From positions 8,246 through 72,245 of the forward strand of contig JADGJC010000136.1 in assembly GCA_027596075.1 (NCBI GenBank): a stretch of DNA of 64,000 nt, written 5' to 3'. The position numbers and the translations under genes are program-made. This DNA comes from Rhizophlyctis rosea (lineage: Eukaryota; Chytridiomycota; Chytridiomycetes; Rhizophlyctidales; Rhizophlyctidaceae). Position 1 is the first letter of the stretch, and every line of letters begins with the position of its first letter. Shown here one piece after another: positions 1-64,000 of this stretch. The notes under the pieces were generated by a model. It was not told where the DNA came from. It was given only the letters and a program-made list of their open reading frames with translations, and did not search any database.

Positions 1-1360
1 CGCCGAATGAGTCATGAAAGAAAGAAACACATCTGGAGCGGATCCCTTGCAGTTGACTTGAGATCAATGCAACGGGATCCGAGCTACCGAACATGTTGCA
101 GGAACTTCGATTAGTTGAAAAACTAGTCAGGGGAATAGTAAACCAATGCAATGCCGACCCTTAAAGATGCAAAAGGCCCCCGTACATCGCCGACCGCTTG
201 GAACCAGCAATGGCACGGCGCCAGCATGGAGAGCAGTAAGGAGGTGATGATACCTTTTTGCCCGCACAATGAACAAGCAATTTGCTATGGTCCAAGAGCA
301 ACGCTAGCAGCTAGTTCAAAGTGGAAACATCGATGCGAAGTATGCGATGGCCCGGTGTTCTTACAGAAAACTCATCCGCAGTGGTTGTACTGAGAGGGAG
401 TATACAAGCAGAATGTGAGATCTTTTTCCATCTTTCGTAGTTTGAAGTCTTGCCTGGGGGGAAGGTTCCTTGCGCAGGATACTCCAGGTGATCATGCAAT
501 GACGCGGCATGCGCATGAACTGTTTGAGGCTGCGCTTCTATATCTTTCCCAAGTACTCTCTGCCTCCAATGCAGAAAATAGAAACTCTCAATGAAAAGTC
601 CTTGGGCAACGGCCTTGCCACGAGGATTGATTGTGGCTTTGGTCCATGGCGTACTGTTTCAAGTAGAGCTACAGCTATGTATACGTCAACGCAGAGTTGA
701 CTTATCAATATTGCCTTGATGACGGTATTTCGAATAGATCACAAATAGTCAAAAAATCAGATATGATTGACTTATGGTTATCACAGTGCGCCCCGCATTG
801 CCCAGTGTCGCGCAACCCAATAAGGTATTATGTGCCGTGACAAATCGGTCGATGTCATCCTGCCGTAGTAGCTTTTTTTGTTGGAGCTCTTCGTCCAAGG
901 ATGGATGTTCATGGCTTCAGGCTTACGATTTCATCCCCGACAGCTGATCACACGGAGGTGTAAACTGGGGGAGACGCTGATGCATTCTCCAAATTGATGT
1001 CGGTCGAATTACTTTTTTTCAACTTTCCTCTGTCTGGAATGATAAAAAGACTCGAGGAAGCGCCAATGGGAGTATTTGTCAGCCGGTTTGGTCCGGCGCA
1101 ATTAAGTATCTTGCGTGAGAAGTGCGTTCGCAAGATAATCTATCTTTTTTGTGATCATCAGCCATCTACCGATAGTGAATGAAGTTTTGTTCAAAAGTGC
1201 ATTGGTGGCCACCTCACACCGGAACCCTCGCGTTGGGTGGCACTGCATGTGGCTGGTGATGCTGCGCCTACAGGTGTGACTCAATCGCTCTTCAAATTGC
1301 TCTCCCAACCCACCATTTCTCCACGCGAAAACCCATTTCAATTCCGGCAAAGTGCGCGGC
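1..1360. other. No convincing gene
   Basis: Only short, overlapping reading frames without recognisable domains are present on either strand. The one structure seen is the inverted repeat at 40-80. The right end is the 5' flank of the PPR gene. Confidence 0.5.
40..80. repeat. Imperfect inverted repeat
   Basis: Arms 40-51 (GGATCCCTTGCA) and 68-80 (TGCAACGGGATCC) are reverse complements apart from one extra C, around a 16-nt spacer. A related stretch, GCGGATCCC followed by TGACTTGAG, recurs near 24116-24138. This may be a worn repeat, and no function is visible. Confidence 0.4.
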
Positions 1361-3190
1361 ATGTTTCAACGTTGCGCGCAAACGGTGGCATGGAAGCAGC
1401 CAGCTATGGCGGCACGCAGAAATGTTCAGCGGCACGCGTTGTGCTGGCTATGTGCTGCAAGGAGACAGTTCGCTTCTTCGTCTGCCCCAAATCCGAAACC
1501 TCGAGCTGCCCACGAACCTCCCCGAAATTCACAAAATCAACCCACTAATCAACAATCTGCTCCATATCCCGCCCGCACATCAAAGAAGCCTTACATAGCA
1601 AGACCATACATACCCGGACCTACATCCCAAAAATCCCACACAAACACGCCCAGACAATCCGACTCCAACCCTTCCCAAAAACGCCAGCCTACTCCCTCTC
1701 ACCTCCGCGCTCCCCACCCAAATACCCTCACAGACCGCCTAAAATACTGCCTTACCCACGACCGCCCCTCCCATGCCTGGCGCCTCTTCCGCACCCTCAC
1801 TCTCAAAAACGCCCCACAACTAGGCAAACTAACCTCTTCAAATCTCGCCTCCCTCCTCCGCTACATCCTCCAAAAGAAATTCGCCTCCTCCCCGAACCGC
1901 TACCAATACACCTCCGAAGCCGCCCAACTAGTCCTCAACGTCATGATGCAGCACCACATCGAAGCCACACCCGTGCTTCTACGATACCTCTTGCGCTGTT
2001 TCCCGGGAGATCTGGAAATCGCGGAACAGGTGGTGGAGTATTGGAGGGCGAAGGGTGATTTTCCACCTGCGGATTTTTGGCCGCTTTTGATGACGACGTT
2101 TGTTGTTGCTGGGGATGCGGCGAGGGTTGATTTGTATTTGACGAAGAGTGTTGCGACGGCTGGTGCGTCGACGGCGCCGGTGCATTTGGTTAAGGTTTAT
2201 GCGAGGGTTGGGGATTTGGGGAAGATGGAGGAGGTGGCGAAGAGGTTTTTGGCGGTGGAGGGGGAGGGTGCGGATGGGGATATGAGGGTGATCCATGAAA
2301 GGATTATTCAGGCTGTCTCGTCTGCGTTCGCTAAGGTTGGGAAGTTTGATTCGGCATGGGAGTTTATTGAGATAGCTCAAAGGAGGGGGTTGACGGTCCA
2401 TGGCGAGACCTATCTTTCTTTGATGAGGTTTGCGATACAGCACGGAAATTGGGACCTAGCTGAAAAAGCCTTGTTGCGAATTCCTACCGCCGCATCTTTT
2501 GGAAACGATGTAAAGGCCCCTCCTCTCCAACACACCGCCGCGGCTGAACTTTATGCTGGAAGAGGCGACGTTCAGAACGCATGGAGTGCAGTGCAGAACT
2601 TTCCGGATTTTATAAAGGTGGATGTCAAGACGTTACGAGCGCTGGGTGGGGTTACCATGAAGCATTTCGAATCTGAGGGATGGGGACCGGACTACACCAG
2701 CGGAGTCAGCATCACCGCCATACCCCGAGAAGTATGGAGAGCCTCCGGTATGCACGTCAACCCCCTCACATTACGCTTCCTAATGCGATGTTACCGACTC
2801 TGCTGCGAAAAGACACCAACGGGCGAACGAGCCGCGCGGATGGCCGAGAGCGTTTTTTTGGAATCTTCACCGGGGGGGCGGTTGGGAGGGCGGGACGAAG
2901 AGTATGGGCTTTTGGTTGGAGCGTATGCGCGGTGTGGGAGGATGAGGGATGCGGAGAGGTGGGTTGGGGAGATGAGGGGGAAGGGGATTAAGGTTCCTGC
3001 GAGGGTTTGGGCGGATTTGGTTGGGGGGTGGTGGGAGGTTGAGGGCGGGGAGGGAGCAGGGTTTAGGAAGGCCTTGAATGAGGTGGAGTTTTGGGGGGAG
3101 GAGGTTGTGGGGGAGGTTAAGAATCTGTTGGAGGAGAGGTTTGGGGTTTTGGGGGGGTTGATGGAGGTTGTTGAGAGGGAGTTGGGGTAG
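1361..3190 (+). CDS. Mitochondrial PPR-like protein
   Basis: Encodes about 609 residues in one exon. The frame opens slightly earlier with GTG, but the first ATG is at 1361. The N-terminus is rich in Arg, Ala and Ser with almost no acidic residues up to about residue 40 (QRCAQTVAWKQPAMAARR), as expected of a mitochondrial presequence, and is followed by a Pro/Ser/Thr-rich linker. From about residue 120 it is a helical-repeat protein with PPR-like units, for example SLMRFAIQHGNWDLAEKALL, LVGAYARCGRMRDAERW and LVKVYARVGDLGKMEEVAKR. PPR proteins bind organellar RNA and act in its processing or translation, so a mitochondrial RNA role is inferred. Codon use shifts from C-ending to G/T-ending along the gene. 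The exact subfamily cannot be assigned by eye. Confidence 0.75.
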   Translation: MFQRCAQTVAWKQPAMAARRNVQRHALCWLCAARRQFASSSAPNPKPRAAHEPPRNSQNQPTNQQSAPYPARTSKKPYIARPYIPGPTSQKSHTNTPRQSDSNPSQKRQPTPSHLRAPHPNTLTDRLKYCLTHDRPSHAWRLFRTLTLKNAPQLGKLTSSNLASLLRYILQKKFASSPNRYQYTSEAAQLVLNVMMQHHIEATPVLLRYLLRCFPGDLEIAEQVVEYWRAKGDFPPADFWPLLMTTFVVAGDAARVDLYLTKSVATAGASTAPVHLVKVYARVGDLGKMEEVAKRFLAVEGEGADGDMRVIHERIIQAVSSAFAKVGKFDSAWEFIEIAQRRGLTVHGETYLSLMRFAIQHGNWDLAEKALLRIPTAASFGNDVKAPPLQHTAAAELYAGRGDVQNAWSAVQNFPDFIKVDVKTLRALGGVTMKHFESEGWGPDYTSGVSITAIPREVWRASGMHVNPLTLRFLMRCYRLCCEKTPTGERAARMAESVFLESSPGGRLGGRDEEYGLLVGAYARCGRMRDAERWVGEMRGKGIKVPARVWADLVGGWWEVEGGEGAGFRKALNEVEFWGEEVVGEVKNLLEERFGVLGGLMEVVERELG

Positions 3191-3495
3191 GTGGGAGTTG
3201 GGTTGGGCGGGGCCAGAACTGTTTTTGGTGAAGAATTGTACATAAAACAGAAGTTGATAGTTGGCTGAGGCTTTTGCTCGGCAATGATGATCGTCGTGTA
3301 TCATCCATGCATGAGAACACATCTGCAGTTGATCATGATGGTTGCAGTTTTCGTAACTAGATGTATGATACTAGCAATTGGCCAGAAGGACATGACTGGG
3401 GTGTTGCCACCTGTTTGTGTTCGTACACGGGCTACCCCACGCTTGAAGTTGCCTGAAGATAGCTCATATGTGCGACCTACTTTCAGAACCCGTGA

Positions 3496-4191
3496 CCAGG
3501 GCGGCCATGGAGTTCAGCCGATATTGACAGGCTTGTGCAATTAATCGAGGACGATCTCTCTTTTCCGGAGATTGGCAAAGAGCTGGGTCGGACAAATGAT
3601 GCTGTCCGGCTGCGCTATCAAGCACTTTCACTCAAAGCCGGCGGACCATTATCCAAAACAGAACAGACAATCATTCGAAAGGAAGTCCAGCGAGCAGAAT
3701 CCGCAGGGGAATCTCCTCGATGGAATTGGTCGGCGAACAAGCTGGGTCGGCGAGCAGAATCCGCAGGGGAATCTCCTCGATGGAATTGGTCGGCGAACAA
3801 GCTGGGTCGGCGAGCCAGTAGTATCTACAAGTGGGTGGAGGATCAACAGGCCCGTAAAGGTTGTTGGACAGCCACAGAATGCAAGAACCTAGAAGAAGCC
3901 ATGGAGCGCAAGGACAAGGAAGGACTCTCGTGGCAGGGTGTTGCGAATTTGGTGGACAATCGGACTCGGTCACAGTGTGAAACATATTGGACAGAGGTTC
4001 TGGACCCTACTTTAGTTAGAATAGCTGATTTGCCATGGACCACGGAATGGGATGAGGAGCTCATAGCTTTACATGAAGAGGGCTTGTCATCTCGGCAGAT
4101 AGGACGGAGGTTGGGAAACATTAGTGGTAGAGCTGTAAACCATCGGCTTGATGCTCTTCGGAAACAGGGACTTGTACACTTTGTACGGTAG
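3496..4191 (+). pseudogene. SANT/Myb-repeat gene copy, 5' end disrupted
   Basis: Paralogue of the SANT-array gene at 10253-11173, in the opposite orientation. It keeps four of the five SANT/Myb-like units: WSSADIDRLVQLI, then GPLSKTEQ, CWTATECKNLEEAM and LPWTTEWDEELIAL. The paralogue's second unit is missing. Its third unit carries a perfect 60-bp tandem duplication that adds 20 residues in frame. There is no ATG: the first possible start in frame is the GTG at 3535, and a stop lies at 3493-3495, yet similarity to the paralogue begins upstream of 3535 (WSSADIDRL against WSEKDSERL). In another frame just upstream, RPTFRTRD resembles the paralogue's RTFHYTNPF, so a one-base frameshift near 3500, or an intron there, is likely. 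The stretch 3191-3490 holds no other gene. Whether the copy is expressed is unknown. Confidence 0.55.
3691..3810 (+). repeat. Perfect 2 x 60-bp tandem duplication
   Basis: Units 3691-3750 and 3751-3810 are identical base for base. The unit codes for 20 residues beginning RAESAGESPRWNWSANKLGR and keeps the frame. Perfect identity suggests a recent event. Confidence 0.95.
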
Positions 4192-5869
4192 AATATCGGT
4201 GGTTTGGAACAGAAGTTCGGTGGTTTCCGTGTATACATTATTGGATCAAAGAGCTCTTTCGGCTGATTGTGCGTGACAAGGATTGACTGGTGCTACCATA
4301 GTTCAATCACCATCGTCAGTCATGCAACACTGCTGCATCCAAATGGTTGGGGATCATGCCGACTCGGTTGTCCGATTGCGCTTCAATTGAGGCAAAGACA
4401 CCATATAAGATTACCTCTAATGCAAAGTATGCAATATACTTCAATGTCTCGCTCACTTGCAGGGCGGCGAGTGTGCTATAACCAATATCAACCCATTCTA
4501 CATAGCCGGTACATCGTAAATGGTTCGATGACCACCAAGAACGGATACGACATCTGGGCAGAGGGCAATATGCATGCCAAAGCCGCAGCGCGTTGCAGTC
4601 GGAGGTTAACGAAATTAGCAAAGAGGAAACGGTCAGAAATATGTTGGAATATATGGATCGTCTCCATCGTGGGGCCCTAACCCAACCCTGATTCTTTCTC
4701 CGTCCCCACATTACAATCGGATTGCGGAGCCACAACACGGGATCATACCTTCCATGCAACTCAGAATCACAACAAACCAGCGATTCCCTCTCCAACACAG
4801 CCTCGACACTCAACCCCAAGGCAACCGGCTGTAACGCATCTGGGAAGTGAGAGAGTTTCCTTCCTTCCCGGAGTAGTGTGAGTGGGCGTAACCATTGGCC
4901 CACTTTGGGCGGCAGGAGGTCGTGGGGGGTTTTGCAGGGTGTTTATGGGAGTTTCCACTGTTGGGAGGAACGAGTTTGATGAAGACTCTTCAATGAGGGA
5001 CGAGGAGTAAGGGAATGAATCTCCAGCAAGTTTGACTTCGCTGTGGTAGGCGCCAGCTATTGCGATCGTCCGCACGTAGGGCCTGTGGATCCCATATTCT
5101 AAATTTTGGTTGCGATCCCGTTTTGCGTTTGCAATGGGGTGGTGTAATTGTTTAGGGTGGTCAGAGGCTGCCTATTCGGCATCGTCTCATATTGGGTTGA
5201 ACATGATGTCGTCTGAGACGGGGCCCACCCTTCTCATCCTTCTCCCCACGGGCGGGTTCATATTCGGCTTGCTCTTAGGACTGCTTTGAAAACAAAGTGT
5301 CCTTCCTTGAGCCACATACCCTTTTTGAAGGCTGCCGCGTATCACGGTGGTGTTGATGCCGTCCGGGGTGATTGATCCAACTTCATTGCAGCGAAAAATG
5401 AAGGGGTATGTAGGGTGTGTTGTGATTCTTTCAGGAGGAGCAGGTTGGCTACGTCCCAGTAGAATGTGTAGGAATCGTCGCAGGAGTTAGGAGCTGGATA
5501 CGAGGAGAGTTATCGGGATCGTCTCCGTCAGTCTGCCCTTCATCTCTTGCATTAGTTATGAGTGCGGGAATGTGACATCCCGACAGCAAAGGCGATTTTC
5601 AGCATCGCGTCGTGACTTTCCTTTTGATGAAACAATATATCGGTTGTTATTATTCAATCCGGTGACTGATCACCAATTATGATTATCCTATTCTGTATAA
5701 AGCAATTGAGGATAAGACGTACGATTATGAGCTTCAGATTCTACATAAAGATGGCTAAATTAAGGTGTATCATGAATTCTATATAAGGGTATCGCGATTT
5801 CCAGAATCATTGCTGCGCTGAGAGGGCAGCTGGTCATGGACTGTGTGCCATGGAGACCGAACCACAATA
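4192..5869. other. No assigned gene; possible gene remnants
   Basis: The minus strand has an open frame at 4316-4903 and an overlapping one in another frame up to 5075. They share a base stretch read as LREGRKLSHFPDALQPVALG in one frame. No family is recognised and no start or splice model convinces. The stretch 5080-5840 shows nothing coding. Confidence 0.35.
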
Positions 5870-7925
5870 TTACACTTCATGGTCCACGACTCCTTTGGAC
5901 ATATGGCGCACTTGCACGGACGGACGGGATGTCATCGAACTCTGCACTGGGCTATATCCCGATCCCAATACGCTATATGGCCCATCGCCCACGACCAAAT
6001 CCCCACTATCAATAAGTCTAGCTAATTTCACCCTTGCATCAGCAGTGTCCACACGACCCTCGTACCGATCATCCCCGCGTGAACCTAGTGTCTGTTGCAG
6101 CCTTGCGATGAGGGATTCAAACTTGACCGCCGCGACGTTCAGACGCCGTTGGGCAATGCGGGACCATACAGTGCGCGGACAAGTTTGAAGAATGCGGGTG
6201 AGGAAGGATACGGGGATGCGATCGTACAGACGAGGGTGGTAAGAAGGAGGGGTAGCAGGATAATCAGGAGGCGGAAGATGGATAAGGCAAAGCCTGGACA
6301 TACTACCCTAAGGTACCCATCGTCCGTCATGCCAGCATCATGAATACTTTGAATAGGTGTAAGAATCACACCTTCATACGCCGATCCTTGTACATGCCCG
6401 ATTACTTGCGCACGAAGGAGGCGCTGATGTTGGCGTGCCATATAACGGAAGTGGTTCTCAAGTGTAAGATCTGGACTGACCACAGTGTTCCCGTCAATGA
6501 GCCGCGAGTTTGCTAGTTCGATGAGGTCTCCGAAAATCACTTCCGCATTATCACGTAAAGTTACGGTGGCGTAAAGTTGAAGCAGGTAATGATTGGCCAG
6601 GGCGTCGGATTGGACGGATGACATCTTGCGAGCGTTGACGGACTTTATATATTCAAGGGGCAAGTCATCATAGGCGGAGGCAGTGATGTAGGTGTCGCCC
6701 CATTCCTTTGTGTTTTCGCGGATACTAATGGATATGCTGCAGGCGACGCTTCTGATGAAGTTCTGGTGGCGGTAGCTAGCGGTGGGTAGGGCATCAGTGT
6801 AGTTGTACATCGTATCGTTCCAGAATTGGTCAGCCTTGGCAACTTGGCCGGGAGCCCAAACGTAGTAGTAGCGGGCGAATTGGGGAGGGGTAGCATCATC
6901 GCCAACGTAATCAACAATCTTTCAGAACTGTTGCCGGCTTTTTTGTGGAGCTGCAGTCCTTTCAATCGGATGTACGGTGTGGATAAATCGTAGTTATCTA
7001 AACTTATGGTGAAGTTCTCAAGGTGCCCCGAAGCCGTATCTTGTGTAGCGCCGAACGTGGTGTTCCAGGCATTGGTAGGAGATCTGAAGCGGGTGGTATT
7101 GTAGCTAATCGCGGGGAAGTTGAGGAGGGAACAGTTGACATCGTGCTGAATTGTTGTAGTGCCATACGGTGAGGCTAGAAGCTGATCTGCTTGATCGCTG
7201 AACCGAATTCGCACCGTCTTGGTAGTGATGCTACTGCAAGACACCTTTGTTATCCAGTCCTGACATCCATCTCTCACGTCTATCTGGATATCGTCCTTCC
7301 CCTTCCATCCGGTCAAATAGTCACTGTTCATCAACTCTTGAAGGTTGCGTCGGTATCGATTGTCATTCCTCCAGGATGCTTGTAGGAATTCCTCAGATTG
7401 ATTCCATTTTGAGCCACCCGGCACACCTGGCAGCATCGCGAAAGTCGAGGCATTGGTTTGGCAAAGTCCGTGATCCCATGTCGCCCACTTGACCAACCCG
7501 GCCGGTGCCCCGACTTTCAGACCACTGAGCACAACCCCGCCTAGAATGAACAGACTCCCAATTGACGCTTCTTTCCGCAGCAATCCAACCCCAAACAAGA
7601 CGTCTTTGAACCCCGATATATTGTTGACGAGCCAAGCGTAGGATTCAAGATGCCGTATGGTTTGCGTCGATGGGTCCGTGATTCGATAAACGCCGGTTGT
7701 TACGATCCCTTGGATAAGAGCGCGGATGATGATAGCCGAACATACTCCAACAACAACAGTAAGGATGGATGATATGGCGGTGATTAGGATGGGGTCACTG
7801 ATATTCACCAGAATGGTGTCGAGGGTTGGATGTAAGATCATAGTGGTGATGGATCTATTCAGTTGCTTGCGTTCTGGGCTACCTGAACCTATGGCTTCCG
7901 GAATTGGTGAGATGGACGCATCCAC
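5870..7925 (-). CDS. Two-span membrane protein, frame interrupted
   Basis: The N-terminal part (7925 down to about 6920) contains a membrane span, ILITAISSILTVVVGVCSAI, then a region with many N-glycosylation sequons (NQS, NAS, NCS, NTT, NFT). Near 6915 the open frame changes: NSSER must shift by one base to continue as IVDYVGDDATPPQFARYYY and then the frame ending at 6139. That frame carries a second span, FALSIFRLLIILLPLLLTTL. A further shift near 6140-6170 would add a cytoplasmic tail (VKFESLIARLQQTLGSRGDD) down to 5870. The frame opens with GTG at 7925, so the true start is a later ATG or an upstream exon. The layout suggests a glycosylated ectodomain between two spans. The family is not recognised. 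The breaks are real decay or sequencing indels. Confidence 0.5.
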
Positions 7926-10252
7926 CGGTATACATATAAAGTGGCATACCTGTGACGTCTCGATAGTGTTTTGAGACGACCGCTCAACAAACTTCCTTCA
8001 CAAATACTTAATGGGGATGGGAAAAGACATGAGGATAATATGATGGGGGAAACAGGAGGTGAGGCGGCAACTGGGGAGCCCATCTTATGTTCCTTCGCTC
8101 ATGAAGGCGTCAAAAGCCTTGGTCTTGACCGCAAGATGCGTGCGAGCACAACGGCCCGCTGGAAATACTGCTGAGTCCCCAGACTCTGACCCCTTTTTGT
8201 TCACAGAGGTAACACGGCACTACTCGGAGGTGATGGATCGGTACGGCTTGTGACGTTGTAGCCAAGGGGTAGGGAAGCTGGTCACAGATAATTAACTCAG
8301 AAATCCTACAACCAGAAACTCAGGACAACAGGACGTTGCAGCAACGTTTGGCGTTTGGAGGGCGAGGTGGATTACCAGTCTGTCAATGCGCTCCCAGGCG
8401 ATCCTCCTATCCCCTTTATCATCCTCCTTTTTGATGAATGTACATGCTTTTAACTCTGCTCAAGAGGCAAATGATTGCGACATAAGAAAGATGAAAACAT
8501 TCTGAGCCATGGGTTCTCAATAAAGTGGCCCAATTGCCGAGTCATGCTCGTGCTCTTCCTCACTGCAGTTCCTCCAGCACTTTTTTTCGAATATCTTCGC
8601 CGTGGCCTTCGTTATTGAAACGCTGCGGCGCGCTCAATTCAGGAATCATGAGCTATGTTTCGCTTAACGAGTCCAAAATGGTACAAATCGAAATGACGAA
8701 GGGATCGCGTACCTGTATGACGGTGCATAACCTGCACCGGCTTCGCTAAGTTGCTTCTAGTCAAGTTCAATGCAAATGCCTACATGTAGACTAGCAATTT
8801 AGTGTCAGTGAGTGACAAACAAGCTCGGTAAAGTCATTTGAGTTTTGTTCTGAGGGAGTGGGGGAAAGCCTATGCGCGGCACCGTTCAAGGGGCAAAAAG
8901 TATCGAACGTGGTTCTGACCGGGAATTCCCACCCATAATGGACTGAAAGTCATGGAGTGTGGTCATGATGTTCTTGATTACGTGTATATCCTTCCCGACA
9001 ATTGATTCTGTGAACGCGCCTCATTGTGCACACCATCAAAGGAAGCATATGCCAATGGACGCGCGCATGCACGAAGAAGGTGATTAAGGTGCTTGCAGAC
9101 ATCCAGTTGGCACTGCTGTAGATCAATCTACAATTTTCCGATGTGGGTAAGGCTCGGATGATTTTTAGCCTCCTGGGTTGCCGGACGCCTAACAATTGGT
9201 ATGCTTGGTTTCAGTAAATCGCGTATGCGAGTGTTCTTTGGTTCTGATTCGCATTGCCAAACATGCCGGGAATACGCAAGTCCAAAAAGGATCTTCCTTT
9301 CATTTTCGGTATCGCTCAGGCGTTACGAGAAAGCGGCATCGACAGAGGTTTACGGACAGAACAGGTGTGCATATGCTGCAAGACTTTTGACTCCCGACAC
9401 GCTGCAAAGTTTCATCAATGTGCTGGAATGTTGTCCTCCGTTCAATGTTCGGTATGGTTTGGTGGCTTGGCAGTTATTGCTCGCGTTTCATCAATCAGGT
9501 GGAACCGTCACTCTGATTGCTTGACGGCTTGATTCTCGAAATTTGCTTTTCAGATAGATGATGGCCATCAGGGCATCATCTATGCTACTAATCCACTCCT
9601 GGAACCATCAAGAATCGAAATGGCAGGCTGGCGGGAAAATGATGATTCCGCTCCTGAGTTCCCACTTGTTCAATAACCTCGCATGAAGGTAAACTTCATT
9701 GGTGGCGCACAACATTACCATATATTCCCATAATCAATTGACTAAACTGTATTATATAGGCCAAATCTTCGGATTTTCAACACTTTATGCACATCTTTGT
9801 TGAAATGATAACAGAGTCCCGCATTTGCCCGTGTTGCCATCCGTAATGAGAGGATGTTTCCTGCAATCCAACCGGTATGTCATCTGTTTCTTTTTCGCAC
9901 CCTTACGAACTTTGTTGCGAGGTCACCTACATTTGGTGGCCTGCTAGGTTTCGATTTCGCCTACGGCTCGAATTGCAGGAGGTGCAGTCAATGGATCAAA
10001 GAAGCAGGTGTAGCAAATATCGGAGGAAGTGGGTTATACAAGCTGGGAAGAGTCTATGTAAAACATCTCCAATTGGAACGTATGCTCCTTGCCCTCTTGA
10101 TCTCCACGTTGTCGGTCCAGGACCAAACAAGCCCCCCCGACCAGAGTAGCAGTGTACTCATACAAAAAGCACAAAGAGCCAAAGATAAAATCGTCATAGT
10201 CAAAGTAATCATTCACAAGTAGTCTTCAAAAAATGATGACAGCAACTACCTA
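7926..10252. other. Long intergenic stretch
   Basis: Short frames only. At 9254-9532 (+) there is a small frame with a Cys/His cluster (CICCKTFDSRHAAKFHQC) that resembles a C2H2 finger remnant, but the spacing is poor and nothing around it supports a gene. The rest shows nothing recognisable. Confidence 0.4.
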
Positions 10253-11173
10253 TCAGTCTAGCAATCCCCGTTTCCTAAGAGTACGAAGGCGGTATGTCAC
10301 AGATCTCGGACTGATATTACCCATCTTCTTCCCAATCTTCCGGGCCGAGAGTCCCTGCTGATGAAGATTCATAAGCTCTTCATCCCGTACCGTAGTCCAA
10401 GGTATCGAAACCAAGGACGGATCAAGCGTAGATCTCCAATGTATCTCACACTGCCGGTAGTTCCTACTGCCAACAATTTCCGCCACCTGCTGCCACGTCA
10501 ACGCCTCTGCCTCTTTCCGACCCATTGCGTCCATGAGCTTCCTATTTTCTATCTCTGTCCACTCTCCCTTCGCTGTATTCTGATCATCTGCCCACCTCAG
10601 AATGCTGTCATAAGAACGGCCGAGTTTTTCTGCAAGCCATGTCCATCGGGGTGTTTCGCCTAGCGACTCTGCCCGTTTGATTTCCCTCCGTAGGATGCAG
10701 CATTCTTTTGGACTATATGGCCCGTGATTCTCCGCGACAAGAAGGTACCGCCTGCCGTAGACACTCTTGCTGGTCCGATTCAACACTTGCGCAATTTTTG
10801 GAACAGACAGGCCCTCCTTTAACAGCTCCACCAGCTTGTCAGATTCCTCTGAACTCCATGATCCAGATTGTGCCGCGGATTTGTTATCAATCAGACGCTT
10901 ATAATGAGATCGTAGAGCGGCTTCACTTTTGGTCCCAAACTCCTTGGCAATTTCCGAAAATGGCTTTCCCTCATCTCTGAGTGCTAGCAGGCGCTCTGAA
11001 TCCTTTTCTGACCATTTCTTAGCTCGGAAGGGATTCGTGTAATGGAAGGTGCGGGTGGGTGGTGTTGGTTGGACATGTCGAAGTACAGGGTAAATGGGAG
11101 AATGGGACCGTGGGGAGGGACAAGGCGGGCGTCGTGCGAGCAATAGGGGGCGCTGAAGGAGGTTTGAGAACAT
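10253..11173 (-). CDS. Five-unit SANT/Myb-like protein, probably mitochondrial
   Basis: Single exon, 306 residues, ATG at 11173. Residues 1-45 are rich in Arg, Pro and Ser with no Asp or Glu (MFSNLLQRPLLLARRPP), a typical mitochondrial presequence ending near RTFHYTNPF. After it come five SANT/Myb-like helix-turn-helix units, each opening with a Trp or aromatic: KKWSEKDSERL, GSWSSEESDKL, GPYSPKECCIL, GEWTEIENRKL and IPWTTVRDEEL. Such units bind DNA or chromatin in known families. A mitochondrial DNA-binding role is inferred only from the presequence. A damaged inverted copy lies at 3496-4191. The function is unassigned. Confidence 0.7.
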   Translation of the reverse strand: MFSNLLQRPLLLARRPPCPSPRSHSPIYPVLRHVQPTPPTRTFHYTNPFRAKKWSEKDSERLLALRDEGKPFSEIAKEFGTKSEAALRSHYKRLIDNKSAAQSGSWSSEESDKLVELLKEGLSVPKIAQVLNRTSKSVYGRRYLLVAENHGPYSPKECCILRREIKRAESLGETPRWTWLAEKLGRSYDSILRWADDQNTAKGEWTEIENRKLMDAMGRKEAEALTWQQVAEIVGSRNYRQCEIHWRSTLDPSLVSIPWTTVRDEELMNLHQQGLSARKIGKKMGNISPRSVTYRLRTLRKRGLLD

Positions 11174-11814
11174 GACGGGTACGTTTTATCTGGAGGAGGG
11201 AGTTACAATCACGGAGTGAATAAAAATTGGGATGTATTGTGGTTTATGAACACAAAAAGGCACCAAGTATTGGCAAAGGCTCAAATATGCTTGTCAGCTG
11301 TGTTTGAGAACCTACCTATCTAACAGAGTGGCAAATGCGAAATGATTTTGGAGCCACACCACCGCACAGCAGGCGTCTTTGCCTTTGTCGAGTTGACAGC
11401 AGAGGTGTCGGACGGACCTTTGACAGTTCCAGAAGCTTAATATGTACACTTGACTTACACGTGCGAACGGAACTCTGGGGACATGCGTGTAAAGTCCTTA
11501 TTGAAACAACTGGAAATTGTGAAAGAAAGACGATTTGGAGGAGAGGGATAGGTAAAGGGCTTTTTGAAAGGGGAAGCCATGTTGTGGCCGAGGAGGCCGG
11601 GAGACCGGACACAGCACAATGCAAGCCACACTCGTCGGAATGAGTACCCTTCCAGTTACAGGGGGAAACTTTGGCATACCCAGTCCCATGTTTTGTCCCT
11701 CAGCTATTTGATGGAGCTCCTTCTCTCCTTACCGCTGACATCCACACGCGCATCATCATAATAAAAAAACTTGCTTTTCAAGAGATTCCAAGGGGTTTTT
11801 GACCAGAAATCATT
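11174..11814. other. Intergenic, nothing recognised
   Basis: Two mirrored frames of about 100 codons (11316-11624 minus, 11335-11643 plus) overlap each other and show no domain. The stretch is the flank between the SANT-array gene and the duplicated kinesin tail. Confidence 0.4.
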
Positions 11815-12126
11815 GGTCGCATATATACAGCACCGCTACATCGTCATACATGTAAAGTACAATTTCTTCCCTCACTTCGATTGGTTCCCTATGTCCCACA
11901 TCAAATCAACATGACACCTTAGAGACCTCTATGCATACCTCGCCTTCGATTTCACCCCGTTCGCAACCGGAAACTCCTCCTCCTGCCTACTAACAGCTTT
12001 ACTTGCCTTTCCACCACCTCCCCTCCCTCCACTCCTCACACTCCCACTCCTCACACTCCCCCACTCCCACCCTCCCACGACCTTCCAGACGTCCAACATC
12101 CCCGCCTTATTCGGACCGCTTGACAT
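11815..12126 (-). pseudogene. Duplicated 3' end of the kinesin gene
   Basis: The stretch 11815-12070 resembles 14135-14360, which holds the last coding exon and 3' flank of the kinesin gene. On the minus strand it reads [20 protein letters not shown] and ends KARYA, against the kinesin's [19 protein letters not shown] and KARYA. Similarity continues past the stop codon into the 3' flank, including the shared ATATACAGCA and CATACATGTAAA stretches. No motor or stalk sequence accompanies it, so it is a gene fragment left by segmental duplication. Whether it is transcribed is unknown. Confidence 0.75.
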
Positions 12127-12667
12127 ACTGAATTCTAAAAACTCACATCAAAAGCCTCGGCACCAACTTTTAAAGCTGGCCAAATACTCCACCCGCAACA
12201 CCTATACCTCTACCCACAGTCCTCCCGAAATCACCCACTAGCACGAGAAAGCGCCAGAACGGCGCCTCTGAAGCGCTTGATCGGCGCTTCTCTTAGGCAA
12301 TACCCAGCAACGCAGGAAGCGCAGCGGGTTGTGCAGCACCTCCCAAATCGCCGTTGTGGCGCTTCTCACAGGGCTCCAACATCACTTCAAACCATGGAAA
12401 ATGAGCGTATTCCCGAAGCTTGTGGTAGTATATAAATCAAAAAAAAAGGGTCTGAATGAGGTTCGAACTAGCAACCCCAACATGTGTTTGTCTGCCGTCC
12501 ATGTCCACTATGCCATGCGGCTGTAATGAAAATCCTGTTGACGCATCAAAATGAACAAAAGCATTTCCATGACTGTGCTACCAAATAACGATTCACAAGT
12601 CCCTGCCCCACCCGCTGTGGAAAGCGAGGGAGGAGGCGCTTCATGAAGCGTCGTTTTGAGTGCCGTA
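12127..12667. other. Intergenic with GC-rich palindromes
   Basis: Contains repeated GGCGCTTC/GAAGCGCC elements. One is an inverted repeat at 12270-12290 (GAAGCGC, 7-nt loop, GCGCTTC), and another is a perfect 14-nt palindrome at 12637-12650 (CGCTTCATGAAGCG). The tRNA-like element at 12439-12525 lies within. No protein-coding gene is seen. Confidence 0.5.
12439..12525 (-). ncRNA. tRNA-like Pol III element, degenerate
   Basis: Read on the minus strand it has an A-box match (TGGCATAGTGG, 12505-12515), a B-box core (GTTCGAACC, 12460-12468) at tRNA-like spacing, and a run of nine T (12439-12447), which is a Pol III terminator. The D-arm pairs reasonably, but the acceptor, anticodon and T stems do not, so it is not a functional tRNA as read. 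A tRNA pseudogene, a SINE head or another Pol III RNA are the options. Confidence 0.35.
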
Positions 12668-13240
12668 TCAACGACCCTCGCTTATGCGGCGACTTGTGAA
12701 TCGGGGTATGGTTTCCAGAGGGTCACCATCCAATCCACCAGCGTTAAAAACACAAATCTGGTTGCAACACGCGCCCGGATTCTCGAGATTGCAGAACCCA
12801 TTGGGGAGGACACAAGTACACATTCTGACGGTACAAACCTCCCCACCGCAGTCGGTTCCACAAGCACCACAGTTGTTGGGGTCCATCTGGAGGTTGGTGC
12901 AGGTGCCATTGCAGCAGGATTGGCCGGTAGGACAGCATGTGCCGCTGCAGCAGGTTTGCCCGGTCACACACCCACCAGTGAGGTGGGCAGCGCTACAGCA
13001 GAACATGCACGTTTGGGTCAGTCCTCTAACCCAGCATCATCCTGCATGATTGCCACAGGACTGAGCGTTGCGGCAGTTATTGTTGCCGCATGCCAAACTA
13101 GGGACGCACAGCAAGTGTTGGTGAACTTGGTGAGTTTGACATGCTCCTTCAATTCCTTCAGGAGTGAAAATCAGTTTGGCACTGTAGCTTGTCTGTTTGG
13201 CGAGTCGCTTGGCGGGCGGTTGCGGGTATGATGATGAGAC
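12668..13240 (-). pseudogene. Cysteine-rich (STIG1-like) protein with an in-frame stop
   Basis: The frame from 13240 to 12668 is open except for one TGA at 13037-13039. Both sides are rich in Cys, Asn and Gly: LACGNNNCRNAQSCGN before the stop, and CCSGTCCPTGQSCCNGTC then DPNNCGACGTDC after it. The D-x2-N-C-G-x-C-G-x2-C motif recalls STIG1-type and related secreted cysteine-rich modules. No ATG or signal peptide lies in this frame upstream, since a stop comes just before 13240, so a 5' exon should exist. The TGA makes it either a pseudogene, a site of sequencing error or an unseen intron. Secretion is inferred from composition only. Confidence 0.45.
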
Positions 13241-14134
13241 TCATGGTGGGACGCGTGGACTTTCGTCTCGTATTGTAGCGAGTTTGACGGGTATCGTATT
13301 GTACGGACACTGTGGATTGACAGCTTGAGCCACAGGCGAAGAAAACGTAGGCGGGCCGTTCCCGTCGCTTCCTTTTTGTAGGCATAATGGTAACATGCAG
13401 GTGGGAAGGAGACGAAATAGGAGACGATTGGTCCGGCCTCACACGATCGCTGGGTCTCATATTTTTGCCATGCGAGTGGGAAAAATTGATGTGGATTGGT
13501 GCGGCATAGCTGGGTCTCTTATTTTGCCAGCTCCCCCTGGCTCCTCTTCTTCATTATTCATTTGACTGAGGTTGAATGATCTGTCGTTTCGGTGATGCAT
13601 TGTGGTAGCAATAGCTTGCTTCCCAAAAATGCCTCCGGCGTCTCAATGAAGTCTCCCTGGCGGAAACTTAGCAGCCTCCACATACTATCGTTAAGGCGCT
13701 CTCCTGAGCGCCTGTTGGCATTAGAGAATGGTTTTGCTGGTCTGATATGCCCACAGCCAACAGTTGACTTACACACGCTACTGCAGGTGATCGATATTAC
13801 TGATGTTCCTCAGATGGGGTGGGGTTTTGCTATTAGAATTATGTGAGGAGTGAATTTGGTTGTTGACCCCAAAGACCTACACACTTCGGCGGGATGAATA
13901 CCTCTCCCCTTCCTTACAAAGGGTGTTGACATCCTTTTGGCCCATATGTGGTCAAAATGACGGGTGTAAAGCACGAAGGAATGCGCTGAAACCAGCCAGT
14001 GTGACCAGGGTAACATATAAGCCATAAAGGACAACGCAACAGAGTCGACCTATTCGGGCAGCATGAGCCGGTCTCATGTTCTGTCATTGATCCTTTGTTG
14101 AGGTGTTGCCTATACGTTTGTTTCAACCTCGAAT
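13241..14134. other. Intergenic
   Basis: No supported gene. The notable element is the perfect hairpin at 13694-13713. The right end is the 3' flank of the kinesin gene, which was copied to 11815. Confidence 0.4.
13694..13713. repeat. Perfect 8-bp hairpin
   Basis: AGGCGCTC, a 4-nt loop (TCCT), then GAGCGCCT. It shares its GGCGCT core with the palindromes at 12270 and 12637. Confidence 0.6.
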
Positions 14135-14253
14135 ACATTGATCGCGTATATACAGCAACGTTACATCATAAACTCATACATGTAAAATACAACCTTCGTC
14201 CCACTTCGACCTTCCCTTGTTACCCACATGAGATCAACCTAACAGCTCTCCCT

Positions 14254-17156
14254 CTACGCATACCTCGCCTTAGGCTTCACCCCCCTCGCAATTGGAAACT
14301 CCTCCTCCTGCCTACTACTAGCTCTACTACCCTTCCCTCTCCCTCCACTCCCTACACTGCCCCCACTACCCCCCTTCCGTGACCCCGCTGCCCTGGACAT
14401 TGGTCGTTCCGAGTCACCCGCGAAGGAAGCATTTTGGAACGGAGCGTCCATGTCGGCAACGAGGATTTCGTCACCTTGGTCGGCTGCGAAGACAAAGTCT
14501 AGGGCGCCTTGAAGGGGGGAGAGGTTTGTGCGTGATGTGTGGTGGGAGGAGAATGTGGTGCGTTCGGGCATGTCGAGCTGTCGTGGGAGGTGGGCGTGGG
14601 GAAGGGTTAGAGAATGTTAGAAACTGTACTGACAACCAGCTCAACATCTCACCCCCGCCCACTACCATCAAATACTCCGCTCGTCCCCCGCCAACAAACG
14701 TAACATACACTCACCTTGACATTTAAAACATTCTCCCCCCTCCACCTAACATCCCCATCACCCACCCCCATAGCGGTCTTCGCATACTGACAAACCGGTC
14801 TCCGACACCCCTTCGTCCCAACCGGCCTCCTCAACCTCCTCTCCAAATTAACCTTCGTCAAACTCTCAACCCCCCACTCATCACTCTCCTCATCATACCT
14901 CGCCCGCCCCTCAATCTTCGCCCTCTCATCTCGCGGTATGAAGTTATCCATAACACAGGTTTTTAAACCAACTTCACGCGTAAGTTCGCGTATGGTGTCG
15001 AGGAGGTCTTCCTTCTCGGCGCGAAACTCGTCTTGCAGATCGGTGATTTCGTCCTTTGCCGATTGGAGTTTTGCGAGGAGTTTGCGGAGTTTTTTGGTTT
15101 TTGTGTCGACTTCTTCTTGGAGGGATGCGTAGGATTCTTCCATGGCGAGTTGAGCTTCTTGTTTTGCCTCAAGTGCATCACGTAACTCTCTTTCCCTATG
15201 TAACTGTTCCTGCAACTTGTCCGCAGCAACTTCAAGTTCCTGTTCCTGTCTCATAACATTCTCCTCAATATCCACACCCCCAATAAGGAGTTTCCCCTCC
15301 ATCTGTTGGAGTCGCATAGCAAGTACTTCGCGTTGTTGGCGCTCCTTCTCGAGTTCGGCGGCACGGGCTTCGAGTTCGGCGGAGATGCGTTGTTTTTCGG
15401 AGACGAGGAGGTCCTTTGAGGCGAGGAGGGTGCGTTTTTCGGCTTCGATTTCTTGTTGGAGGNNNNNNNNNNCCCTGGTCTGGGGGGGCCGGGCCGCCCG
15501 CGGGCCCGCGTCGTCGGGGGCGGGGGTGGTGGTGAGGGGTGCTACGAGGTTTTCTGGGATGGGTTCGTTGGATTCGTCTTCTGCCTCCTCCTCTTCTTCC
15601 TCCTCTTCTTCCTCTGCTTCCGGTTCCTCTTCTCCTTTTTTACCCGGTGGTCTTTCTGGCCGTTTCTTTGGAACGACTTTGATGACCTTCTTGGGCACAA
15701 TCTTTTTTACCACCTTGGTCACAACATGACTGCCAACAGGAGGACCATCACCAGCACCTTGTCTGGCCTCCAGCACAGCTTTGAGCCGTTTGATTTCCTC
15801 TTGATACTCGCGTAGCATAGCATCTTTTGGATCTTCATTGACCTTGGGCTTGTTCTTGATGGATTTAGCGCGGTTCGCGTAGCGAAGCGTCGAAAGGGTC
15901 TCGTCGTAGTTGTAGTTTGCCGGGGACATGGTCGCAATCATTAGAGTTCTGCCCGCGATTTCAAGATGTTAGTGTTTGATTGATATGTGTGGCAGGAAGT
16001 CCCAATGCATACTTTGCGTTTCCTCCCAGTGAATCCTGCAGTAGCCCTGTTTACATCAACAAAAGGATAGGTTACGTTTGAGTCTCAGGTCCGTCCCACC
16101 CTCCACAATCCGCTAACAAAACGAACAAGATAAGCTGAATGCTTACTGGTCAACTTAGAATCTCGATATGGGATATGCGAACTCTTTCCATCCACCAGTG
16201 CAGATATACAATTTCCCAAAGCGGACAGCGATAGATTGATCTTAGTAGCCTCCTTCAACCGATCTCCAGAAGCCCCAGTCTTGCTCTGCCGCTCACTACC
16301 AGCCAGATCAACAAGATGCAGCTTCCCCGCCACGAATCGGTCCTCTCCGTCTGGTCCCGGTTCCGATGATTCAATGGTAATAGTGAAGATGGAGTGCGAT
16401 CGAGAAGAATTTTCGTTCATAAGCGTAGCTCCTACTGATCGATTCTTGTTCCCAACATCCATGAGCTTTTCCATCTCTTCTACGCTTTTGACAACGTATG
16501 CGCTGAGGTCTTTGACGTAGACGCCTGTTTCGGGATGTTCTTTAAGGTCGAGGCCGCGGGTGGGTTGGGCGTTGCCTTTGGGCGGTTTGATGAGGAGGTC
16601 GCGAATTTCTTCATTGTAGATTTCGAGAAAGGAGATGCGAACGAGGAACTTTTTGGCGGTTGCGCGGAAGATGTGGTCGAAGATTTGGTGGAAGGACATT
16701 GGGATTATGCCGCGGAGGTGGGGTACGGTGGAGACTCCTTGCATCGAGAATGTTTTGCCCGTGCCGGTTTGTCCTGAAGGAGAGGATCAGTTCACCGAAG
16801 GATTATCATGCCATCAAACTTGATGCTTACCATATGCAAAGATTGTGCCGTTGAACCCTTCTAGCACAGCATCTACGATCACTCTCGCCGTCGCATTGTA
16901 CACGTCAACCTGCATGTACGTCAGCAAAGAAGCGATGTCGGGCTGGAAGTCGACAAGGTACCTGTTTGGAAGCCTGACCGAATGATGCGTCGAAAGTAAA
17001 CGTCTTCACGTCACTTTCACTTTTTGGGCTCTTCAGTGTTACAGCGCCCCCCGTTTGAATTTCCACAATGTTTGTATGACCCGCAGCCTTCTCCCTCTCG
17101 CTAAAAGGTCGACACCTGACCACCACCATCACATTCTGTTCACCGGCTGACGCCAT
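14254..17156 (-). CDS. Kinesin-2-type motor (KIF3A/FLA10-like)
   Basis: Six exons with GT-AG junctions restore one frame of about 830 residues: 17156-16963, 16909-16831, 16774-16147, 16046-16013 (34 bp), 15948-14715 and 14577-14254. The N-terminal motor has the P-loop GQTGTGKT split by an intron, switch [10 protein letters not shown], switch [10 protein letters not shown] and the neck region [20 protein letters not shown], all close to heterotrimeric kinesin-2. An acidic Glu-rich stretch, a long coiled coil and a short basic tail ([10 protein letters not shown]) follow. Kinesin-2 carries IFT cargo along the flagellum, so the gene argues for a zoosporic fungus. An assembly gap of 10 N (15463-15472) sits between the acidic stretch and the coiled coil, beside a very GC-rich patch, so residues there are uncertain. 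Its 3' end is duplicated at 11815-12126. Confidence 0.9.
15463..15472. other. Assembly gap (10 N) inside kinesin exon 5
   Basis: Ten N, followed by a GC-rich stretch on the plus side to about 15520. The true gap length may differ, so the coding length across it is unsure. Confidence 0.99.
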
Positions 17157-17541
17157 TATGCGAGTTTATGAGGATGCGTGCATATGCGAAAAGATGGAGG
17201 CTAAGTTATGGATGAGCGCGCAGCCAGAAGGAAGGAAGGGTAGCAGTGTGAAATTCAATTTTTGGAGGTCAAGGACCCTTATGCAGATCTGTGCCTCGCT
17301 TATCAATCTTGCCATCACATACCAGCCACCAGCCACCCAGCCACATCATATCATCATCCTACCTCGTGCATCAAGTCGCAAGGCGTGCCATCGTGACCTC
17401 ACACTTCCACCATCTCCATTTGCCATCTTGCCGACTTGCGCTTGTCCTTGTTGAAGCAATTCGGGGATATATACTACAATACTCGCTAGTGCACTACCAG
17501 CGCCTAGACCATCAAGTTTTGCTCAAAGCGGAACGCGATAG
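17157..17541. promoter_or_regulatory. Shared 5' flank of kinesin and KIAA0930 genes
   Basis: The kinesin start (17156, minus) and the KIAA0930 start (17542, plus) face away from each other across 385 bp, so this stretch should hold both promoters. A TATATACTA element occurs at about 17468. No specific factor site is claimed. Confidence 0.4.
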
Positions 17542-19231
17542 ATGGCGACTGTTTTGAACCTCCTGCACCGGCTGCAGAAGGAGAACCTGCATGGACCGGC
17601 TTCTCCTTTCCCACGCGGTCAACAACACCAGAAAGACTTGTCTGGAAACGACCCTGTACATGACGCATGGATACTAATAGGCGACGATCATGACTTGGAC
17701 TCGAGAGACCCAAGGTATGTCTGGTGACCTTCAGCACCAGGCTCAAGCAAAAGTATCAAACTGTATTCCTGTCATGCAGGTGGTTCGAGCTTTTCCTCGA
17801 ATACTTCATAGAAGCATCGCCCGACACCAACGACGACCTACTCTTCTTTGTTCGAGGCCCACCACAAGAAGGAATGATTCCCGAACCGGAGCCTGATCCC
17901 ATTTTCGTGAAACGGAAAGTCAATAACGCTGTACCGCACCTGGATGACGTAGTAGACTGGAAGCAGACATTTTTCCTGAATTTGATCATACAATCATCCT
18001 GCACGCTAACCGTCACCATCTGCAAGAAGGCTGATGTGGGAGATTCAGGGAAGAAGAAAAGTCTGCTGAGCATGCCTAATGAGGATAAAGTGCTGAATGT
18101 GGGAGGAACGCCATCCCAACCTCAAAGCACAACAACATCCGATCCACCTATGTCATCATCTCCTCCAACGAATTCATCGCCACCAACATCATCAATAATA
18201 CCACCACTACCGACCAATCTCACATCCTCCCCCACCGCTTCCACACCCACAACAGCTTCAACCACCGCATCCTCATCCCCACCACCCAAAAAATCCCGCA
18301 TGGTCGCCCTCCGCCGCGTCACAAAAAAGGTGTATGCAGCCCCATACAAATCCCGCATGGACGTCAAAGACGCTTTCATGAACGAATGCTCCTACCCTTT
18401 AGTCTACTACACCGTAAATGACTACGAATCCAACGACTTGCACCTACCCATCTACGAAAAAGAATACCTCTGCGTCGAACTCTCCTGCATATTACCTGCC
18501 GACGCCGCAACCGCCTTGGCGGCAAAGAATACCCCAGTAGACGTAAACATCCCCGTTGAAAACGATGATAGCCCCTTCCCCGTACCAGAAGGCCACGTGA
18601 AGATCATTTTGTTCCAAGGCGCGGTACCATACGCGTCGCTATTAGACGTCTACCAACAGAAAGGCCTCGCAGCCCAAACGCACCTCCGTCTCAGCTGGTC
18701 TAAACTCGCCGGAGTGGACGGAAGTAACAACAATCTTGGGTCGGGTGGAACGGGATCGACATCTCATGACGACACACTTCCAATCCGAACGGAATACATC
18801 ATGATGCGTGGACCGCATGGGAAGGGACAATGTCAGGTTGCGATTACGGAGAATTTGCCGGAGGAGGAAGGTGGTGGTGGAGGGAGCAAGGTGGGGGAGT
18901 TTGGAAGGGCGGGGCGGAGTGGGGTGCCGACTTTGGGTGATCGGTTGAGGTGGTTGGGGACGGCGGTTACGAAGCAGATTGGGGTTGTTACCGGGGCTGG
19001 TGCGGGGCAGGGTGGGGTTGTGTTGAGGAAGCCGGAGAGTTTGAAGTGTTCTATGACTTATGTTAATGTTCCGTGGCAGAGTATTATCAGGTATGTGGGG
19101 TTGGGATGTTCTGTTTGGTGGGACATTTTGGGACATTTTAGGACTGTTATGTGCACATAGATACTGATCGATTATTAATGTTTAGCGATTTGACCACGTA
19201 CGCCGAGCAGCATAAGCAACAGCAGTCATAG
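17542..19231 (+). CDS. KIAA0930: KIAA0930 (DUF2045) family protein
   Basis: Three exons (17542-17714, 17780-19090, 19186-19231) give 509 residues in one frame. Landmarks of the KIAA0930 family appear in order: RWFELFLEYFIEASPDTNDD near the N-terminus, DVVDWKQTFFLNLIIQ, a CKKADVGDSGKKKS stretch, PLVYYTVNDYES, KIILFQGAVPYASL, MRGPHGKGQCQVAI, and a C-terminal MTYVNVPWQSII continuing as SDLTTYAEQ from the last exon. The family is conserved from animals to some fungi and has no settled function. A Ser/Thr/Pro-rich, low-complexity insert at about residues 120-200 separates the N-terminal and central conserved blocks and is larger than in animal members. The gene is divergent from the kinesin gene. 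Confidence 0.85.
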
Positions 19232-22200
19232 TACGAGTTTCACGTGTTCACGTAGCAAATCTGTCTTCCGCATGTACATAGCTGTACATAGATTCTCCTG
19301 CCCAAGTTTGTTTTACAATTAGTTACCCGCTTCCCCGTATCGGTTACCCCAGAGTCTGTGTATGTAGGTATAAAATGATAGTTACAAGTTTTCGGGACGG
19401 GGTTTTCGAGGTATTTCTGGTACGAAATTACTTGTTAAGACCGGGAATTTCTTTTTTGATGCGTCCGCAGTTTTGTCTCTAGAAGGCGTCCGTCATTGTC
19501 CTGGGCAATGAGGGACGATTTTGCTGCCAGTTTAGAACAATTCATCATATCTCGCGAAGACCCTTGAAGGTTGGACAATCATCCGATTTGTATCGCCTGA
19601 TCATGCCATTCTTTGCTTTGCGACATTGACTCCTTTTTGCACGTTTGCACATTATGGCGGGACATTTGTTGGTTGCCGCCAAATGCCAAATCTTTGTATT
19701 GTAGTGAGGCACCCAGGTGTCAAGCAAGTCAAGCACACACCATGGCCATGACTGCGTGAGATTTGGCTACTCCAGGTACATTGGTATGATTCCTTTTTGC
19801 CTCTGCCTGGAACACGATCGCGGGGTTCCAAGCGGTCTGTACGTAATATGACCGGTAGATTCTTGAGCTCCTCGGTATAGAATGATAGTCGACGTTTTCA
19901 GCATTGAATGCTTATGGTGTTCCAATATGAAGTGAGCCTCGGCAACGTGGTTCTTTTTGTTCGTGCCCGCTGTGGGTTTGTTGCGAACTGGTCAGTCACG
20001 GAATGAATGGGTGGGACCTTTTAGTTTCTGGATGATCAGACCATGCTCCGATACATCCAGGCTGGGCAAACGTCATGCTGCTTGAAACCTCAGCTCTGGT
20101 AGAGGGAACTTCATTTTTTTCCCTTTGCATCATCGACAGACACGCCTCCCACCGCCAGCATGTCATCGCATTTGTTATGTACAGACTGTGTGGGGGTCTG
20201 ATTGACATTATAGGCTATGCCGCAGCTCCTTTTGGGAGGTCTTAATCGACCCACGTTCCATATCTTTTCCTTCTTGGAATTTTTCCCCTCATGCATGTCC
20301 GGGCTCGATTCTTCAACATATAGTTTACTGCTTTACGAAAGGATCTGATAGACAATGATGGGAGCCGCATCATAGCGATTTGGTGTTCTTTGAAAACGAG
20401 CTTTTGAATCTCTTCTTGGTCGTAGCCCACGGAGTGGTGAAGCCAGTGCCCACTGGCGCATGACGCGTTTCAGGGTCCTTCCCTTACAACATTTGCCTGC
20501 GTCAACCACACTAGAGGGTTCATTCTCTAAATCCAGGCATTGGACATACAGGGGTATGAGAAGGGTGATGATAGAAATGAGGCTCTTTCCACAACGGGCA
20601 GGTACATGGACATATCCATATAATCTGCATGAGTTGTTGAAATTTCTTCTTGGTTTGATGAGACACCCTGGCCGCTTGCGTAGCAAAAGGAAGTAAGAAA
20701 GGTAACTGAGGTAAAATAGGACGTGGTTATACATATTTGATTCAAAGCTTTTTGCATGCAATGGCAGCACAAGGGCGTTTGTCGCTCATCGTTTGAAAGT
20801 GTTACTCGAGTAATTCCGGCGTATGTCAAGCATCTCAAAATTTTGAAAAGAAAAGAACGCGATGCATGTATGCAAGTATGTGCCACCAACATCTAACAAT
20901 GGACGTAATCTTTGTCTCATGTTGGCACTTCGCACCTTTGGATATATCGCAACCAGCACCCGAACGATGAACGCTGTGTTCGCACCTTGCAATATATGGA
21001 TTGAGCATCACAAACATCGGGTATGAACATTGGGACATCAGGGCGGTTGTCAATTTTAAGACTGGAGTTCTTTTATGAGATGGTCCGCTATCCTCCATGA
21101 TTACGTCCTTTTTGCTGTTTGGGTGCATGTAATGGTTCAGGGTGAGAGGATGCAGAATTTGGAGGCAGCATCTTCCTCAATGACATTTCGGGACACATCC
21201 ATTTTATCACATTTAATGTGAGTGGATATGGACGAGGCAACGATACGGCTATACGGAAGTCACCGGGAGCAATAAAACACCCCAACCAATGCGAACAAAA
21301 AACATCCTGCGTTACAGCTAGTGGGACGAGTTATTATTGCAAAAATTACTTCTGCCCCGCAACTGTCACAAGTTGTTCAGAGCCGCACAAGGGCGGCTGA
21401 GATACTGGAACCTCGGGAGATTTCTCCACTGTGTATTTCAGCAATTTTTGGAAGGGGTGGATGAGGCGTAAAAGTGATGTAGCAAGCACCTTCACTCGCT
21501 GAGCGTTTTGAATGCCAACGATCGCTGAGCTTCACAACGTTTGTGCCAACGATGAGTAGATATTTACATCTCAAGTTTACAAAATGATGAGAAGTTTAAA
21601 AGACAGTTTTGCAATTTTTCGAAATCTTAGCTAATCTTTATTATGTGGATCGAGCCCACCCTCGCCGGTTGTTTCCACTCTATGCTTGCCCGTACATACC
21701 TCTTCATCACTCCACTCACTTCCCAGAAAACATGTCAGGATTTATCGTCAATGGTCAAAACCATTCTGTTAGAATCGTGCACCAGATGCGGAGAAGGGAT
21801 GGGTGCGACCAGACAGCAGTGCGGCGGTTGGTGCTGACCAGGGGCACAGATTCGGCGCTTTCGGCAGGCACACCGGCTATCTACAATTCATCATTCCGCC
21901 GAATCTGGAAGATCTGAATATGCCATTGTTGTACCGAACCTCCTTTTTGTGGCCGTGACAGCATTGCGAACCACTTGAAAAGAAGCGCAATGCGCTAAGT
22001 ATGGTATGGCAGCTTTTGTAATAATATCCCCTAATTCAGGCCGAAGCCGATCTAACGTGAACAGTTGGCGCGCCCCCGCTTGAACAGCCTGTGCCAATAG
22101 GCAACATAAACCCATGGCGGTCGGTATTAACTCAGTTTGCGAGACGCCGTACTTGATGGCATCTCCAATACTGCTTAGCCAAAATGTCACGCGCTTTCCT

Positions 22201-24679
22201 TTTCATTGGTACCCATTTGTGTTGCACTCTTCCAAGACGTTAAACATTTGCATGATTCAAGCAACGACGTGACGCAACTTTGCGGTTACTGCATCTCCGT
22301 TGCAAGACATGTTGAGTTCACCTGAATGATCATCGATTTGGTTTATCATCTGCGTATATGACCATCACAATCGTTTTTGTTTTCATAATCGATGCAACAC
22401 CGACACGTTTCGGTAGCTGGGTCAGATGGAAGCAACGTGCGATGAGGGTCTTGATTGCGGATAGACATGGGTTTCAAGGGCAGCTGCATATTACTAGCTG
22501 TGTAACTTGATGGACTTGGCAAGATGCCAACAATTGTTGTATTTGATTCACTTGGCACGTATGCCATGTGTCATTGAAGTTTAAACATAATCATGGAAGC
22601 GCTATCAAACTATGAAACAGGTCTTAGCGGAGTGGCTGATGAGGTTCTGAAGTCCTAGCATCGCAATGAGTGACTCCATCTTCGACGCACGTTTCTTTTC
22701 ACGCGCTCGACTTCAATCGCTGGAAGCTTGATCGCGCCAAGGTGGGAGGTTGGCCTGAGACGCTTTTCAGGGTCCTAGGTTTTAGCACTTCCCAAGTCTG
22801 GCAACATCCATACCGTTTTTGATTGGCCGATGCGGACGTGATTGTAGGACATTGTCAATCGACGATGCTAATGTACCGACTATCTCTTGCACTCTTCGGT
22901 TTTCTTTTTGTGCAGTTCAGCTTTCATGATGAAGCAGCGCGGGAAAGGACAAGGATGGATCCCTCTCATCTCTATTCAAATGAGTTGTAAATTTTGTGGT
23001 TGCACCATCTACCAATAAGAGCAAAAGGGATGCTTCAGTTGGACTTTTTCATTTCGGCGGGCATGTTATGTATGATTCCATTCTTATGTATTGGTACCTT
23101 GCCTTTCGGGAGAGAAGCGTAGGCCCATCTCATGCAATGCTTTCCATATTTTTATCATTATTCGGTCCGCTAGCTTCCATGTTTTCTATGATTGATTCCG
23201 GACAGTCTTTTAGTATGTTGCCAAGCTTTCCCATGACATGTATAACGTTGTTCCTTCTGTCACGTTTTTTGCAAGCACTGACCTCTCAGGTCATGCCATT
23301 CCTACAATATCAGGTTGCAAATCCATAAAGATGATGCAGGAAGCGTGTAATGAGAGATTCCGCGCAGGGGTATGGGTGCTGTAATCGGTACTTTCGCTTG
23401 ACATGGTCAATACACGCCACTGTGATTCTACAATCATCGCAGTTTGTTAACGGATTCACTCAACTTATGTGCGAGTGTATTACAATAGCAATACGTAGCG
23501 GAGTGATTTTTTAAGATCAACGCTGTTTCGCCATCCGCTCCTACTAGCGTGATGATGGTGTGTTTTGCAGATTCCTCAAGTGGTATGAACTACAAAAGGG
23601 GACATTCGACGCACAAGCGAGACTTATTTGCAGGGAACTGGAATATTTGGGATCCCTCTGATCCAAGTCACGACTAGTGCTGGATAACCGTGGCGGCCAT
23701 CGAAGCCCTGATCCTTGATGAAGCAAGTTACCGTTGTGGTTGTGAGAGTTAGTTATGAGTGACCACTGCTCCGGAATGACATAATGCGGCTTGAAACATA
23801 TTCCGATGATGTTAGCCTGGAACTAGGAAAGGGACCATTGCAATCCTATGAAATTCCCGGGTTTCAACTGAATGATTGGCATCTGGGTTGCTCAATACGC
23901 ACACTTCTAATTGAGAAAACAGATCAAGACGGAGCTGTTGTATGGAGCTGTGACCAAACGATTGCCAAGTTGTTTACAGTAGCTCACTCAAATTACAACA
24001 GTGTTGAAAGAGCCGCAGGGGTTGCCGTAATGAGCACCAAACCATAAGCAGCAGATCCCTTGCTGTTGTGGTCAACACATGTAGAGAACATTGGAAGGAA
24101 GTTGATTCTGTGAAGCGGATCCCAGCAATGACTTGAGGAGAATGAAGTGAGTGAAGGAAAACATTAATAATATGAGTGACATTTCTTTACTCATTCACCT
24201 CCTCAATTTCTTCATAGCAATGGCAAGCATTTATGAGGGAAAGAAGCCCACCCAAGCGCAGATTGTCCGAAGGCTTCCTCTACAATTGAACGGCTCTCCG
24301 ACCAACGACGGGACTTTGGTGAAGCGGCTAGGCATCAGCGCAGTGGTCCCATTATCCGGCGCCCTCCGAGCATGGAGACACAGGCGACACATGATTCCAC
24401 ATGCAGCCTCCACACCCCACAAAAAGAAGTGAAGAAGTCAAAAGCCAAAGTCTCGGAGCTTCAACAATTCGAACGCAACGCCCCACAAAAATGGTGCAGA
24501 ACTATGCATCCGTCCATTATGGACTTATGGAGCCTTTTAAACACGTTGCAACTCATGCCGTGAAGTCAGAGACCAGTCTACCCATAACGAATGAATAAAA
24601 GCGTCCACGCCCCTGATTTCCGCCCCTGCCGAGCTCTGCCCTCCCCTTCTACCCTCGGTCATTGATCAAAGTGACAACA
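19232..24679. other. Gene-poor 5.4-kb stretch
   Basis: Only short frames without domains or splice structure. Short motifs recur here and in 29.5-31.5 kb, for example GCGTTTCAGGGTC at about 20465 and 30508 (with a diverged form near 22763), and TTGTTCAGAGC(C/T)GC(A/G)CA near 21373 and 29711. This suggests old dispersed repeats worn beyond recognition. No transposase or reverse transcriptase motif is visible. Confidence 0.4.
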
Positions 24680-26187
24680 ATGGTCTACATCTATGGTGCG
24701 GTTCGTTTGCTCGCCCCAGCGTTGCTGGCGCTCCTTTCATCAGCACCTAGCACCTCCGCTCAAGTCATGACCATCACTCGTACGGAAACGCCCACCACAA
24801 CAACCATCGAGAACCCAACCACAATCACATCTGTCGCTCCATCTCCCACCATGAATCTCATAAAACACCCGTAAGTCTCATTACCAAAAACTGGGCTCGT
24901 CTCGAGGTCGGGTCATGCATTCACGGACAATCCTTCCCCAACAACACTAGCGAGTTTCGTCAGGACATCTTTGAAGATGGCGCCGCATCTCCTGGATGGA
25001 CCATCATGACCAACTTTACGAACTTCGATCTTGGGGCTGATGCAACCATCAATGCCCTGAACTCGACTGGCCCGGTCCCACCACCTCTAACCTCCGGGTA
25101 CCTGAACGTCTCTATGACGCTGAACGGTGAAGTCACTTTCTACAATCCCGCCGGATGGGGTGATGCGAATGCAGTCGAGTTTTACATCGCGGTATGTGGA
25201 GACGCCGTCGCCCCATCCGATCTTTCCAAAGAAAGATTTCCAATCATGTGGATTTTTTTCCCAGGGAGACATCCGTGATCTTGTTGTAGCCCCTCGCTCA
25301 GTCCAGCGAAACGCTGTAAACTACTTCCTCCAGCTGTACAATACGTGGGCTCTAATCTGTGAAGATGTTTCGAGCGATGACCTTTCCACTGAGCCGCCAT
25401 TGGTGAGCAAACCATTGCGCTTCTTTTGCACACCATAGGAACACATTGCCTTATTTGTCACCATTTGTGCAGACAACATTCCATCGATGCGTCTTGGACA
25501 TTGCTCAGATGAGTGCCCTTCCCGGTTCGCAATGGGACAGTTTTGCCATCCGTCATTCTGGATTTTATGGCAATAGCACTTTCTTTGTTGATAAGGTCTC
25601 TCTGGGATACGTAAGTCCACAGAGCCGATAGGGTTTCCTTGGGTGTACGTTGTACGTCATCACCATCACTAACAATCACACCGGCCTCATCTCAGATCAA
25701 ACCCTGCGACTGCGTCCTAGGCCCAGACCCCTTCACCTCCTCCACCACCTATTGCAATGGACGAATTTACGGCACAAACACATACGGATGTTCCCAATTC
25801 GGCCCATTAGGCGAGAGTACCTGCAGTACCTTCCTAAACAGAGCCAGCTGTCAAACATCCACAACACGAACGTCTGTCATGTGTCGATGTTCATCCAGTT
25901 CGCGAGTCCCCTGCATAACGGAGGGAAGCACGGGAATGGCGTATGTGTCGTGTACGGTGCTTGATTTTAATTGTCGGTATCGGACGGGAGTTTGTTCGCC
26001 TTCGACTACGACGACGACCACTACGACTACCACCACTACGACCACCACTACGACCATCCCGCCTTGTCCAACAAACAAGTTATGGCAGCAGTGTGGCGGT
26101 ATTCAGTATAGGGGCGATACTTGCTGTCCGGTTGGGACTAAGTGTCAGAAGTGGAATGATTATTACTCTCAATGTATTCCGGCCTAA
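24680..26187 (+). CDS. Secreted protein with C-terminal CBM1 module
   Basis: Starts at ATG 24680 (a TTG opens the frame slightly earlier). Residues 1-27 form a signal peptide (RLLAPALLALLSSAPSTSAQ). A Thr-rich linker follows, then a domain of about 190 residues that I do not recognise (SCIHGQSFPNNTSEFRQDIF, NAVEFYIA, HRCVLDIAQM, FFVDKVSLGY) and resembles a beta-sandwich carbohydrate-binding fold. Next come a Cys-rich stretch, a run of about 18 Thr codons, and a CBM1 at the end (QQCGGIQYRGDTCCPVGTKC). Introns are clear at 25192-25264, 25403-25472 and 25611-25695. Between the linker and the domain, near 24870, the frame changes by one base, and no GT-AG intron restores it, so a one-base indel or an unseen splice is likely. 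CBM1 binds cellulose, so a role on plant cell wall is inferred. Confidence 0.75.
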
Positions 26188-27319
26188 TTTTTTGGTTTGG
26201 TTGTTAAATGTTATGAGTCTGATGCTGCCGGACGGCATTCTGTATATGTATCTGTATATGTTGATTCAGCGGTTTCGTGTCGCTTAGTATGTATGAGTGT
26301 TAGATGAGGCTTTTACGTCTGCTAACGAGTGAAAAAGTCTGTCGGTGATAAGTGGAATTTGGGGATCGGAGATGTTGAAAGATGGAAAGGTGCAGCAGGG
26401 CTAAGGCGGACGGAATTGGAATGCGATAAATTTTGATGCGTCAGCGTGTCAACTCCCCGTCCTGGTCCCCGACCCAAAATGGCCATGAATTCATGCTCCA
26501 AAGCCGCATATCCAGCACTAGACATCCGTACAAAAGAAGCTAAGACAAACAAGAAACCTAATTGGACATCCAAGGAGTCAAACACTCATCATGGTCATGA
26601 CTGGCTACTCTTGCACATCGACATCATCCCTGATCGCCTCTTCATGGCACATGATTTTGCATTTTCACAAGTGGTGTGCACGGGGTGAGCTGGTACGTTA
26701 CTCAACCTCTCCACAAGACAAAAGAGAAAAGGGAATGATACTCACAACTTCTCGGCACGGAATCTTCTGCTGCATCGCAATGGATAGCCATACGAATCTG
26801 GCCAGAACACGTCAACAACGAGTGGGACGAACATGATGTGGTGGAGGGGGACGAGGGGGAGTTGTGGGGTAGTGTGGAGACCACGGAGGTGTTGTCTGAG
26901 TGGTAGTGTAGTGTGTATGTATGCGGACAGACAGTGGATCATGTACGGTAGCATGTGGCCATACCCTTGACAAGATACAAAGCGAACGACCCATTAGTAA
27001 ACTGCTGTTGTCCATTGATCTGTAACCAATCTCAATTGCGACAAAACCTGCCCCTTGCACTTGTCACCCGATCATAATGAAAAGAAGAAGCAGAAAGAAA
27101 AGGTTGGGGGCGGAGCAGAACCGGGACCGATGCGGCGCCTCCACTATATGCGCGCACGATCCAGTTGGAGTTTGTTGAGAGTCATGGAAGATGTTTTGCA
27201 ACTTGCTCAAATGATCTGCATTCAGCAGGAAGTGCTTATAAATGAAATATATTATGAAGCCAGGTTACACACCATGGCGCTAATTATTTGAACAGTTCGA
27301 CACAGGAGAGCCCCTCCTC
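26188..27319. other. Intergenic
   Basis: Convergent 3' flanks of the CBM1 gene (+) and the deaminase-like gene (-). Small mirrored frames at 26.7-27.0 kb have no domain. Nothing else is seen. Confidence 0.45.
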
Positions 27320-29514
27320 CTACAATGCATTAACTTGCGAAAGCACTTCGTTCCTTATTTCGATATGTTGAAGTCGCTCCTGAAGATCTCCAACATTTGG
27401 ATCTGCCATGATGTCTGCGAACGCCTTTTCCCCATTCGGATACTTCTCAATGTAGCTAAATCTAATCTTCGCTTTTGGGTGTTTCATTAGCCAAGCGCAA
27501 AATATCTGCACACAAAATGCGCAGGGATGTCGCTCTGTATAGATGTGAAGGATGAAGGCTGGTTCCTGCTCCTCGGTCAATAAACGTCGTTTCCCTCTAT
27601 GATTACGAAGCAATTCATCAAATTCATCATTTGGCACGAATGTCAGGGCAACCTCTATCTCGTCAAATTTGGAATCGGATTCTTCATCGATCTCTGGACT
27701 AACTCCGCCGAGCTTCTCGGTCCCTCCTTGTGGATTCGAAAGGTGAGCAAACTCGTCTGACGTATTTGGTTTCCTCCTCTTCACCATTTTCTCCTCCAAT
27801 GGTCCCTTCTCCTTCGCATCCGCGGTTCTGCTGCTACCCTCCTCATCCCATCCAGTGGCTTCCTGTTCTGGTTCATCACTCTGCATTTCCAAACCACCGA
27901 CACTGTCCAGTCCGTCCCCACCCGCGACTTGTCTCGCTTCTGATTTAGCGATTACTTCAGGTAATATTGGAAATTCATATCCCAGAAACTCCAGATGGTC
28001 TTCCAAGTGTCGGTCAACATATTCAAGCAAGTCCTGCTCACTGTCTATAATGCCCCTTGTGTTAGGAAACTCGAAAAGCTTTCTGGGAATGGAGTTCCAT
28101 AATGTCACAAGTGCCATCATCTTCTCATGATCACTGTCAATGGAAATGCAATACAGTGTGAGATGGCTTGTAAGCTGCGTCGGCAAATCAACTCAGTACC
28201 TCTCCTGATAACGTCCCGTGCGAGCATTTGTGAGCAGTTGCTCCAAATGTTTTGGAACTTCTCTCAACGGTCTACGATTGAATGACCGATTTTGAGGATG
28301 ACTGTACATTTGCCACCCTTTTCTGATATGAGTAAATACTTGCTTACCCTCTAGGTTCTGCATATCCCGATCGATAATTCATTGTGAACGGAATACCCTT
28401 CCGTTTCGGAGTTATTCCTTCAGTTGTCTCCGAGCCGTCACCTCGCGCAAACTCAGTCATCTGACTTAATCTATCAAGTGTCTTGGACAGCTTGCTTTGT
28501 CTGTGCGAACCAAGCGTCGAGACCATGAGTTTGTGACATCCAAAACACGATTCGTAAATATTTTGCTTACAGTGCATCATTGGGAATGGAAGACGCTGCC
28601 ATCCCCGAAAGGCAATCAGAAACTAAACCCCAGTTGCGCCACAGAAGCTTATGAAAGGGGTATCTGTAAAAGAATCATGAACATATATTTTTTTGCCAAT
28701 GCTTGGCATGCTATGGTCAGTTCGCATTTGTACTCACGTTTTTCGACGGAAAGCGCCTTCGTCAATGACAGGGCCATGTATACTTTCACACCACTTGAGA
28801 ATATCTTCATCGTCTGATGCGGCAGGTGCACCCACTTCCTCATCCGTCAGTACCCAAGCAACAAAGTACAAATAGCAAGGGGGGAGAGCGTCGTCCGAAT
28901 CGGTAGACTCAGAATTAGCTGTGACTTGGTTTCCAACCTGACTCCATCTTTTTGATTGCCGTAATGTCTGCAAGATATGGAAGCGGCCTGCAGTATCCGT
29001 CGTTGAATCCGTCTCCCCCAGTTATACCGCAGCCATTGCGAAGTTTCCCTCCAATGACTTTTTCAGCTTCATTCCGTAGTGAGTTAGATGAGCTTGACGA
29101 GCCTGCTTTGTCAGTGTTTCCAAGTGCTTGTGGAGATCCTGAACTGGAGCAGTTTGAACACCAAAGTCTGCAGATCAAGACAGAAACAAAAAGTGCAAAC
29201 CAGATCTGAATCCTTCCACGCCAGGATGTTGTTGGGCTGACCTCGTTTGATCACTGGCAGGTGCCATTTTGAAGCTCGGGCCTGACTCGAAGAATGGGAC
29301 AGATTGGGGCGGTTTGGGGCACTCGGCACCTCGCGTGAAGAAGTATATGCAACGAAAAGGAAGTTCCACCAGTGTATCTTGCCTTTCCGGAGGATGCCAT
29401 AGGTGATGCTACTGATGCTGCTGTGGCAAGTAACGTGCTCGAAGTGCCAGACTTGTCAAGTTTAAGGGGAGTGCAACCAAGCCACATCATCTTGTCAGCT
29501 TGATTATTTGCCAC
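27320..29514 (-). CDS. Multi-exon protein with deaminase-like C-terminus
   Basis: The 3' exons are firm: 28967-28738, 28663-28571, 28500-28348, 28322-28200 and 28133-27320 join in phase and give about 470 residues, ending at the TAG at 27320. Exons further 5', up to a plausible ATG at 29514, are uncertain. Seen in order are SDDALPPCYLYFVAWVLTDE, a basic stretch KGWQMYSHPQNRSFNRRP, an acidic low-complexity region, then HIYTERHPCAFCVQIFCAWL and KAKIRFSYIEKYPNGEKAF. The TE(R)-x-PC-x2-C signature followed by a hydrophobic helix and a beta strand matches the zinc-binding half of deaminase-superfamily enzymes, closest to the group that includes polymorphic-toxin-type deaminases. The catalytic H-x-E is not clear. 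An HLE at the start of RHLEDHLEFLGYE is a candidate, far upstream across the acidic insert. Substrate unknown. Confidence 0.6.
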
Positions 29515-31595
29515 TTAATTTCTGATCAGAGTGATCAGATCCGCGATAAACAGCGGACCCACTATTGCCCCAATAGATTATAATTTTGCACTTGCAGAGA
29601 TAAACTTGAGTCCTTTAAAGACAAGGGAGCCGGCAACATCGCGCCTCGCCATTGATGCGACAGGTTTCTCAGGGACTTACGCTTTGGTTACGGGCGTGCT
29701 TTCCGAGCAGTTGTTCAGAGCTGCGCAAACTTTGAAAGTGCGATGAAACCTGGAAATCTGTGGTGATCCCATCAAGGGAGGATATAATGAAGCGCAGCTG
29801 CCCTTTGGGGTGCACTTTCAAAGCCTGAGGCTGTGATCCCTGCGTGTTTCTTTTCTGCGTCAACAATCCGTACATATCTGCACGTTGAGTTCCGGTTGAT
29901 TATGGTTGTTGTTCATCTGCGTTTGGGGCATTTCTACATACTTATACAACACATCGAGTTTGCCTGTGAGAAGACTCACCCTTCGCTCCTACATGAAAAG
30001 GAAGGTCTACTGTCAGAAATTTTTGGCGGAAGGATTGTTCATCCATCGCCCTGCATGCGAGAACGATGTGTAGGACCGAACAGAAGGGGCAGGTGCGCTG
30101 ACTGAACACGCACGAGCGATGCTAGTCGATATCAACAGTCGAACTTCGCTTTTTGTTCAACCCCATGTTCTGCATGGTTGCCGCACACCAATACGTTTGG
30201 CCAGCCCGATTCACGTTCCATGAAATGCAACAAGGTGAAGGTACATTAGGTGCAGTTCGGCATTTGCCATGATGGCAGCTGCATAAAGAAGGATGCACTC
30301 GCCCCGAAGGGTCATTTTCCGCATCTCTTCAAAAGAGGTGCTAGATGCTTCAGATGGCCTGTAGGACATTTGCCGTTGAAACTTCAAATTTGTCGCGGGA
30401 GGCGATTTGAAATAGGGATCAGCGAAGTCAGTCACTTGAGGCACTGATTGATGTCTTAGCATCGCTCTCTGCGTACCAACCATTTCAACCCCTTTTCTGG
30501 TTGGATGGCGCGTTTCAGGGTCGTGCTCCAGCATGAGATTGACTCTTGCAGATGAACAGCAATGAAATTGGTTGCAATGCAAGGAAAATTGATATGTTCT
30601 AAGTTGCACAATCAACGATAGCGGCGTGTACGTCGTCTGTTAGGCCACAATCTTTTTATGCTAGTGAATTCGGGAAGGGTAAACCGTACTGCCAATGCCG
30701 GATACGTGCGTAAACCCGGCGTAGATTGGATTACGTGTGCTCGTTCAATCACAGACGACATGCTCGTTTGTGAACATCGAACAGTCCCGTGCTGGACGCT
30801 GAGGTTATGATACTTCAGCGATATATGAATAATTCAACACAACAAAACGTGGAAAGTGAAAAAAAGGATGACACAGATGACGGCGGATGCCTCTGCTGCA
30901 ATGGGCGTCCGACGGGGGAGGTCACGGCACGGCTTCATGCGGCCTTTTAAGGCGACATGACAGCAACATGATTCAATGAGTGTCCTCATACAAACTAGTC
31001 GAGAAGAAATAGAAGGACGAGGATTCGCAATGTGTCTTTTCTCGCCCATTTTGCTCGGTTCTTCAGATTGGATTTCATGCCGAGGGTCATGAAAACGAAA
31101 GATGCTGAGAAAAAAGGGCAACGATCATCAAAACCACAAAGCTCCCTCTTCTAAGGCCCAAACGATGTGCGACGAAGCGCTGATAGCATGCTATCTAAAG
31201 AATCATCGTACATCTCAAACTTTCATGATCGCATAGAGGGGGACGGCATGGATCGATGAAGGAGGACGTAAGCACGGAAACCAAGACCAAAATGCCAGTC
31301 ATCTCCCAATTGAATCAACCCATGCGCGGGCATCGCCGGCCCAGAGAATCGTCCCTTTTTGGTACGCCGAAACAGCTCGCAAAAAGCACACGCAACAAAA
31401 GGGAATGCAGAGAGCCATGACAGGTGCTGTACACACGTACGCGTATCTAATACACGCACTTACAAGGATATTATTCATACCTGTAGTGGGGAGAAATTTT
31501 CCTGACGTTTGTACGCTTTGCCAGAACGATCTTCAAGCTTCGTATCATACGCTATCATGCATTATCATACATTATCATACCTTATCATTTTACAA
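29515..31595. other. Gene-poor stretch
   Basis: No supported gene. It shares the short motifs noted for 19.2-24.7 kb (about 29711 and 30508). It is the upstream flank of the deaminase-like gene and the downstream flank of the CTC1-like gene. Confidence 0.4.
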
Positions 31596-34500
31596 TCAAA
31601 CCCTATCTGCAACCACAAAATCTACACCCCCCCTCCCTTTCCCCTCTCCCCTTCCTTTTCCCTTCCCCAACACCGCCTCCAACCCCTCCAAAATCCTCAT
31701 CCCCTCACCTCTAACATCAACCCCCTCAATCCCCACCACCCGCACAACCAAACTCGGACACGCAACAGTACCCACACTCTCCCCCTCCCTCATCTTAAAA
31801 GTCCGATGTCTCAACGTCCTAACCGAGAAGGGAAATTCGTCGTTCCCTCTCTCCCCACCACCCACACCTCCCCTTTCCCCACTACCACCACCCCGGACAT
31901 CACCCTCACCGATGAGGATGATTTCATTTCCCCACCCACAACACCTCTCAACAACACCCTCAAACCACTTAGCCCCCACCGCCCCACTTTCCTCCCCATC
32001 CCCTTCCACATCCCCACTCCCCCACTCAACCTCCACAAACCAAGGCGGATCCCTCCTCCATTCAACCCCACCCCACTCCCTAACCGCCCGCTCAACACCT
32101 TCCCTCTCCCTCCCCAAAAGCCCCCACAAACACCCAACATCATCAGAAACAGCAACTCCCTCCCCCGTTCCGTCTTCTACAAACATCCGTAATCGACACT
32201 GTAACACTCCCCCACCCGCACCATCTTCGTCGTCAGGAGGAGCAATACACCCATTCCCACACCCCCTCCCACCACCCCTCATCTTCACTCCACACCGCCC
32301 ACAAACACTCCAAATACTCAAACACTGCACATGTGTAATAGTCACACGACACCTCCAAATCCCCTTCCGTCCACCATAAAAATCCACCAACCGACACCAC
32401 TTTCCCTGCTCCTCCTCCCCTCCATCCCCATCCCCGACATCCAATTCTGGACGAGCGGTAACTTCAACTGAAGTCTCAGAAACCCCGCAAAGATAATACC
32501 CCCCACCCTTCGAACACTTCACCCCACACCGTCGAATGGTGACATGACTCCCAACAACAATCCCAACAGGTACCACCATCGTTCGGTAATCTAAGTAAAC
32601 ATCAACACCTTGACTCTTCCCCCCCCGTCCCATGAGACGTAGTACGATGACTTTCCCTCCCCCGACACCAACACCAAACTTCTCAGCCACCATCCGCGTG
32701 TCGTAGGGAATGAAGGATGATTTTTCCGTAGCGTCACGTAGGGATTTAGATGTTACGCGACCGGTGAATGTTACGACGCGTGTCGCTAGTCTCGCGGCGG
32801 AAAACGTTAGTGTCGGGAATTTGGTGTATAGCTCGGGTATTGTAAGTGGTGGGGGTTTACTGTTGGTTTTGATGTGGGTTGTTATGGAGGTATGGTCTGT
32901 GGGTGAGAGGAGGAGAGTGACGGGATTTTGACGTCGTGATGGTGAACTGTCGTCCACTGTACCCTCCGCTCCCGCCTCTCCTTCTTTCCGCAAAAGGACA
33001 GAACAAACACTCATTTCACTCCTCACAACAACCCCGACATCCCCTTCTTTCTCCTTCACCAGATTCCCCACACCCTCCCCGCTCAAAACATACACCTCCC
33101 CAACACGCAGTCCCGGCAACCACTTCACCGAATCCTCCTTGCTGCTAAACCGCAGGTACGCTTTCCGCGGTTGGGCGGGACGCGCGCGGTAAGTTTTCGG
33201 CTCGTCCGCGGAGGGTGCGAAACGTACAGGCCATATCGTCGCGTAAATGTACGATGACAGCGTCGGTGACGTGGAGGATTTCGAAGCTTTAGCCGTGACG
33301 GGTGTGATGTGATCTATGTGGAATAGGATGGCGTGCTCTTCTTTCGGTTCTTCCACGACCTTTTTCAGATCTTTCTTGAGCCCGTCCTCAGGACCATCAA
33401 ACACACCCTCCACACACTCCGCCCTTAACACCCTCAAACAAATAACACTGACTCCCCCTCCCTTACCCCCGCCGCCACCGGTACAGCCATACCACTCAAC
33501 TAAAACTTCCCATTCTCGTAAAACCCAGACACTCCCCAACCCGACATCGACACCAGGGAAGACACACAGACACTTTCCAGAAGAATCGACAATTACCATC
33601 CTCCCGCTCGAGTCGCCACTAAAACAACAAACAACAGCATCCCGATCTCCGTACCCCATTTCCGATTTCGTAAAGGTGCGGAACCGGTAGCCTCCGCCTT
33701 CCCTGCCTCCACCCCATCCGCTCGTGAGAGTGTTATCACATTCTTCCAAAAACGTTGCAATCCCACTAAAATTCGTAACTTCCCTAACAGAAAGAGACCT
33801 GACCTCCCCACCCCACCGCCACTTCGCCAGACTACATCCGTCATCATGCGTCAGGAGCGTGGTGCCAATCTCCGGAACGTACGGCGTAAACCCGAAAATG
33901 GAAAGTAATCGCTGTACTGTGGCTGTAGACCACTCAAGCCTCCCTCCATCCCACACCCCACCAACACGACTCCCTAACCGTCTTCGTAAAACTTCCCGTG
34001 AATGCGCAACAATAATAAGATCCGGCACGTTCATACCCCTCCACTTCTCAACAACTTCCTTCCTCCTCTCCACCACATACATCTCCCCACCCTCCCCCTC
34101 AGCCCCTGCAAATCGCGCAACCTCAACCGTACTAAACTGACAAGCAACAAACACCCCCCTCCTCCTCCCTCCTCCACCTTCTCCACCACCCAGACGAGGA
34201 ATGATGAGATGCACGTTATGGAGATGGATGGTTGTTCCAACTCGTAGTGGTCGACCGTACGTCGGTAGAGGGTGGTACGTCAAGTACAGGTGGTGGAGGG
34301 AATCTAGTTCGAAGATGCCTGCGGTGGGGTTTAGGAAAGATGTTATGACGCCGGTGTAGGAGAAGAGGTGGGTTGGTGGTGGTGGGGTTGTGGGTTGGAG
34401 GGTTTGGTAGAGGGGCGGTGGTGAGGGTGGTGTCGTGGTTTTAGATTGAGTTTTACGAATAATCGTGGTGGGGACGGGAGGATCGACTCCGGGATCTAAG

Positions 34501-35663
34501 CCGTCTAAAGGTATGAGTTCTGATCGACCGAATAGGAAACGGAGGACTTTGTCTGAGGATGTGGTGTGCGTTACACTATTCCCAGAACCATCCCCTGCCC
34601 CGGAACTTCCAAAACTGCTACCATTTTCTCCGCCTTCCGCTCGCGAGGTATCAACTCTCTTCAATCTCGCCAGCTGTAAATCCACGAACAGGTACTTCTT
34701 CCCAACTTTCAGCGCCTCATACCACGGCAAGATGCTGCTCGTTGAATGCGAACTATCGTTATAGAGTACAAACGCCGTCAAGATTGGTGATCGGAATGTT
34801 GTCGCCAGTGCGTGTTCTACATCATCGTCCCCTTCTGGGTCTAAATCGTTACGCTGGTGATGAGACCAATCGCCCTCGACACAAGCAATCTCGACCATGA
34901 AGAAGTCGGTTTTCCGTTCCTTGTGATGGGAAAGGGCGGATTTTGCGCGGACGCGGCCATGTATTGTTATTGTGCGGAAGGTGGAGATTTGTTGGAGGAG
35001 CGGGCGGGATGTGTGTGCGAATTGGGGGGAGTCAGGGTTTGTGGTAGGGCGGGAGAGGGCGAGCGTTATTGGGTTGTATTTGGCGTAAAGGGAGGATAGT
35101 GTTGGGGCTGGTGTTGTTGATGGGAAGGCGGTGGGGAGTGTTGGGTCAAAGTCTGTGGATGAGAAGTCGTAGAAAGGTGTGGTGTTGAGGAAGTGTGAAG
35201 GTGATATTGAAGCGGGCGGGGAAATGACTTCGAGGTATGGAAATAGCTGGTTGGTGGTGTTGGCTGTGCGGGAGGGTTTTGCGTTTCCCAGTGTCGCCCA
35301 TTGGGGCTGCACCAAGCTCCACGCCAGGATACATACGTCCGAGTCCAGCCAGGTAAGATTGAAGTCTGTGAATTCGCAGGGTAGTTTGCCGGTAGGGTCG
35401 ACAAAGTATGTGCTGGGTGGCTGTCGGGCTGAGCTGCCGTTGGGCAGCGTACCATCTTGACAGTCAGAGGTTAGTCGACCGACCAGGAGTAAGGAAACAG
35501 GAAGACCGGTACGTTCTGTTGAGGTTGTTAGTTGTTGTGAGGTGCTTGTCAGTAAGGAGCCTGCCGCGCCGGCTAGGGTGTGAGTGATGTCTGCGACGCG
35601 CACGATGCGGTAGTAGTGGGTTGTCATGGTAGTATATTGTTCGGAGTATTGTGATATGTACAT
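31596..35663 (-). CDS. CTC1: CTC1-like telomere maintenance protein (CST complex)
   Basis: A single uninterrupted frame of 1355 residues with ATG at 35663 (human CTC1 is about 1217). The N-terminal region has an OB-fold pattern, LLVGRLTSDCQDGT then YFVDPTGKLPCEFTDFNLTW and ILAWSLVQPQW, which resembles CTC1, where a DGTG-type turn and a W near the domain end recur. More OB-like stretches follow through the protein. Near residue 1117 a Cys cluster, CGRCGVKMRGGGRGCGNGC, inside another OB-like region recalls the zinc ribbon in the C-terminal OB domains of CTC1 and RPA1. CST binds single-stranded telomeric DNA and helps Pol alpha-primase fill in the strand. Lack of introns contrasts with the neighbours. 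RPA1-like or another OB-array protein is the alternative. The symbol rests on overall pattern, not a search. Confidence 0.6.
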   Translation of the reverse strand: MYISQYSEQYTTMTTHYYRIVRVADITHTLAGAAGSLLTSTSQQLTTSTERTGLPVSLLLVGRLTSDCQDGTLPNGSSARQPPSTYFVDPTGKLPCEFTDFNLTWLDSDVCILAWSLVQPQWATLGNAKPSRTANTTNQLFPYLEVISPPASISPSHFLNTTPFYDFSSTDFDPTLPTAFPSTTPAPTLSSLYAKYNPITLALSRPTTNPDSPQFAHTSRPLLQQISTFRTITIHGRVRAKSALSHHKERKTDFFMVEIACVEGDWSHHQRNDLDPEGDDDVEHALATTFRSPILTAFVLYNDSSHSTSSILPWYEALKVGKKYLFVDLQLARLKRVDTSRAEGGENGSSFGSSGAGDGSGNSVTHTTSSDKVLRFLFGRSELIPLDGLDPGVDPPVPTTIIRKTQSKTTTPPSPPPLYQTLQPTTPPPPTHLFSYTGVITSFLNPTAGIFELDSLHHLYLTYHPLPTYGRPLRVGTTIHLHNVHLIIPRLGGGEGGGGRRRGVFVACQFSTVEVARFAGAEGEGGEMYVVERRKEVVEKWRGMNVPDLIIVAHSREVLRRRLGSRVGGVWDGGRLEWSTATVQRLLSIFGFTPYVPEIGTTLLTHDDGCSLAKWRWGGEVRSLSVREVTNFSGIATFLEECDNTLTSGWGGGREGGGYRFRTFTKSEMGYGDRDAVVCCFSGDSSGRMVIVDSSGKCLCVFPGVDVGLGSVWVLREWEVLVEWYGCTGGGGGKGGGVSVICLRVLRAECVEGVFDGPEDGLKKDLKKVVEEPKEEHAILFHIDHITPVTAKASKSSTSPTLSSYIYATIWPVRFAPSADEPKTYRARPAQPRKAYLRFSSKEDSVKWLPGLRVGEVYVLSGEGVGNLVKEKEGDVGVVVRSEMSVCSVLLRKEGEAGAEGTVDDSSPSRRQNPVTLLLSPTDHTSITTHIKTNSKPPPLTIPELYTKFPTLTFSAARLATRVVTFTGRVTSKSLRDATEKSSFIPYDTRMVAEKFGVGVGGGKVIVLRLMGRGGKSQGVDVYLDYRTMVVPVGIVVGSHVTIRRCGVKCSKGGGYYLCGVSETSVEVTARPELDVGDGDGGEEEQGKWCRLVDFYGGRKGIWRCRVTITHVQCLSIWSVCGRCGVKMRGGGRGCGNGCIAPPDDEDGAGGGVLQCRLRMFVEDGTGEGVAVSDDVGCLWGLLGREREGVERAVREWGGVEWRRDPPWFVEVEWGSGDVEGDGEESGAVGAKWFEGVVERCCGWGNEIILIGEGDVRGGGSGERGGVGGGERGNDEFPFSVRTLRHRTFKMREGESVGTVACPSLVVRVVGIEGVDVRGEGMRILEGLEAVLGKGKGRGEGKGRGGVDFVVADRV

Positions 35664-36001
35664 TGTGAGGGGTGCGACTTGAAGAGGGAGGTCTCGTAGT
35701 ATCAGTATTCCAGGTATATTTGTGGGGTGTATGTACGAGACGAAGAGTATACCGAGGTAATGAGAATGGAAGTCAGGCTGGCAAGATCAAGAATCAAGAG
35801 AGAGATGACATTGCCATTCATGGCTGCGGCTGTTTGACAGGTCAGTCCGACTGGTTCGGACTAGTAGTTCAAGTTCTTCATCTATACTCTCTATCTTCTC
35901 CAGCTCTCTTCTCGGAAGGTGAACAGGTAAGGCTATTAAGACCCTATCCTCACCTGCCTTTGATACACAGAGAGTTCTAATGATCCATCCCTCCAATAAC
36001 T
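35664..36001. promoter_or_regulatory. Bidirectional promoter region with inverted repeat
   Basis: The 338 bp between the divergent CTC1-like gene and the small plus-strand gene. At 35844-35862 it has a perfect inverted repeat, AGTCCGA, loop CTGGT, TCGGACT. This could be a dimeric factor site, but no factor is assigned. Confidence 0.4.
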
Positions 36002-36247
36002 ATGGGAATACGCGTACAGCTATCACAAGCCCAATCCCTCCTCACCTCCGCCTGGACCTCCGCTTCGCAGGACGAACGGGCAAGGTTGCTGGCTGTGCTG
36101 ACTGGGACTGATGCTGGTGGTCAGGATTTAAAAATGGAGAGCGTGAAGAGAGAAATCAAGAGGGAGGGGGAGGATGCTGGTGGGGGCGCAAAGAGAAGAC
36201 GCTTTAGGAAGGAGGATGCGGTTGTTGTCGATTTGACTTTTGATTGA
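36002..36247 (+). CDS. Small protein with SUMO-type motifs
   Basis: 81 residues from ATG to TGA, in one exon. The C-terminal third is densely patterned. Three consecutive psi-K-x-E sumoylation-consensus sites (LKME, VKRE, IKRE) come first, then a basic AKRRRFRKE stretch that could be a nuclear signal, and the protein ends with a SUMO-interacting motif, VVVDLT, followed by F-D. The N-terminal part (VQLSQAQSLLTSAWTSAS) looks helical. The arrangement suggests a nuclear protein that is sumoylated and binds SUMO. No family is recognised. It starts 338 bp from the divergent CTC1-like gene. The short length leaves room for a chance frame, but the motif density argues for a real gene. Confidence 0.5.
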   Translation: MGIRVQLSQAQSLLTSAWTSASQDERARLLAVLTGTDAGGQDLKMESVKREIKREGEDAGGGAKRRRFRKEDAVVVDLTFD

Positions 36248-37567
36248 TGAGCAACGCCGGCTGACGATTGGATGGACAATCGGGATATATGTAACGAGGG
36301 TGGATAACGTCAAAACCGGTGGGGTAGAACGCCTGATGGTGTGCTATTGCAGATTCCGAAAAGAGATGAACGCATCTTAGTTTGTACATGTTTGATAGTG
36401 TTGGCCCATAAAGACCGGCAAACACGGAAACTTCCTGGAAGGTCTGTTCGGAGTGTCGGAGCCTTGCAATGACATTTCATATTGGGAATGAATGATGGTG
36501 AGACGTCTTACTTGCTTTGAAGGGTTGCTGAGCGGAGTTGAGCTCCCCACGGTCAGATATTTGATTGTTGGAACTTGACATCATTCCTTGCGGCAGCGCT
36601 TCCTCCGCCGATACGAACTGCACACACTGATGTCTACTATGAGGTGATCACATCGGGTCCAATATATATCAGCATTCGATCACATGCAATCGTTCTGGAG
36701 GTTCAATACCGGTAGTCTGGACCTTAAAAAAGGATGGAGTCAATCTCCGTGTTGAATGCTGACTTCTGGAATCAAATCAGCTTGCACTCAGAATCATGAG
36801 ACTTTCGCCTAAGGGTTTGTACTCACAACGGACAGGCCTGACTGCGTGGGGAATATGCTTTGTAGGACACTCTCGATTACTGAATATCATGCAAGGAGTC
36901 TTTTCGCTGGAGCAACGTCAGGGAAGCGTACTAGCAATATGTAGCTGCTTCGATTGTCGGCGGTGTAGGAACTTCAATGCTTTTGGTAGCGTTGACGAAG
37001 TCCATTTCTGTTGACTTAATCTGTTAACTCAAGAACGTCAGACGGCATGTCAATCAAATTTCATCTTGCAGCCTGTCAATCGCGCGGAAAGAGAAAGCCG
37101 TTGCTGCCTTGTATTCCTAAAGCAGGCTGAGGGTGTGAGTCCCTCATTATAGACATAGGACGTCAAGTCTAAAGCCTTCAAGGCGGGTGCAGGTTCAGAT
37201 ACATGGCTGACGTCAACGCTCAACAAATCCCACCGAATACATGACATTGGAAGGATGATATTAAACGACGTTGCTATATATCATACGCTTGAGGCTGATC
37301 AAAGTAATCATGCTCTTTGCGGGCATTTCGCCATTCGATGCTGGTACTTCTGACTAACACTGAATTTCAGGGACAGTATGCCTTCTGTAAAACTCATGAC
37401 CTTTTTTACTGTGCGGTTCTGCGATGTTGCCATCAATACGTGCTCATCTTTGAAAATCACGTCAGCAGCTGATATGTCAATACCTACCGAATCAAAGCAG
37501 CGTCAGGGTGAAATGGGATCGTGGCAAATCAAATGGAGTTCCTCGTAGTTCTGTTGCCCGGCAAGCG
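36248..37567. other. Intergenic
   Basis: Short frames only on both strands; nothing recognised. It lies between the small plus-strand gene and the 3' end of the helicase-like gene. Confidence 0.45.
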
Positions 37568-40500
37568 CTAACGAATTGGGCTGCCCATCTTCTCACTCGT
37601 GCCTCTAGGCCCAGCAAAGCTTCTGCCGAATTTAAGGGATTCTTCGGCGGCATCGAGGTGTTCCGGGTAGAACGAGAAGCCACCAGTCATCACATCGCCA
37701 AAGAAGGATGCCCAAGGTTCCGCCAGCCGCAGCCTCCCATCATGCGACTTTTCCACGACGTAGTACCTTTGCCCGCTGCCTCTCCCATCGGGCCGTATTT
37801 GGTCCTCGATTATCTCCGCCAGCCGATCTATGTCACTTTCCTGCGTCACCCAACGAAGAAGTTGGGCAAAGATCATTCTGTCTATGGTGCCGACACCCGC
37901 CACATCAAATACCATTGCCGCCAATAAACCGACATGGTTCCGGTCCCACCTGGATTGGGGAAGCACGGTCACAACCCACGGTCCAGTCATCCAGTGCCAA
38001 ATAGCCGTTGCTATGTCCGGTGGTGTTGACCTCCCCAGTATCCCCCACAACCCTGCCAGTTGATCCGAGCTTTTCAGAACGGACATTCTAGTTACCTCCC
38101 GACCCTCCACCTCCTCAACAGCACTCTTCAAGCGAGCATCAATATCCATGGGCGCTGGTACAGCCGGGAAGGACGACGGCGGTAGGAACGATGCACTCCC
38201 ACCAATTTCGAGTTGACTTGCACGAAAGAGATTTCGAGGGATACGTGGTCCGGGCTCCCACTCATTAATGCTTTCTTGAATCTCGACCTGGTGATGTCGT
38301 TTGCCGTATTTGATTGTGCTGCTTTGGAACCGTTCACACATTTGATTCCACAAAGCAATTCCATCCCATGTTACTCCCTCCATCATTGCCGGGCCCTCCT
38401 CAGATCTTTCCCGGCTATATGCCAACCACGCAGCCCATTCTTCATTGGTGAGAATGGAAATCGCACCCTCCTTCAGCCTCTGGTTGATTTGGCCGAGAGA
38501 GAGGCCCGGAAACTTCTGCATGGTCTGCAGTACCAACTTCTGATCCTGAATATATGCCCGAAACTCGCTCATTACTACCCTAGAGATCCACAGCCGCCGT
38601 ACGCGACGCGCGGCGTCTAATGGAATGTAAACGCCGGTGACTCTTCCGATTGTTTGCAAGCCTGCACCCGTGTTCCTTATTTTTTCGTGGTCGAAAAGAA
38701 GGTCGGTGAGCGTTACCATTCTGTCGAACGAACAGCAGGTCTTCTCCCGGCCCGCAATGGTATCTGTCTCAAGGAAAACAACTCGCGGTTGCGCCTCGCA
38801 AAGGTCAAACAGTGCCAGCGCAATCTCAAACAATAACCCAGGATGCCGCCTTTGGTAGATTGCCGCCTTATCTACGCTCAACCCGTTAACTGTTCCCCGG
38901 TCCAAAATTTCCCGCATCCTGTACGTATCTACATCTACACCGTAAACCGTCCTTCCCCCATTACCGTCGTCACCAGCGCCGCTACCGTCAGGAGAATTGG
39001 AGGATGCGGGCTTATTTTTGTGATCGAGATCCACTTCCCGCAAAAGTTTGAAATTTCCAACTGGGTGCCAGTGATGCCCTGACGAAGTGCTTCTCTGTTC
39101 AGCCCGACTTACTAGTTTTCCCCGCAGCCGATCCTGGTGTGTCGCGAAACTCGAGCCGTGCAAAAACGCTCCCCCAAAGTATAACGCGCTCCAGCGACCA
39201 TTATTGACGATGGCGACCACGGGTTTCTCAATGTTCTGTACTATAGCGCGTGCTCCAATGTGCTGTTTACGGATCCTGCTCGTCGTACCGGAGGTTGTCA
39301 AAAGGAGAGACTGCGGCAAGGTTGTTCCGTCCCATTCCTCCATAATCTCCTGAACGACGCCACCTTGCGCTTCCCACCAGGTCTCCTCCGTCAGCTCGTC
39401 GTTCGCCGGAGGTTGACTGGACCCAATATACCGCTCCGAGACTTGAGAGATGCAGTACTCCGGGGTGTCAAAGCCGATATAGTTAGGCGCAACTTCCATG
39501 GACTGGACGTAACGGTTCCTGCCGAGATTCGTGAACACCGAAGCCAACAATGTTGCACTAATCTCTACAATATGAGGGATTTCCCGCAACACTCCGCCCT
39601 TGAATTCCCTTTCTAGCTCCGCGTTGGTCAACACCTCTTCAACTTCATCGTCGTCCAATCGGCCATCATTGCCATCGTCATCACCAACCCTAACTAAGCT
39701 TGCGTCGTTACTTCCGGCCCTAATTGCTCGCGACCCTTCTCCTGCGTCATGCGTCATCATCTCCTTCAAGCATGGGATCATTTGAGCCGCTGCTCCGCCG
39801 TCGTTTGGCCGAACGAAGAATGGGCTCGCTCTGCCGCGGTCCGGTTCCTGAAGGGTAGATCGCATTTTCGACTCTTGTCTCGTTCCGGTCGCTGGAAGAG
39901 ACGGATTCATCGCACATTCGTCCACTAACACTACCGTGTGATTCATTCTGCCGGTCATAGCTCCAATCTTGGCAAGATATTCTACTCCCGTACGATTGGT
40001 TGGAACGACGAAGCAGCCCCCCGGAGTGCTGGCAAGACGTTGACTTTGAGCCTCCTCCCACTCGAGCCGTCGAGGATCGTCCTTGCGCCTCTTCCGAAGA
40101 CCCTTGCTAAGCCCACCTCCGTCACCCCATTTGATATCGGCATCAGTGGACAGACGCAACTGCATCATCTCCGTGACGGTGTCGAAGTCCCACCCGTTGT
40201 CGACAAATTGATCCCGATTATCCTCCAAAAATCGGACGATCCGCTTATTGATGACCTGCATCCCTTTCACCTGAAGACCCACCAGACCCGTCGCCCGAGC
40301 TCCTACACTACGAATCATGAAAGCAACAGTCCAACCTCTGATGAAGGCATAGATCCACGCCGTAGAAACAGACCAGTCGGTTTTGATCGACTGAGTGGGT
40401 TTGCCGAGTTGACCGATGAGAGTCTCATCTGAATACATCCACTTCATCTTGGCGAAAGGGAAACATATTTCTGGCCAGTCGGGTTGGTGGTCGATGTTCG

Positions 40501-41631
40501 TGTTTTCAGTTTGGAGGCGGTAGTGGAGGTAGTGGAGCAAGGTGGAGTAATTCCGGAAAGATGGAAAGTGTTGGAGGGATCCGAGCTCAACGAGAAAGGC
40601 GTCCGCAGTGATGTGGCAGGAAGTATGGTCGGAGGTAAACACATTGCCGTTCCACTTGATTAACGTCCCGCCGCTAACGATGTGTCTTGGCACGTCCGGA
40701 GTGGGAACGATTGGAGTATTGGGGGGTAGCACCGGTTTTCGTTTTGGCTCGCAAACGAAGGACAATCAACGCGTGAACGGAGGTCCGTTCGTTCTGATGC
40801 CACTTCGAGGTTGCTTCTTGCCCATACAGGATGATTCCACACGAAAAACGGTCTGCAGAAGCATTGGTGTTGACGCTACAATAAACTCCGGGCGTAGTTT
40901 CTGTGAGAGTTTGCCAAGCGGCGGCCTGGATACGTATAACAACAAACGTTAAATCATTAGCATGTCCGACAGGCTTTTGTAAAAGAAAACATCGTTCAGA
41001 TATTCCTCACCTGCTCTTGACTTTGATTGACGTCAATGTCGAAAGCATCACTCAAACAGCTGATCGCGTCCACCAAGGTGTTATATACGTAGCCCATAAC
41101 CTCTTTCGGATCTTCCACCATCTGCTCCCGAAGATTGTCACCATCCGTATAGTACTTCCTTGCCACAGTCTCAGGCACTACCCAAATGTTGAAGACGAAG
41201 AGGGTATTGGGCCCAACCAAATCGTCACGATGAGGGGCGATGCGCTTCAATGTATTTCCAACATAAGATAAAGCTTCCGGCTTCGTCAACGCCCAAAGGA
41301 CCATATGTTGCCCCGCAGAACCTGGTGCCCCGTCTGTCCAAGATGGGCCGCCATCTGGAATCTCGTCGTGCAGCTTTTCGAAGCAGAAGGATGGGGACTT
41401 CTGGTCTCGGCGGTGGGTGTTCCATTGTTTTCGGGCTTCTTTGGATACGAATGACGTGATATTACCCGTGAATCCGGCACAGCGGGTTGCATAGAAGAAG
41501 GTGTTGTCGTCGAAGTCGGTCCCGAGAGCGCATGGGGACTCGACATCTGCCGATGTATGTTTTGGAATGATGTTCGCTAATCCAACCAAGAGAGGGCGGT
41601 TGATCACTCCGCTGGCATCAACGTTGGCCAT
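37568..41631 (-). CDS. Large SF2-helicase-like protein
   Basis: The main frame (stop at 37568) is about 1035-1065 codons. It opens just after a stop with TTG, so an upstream exon is needed. A model with exons 41631-41011, 40925-40828 and 40673-37568 keeps the frame (gtgagg/ccag and gtatgg/gttag junctions) and gives about 1274 residues. SF2-helicase-like motifs appear in order on the minus strand: VVLVDECAM (II, about 39935-39905), ISATLLAS (III, about 39570), VVAIVNNG (IV-like, about 39210), TDLLFD (V, about 38710) and LQTIGRVTG (VI, about 38660). Motif I is not a normal GKT; the nearest candidate is SVGARATG. A Gly/Asp-rich insert lies between II and III. The first exon has no known domain. 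Viral or mobile ancestry is possible but not shown. Confidence 0.55.
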
Positions 41632-42472
41632 TGTACCTAGTTTTAACAAGTTTGACAGGTAAGATGTTTTGTACATCAAATAATGATAGACAGGAAAGGC
41701 GCACACACCTAGCAATGTGATCTCTTGACAATGTACAGATTAGCACAATCACTTCACTCCGGGATGTGCCCCGAATGAGGAATGGAGCAAAAGGCAGTAA
41801 GTAGCAAGACTCAAGTCTCCAGTGACATTTTCCCGATTTCATGGGAATGTGAACCACGGTTTTTATTTGACAGCTGTTTCACTCCAATCCGCCCCCACCC
41901 TTTGCGCGCGCATGGCGTTCCTGCTTTTCGAAGGATCGAAACACGGACCCCATGTCACCCAGACCACGATATGGGGGAGAAGGGAATTCGCATTGACCAT
42001 ACTCCATCGTGGGAGCCCAAGGGTATATGGTCCGCGAATGTATGCCGCAAGCTACTCCAGCTCCTCTCCGGCACTCCACCCAGCAATAATTGCAGGACAA
42101 TATGTAATCATAGTGCCGTATTTCGACTTCGATAGCATAACTGAGATTACAGCTCAACTGAGGAGGTATTCAAGAGCACTTGCTGAGATTTGTTGGAATC
42201 TATGTTTGGTTGACCTTTGCCTGGAGGCCTTGCTGACACATTCTGGTACCGCCTTACGTAATCACCTTGGGCAAGCTATCACGTGACATATTTAGCCCTT
42301 TATCCTGCGTAGGTGGCAGCCAAGCCAACCCGGTCGACCCTTGAAGAACCACAAGCAGGTCGATCACAACTCCTGTCCTTCGTTCCCTCACCAACAATTT
42401 CCATCCACCACCAACATCAGCAAACCGAAGCTCGCGAAGCAAAGTGCGCATCAGGCGCAGATAACTATCAAC
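41632..42472. other. Intergenic
   Basis: 5' flanks of the helicase-like gene (-) and the small membrane protein gene (+). Overlapping frames at 41.8-42.2 kb on both strands have no domain. Confidence 0.45.
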
Positions 42473-42776
42473 ATGCCATCCATCCACCCTCTATCCATAT
42501 CCTACCCTCTCGCTTCCACAGACGCTTCACATGAAGATTCTTTGCGGGTCGCCAATGAGGCGGCGGTAAGTCGATGCGAATTTGCTAACCCAGCCTCTGT
42601 GGGGAAGTTACCTGAAGTACACCCTCTTGGGGACGATCGCTACGGGTCGTCTCTTGGTGCCGTGCCTTTTTGTGCCGGTCAACCACGGTCGGGAAAATGG
42701 CCCTCGGGCTGACCGTATCTGTACAGGTAAAGGGGGTGCCTACGGATGGGCGGAAGCGGGCTGTGTGACCCTATGA
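42473..42776 (+). CDS. Small membrane protein, candidate 28-nt intron
   Basis: Model: 42473-42565 joined to 42594-42776, 91 residues. The first exon encodes MPSIHPLSISYPLASTDASH and ends at an in-phase GTAAGT. The 28-nt intron has a CTAAC branch-like site 4 nt before its CCAG end, and its length is not a multiple of three. The second exon then reads PLWGSYLKYTLLGTIATGRL and LLVPCLFVP, a likely membrane segment, with a Gly-rich tail. Unspliced, the frame goes on to a stop at about 42712 without a hydrophobic segment. No family is recognised. Such a short intron is unusual for fungi, so the model is tentative. Confidence 0.35.
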
Positions 42777-42886
42777 TTTTCTTGAGTTGTCAATGTAATA
42801 TGTATAATATACTCCTGTGGGCCTTTTCGCTTTACTTCAAAACTTTTTCACTGTTCTACAACATGATATCTACATACTGACAACAC

Positions 42887-45800
42887 TCACACTACTATAT
42901 ACAAAACTAACTTGACAAACTGTATAATCCCAAACTGCATAGCCCCACCCACTCTACGCCGGAACAGACTCCAATATTTCGGTGTACGACCGCCGCATCT
43001 GCATTGACAGGTCACACACTCAGCCCATGATTCAACGGCGACGGCAAGACGCTCATGTATGTCAACACCGCCTACCTCAGCAGCTTGTTCCGAACCGACC
43101 ACAAACTCGCCAAAGCTCAGTGCAAGCTCACACCAGCTGCGTGCGTTCGCATGATCGTTAGAGCTGGAAGGATGTGGATTAATCTTGATTGTCTAGAACT
43201 ATGGCGGGTCATAATGATTAAGCGGTACCTCCAAAATTCACATCCACAGTTCCTACGGACGCAACAAGGAGTTAGTTCTATTGTTTAGCAAAAGAGCGAC
43301 ACTCAGCATTTCGTACCAGGCAGTTATCATCAACCAGTTGATTTCCTCTTCCGGGTATGCGTTTCCCTATCGGCGGATCAGATTCCGGTAGATCATGCGC
43401 ATGGGTCATTCGTTGCCTGTTCGCATACCTGAGAGTATCCCGACTTGACTATAGCTTTCACCTGCTCGAACAACCCGAACGCCGCATCTCGATTGCTGAC
43501 CAGTGCCGTTCGGACCAGTACTCTGAACCTGCAGCCCCCTCCGTCAATGAAGATGTGCGTCACGTGCAAAGCGTCAAACTCCTTAACCCACCATTGACTA
43601 AACTTGGTCAAATCAAACTCCCAATCACGTTTCAGAATGGCGTCCAATGTCGTTTGTACCGTCAGGAAGACGACTGCCATGGTAATTTGCATTGATACAT
43701 GCATGACGCCCCTAATCGACGCTGACGGGGGCACTCACCTCCGCTGGGACATGGATGTCTCGTGACGATATCTGCCAAGACGAGGAATAAGCCATGCGTG
43801 GTTCAGGTCAATGGACATCGAACTGACCAGCCATCCGCTCGAAAACTTGCACGTTCGCCCCAACCGAATCCGCGTACTGCGACAGCAAGCATCAGTACTC
43901 TGCTCGACAAACCGATGCCTTTGTCCACGTTACCTGAACCACACCAGCAATCTCATCCCACTCCCTCCTCTTCACCCGTAGCTCAAACTCCAAATAACAC
44001 GACTGCCCCAAAACAGGGTCTCCCTCCACAGTCTCAGCATCCACTTTCTTCAACTCCTCCAATGTCTCCCGCAACAGCTTCAAGGCACTCCACGCATCAT
44101 CAAGGTGAGTCGACTCGGTTGAGCCGCTGTCTTCTTGTCGGGATAGGGTAATTTTACCGACAAGATGGGCAAATGCGCTGATCGATTGCTGTAAGTATAA
44201 ATCGCCGCACTATGAACGACACAATCAAGCTTAGCCCACCAGATCTTCAAACTCTGCAACGTCTGCACCGACTTCGTCGGGAACAACTGCAGGAGCTTCG
44301 CGGTCAGTGCGTATAAGACGCAGGCTTTCTCGGTTCGGTTGCCTGTTGTCGCTGCGGAGATGGCGAGGTTCCATGTTGTCTGGAAGAGCCAGTCGAGCTC
44401 AGCGCGGCAGATGGGCTCCTGGGTGTCCCACGATGACAACAGATTGCACGCTTGAACACTTCATGGTGAGACATCACGATCAATGAGTACCACTACAGCA
44501 GCGAGGTACCTTTCTCGATATATAACGCAACTTCGCCATACATCTCGCCGCTAAGCATGCGGTGAGTCGCCTGATGAATCTGAGAGTGGAAGCCTAAATT
44601 ACTTACTGCTCGGCCCCAACCGCTTTCGTCATGCGTATGAGACATCTGCCCTTGAAGTCAATACCTAGTCGCATCATTGATTACACATTCATATTCACTT
44701 ACCGGAGAAGGACCAGAATGCTATGCTTTCTATCCCCTTCCGTCCAGTCCACGTCGGACATGACCAATTCTCTGAGGATGCCTTTCAGCACGACCTTGTT
44801 GCCTTTCTATGATGGGCCGCCATAAGCGTCCAGTGCCCGTCACGGTTCAAGAGTATCAGACAAACAATAATACCTTGAACGCTCGATCCGCCGCATTCAC
44901 AAGCAAGTCAGCTCTTCGCTCTCCTGCTGGCATTGCCTGTATCTGTTTCAAGGCTGACGTAAAAGGTAAGATACAGAGGCGTGTTGACAAACATCAAATG
45001 AGCATACCTTCATCGTCATCTCCCTCCTCAAGCGCAATCATAGTCAGCAGCAGCTTCGTGATCCCCGATGAATTGCCAGCGTCCGCTGCAGGCGACATCA
45101 GTCTCAATACGTAAGGTTGCTTTCAAACTCCTTCCAACCTCTCTCGCAAGCAAGAAATGCCTCTTGGTATTGGCCCATTTCGAAAAAGGCATATGCCATT
45201 TTGCGATGCAAGATGGCTGAGGAATCATGTCAATCAATGCTTCTGTGCCGGTAATCAAGATGCCTTACAAGCGTTTCGAACATCTGCAGGATTATCAAGG
45301 AACAGCAGCACGCTGCATCGGTACCACGATACTGCATCCTCCCACCGGTGCGACTAGTGGCATCAAAGGTAAGTGTGAGGCCTCATTTATCAAAAGCGAC
45401 CGAACTCTACCTGCAGCGCTCTATCGCCCGCTTGCCATATTACTAGCTGCCGGCAAAGAATCAGAACGCACCCTGAACAACACCATCCATGAATAGCATC
45501 TACCTGACATGTGCGCACAGCAGTTTGCGCATATGTCCCCTCCGTAAATGCTGCTTGCCATCCATGAGCATCCTTAGCTCCAACGTTGATCGAATGTTGA
45601 CAACTTACTCTGCAATGCGTCCTTAACCCTCTCCACGGCCTCCCCCGTCTCCATCTCCATCGAGGCTAGAAGATACAGCTTCGATATAGTCAGCTTCTCT
45701 GTCTGTCGTTCCTGCGCCTGACCCGGACGGCCATTACTTTTGTTCAGGAGAAGGTCGATACACTTCAGCGCCACTTTAGAGCTTTTTCAAGGACCAAGAG

Positions 45801-47600
45801 ATCAGCCGCGGCTTCGTGTTGTGGGAACAGGTTAAATATGCATACCTGACGTGCTGAGCAATGAGATGGATCATCCCCATGAACCTACAAAACCGTTAGT
45901 ACAAGCTCACTAATCAAGACTCGGTGTGCTGCCTACATTCGCAAACTCAACTCTTGATCGTCAATCAGAGGACAGTTTTGGGCAGCATCCTCAAATACTG
46001 ATGGGCGGTTGCTGGTTAGGGAACAACCTGTTCTGATCCGCAAAATGGAAAACTAACCTTGCTCAAGGAGGAACAGCCTCTCATTGGTCCTTATCAATAT
46101 CCGTAGCTTCAAGTAATATGCAGGCAGAAGGTCAGGACTTTCCTGCAATGACGTTTCAGTATTGATCGCGGTCGCAAAAATACACATTTAGTCATTACCC
46201 GTATGGCATCATTGATGCACTTCTCCGCCAGATCCAGCGATCCATTTGCAAAATGTGTCGATGCGAGATCCGTCAGCATCTCTGTCTGAAAAAGTTTTAG
46301 CATATCACGACAAGTGTCATTTGAATAGCAGGACGTTCAACCTTCAGGCCGAGCATATCCGCGCGTTGCAAAGTGTGTCCAGCGGCGTCGGTATCGAAAA
46401 GCGCTAGAGCCATATTGAACCACTGTATCCGATCGGTCGTCTTTTCTGCGATCTTTCCGCAGCTCGCGCATATTCGTACTATCATACTGGACTGGAGTGT
46501 ATATTGTCAATCATCGATGAGGGTGTGAACCAGAATTGGAGATCAAAACACACGCCTCCTTTTCCGTCAAATACTCCAATGCATCGGGGCTCTTAGCGTC
46601 ATTCATCAGTCGAAAGGCCACCGCGGATCTTGACTTTTTCCATTCCTTCAAGTCCGCGCATCAAAACCTCGGCCTTGACGGGTTGTAAATGAACAAGTAA
46701 ACAAACATACCCGCTCCGCTCGATGTGACAACAGAATGGACATCAATACCACACGCTCCGCGGGACTAACGTCCGGAAGATTGCTTTGATCTTGTTGCAG
46801 CTGGTGGGGCAGGTTAGTCAGATGTCACAAACGGAAGAGGTTGATTGATGGCATACTTTTTGAGCTTTATCATAGAACGTCTCGGCCTTATCGAGATCTC
46901 CGGCATCTAAAAAAGTGTGAGGAAGTTGGCATCATCTCGCAGCCGAACTCCAGGGTAACGTACCAACCCATGCCTTCCCAACTTTTATGGACAGGCTCAT
47001 CAGCTTCCTATTCGCTGTAGTATACTTCATCAGGAACCATGCCATCAGCACCATCACAAAACAGCGTATGATAGCTCACTTCGTGCATCCTCGATGCCTT
47101 GCGCGGCTCGCTCCAAGAATTGATATGCAACTTCCCTCACTGATACAAAGCGCTAGCATTCAGTACATGTGATGAAACCCACATGCATCCATAAATACTC
47201 ACAAGCCGCGATAGCTCTCTTCCAAGCAGACTCCACAACTTGCCCCGTACGCCGTTGGACCGACTCGTTCCATAATTTGACACCTGTTCAATAATCACAC
47301 ATCAGAACCTAGCGCAACAATCTCAGCACAACGCATTCCACAAACCTATCTCATCCATCCTATTAGCCCACCCCTGCCCCTCCCCATCACCAACGTCTCG
47401 AAAACCATCAACTATCCGCGACAACTCTGCACATGTCGATACGACGGTGTCCGTTTCATCGTTTTTGGCGGTATGTATGGTATTGAAGAGGTCTGAGTAG
47501 TGCCAAAGAAAGTATTAGTGAGCTTCTAAAGCGGTTGGATATCGCATGAGAAAGAAAACAGACCCTGAACCCTGTCCAAAGAAGCGACGCCAGCTAACAT
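42887..47600 (-). CDS. SPO22: Meiotic TPR protein SPO22/ZIP4/TEX11-like
   Basis: About a dozen or more short exons spread over 4.7 kb. The start model is ATG 47600 (MLAGVASLDRVQ) spliced to DLFNTIHTAKNDETDTVVST. Then come VKLWNESVQRRTGQVVESAW (the conserved LWN of the SPO22 domain), helical-repeat stretches (CGKIAEKTTDRIQWFNMALA, TEMLTDLASTHFANGSLDLA, LDLLFQTTWNLAISAATTGN-type segments), and the family's C-terminal signature YPEEEINWLMITAW near 43330. The last exon has ANARSWCELALSFGEFV and ends at 42887. ZIP4/SPO22 scaffolds class I crossover factors on the synaptonemal complex in meiosis. Its presence suggests this fungus is capable of sex. Exact internal junctions were not all resolved. 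Confidence 0.75.
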
Positions 47601-48183
47601 CGGACGTTGATGATCTTTCCGACACGTATATGATGTGGATGATATATTTGAGGCGTTTCCTCCTGATTGAGTGCAACTAAAGAGTGTCACGATGGTTTCG
47701 ACTGAAGTATGTTTTGTCCTGTTTCGAAATGTCTGCGTGGGAAAGGGTGGGTGGGGAATACACTGGGTTGGGGAGATGGTGTTGTTTGCTTATGGGAGGC
47801 ACAGTAAATTGACCCAGCCACATCACCGATCCCATCTAATTACCCACCCTCCTTCAAACCTTTCTCTTCATGTACTTCAATGTCAAATAGCAGGGTATTG
47901 AACGCACTCAGATGCCCATGAACAAGCCAATGTAGATGCTATCAATCTTGGTATATTGTACTCAGACGCGAAATTATGTATAAGTATTTATCAACGTGAT
48001 GCAACCTATAGTAACCCTCCGTGCCGACAACTTTGCTGGTTTCCTCCAACAACTTTGCTGGTTCCCTCCAACGACAACAAATGGACTAACACTGATACTC
48101 CTGACCATACGCATCCCCCACCAACCCACACCACATCCGGCCAAAGTCATCGATACACAATCCCACCGACCCATCCATCCCAG
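47601..48183. other. Intergenic
   Basis: 5' flank of the SPO22-like gene and 3' flank of the fusion gene. A direct repeat, AACTTTGCTGGTT(T/C)CCTCCAAC, occurs twice in a row at about 48029-48072. Nothing coding is supported. Confidence 0.5.
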
Positions 48184-51100
48184 TCACAACCTAACGCGCA
48201 AAAACCGGTCCCGGTCTGCCAACATTTCCGGCGGAATATGGAGAATCGAGGACAGAAGGAACGGCTTCTTATCGGCAACAGCTTGTTCGATGGCAGCGTG
48301 AGCCTCAAGACAGGCCTGTTGAAATTGTTTGGCATTCGTTGTGGCCGCAGCGACGTTGTTGTTGTATTGCTTGGGATCCAGGACGATGAGGGGCACGTCA
48401 CCCGCATTTTTGAGACGTGGTCGGCGTTCCCAGTGGACCGAGCGTGCGTCAAAAATGTAAGGTCGTCGGACTTGCACGGCCCGCGTAGCGTAGTCGAATG
48501 AGTTCCCAAAAAATTTGAAGAATCCCATCACGATACTCCCGAGACTCTGCCCCTGTAGAGTTTCCCGCGAATGGCGCAGATATGCCGCACAAAGGATGAT
48601 GGAGCAAAATCCCGTGATACCCCCTGTGCCGCTCAACCCACTGATATCCAACCAAAGCTTAATCAACATAACAATGGGCGCCAACTGCCTTTCCTCCGCC
48701 AACAACTTCTTCACCGCCTCGGAACCTTGGATTCCACTCATATTGTTGAATGTCGCGTCAATATGAAGCCCGCTGTGGTCGTCAACGAGCTTCAGGACCG
48801 GACAATATGACTTCAAAATCGGGTTAAAGGTTCCCTGACGCGCAAGAGCCTTGAACGCTGGCGAGTAGCTAGCAAGACCATTATGCGCGACATCGTACGC
48901 ATCGAGCCCATAGTCATCCCCGCCATCCCGACGGATCACCAGATCCAAATCGCCCGTCGGCAAGTATAGCCTGTTGGAGTACGAACCGAATGCGCCAACC
49001 ATGACGCTCGGACCCAGCGACCTGCCATAGAAGGCGATGACACGGCCTCGCTTCTCATGCTCGCCATCAGTAGGTTTGATGTAAGCATAATACGCCTCAA
49101 GCTCCAATGTCAGATGATCCACCGTGCCCTTGTCGCTGTGTATGTCCACTCCCGCCAAAAACGGACACCGCTGCACAGCATCACGAATGTTCTTCTCCTT
49201 CTCAATCTTCCGCCGCAAAAGGTCTAACGTCTTCGCCCTCGTCACCTCCGCCGCATCCGCCACGCCCTCCGTCCGTGTTCCCTTCAATTGAGGATTGTCA
49301 TCTGCCGTTCCATCGCCGTTTACTGAGTTCAGGACCTTGAAGCGACGGTTATGAATCCGCATGAACGGCAAGATGAGGTGTACGCCGATCGAACTTTGAC
49401 AGAGGGTATCTAACACGTTTGGCAGAACGGACAGAATCGACGGAGACAAATTGATGGTCGCCAAGATGTCGAGCAATGTCTGGGGGAGGCCGAGTTCACA
49501 GAGACGGCCGATAAACGGAGCATCATCTTGGATGAAAGCGATCAATAGGTTTACCGCTATGAAACATATCAGTATGGCATTGACATCAGTAAGAGGAATA
49601 AGATTTGCCCATACCTGACACAAATAACCGCGAGCTTGGCGCAACGGCCCCTTGGAGTAGAATGCGAAGTAGACAGTTCGGCAATGGTGTGTACAGCAGT
49701 ATCAATCTTCTCAATGATGGACAATTTTGATTGATGATAATGCGGGTGAGGATCTCTAGGAAGAAAATGACCCGTTCTTCACCCGCGCCATCCTCCGATG
49801 CACGTTTGTACGCTTCCGTTACCGAGTCCTGAGTGCGCTTTCAGAGCTGTGGGCGAGGCAATGGTACGCAAGTTACCGACCTGAATCAGCCGAACAACAC
49901 ACCGCAATCCATCAGCATGAACGCAAGAAACGAGAGCTTCTTCACATCCGAAGAGGATGTTGTCCATCATTGCGACGGTTTTGGTGATGACCTAAATGGT
50001 TATTGCAAAGGAATGAGCAACCACATCGTAACATTCACGTAGATTCAAAATTTTCACCTTGATCTGGCTTTCCCTCCGATTATCCAACAAATGAATCAAA
50101 GTAGGAACCAGCCCCGCAGAAACAAGCATCGTCCCGCCAGTCTGAGTCGCGCAAAGTCGCGAAATGAACCCGAACAATGAATCCACGTATTGTGCGGGTA
50201 CTGTGCATTCTGCATGAAGACAGTTCAGCTGTCGAACATCGTAGAAGGGTGAAACATACCATCTTTATCCATCTCCGTCAGGGCATTCCTCAAACTGTAC
50301 ATCAAGATCCGGTGGTTGGCAGATGCGTTGATCGGCGTGAGCACTTCTGAAAGTTTTGTGTGGTGGCTGGAGATGCTGTCCAGGGCGTGAAGGGCGGCGA
50401 TTCGAAAATCCTAATTTCAACGCGGCCCGATCAGATAAATTCGATCTCCATGAGATAAAAGGAATGGGCGGTACATACGTAGCCCACTTCTTTCGCCGAA
50501 CACAGATCCGCCAGCTTCTGCACCAGATCCGGTTCGTGCAGGAGGATCTTGTTCTGAGCAATGTCTTCCGAGACCAGAATTGCTAGAATCACATGTCAGT
50601 ACCAATCGGGTGTCGCTGGGTGCACGAGTAACGAACCTAATACAGCAATAGCATTCATCCGGCTAAGCAACAACTTCTTCCTCTCCTGCGAATCCGCCAA
50701 CCCAAAAGCGACCCTGACCCGCTGATAAAGCGCAAACCGATGCGCGTCAGGCACGTCGTGCTTCTCAACAAGTTCCTTATACAAATCCCGACTGCTCTTC
50801 CCAGACTCCATCACGTTATTGACGTTGATGGTGATCAGCCCATGTAGAGTCGTTTTGGTCGTGTTCCGGTAGAACCGGTACGTGACGGAGGGCCATTCGA
50901 GCGATAGCTCGACCTTTCCGGCGGCGAGTTGGGTGAACGAGACGGAGAAGTATTTTGGGCCCCAGTGTTGTGCGAGGGTTATGAGACGGTCTTGCGAGGT
51001 GCCGAATGCGGTGCGGAGCGATCTTTGGTTGTGCATTTGTTGGGCGGAGCGGAAGAGGAGGCGGAGGGAGGCGTTTAGGACGTCGAGGTCTGAAGTGTGC

Positions 51101-51708
51101 ATCAGGATCAATAGATGCTGTGATTTTGAGAGACGCAGGGGTTAGTCATTTTCCGAATCCCGGACGAGATTGCGTCAAACTGCCCGGCATGCGTTCCCCA
51201 TCGCCTCTCTCGCATTCAACACCGCCCCCCATCCCTCTCTCTCCCAAAACCATCCAAAAACAACAAAACCCACCTCATGAGAACAATTCAAATTCCTATT
51301 CGTACAATTCTCCATCAAAACCGTTCGAAACTCCAAAATCGCCATAACAGCCTCTTTATCCTCCTGCGAAAATTCCCTCTCTTGCACACGATTCAAATCA
51401 TATTCCTTCACCAACTCCTCCAGGATGCTGTCAAAGTAATTGAGAACACCGACCCAGTGGAAGAGATCGGTTTTGGGGTAACACCATGGCTGGAGGGAGG
51501 CGACAACGTGGACGAGTTGAGATTTGGGTAACGACACCATGGATAGGATCAGAGTTTTCAAACCCTCGGGCTGATGGCAAGATGAGCAGTTAGTGCCCCG
51601 ACTTTTGTGGATGAAAGAGGCCAAGTGATCAACGCGGTCGCTGCGTGGTTGCCGCGATCTGCCGAAACTTACCAGTTCCGTGAACGACTGGCTGCACCGT
51701 TCAGACAT
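48184..51708 (-). CDS. HUWE1/TOM1 N-terminus fused to TRF4-type poly(A) polymerase
   Basis: Starts at ATG 51708 with a 36-bp exon, joined to 51570-51274. The 5' exons read as the N-terminus of the giant HECT ligase HUWE1/TOM1: PWCYPKTDLFHWVGVLNYFD, then the DUF908 stretch LMHTSDLDVLNASLRLLFRS, HWGPKYFSVSFTQLAAGK and DUF913-like segments. The last exon begins in DUF913 (VNLLIAFIQDDAPFIGRLCE, LPNVLDTLCQSSIG) and without a stop or gap passes into a TRF4/PAPD5-type nucleotidyltransferase: GSYSNRLYLPTGDLDLVI with the catalytic D-x-D, the third Asp in LHIDATFNN, LIKLWLDISGLSGTGGI, and the PAP-associated LGSIVMGFFKFFGNSFDYAT. No HECT domain follows. TRF4 enzymes add short A tails to nuclear RNAs for exosome decay. 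The fused scaffold suggests a protein-binding armadillo-like arm on such an enzyme. The fusion function is inferred. Confidence 0.8.
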
Positions 51709-52572
51709 TATGGCAGCCGTTGGCCGTTGTGCGAAGGGATAGGCTTCAAGTAGAGTGAACAAGTAACACGCTTGAACTCGCGCTCGTGCGGATTAAGTAA
51801 GTTGGCTATTGGGTTGCTTTTGCAGGAAAAGATTGGGAGATGGGTATCAAGTAAATTCAAGTTGAGTGTTGCAGCTTTGCAGTGTGCTTTGGTGTCCGTG
51901 TCCGAGACAGCCGGCCAATTCAATTTGTCCGTGTAGCCGATGTAATTCCAGCCAGGACCAAATCGAATCTAGCCAATTGTGGGTCATTGTTTGTCACTAT
52001 CCAAGCCCCAGTCCGATGACTTGATGATCACCTGAATCAATCACTAGCACCAGTGCTCCACAGAGTCCACACATTTTCCCAACTTCGCTCTTTTTTCCTT
52101 TCCCATGGGCCATAACTTCCCAGCCTTCTTCCTCTCTACACCTAAACGGCGACGCTTTACAACGACCCGCAAGCAATCCAGGTGACGTGGTGTTGTGTTT
52201 GCTTTGTTTTCCGTCTCGTGAGCTGTTGGTAACTACTCGCTGCTTGGAGCACAACGCTGAAATACCAAAGGTGATGTGCCCGTTCGCTGTTTGCAATCTG
52301 CTGCCATAGACAGTGACTACTTTTGCCTTTCTCAGAGCCACGGCCGTCACGGCGAAGTAGAAGCGGAACTGAAAGACTATAAGCCACGAATACCCTCAAA
52401 AAGAGTGCAAGACCAAGTAAACCAAGTCCATGGACCAGCGTTCATGGCTGGCGTTAGCGTTGCACCGCCCTCCATATTCGCGCTGCGTCACCGTCGACCT
52501 TTTTGGTCACAAACTGTACACCGGCTCCGAGGGGTCGGATCAGGAAGGATGTTGCGGGGCTGGGAAGTGTCA

Positions 52573-52609
52573 TTCAGGCCGAAACGACCGTTACAGCCGG
52601 TGGCTCCTC
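52573..52609 (-). repeat. Dispersed repeat copy 1
   Basis: Plus strand has TTCAGGCCGAAACGACCGTT then ACAGCCGGTGGCTCCTC. Read on the minus strand it gives GATGCNGRFGLN. Related copies lie at 59453-59490 and 60989-61027. Confidence 0.7.
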
Positions 52610-53220
52610 TACGGGGGTGCAAAGTCTCTTTTAGCAAAAGCGCCTGCTGGTTTTTGCTCGTGTGGTTTCCACCCACACAAAACACACTTTTTGCTCTGGT
52701 CTTTTGAGAATCGCCTCATGTGCGAGAAGGGTTCGTAGCCCTTACAGAGCTTTCTGGTTCGACATCACCAAAGATACTGCTTTCAATATTGGATAAGGCA
52801 TGGTTCGCCATCCGAGTTTTCGTTCATCCGAATAAGTTCATAACTGTGGTCCTCTTTCATAGACATAGCTTGCACAACCGCATGCACTCCCTCATCCATC
52901 CGCATGGACCTTCTTCGCCCATCAAATGACCGGATGGCAATGCACAACTGCTTCATCCACCACACGCAACGTCGACCCCCTACCTAATACTTCACATTAA
53001 TCGGCTAATTGCCAATAGAAACTCGAAAACAGCCCCGCCCCAATCGACATCCGCCTTCCAACCTTCCCACGCTCGTCAAGTCCCCCCTCCTTACTAAAGA
53101 ACAATGAAAATAAAGGGCAGAGGAGAAGAAAATATAACGCCTTGCATCACCCTCCACACTCGCGCCGAAGCCGTCATAGCTCAGACTTCCTCCTCAGCAT
53201 TCCCGCCACCTTTCGACCAA

Positions 53221-53430
53221 GATCTGGGATGGATGTTGCGGGAGGCCCTGTGTCATGCAGGCCAGAAAAGTCCATTCCAGGCGGGGGCTAGAAGTCTCGT
53301 TCTCGTTATTTGTTCGTAGAGTTTATCCATGCATCCTCCCTCTCTTGATTATGCTCTGGTCTTTTTGAGAGTCGCATACCCTCGTGGGTTGCAAGAAGGG
53401 TTCGAAGCCCTTACAGAGCATTGGGAATGT
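53221..53430. repeat. Second copy of a 52.5-kb repeat
   Basis: Matches parts of 52540-52760, with conserved blocks at both ends (GGATGTTGCGG; TTCGAAGCCCTTACAGAGC) and a diverged middle. The copies are in the same orientation, about 0.65-0.7 kb apart. Confidence 0.6.
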
Positions 53431-53765
53431 GGTTGCGGGGATGGTCCATGGACCGCAAGATGGCCTATATCTGTAAATTTGATGCGTGAGACTTACTGTT
53501 TGTTGTGATAGTGGTCATTATTTCCATCATACTAGGGCTGTAGGCAAATTGATGGTTCATTACTATATTGGGAATTTCAAAAATGTGTGTAAGGACCCTC
53601 CCTCTGACTCACGATGACGTGCCCAAGGCACAAACTCTCGGACATGGTCGGACTTTCACAACTCGAACATATTATCATCCGGACAACTCTCATAATTCTG
53701 AGCATTCTGGTATTACACACATTTGCGCTCTGGTGCTTCATCCCTCCCATACGTACGCCACATCC

Positions 53766-56700
53766 CTACTTTCCCGGCACAAGACTCTTCTGCCTTCCAC
53801 CCATCCTCCCTGCTAAATTGGTTATGCTTCGCTGTTGACTTCCCATCCTTTTACTACGCTGGTTCTTTCCCGCTGCTCCCGAGGCATGTGCAGAGGCGTG
53901 TGTTGACGTAGCCTTCGGTGCTTCACTCGCAGTACCACCGCCTCCTGTTGCGGATGGTGGCAGTGCCTCCCCAAACGCACTTTCATCATCGGGGTTAACT
54001 CCACTAACTCTCCGACTAACTGCCGCACTAACATTACTCCCAATCCCCGTCATCGAAGCTCCCAACCCCCCTTTCTCCATCGGTGTCGGTGTCACGCTAC
54101 TACTGCCCCCTGACACGTCCTCCATCGATGCATGGGTGCTGCCGCCAGCGATGGGGGGTTCGTGGTACGCCGGCATGCCGTGATGCATGTTTTCGATTTT
54201 CTCGCGCATGGAGAGGGAGGAGGATTTTGAGGGGGTTTTTGTTAGTGGGGCGGGGTCGGGGGTGTCGTCTTCGGTGGTGGGTGGTGGGGGGAGGGGTGTG
54301 GGTGGTGGGGACTGGGGCAGGGGGAGCGCCGAGGCGAGGTGGAGGGGTGCTGGGTCGGAGTAGCTTCCGTCTGGTGTGGGAAAACCATTGTTAATGCGAC
54401 ACGTTAATGATAAGAAAGATAATGCAACAAACAAAACACTTCAAAACTCACCCTGTCCCTCCCCAACCCAACAAACCCCAACCCAATAACTCCCACCCTC
54501 CACTAACCCCTCCACATCCACGTCACCACCAGGAACGGGACCAGCGACCAGCGCTGCGTCTCGCATGTCTTTTCTTTTTCCTGCAATGACTTTACATCCC
54601 ACGATCGGGGGTGAGGAGTCTGATGGTGGGTAAGGCGGGAGGTGTATCCGTGCACTTGTCGGTGTAAGGACTGTGATGGAAGGTGTGGGAGGTGTGGGGA
54701 GCATGACGTCTGGGCGAATCAGGAAGTGATGTGAGGTTGAAAATAAGTTGTGGCAAAGCGTAGCGTAAACGCTCCGCAAGCAAAGTTTCAAAAAATGACA
54801 TAGAACCAACATAGCTACTTTGCCTTACCTAACCGAACCCCCTCACTCCCCACACTCCTCTCACTCCACCCCTTCCCATTCCTCGCCTCAACATAAAACA
54901 CATACGTCTCCCCCTGCAGCAACCCTTCGATTACATGCGCTACCTCGCCTGATGCATTTACTCCCGTGGCGGGGATTTCGGTGACTTCGGAAGTGTCGCC
55001 TGAACGGGTTGTGGTTATTCGGTAAGATTGAACGTCAGACCCGCCGTTTGGTGGACAGGAAGAGTAGAGTTGTATGGACGTTGAGGAGAGTTTTTTTATG
55101 TGGGGTTTTGTGGGGGTTGAGGGGGGGATGTCTGTGTAAGGGAGGGGTGTGGTTAGAGACGGGTTTTTGATGCCGGATTACCAATTCATAAAAAGCACCA
55201 ACAACGGACAGAACCCCTCCCCTGTGGTCCCTACACCCACTCAACCAATTGCTCCCGTAAACCCGATATTGACACTCACCAATAACAACCCCCTCACTCC
55301 ACCCACTCGCCTCCCCAACACCCATCACATTCTCCGCCCTAACCCGGAAATAATGCATCACACCCATCCGGGGCGCCTCATACAAGAATTCCACTCCCTC
55401 CCCACCCTCATCTCTCTCCGGACTCCGTCCCCGTAGACTATCGACACTCGTCCCCCTCTCGCTTTCTCGTGTTGAAGTGCGGGTGCGCCGGGAACGAGTG
55501 TTCCGGACTAGGACGTCGGCGATGAAGGATTCGTCGGTGTGGGATGGGTGGCTTGAGTGGTAGATTCGGTATTTTCGGATGCGGGAGTGCGGGGTTGGTG
55601 TGGGGAAAGAGGGCGGTGGGGGCATGTGGAGGAGGAGGGTTGGGGGATTTGTGTGGGGAATTGGTGTTGGGGGTGGGGGTGCAGGTGGGAGGGCGTCTAG
55701 GGAAGTGGTGTGAGTGCTTTGAAAAGAAGGGATCTTACATTTTGCGAGATGGGAATGTGGAAGGTTAAAATACTCACCAACCAATATACTCGCAACATCC
55801 GACGGAGGCCCATCCACATCCGCACACCCCGCAACAACCTGGAAATAATACACCTTCCCAGGATCCAACCCCACCACCGTGACACAATGACTCTTTCCAG
55901 GTATTTTCACCCTACTTCCTTCCTTGCCCCCCCCAACAACCCTATCACCCTCCCTCTTCCCCTCATCATCCTCACTTTCCGCCCTCTTATGCACTCCCGC
56001 GTCGCTGCCACCCGTTGCCTTCCGAGTTCGTTTAGGTTTGCCTTCTTCCTTTTTCACGCCTTCGATTTCGACATGTACGGTGCGCACGTTTTCTACCATG
56101 GCTGGGTCGTCGGAGCATAGGAGGGTTATTCGGGTGAATTCGTATTCTTTTTCGGGTGGGTGGGGTGGAGGTGATGTGGTGGGGGGTTGTGAAGTTTGGT
56201 CGGATGGTGCGGGGTGGGAGGAACCTCCTTCCCATCGGTCTGGAATGGTGATTTGGACGTCGACGGTTGTGGAGTTTGTGAGAGTTGGGTGTGGGGTGGA
56301 GAGGGTTGGGAGTTTATCTGTGCATGTGGGATGTAGTATTGACGAGGACATAAGCAACAGAAATGATGATGACTTGTTACGGAGAGCAATTGAGTAGATA
56401 GCGTAACGGCATGCTGTTGGACAACGAACCATATATCTCCGCTCTTCTTCTAGCCTCACTCTCCTCCTTCTTCCGTTTCGCACAGCTCCGACATATTCCG
56501 TCGGATTGGCGGTGAACGGCGTTGTAGCGGTAAATCGACAAGGAGGCGATTTCCTTGTCTTTGTCCTGTTTGCAAATAGCGATTTCATACATTAGCTCGG
56601 ACTCGCAACTGCACTTTTCATTACCCATTTCTCTTGGGCGGCAAATTGGGTGATGAGATTGAATAGCGTAGAGACTATGGCTACCTTGATAGCGTCCTCC

Positions 56701-58183
56701 AGCTGCTCCACCTTCTCCTGCAGCGTGGTATTCTCCGCCTCCAGGTTGTGCATTCGCCCCCGCAGATGTCGGTTATCAGTTGACAGGTTCTTCTCCAATA
56801 ATGATGCGCGTTTCGTTGCTTCCTGTGCACTACGCATCAGTACAATCTGTTCCTCATGCTCTCATGTGCATTGCCAAACAGCCCCCACATCTACATCGTC
56901 AATTGGTCCCATGCCACCTTCCGCAAAGCACATATTCACAACCCCAACCGAACCCACCTCAGCAGCCCTCTCAGCCTTCTCCTTCTCACTCTTCATGGCC
57001 TCTTTCTCCCTCTCCAGGTTCTCCTTCTGCTTCAACCCTTCGTCCTCCACAAGCTTTTGCAGTTTTGTCACCTGTTCTCGCATGCGTCGCTTTTCTTCGC
57101 CGAGGTGTCGGATGTGTCGAGCGTCGGTGGAGAGTTGGGCGAAGTAGAGTTTTAGTTTGTGCTGTTGTGAGAAGGTGATTGGTGTGGGTTTGCAATGTGA
57201 GGACGATGAAAGATTGGAGTGAGTTACAAAACATGGAAGCTGCACCTACCTTCAGGTTGGTGACTTCATCCCGAAGACCTTTGATGATTCGTGGTGCATC
57301 GTCGTCTTTGGTTTCAATCAACTCCAAATCACGCTGCTGCCGTCGTTCTACCTGATCATATGTATGTACAAAGAGCAATAGATCGTCAGCAGGGTGATAA
57401 TATCATTCGTATGTAATGTCGTCCTCGATGATCAATATTGAAGATGGGACGCCCACCTGCTTCAGTAGTGTGTTCTCGTGCCTGAGCTTCATCACCTCCA
57501 CCTCCCTCTCCTGCAGCAACCCTCTCAGCTTTTCGATTTGGGATAACGCTAAATTCGCCGGCACCATGGACTGCAGCATTGGATTCACATGTTGGTTTCG
57601 GATCTCCACTAAATGTTGATGACGTGCGTATGGATGTGTTGAGTGTACGGGAAAATGGCGTGATTCTTGATGTGGTGGTGTATCAATGTCCTGTGGGTCG
57701 TGAGCGTGGTCGTTGGGTGAGTCATGGATGTCAGCACTTCGTGCCATGCCTCCACGGGATGCGCCGGCGCTTGTTGTGTTGCGAGCGGTGGGATCTACAT
57801 AGGGAAGAAAGTTTGATTCTTGTGATTGATGCTGTGAGGATGGCGGCCGATTTGCGCCATTCGCAGATCCATATATTCTTTGGCGTGCTGCATCGTAGCC
57901 TTCTGGAGGAGCGTCTGCCACTGTGGCATGGTCGTATTGCATGGTTTTCCTGCATGCGATTCAATTTCAGTGGGATGGGGGAAACAAAAGACAGTGGGTA
58001 GAGCGGAGTTTTGTGAGTTCTGGTTGAGATTATGCATGTCTGGGTTTGATGGGGTCCCAATTTTCGGACAACTCGAGTTTCATCTGGTGAGGGTGGGACA
58101 CTGGCGTAGGGATGGAAGGACCCTCGAGCGGGGAGCGGTGGCACGGGTGGCACAGTGGTTTGATTACCCAATGAATGCGTCAT
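53766..58183 (-). CDS. Coiled-coil protein with four FN3 domains
   Basis: Multi-exon, probable start ATG 58183 (MTHSLGNQTTVPPVPPLP). The N-terminal half is disordered, then a long coiled coil built over several exons: LSQIEKLRGLLQEREVEVMK, RQQRDLELIETKDDDAPR, QVTKLQKLVEDEGLKQKENL and RMHNLEAENTTLQEKVEQLE. A CRSCAKRKKEESEARRRAE stretch precedes four FN3-like domains with the usual Y-x-F/V-x-V-x-A strand: KVYYFQVVAG, MHYFRVRAEN, ETYVFYVEARNGKGWSERS and a weaker fourth, GGSYWVGVCWVG. The last exon is a Ser/Thr/Gly-rich basic tail ending at 53766. Intracellular FN3 plus coiled coil suggests a cytoskeletal or scaffold role, inferred from architecture only. No family is recognised and not every splice site was fixed. 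Confidence 0.65.
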
Positions 58184-59004
58184 GAGGAGCACTTCCTTTC
58201 CTTTGATTCCATCCCTCACCTCACTCAGGTCGCCCCGTAACTTCAACGGTGACGACCCTTACACGACTATTCAGAGGGATGCTTTCCATCCTTTTGCCTG
58301 GTGAGCCGTCGCTAGCCTTCTCGAGCACAATTGCAACTTCTCCCGAAATTCTCACACAATTTTATTTTACAGGCTACCATGGTCGCCCTCTGCGGACGTT
58401 CTCGACGCTCTCTGGCTCGCACGAAGCACAGTCTAACAAGAGCTTGAGTTCCCAGGTGTGGTCCCCTTCGGGTGGTGGGCCCCCTGACTGACGATTGTCT
58501 TCGTCTTCGCACACACGTGGGACAATGGTGGCCATGATGGTTACGGACGGGACCACATTGCGTGGGTCAGCAACGTATATCGGTCAAGGCTTGCGTCCTT
58601 GCCAAAGAGGACCTCTCCATCCATACTTTTCTATTGTGAGATGGTGCCCCAACTTGCAGCGAGGGAGGTGGACGGCCCCCTTAGGACCTGCTTGTGACGG
58701 GAGTCGCTTCGCTCTCGAATGGGCGAGACTTGTATATCCGGAAGTAGCGTTGAAGTGGAGATCACCGCTGTGCTGTGGCGGGTTTTGTCCGCAGCGCCGA
58801 AAGGCGGCTGTGATTGTGAGTGAATTGTTTCCGTGATTACATGTATATTGTCGACAATCTTATGACCCCCCATCTCTTTTCCTTCGCAGTGCGAGGAGCC
58901 AGATCGTCCAAAGTGGCGAACCACTCCAGGCGCCACCATCCTTCGTGACCCTACCATCTCTTTTCACAACGAGTTCCCTCAAGTATTGCTTGCAATTTGA
59001 TTGA

Positions 59005-59440
59005 GATAGAGCACAAGCAAAGCAGTGTCAGCGTAACGGTCGGACCCACACTGAACAACCTTCCGGACGGGGGGCCTCGGGTGCTGCCGACCGCCCTACC
59101 TTTTTGGAGGGACATTGCGGCTGCCTGCAATCGGCATGGTCTTTGCCCAAGCATTCATTGACACCCTACTGACATATTGTTTCTCCCCGTTGCAGGTCCT
59201 CTCCCCGCGTTCCGAACACTCTTCCCGATAAGTATCAAGTCTTTCACTTTTGGGGGATGAGGGAACAATAGCAAATAGCATCAGTGTAACGTTCGGTTCC
59301 ACACTGAGCAACCTTCCGCAGGGGGCCCTCAGGTGCTGCTGGACGCGCCTCCTTTTTGGAGGGATATCACGGCTGCCTGCATGCGATTGGTTGGGTGTCA
59401 TTTGCACCTGAGAATCTTTACTGACACCTTCTTTTCGCCC
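59005..59440. repeat. Two-unit tandem repeat, period about 260 bp
   Basis: Units at about 59005-59190 and 59265-59440 share GTGTAACG/GCGTAACG, CACACTGA(A/G)CAACCTTCCG, TTTTTGGAGGGA and CGGCTGCCTGCA. On the minus strand both read GSR(D/N)(I/V)PPKR followed by a conserved GRL(L/F)SV-P-VTL stretch. Confidence 0.75.
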
Positions 59441-59452
59441 CTTTTTGTGAAA

Positions 59453-59490
59453 TTCAGGCCCAAACGACCGTTACAGCCGTTGGCTTCCTC
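59453..59490 (-). repeat. Dispersed repeat copy 2
   Basis: Plus strand TTCAGGCCCAAACGACCGTT, then ACAGCCGTTGGCTTCCTC. Minus-strand reading is EEANGCNGRFGLN. It directly follows the tandem repeat at 59005-59440. Confidence 0.7.
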
Positions 59491-60214
59491 CGTGAGGAGA
59501 GAGCAATTCTTCCAGACTTTTCTCGGTTGTGAAACTCACATCCACCCATGTGAAACATAGCCGGTGGTTTTCTCTTCTAAGAGGAGCAAGTATCAAAGTA
59601 GCGGAACCATTATGTTTGATTGGTGGAAATATTATGTTTGATGGGTATAAATGCAATTCGTGGTCATCATAAAAACGAACACTAAGACGTGGTTAATCTA
59701 TGACTAGCTCGACGAATAGTATATGATGGAAGGGAACGAATACCCTCTGCCACTAAGCACTGACACTCCATTACGAATCGGGAAACATCTATAGACATGG
59801 GAAACACGCAACATTGGACCACTCCTACCTTACATCCTCCCCAATTCCCAACGACAAACCCCGCAAATATGATTCCCACTGGTACTCCTACTCCTTAATA
59901 TGTCTCCTCCTCGTCTCCTTTCTCCTACTTCTACTTCTTTTACATCTCCTCTCCAGTTATCATCTCCTAAGAATGACGAGGACTCAGAAAGACCTCGACT
60001 TGGGAATTTCAATGGGGTTGGGTGGCACAGCCATTTGATTACGCAAGCGCATGCGCCAAACGGCGCCTCACACAAGCCCACCGGGAATCTTGCTGGGGCT
60101 GGCGAGCCGACAATCTCAGTCTCGCTTCTCTTTCCCCACTTTCCATCCTAATCTCAGGTTCAATTCACCACTACACACATAGCGACACGATGAACACATC
60201 AAGACCTTTCAAGA

Positions 60215-60266
60215 CCATCCATCATCCATCATCCATCCATCCATCCATCCATCCATCCATCCATCC
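60215..60266. repeat. CCAT microsatellite
   Basis: About a dozen ATCC/CCAT units, interrupted near the left end. Confidence 0.95.
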
Positions 60267-60390
60267 CTTTCACGCATCAGCACACATTCTGTGGGTACCC
60301 CGCATGCGTCCCACGTGCTCAATCTCTGAATGAGTCAACAACGCTGCAGCTTCCCCACCCCCCTGGGGCTTTCTCCTTCACGCAGCTTTT

Positions 60391-60980
60391 TCCTTTCTCC
60401 GTTCACCCACATCATGTCTTGAAGGGCGAGACGTTATCATCTTTGAACATTCCCGGGGGTGCGAGGATGTCACTTCGGTGACTAGTACAATCGGGTCTGC
60501 TCTGGGTGGGCCGTGCTATACGACTTCCAAGACATGATTTGTTCGCGTGGCTAGTTTCCATACTTTCGGCTTTCTTAGAATAGTTTTTTTTCCCTTCTCT
60601 CTGTTCACCCACATCATGTCTTGCGGAGGGCGAGGCGTTATCACTTTGTGAGCATTCCCTGGGGTGCGAGGACGTCACCGCAATGTGACTAGTACAATCG
60701 GGTCTCGTTCTGGGTGGGCCGTGCTCGAACTTTCCTCGAACTTTCAACACATGGATGTGTGCGCGGCTAGTTTTCATACCTTTATTCTTAGATAGTCTTC
60801 TCTGTCACTCCACATCCTGTCTTTCGATAAGGCGAGGCGTTATCACTTTTAACTATTCCTGGGCGATGATGTACTCCGTACTACCCAATCGGGTCTCGTA
60901 CTGGGTGGGCCATACTCGAACTTTCATGTGCGTGGCTAGTTTCATATATGTTCGGCGTTTAACTGTTTTTGTCATACTTT
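60391..60980. repeat. Three-unit tandem repeat, period about 200 bp
   Basis: Units begin at about 60391, 60591 and 60801. Each has CACATC(A/C)TGTCTT, a GGCGAG(A/G)CGTTATCA block, CAATCGGGTCT with CTGGGTGGGCC, and GGCTAGTTT(T/C)CATA. Units 1 and 2 are closest; unit 3 has diverged and is shorter. Unit 3 runs straight into dispersed repeat copy 3. Confidence 0.8.
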
Positions 60981-60988
60981 TTGTAAAA

Positions 60989-61027
60989 ATCAGGCCGAAA
61001 CGACCGTGAAAGCCGGTGGCTTCCTCT
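60989..61027 (-). repeat. Dispersed repeat copy 3
   Basis: Plus strand ATCAGGCCGAAACGACCGTG, then AAAGCCGGTGGCTTCCTC. Minus-strand reading is KEEATGFHGRFGLIFTK. Confidence 0.7.
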
Positions 61028-61378
61028 TTGTGGGAGGGAGCAAACTGATTGTACGTAATATAATAAGAATTTCCTTCTGAGGTCTGTAATACAATGGCGT
61101 GAGCAACTTTTGGATTCACACAAGATTGAGTTGTTATCAATGATGCACTGTTCGCTTGATTACAAGTCAAAAGCAAGTTCATAATATTAGGAAGCGGGCA
61201 AAAGAAAAGAAAAAACATTTACAATGGGAACAAACAACGATGTTGCAACCACTTCCCCCGCAACCCCTCCATCACCCTACGCCCAAACCAACCAACCCCC
61301 CACCAAAAAAACCCCAAAAATAAAAAAACAAAAACACAAAAACCCCCACACAAAAAAAAAAAAAAAACAAAAATAAAA

Positions 61379-61388
61379 NNNNNNNNNN
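61379..61388. other. Assembly gap (10 N)
   Basis: Ten N at the end of an A-rich run, one base before the last base of the U2AF1 stop codon. The coding sequence is not affected. Confidence 0.99.
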
Positions 61389-61389
61389 C

Positions 61390-62388
61390 CTAATACCTCC
61401 CCCCTTCATACTCCCCATCACGCCCCCTCCTCCTTCTCTCCTTACTCCTACTCCTACTTCTCCTCTCCTCCCTCTTCCCCCTCCTCTCCTCCCTCTCCTT
61501 CCTATCCTCCGCCTCCCTATCCTTGCTCGTCCTCTTCAGCAACTTCAGCGACCGCCGCTGGGACTCGAAGAGGTCTTTGCGCACGTTGCGGGTGACGAGT
61601 TTGAGGTGCATAAAGTTGCAGAAGCCTCCGCGGGTACATTCGGCGTTTTCGTATTGGCGGCAGCAGGCTGTGGGGACGGGTTAGTATGGTTAAGGGAAGG
61701 GGTGTGGGGGGGAGTGTGGGATTTTTTCTTACCTTCTCCGAAGTCTGTCACGGGCGAGAGTTCGGCGTATAGGGGACGACCGGCGTAGAATCGGTTGTTG
61801 AGGGCGTCGACGGCTTTTTGGGCGTCTTCTTCGTACTTGAAGCGGATGTAGACGTCTGATTTGGAAAGGAGAGATGTGGGTTAGTTATGATGATCTGCAG
61901 ATGTTCCTTTGCACCAAAGTCCTACACCCAACGAGCTCAACTGCTCATCAACTGCGAATTCCCACCCTCGCCTCTTCCACCACCCCAAAAACTCAATGAC
62001 AAAGGAAACACTTACTCCCAACCAAATGATCCCCAACATTATCACAAACATTCATCTCCTCAATCTCCCCATACTTTCCCAGCTCCACGAAAATATCCTC
62101 GTAGAAATGATCAAAATGCTCCTGCAGCTGGGGCTCAGTCAACCCGCAATTCGGGTCGTGGCCGGGGTTTTGGTAGACGTTGCTGAGAAGGACGGTTTGC
62201 GAGAAGACTGGTTTAACGTGTTTACGGGAACATCGATCCCCGTGGCGACAGGCCCCGATTTTGAAGTAGAAGGAGCAGTTGACTTTGTCTTTTTCGGTGC
62301 CGTAGATTGAGGCGAGGTGGTCTGTGGGGTGTGGAAAGTTAGTGGGTGGTAAACAGAGGGGCCGCGCAAGTCAAAACGTACCAGCCAT
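61390..62388 (-). CDS. U2AF1: U2AF small subunit (splicing factor)
   Basis: Four exons: 62388-62382 (7 coding bases, ATG GCT G), 62321-62016, 61855-61733 and 61667-61390, giving 237 residues, the usual size of U2AF35. It begins [20 protein letters not shown]. The first CCCH zinc finger is C-x8-C-x5-C-x3-H ([20 protein letters not shown]). The U2AF-homology RRM follows, with [20 protein letters not shown] and [18 protein letters not shown], then the second finger [20 protein letters not shown]. The tail is a short Arg/Ser/Glu-rich stretch ending in GGRY instead of a long RS domain. It recognises the AG at the 3' splice site together with U2AF65. The intron-rich neighbours show the pathway is in use. 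Confidence 0.95.
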
Positions 62389-62881
62389 TGTTTGTTGATC
62401 TGTCCGGTGTGGTGTGGTGTGTTGTGAGCTTTCTTCGGAAGGACAAAACAAATAGTTGCACTAGGTACGGTATTCACGTGAAGTGTATTCGACAAGTGTG
62501 GGAAAGAGTAGCGCAGCAATGGAAGATGAAGTATCCTCTCACTCAGCTTTATGTACAACCCTAATTTCCAATGCAGACCGTGTCACATGACGCTGTTTAC
62601 TAATAGCATTTGTTTAGCACACCGCAAAAGGCCCAGTGGCTTCGGCAACCTTCTGGCCGTGCTAATGTGGCTAACTTCCTTCCCAGCCTTTGGGGTCTCT
62701 TTCTTTCTTGCCTCTGCACAAACCACTATCGGAGAGACGTATGATATATGCGTATGCAATGTAAGAATTATAAACGTGCACATCTCACACTATCGTGAGA
62801 TTTGCCTTGGTATACAATAAGGGTAAAGAAACATATACAATAAATCGCGCGGCGGATACTCCTGTACATCACGCTTTCCCC
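62389..62881. other. Intergenic
   Basis: Upstream of U2AF1 and downstream of the partial gene. No supported gene. Confidence 0.5.
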
Positions 62882-64000
62882 TCAATTACTCAAATGTTCT
62901 TTACCAACACCTTCACCTTGCCGCATCGTCTTAGCTGCTTTCATTTCGCTCCGAAGAAACCTTGGCCATTCCTGTAATCGCCCAATGATTTGCGATGTGA
63001 ACATATGCATCCAGCAGGAGAGAAGATGAAAGATAGTAGCTCACCTCAATCGGCACCCGTCCCGCAATACACTTCTCATACGCATCCTGGACACAGAAGT
63101 CACTTCTGTTGTACTGGATCTTGAGAGTGGTTCCCAGATTGTAGAAGTACGTGATTTGGAGTTTGGTGATGTCGGCCATGCATTGGGACATCAGTTTCGC
63201 CTTGATGATGATTTTAGCTCAGGATTCGTCGACCGGCATATGTGAGTTCCCCATTAACATGATTTCTCAGCTCACCTCAGACTCCCGCACTTTTCCCAAC
63301 CTCGCCAGCACAGCTTCCGCATCATCCTCGGCATCCGCCGGCGACGGATGCACGTAGTCTTCCGCGGCCGCAGCGATGGAGGAAATGTGTTTTGATGGGA
63401 TACTGCCGGCGATGTTGAGGAGTAGGCTGCGGGTGTGGCGGCGTTCTTCGTCGAGCGCGCGTTGAAGATGGTGGACGTGTTCGGTGGCATCTCGGAGTTC
63501 CTGAATAAACAATTAAGACACCGACGAACGCAAGCTTCAAGACACAGAGACACCCACCTGCTGAAGCTGACTCATCCGTCCGTCCTCATCGAAGATATCT
63601 CCATGAGAGGGCCAAGTCTAGAACGGTCTTGAGTGAGAAATGGTCCAACCCGTTACAGAAATCATAGTAGTCTTACCTCGGCAGCCACATGGTCGTCGGG
63701 TATTTGGGACATCACAAACTTGCGATCCGCCGGCGTGAAGAAAAGCTCGCTTTCAGGGATATCTTGCTTTCCGACAAAATCGGACGCCTGGAGAACCCAG
63801 CCACTTCCTGCGCAGTAGTACTGTTTTTGATGCGTCAAACCACCATTGAATGACGTAGGAAGCCTTTCAGTGTTGTACCTTGAGAGACATGGAGACAGAT
63901 GTTCTCAAGCCTTCCAAAGCCTTGCCGTTTTTGTGGAAGAAGGTGACCGTGATTGGGTATAGTCCTGGCGCGGAGATTTTGATACGTCCTATGATGTCAT
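62882..64000 (-). CDS. 3' part of an unrecognised coiled-coil gene
   Basis: Six phase-0 exons join cleanly: beyond 64000 to 63879, 63820-63677, 63617-63558, 63500-63276, 63200-63045 and 62971-62882, with TGA at 62884-62882. The first visible part (APGLYPITVTFFHKNGKALE, TSVSMSLK) resembles the end of a PA14-like or other beta-sandwich domain. YYCAGSGWVLQASDFVGKQD follows, then a short coiled coil (ATEHVHHLQRALDEERRHT), an acidic linker, and a helical C-terminal region (MADITKLQITYFYNLGTTLK, EWPRFLRSEMKAAKTMRQ). The 5' end lies outside the window, so neither start nor function can be given. Confidence 0.6.

Follow-up and report, generated by a model that had tools for sequence, protein, structure and literature searches.

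Enzymes of the TRF4 type depend on separate RNA-binding partners. In the HECT ligase family HUWE1/TOM1, the usual plan of 204 full-length fungal TOM1 proteins places the HECT domain at the end (PMC5913265). In the papers searched, the connection between Tom1 and Trf4 is confined to yeast genetics, where Fpr3/Fpr4 suppress the loss of Tom1 and require TRAMP5 (PMC6893378); it is indirect, and is set aside as evidence here.

The window analysed is a 64,000-nt stretch of DNA (positions 8246-72245 of contig C42) from Rhizophlyctis rosea, a soil chytrid of the order Rhizophlyctidales, whose genome assembly comprises 44.1 Mb in 634 contigs. On the minus strand, at 48184..51708, it contains a predicted gene in which a HUWE1/TOM1 N-terminal arm is followed in frame by a TRF4-like nucleotidyltransferase core. 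The arm resembles the HUWE1/TOM1 gene on contig C272 of the same genome in having DUF908, the first half of DUF913, all eight introns and an armadillo-like form. It differs in ending inside DUF913, in the lack of a detectable UBA, UBM or HECT domain, and in having glutamine at the position of Tom1 Leu615. Like yeast Trf4 (3nyb) and the TRF4-like gene on contig C568, the second half has the nucleotidyltransferase core, PAP_assoc, and the GS, D-x-D and third Asp positions of the TRF4/PAPD5 type, from which the product is set apart by its 595-residue HUWE1 arm and by a long branch separate from C568 and the Coemansia TRF4. We read the locus as a protein-coding fusion gene with a history of gene conversion, and give this a probability of about 0.6 on the sequence evidence. 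That it is coding is suggested by the single open frame, the family matches of both halves, the retention of the catalytic positions and the sharing of eight out of eight introns.

Gene structure and the two halves of the product

Hand splicing gives nine exons on the minus strand (51708-51673, 51570-51274, 51117-50637, 50582-50479, 50410-50260, 50209-50058, 49991-49881, 49828-49615 and 49556-48184), separated by eight introns of 50-156 nt that are GT-AG throughout. The resulting 972 codons are open from the ATG at 51708 to the stop at 48184. The join recurs in the NCBI model of 949 aa (P0001; HDV00_001771 of Rhizophlyctis rosea in the public record), which is identical to ours over residues 500-972 (in the 972-aa numbering) and is without 23 of our residues, all upstream of the join. 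The first-pass annotation had described an in-frame join inside one exon with no stop, N or intron, and this is what is found. The arm passes into the core inside exon 9, there is no N within 48001-53000, and the frame is unbroken across the 3.5 kb of the gene, on a contig of 104 kb. The stretch that links the arm to the core (aa 596-646, 49165..49317) is open and lies within exon 9. In simulated sequences a 60-codon linker stays open by chance in 590 of 4000 cases, and one of 150 codons in 20 of 4000. An open linker is thus unremarkable by itself, and the case rests on the homology of both sides and on the history of the arm. Upstream of the gene, there is a dispersed repeat at 52480-52760, for which the genome gives at least 21 matches when the query copy is counted, and a related 33-nt piece lies at 53390. 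The upstream gene has a fibronectin type III domain at 54815-55177 on the minus strand (6.6e-11), with a second one just under the cut-off at 55035-56591.

The arm (aa 1-595, 49318..51708) is identified by Pfam and PDB sequence matches, by its introns and by fold. DUF908 is matched at 8e-53, and DUF913 at 1.3e-7 over positions 2-199 of 382 only, so that this domain is incomplete. Among PDB sequences, human HUWE1 matches residues 7-419 (2.4e-31) and yeast TOM1 residues 4-577 (6e-13), upholding the family assignment made at first sight. Residues 435-605 alone gave no HUWE1 match in a phmmer search of the PDB, which we count against the main reading. In a structure model of P0001 calculated from a four-row alignment (mean pLDDT 52, pTM 0.45) the arm is a helical solenoid. 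The model is usable for the arm only, where its confidence ranges from low to moderate; that of the core is poor. A fold search of the PDB with this model placed Tom1/HUWE1 entries at ranks 1-8, the best match having a query TM-score of 0.35. An AlphaFold2 model of the core from a two-row alignment, with a mean pLDDT of 32, was discarded. The missing HECT domain was correctly remarked upon from the letters: Pfam found no HECT, UBA or UBM in the product, and a search of the genome for HECT gave no match on C42. Four reading frames of the C272 gene (part of the spliced gene) detected no remnant of HUWE1 downstream in the window at E 1e-3.

The core (aa 647-932, 48307..49164) is matched by yeast Trf4 (3nyb) at 1.5e-26 over exactly these residues of the whole product. 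When the core alone is the query the match to Trf4 is 2.7e-27, and the next family in the PDB is at 5.4e-8. Pfam finds the MTPAP-like central palm (9e-13) and PAP_assoc (aa 853-912, 48367..48546; 4.1e-9). Of the four profiles named in advance, DUF908, DUF913 and PAP_assoc are thus present, while NTP_transf_2 is below its cut-off (16.6 versus 21 bits). G706-S707, D718, D720 and D782 align with the Coemansia protein P0002, so the catalytic positions are kept. Note that the 3nyb chain has alanine at the position of the third Asp; this chain is probably an engineered mutant.

The first-pass annotation also proposed looking for a second full-length HUWE1 and a stand-alone TRF4 in related chytrid genomes; in this genome itself there are a separate HUWE1 and a separate TRF4-like gene. 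The six matches to DUF908 in the genome fall at two loci, C42 and C272. Reading frames on C272 carry the remainder of DUF913, UBA, three UBM stretches and HECT, which makes this a HUWE1 locus; it includes a short run of N, and its first 798 codons only were spliced. The separate TRF4-like gene lies on C568, and three pieces of it are 39-47% identical to the Coemansia protein. The relatives of the core outside C42 (11 genome matches) are 22-34% identical to it, and none of them is therefore a recent parent. We calculated a tree of 14 rows, of which two were hand-joined and one (C323) fills 46% of the columns, with C436, C198 and C403 left out. The C568 gene groups with the Coemansia TRF4, and the fusion core forms a long branch apart from both (support 81/77, a weak placement). 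The TRF4-type assignment is supported by the Trf4 match, PAP_assoc and the catalytic motifs; on grouping with these TRF4 sequences the tree gives no firm placement. We use the term TRF4-like. On C492, C410, C265, C474 and C85 there are seven further stretches of TRF4-like nucleotidyltransferase, each in a single open frame, of which one has an internal TGA. They are grouped apart from TRF4 in the tree, and could possibly be a local expansion of tailing enzymes.

History of the arm

The intron positions of the arm coincide with those of the C272 HUWE1 in alignment column and phase in 8 of 8 cases, and the intron before exon 9, the exon that contains the join, agrees in position and phase with the one before exon 9 of HUWE1. 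The similarity in sequence is by contrast very uneven. A two-breakpoint fit to the codons delimits a tract with sharp borders at aa 43-421 (49950..51480), in which 88.9% of codon bases are identical to C272 compared with 45.7% outside; this fit is better than a uniform rate by 196 lnL units. Comparison of the fusion with C272 by blastn gives blocks of 84% and 80% identity, introns included. Two of the five introns within the tract (introns 2 and 6, at 0.68 and 0.76) lie above all of 30 shuffles, as against none of the three outside, and we count the low number within the tract against our reading. Age shows in the tract as well, and the introns support it in part. The arm between tract and linker (aa 422-595, 49318..49949, holding introns 7 and 8) is strongly diverged yet homologous to C272, its alignment scoring 117 where none of 500 shuffles exceeds 63. 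For residues 1-37 the score is 31, below the best shuffle of 34, and so their homology rests on the shared intron 1; this also counts against us.

A second strain labelled R. rosea provides an outside comparison through its HUWE1 N-terminus (P0003, HK097_009550). Omitting gap columns, aa 38-420 of the fusion are identical to C272 at 329 of 383 positions, where C272 and P0003 share 249 of 383. Over aa 421-600 the order is reversed, with 56 of 178 (31%) for the fusion and C272 and 134 of 178 for C272 and P0003; the unconverted arm and P0003 share 52 of 179 (29%). The fusion arm is thus both nearer to C272 and farther from it than P0003 is, indicating that the tract was exchanged later. The C272 tract is 65% identical to P0003, not 29%, from which we infer that conversion ran from HUWE1 into the fusion. 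Our preferred interpretation of the arm is an old paralogue of HUWE1, in which sequence from the resident HUWE1 gene later replaced the middle. The initial reading had the architecture and missed this history. We reject the idea that the entire arm was duplicated recently, as aa 421-600 are far more diverged than the tract, at synonymous sites included. The fusion likely predates the split of the two strains; a slight hint to the contrary is that C272 and P0003, which share 134/178 positions beside the tract, are less identical within it (249/383; Fisher p 0.015). In the two stretches compared, the HUWE1 N-termini of the two strains show 65-75% identity, so that the name R. rosea probably covers more than one species.

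Within the tract, dN between the fusion and C272 is 0.073 and dS 0.332 (NG86), giving a pairwise dN/dS of about 0.22. There are 54 amino-acid differences, of which 30 fall on the fusion branch and 5 on HUWE1, with 19 assigned to neither. On the assumption that dS is split evenly, dN/dS is about 0.38 on the fusion branch and 0.06 on that of HUWE1. The tract is best read as having been under purifying selection since the conversion, more loosely than in HUWE1; the location of 30 out of 35 assigned changes on the fusion branch indicates loose constraint and is counted against. In the diverged part of the arm synonymous sites are saturated (dS 2.7), and it runs up to the core without a stop and without terminating separately. 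Third-position GC is 0.55 in this part, 0.66 in the tract and 0.62 in the core, the GC value of the introns being 0.49; the diverged part is nearer to the intron value, again counting against the main reading.

One position bears on what the arm has retained. As reported in PMC13196369, the Tom1 substitution L615R at the arm-ubiquitin interface lowers the formation of Lys48 chains. Position 615 of chain 9egk is the leucine of a CLN motif, and we have therefore taken the numbering of that chain as native. Leucine is also present in C272, P0003, Solemya and human HUWE1 in our alignments, where the fusion has Gln569 (49396..49398). With glutamine at this contact, ubiquitin handling is probably not the property kept in the fusion arm.

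Occurrence elsewhere

With the 972-aa product as query, a database of about 5.8 billion proteins returned the fusion itself, the Coemansia TRF4-like protein, P0003, a further protein (P0004) of the second strain and a Solemya HUWE1 fragment. These word-limited searches, in which 7996 and 7992 candidates were scored, found no second protein pairing the two halves. When the core was the query, at the length of a stand-alone protein, none of the 7940 candidates scored reached E 1e-3; since yeast Trf4 matches the core so strongly in the PDB (2.7e-27), this empty result reflects the limit of the word filter and not absence. No counterpart of the fusion was found among the proteins of the second strain in the word-limited searches, which we count against our reading. 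No publication on the pairing was found in the literature searched, in agreement with the initial statement that no such protein was known. As judged from its sequence, the HUWE1 arm with a TRF4-like core is a new domain architecture, seen in one genome, and the proposed gene-conversion history of the arm is likewise new here.

P0004 (HK097_002627) is a model of 1191 aa that combines HSP70, a fragment of HUWE1 DUF908 and nucleoside diphosphate kinase. Like the fusion it has HUWE1 DUF908 outside HUWE1, but the neighbours of the fragment are different. The fragment is identical to HUWE1 of its own strain at 209 of 289 positions, and to C272 at 156 of 290. Either the P0004 gene model is wrong, or pieces of the HUWE1 arm may have been copied elsewhere repeatedly in this group.

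Alternative readings and possible function

The strongest rival, which we nevertheless consider unlikely, is that two neighbouring transcripts are made, one from a shortened HUWE1 copy and the other from a separate TRF4-like gene. The first could end early, for example at the stop at 49586 if intron 8 were retained, and the second could begin in exon 9 at the ATG at 49362 (Met581). Both of these signals are present, the chance opening of a linker is common as calculated above, and the spurious merging of adjacent gene models is known in HECT annotation (PMC5913265). However, the spliced arm runs to the core without a stop, the junction lies in a single exon that starts at the position and phase of HUWE1 exon 9, the internal ATG is located within arm sequence, and the diverged part of the arm has stayed open despite its age.

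It is less probable still that the locus encodes a fusion whose role is to regulate HUWE1, the arm competing for HUWE1 clients or for the solenoid of HUWE1 itself and the core being secondary. Such a role would fit the middle of the arm being held HUWE1-like by conversion and the loss of the Leu615 contact, but the intact catalytic positions would be needless in a passive passenger. A decaying pseudogene or an assembly error is the least probable, despite the fragmented assembly and the faster change of the fusion arm, given a 3.5-kb frame free of N and breaks in a contig of 104 kb, dN/dS values in the tract of about 0.22 for the pair and, with dS split evenly, roughly 0.38 on the fusion branch, and an arm that beside the join is too diverged from C272 to be a mis-joined copy of that gene.

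We therefore return to the coding fusion with its converted arm. In the DNA, a TRF4-like core follows in frame on a copied 5′ part of the HUWE1/TOM1 gene that has all eight intron positions; the copy would be old, and its middle (51480-49950) would much later have been overwritten by gene conversion from the resident HUWE1, the protein of the tract being maintained thereafter by purifying selection. The armadillo-like arm may act as a protein-binding scaffold. It would bring the tailing core to particular clients, either proteins or RNA-protein complexes, or to a surface shared with HUWE1, and at that site the core would add nucleotides to RNA 3′ ends. The arm would so take over the recruiting role of the separate RNA-binding partners of TRF4. 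Recruitment of the core by the arm is a tentative proposal, and exosome targeting by the fusion is possible. A more speculative suggestion, and a doubtful one, is that the client-binding arm, kept HUWE1-like by conversion, takes the tailing enzyme to those orphan proteins, or particles of RNA and protein, that HUWE1 recognises, so that the RNA would be marked while HUWE1 handles the protein, linking protein quality control to RNA surveillance.

If it is expressed as read here, the gene would be a natural experiment in which the HUWE1 arm has been cut from its ligase and given another enzyme, so that the binding role of the arm could be tested. The locus would also be a case in which an old fusion copy has undergone gene conversion with the intact gene.
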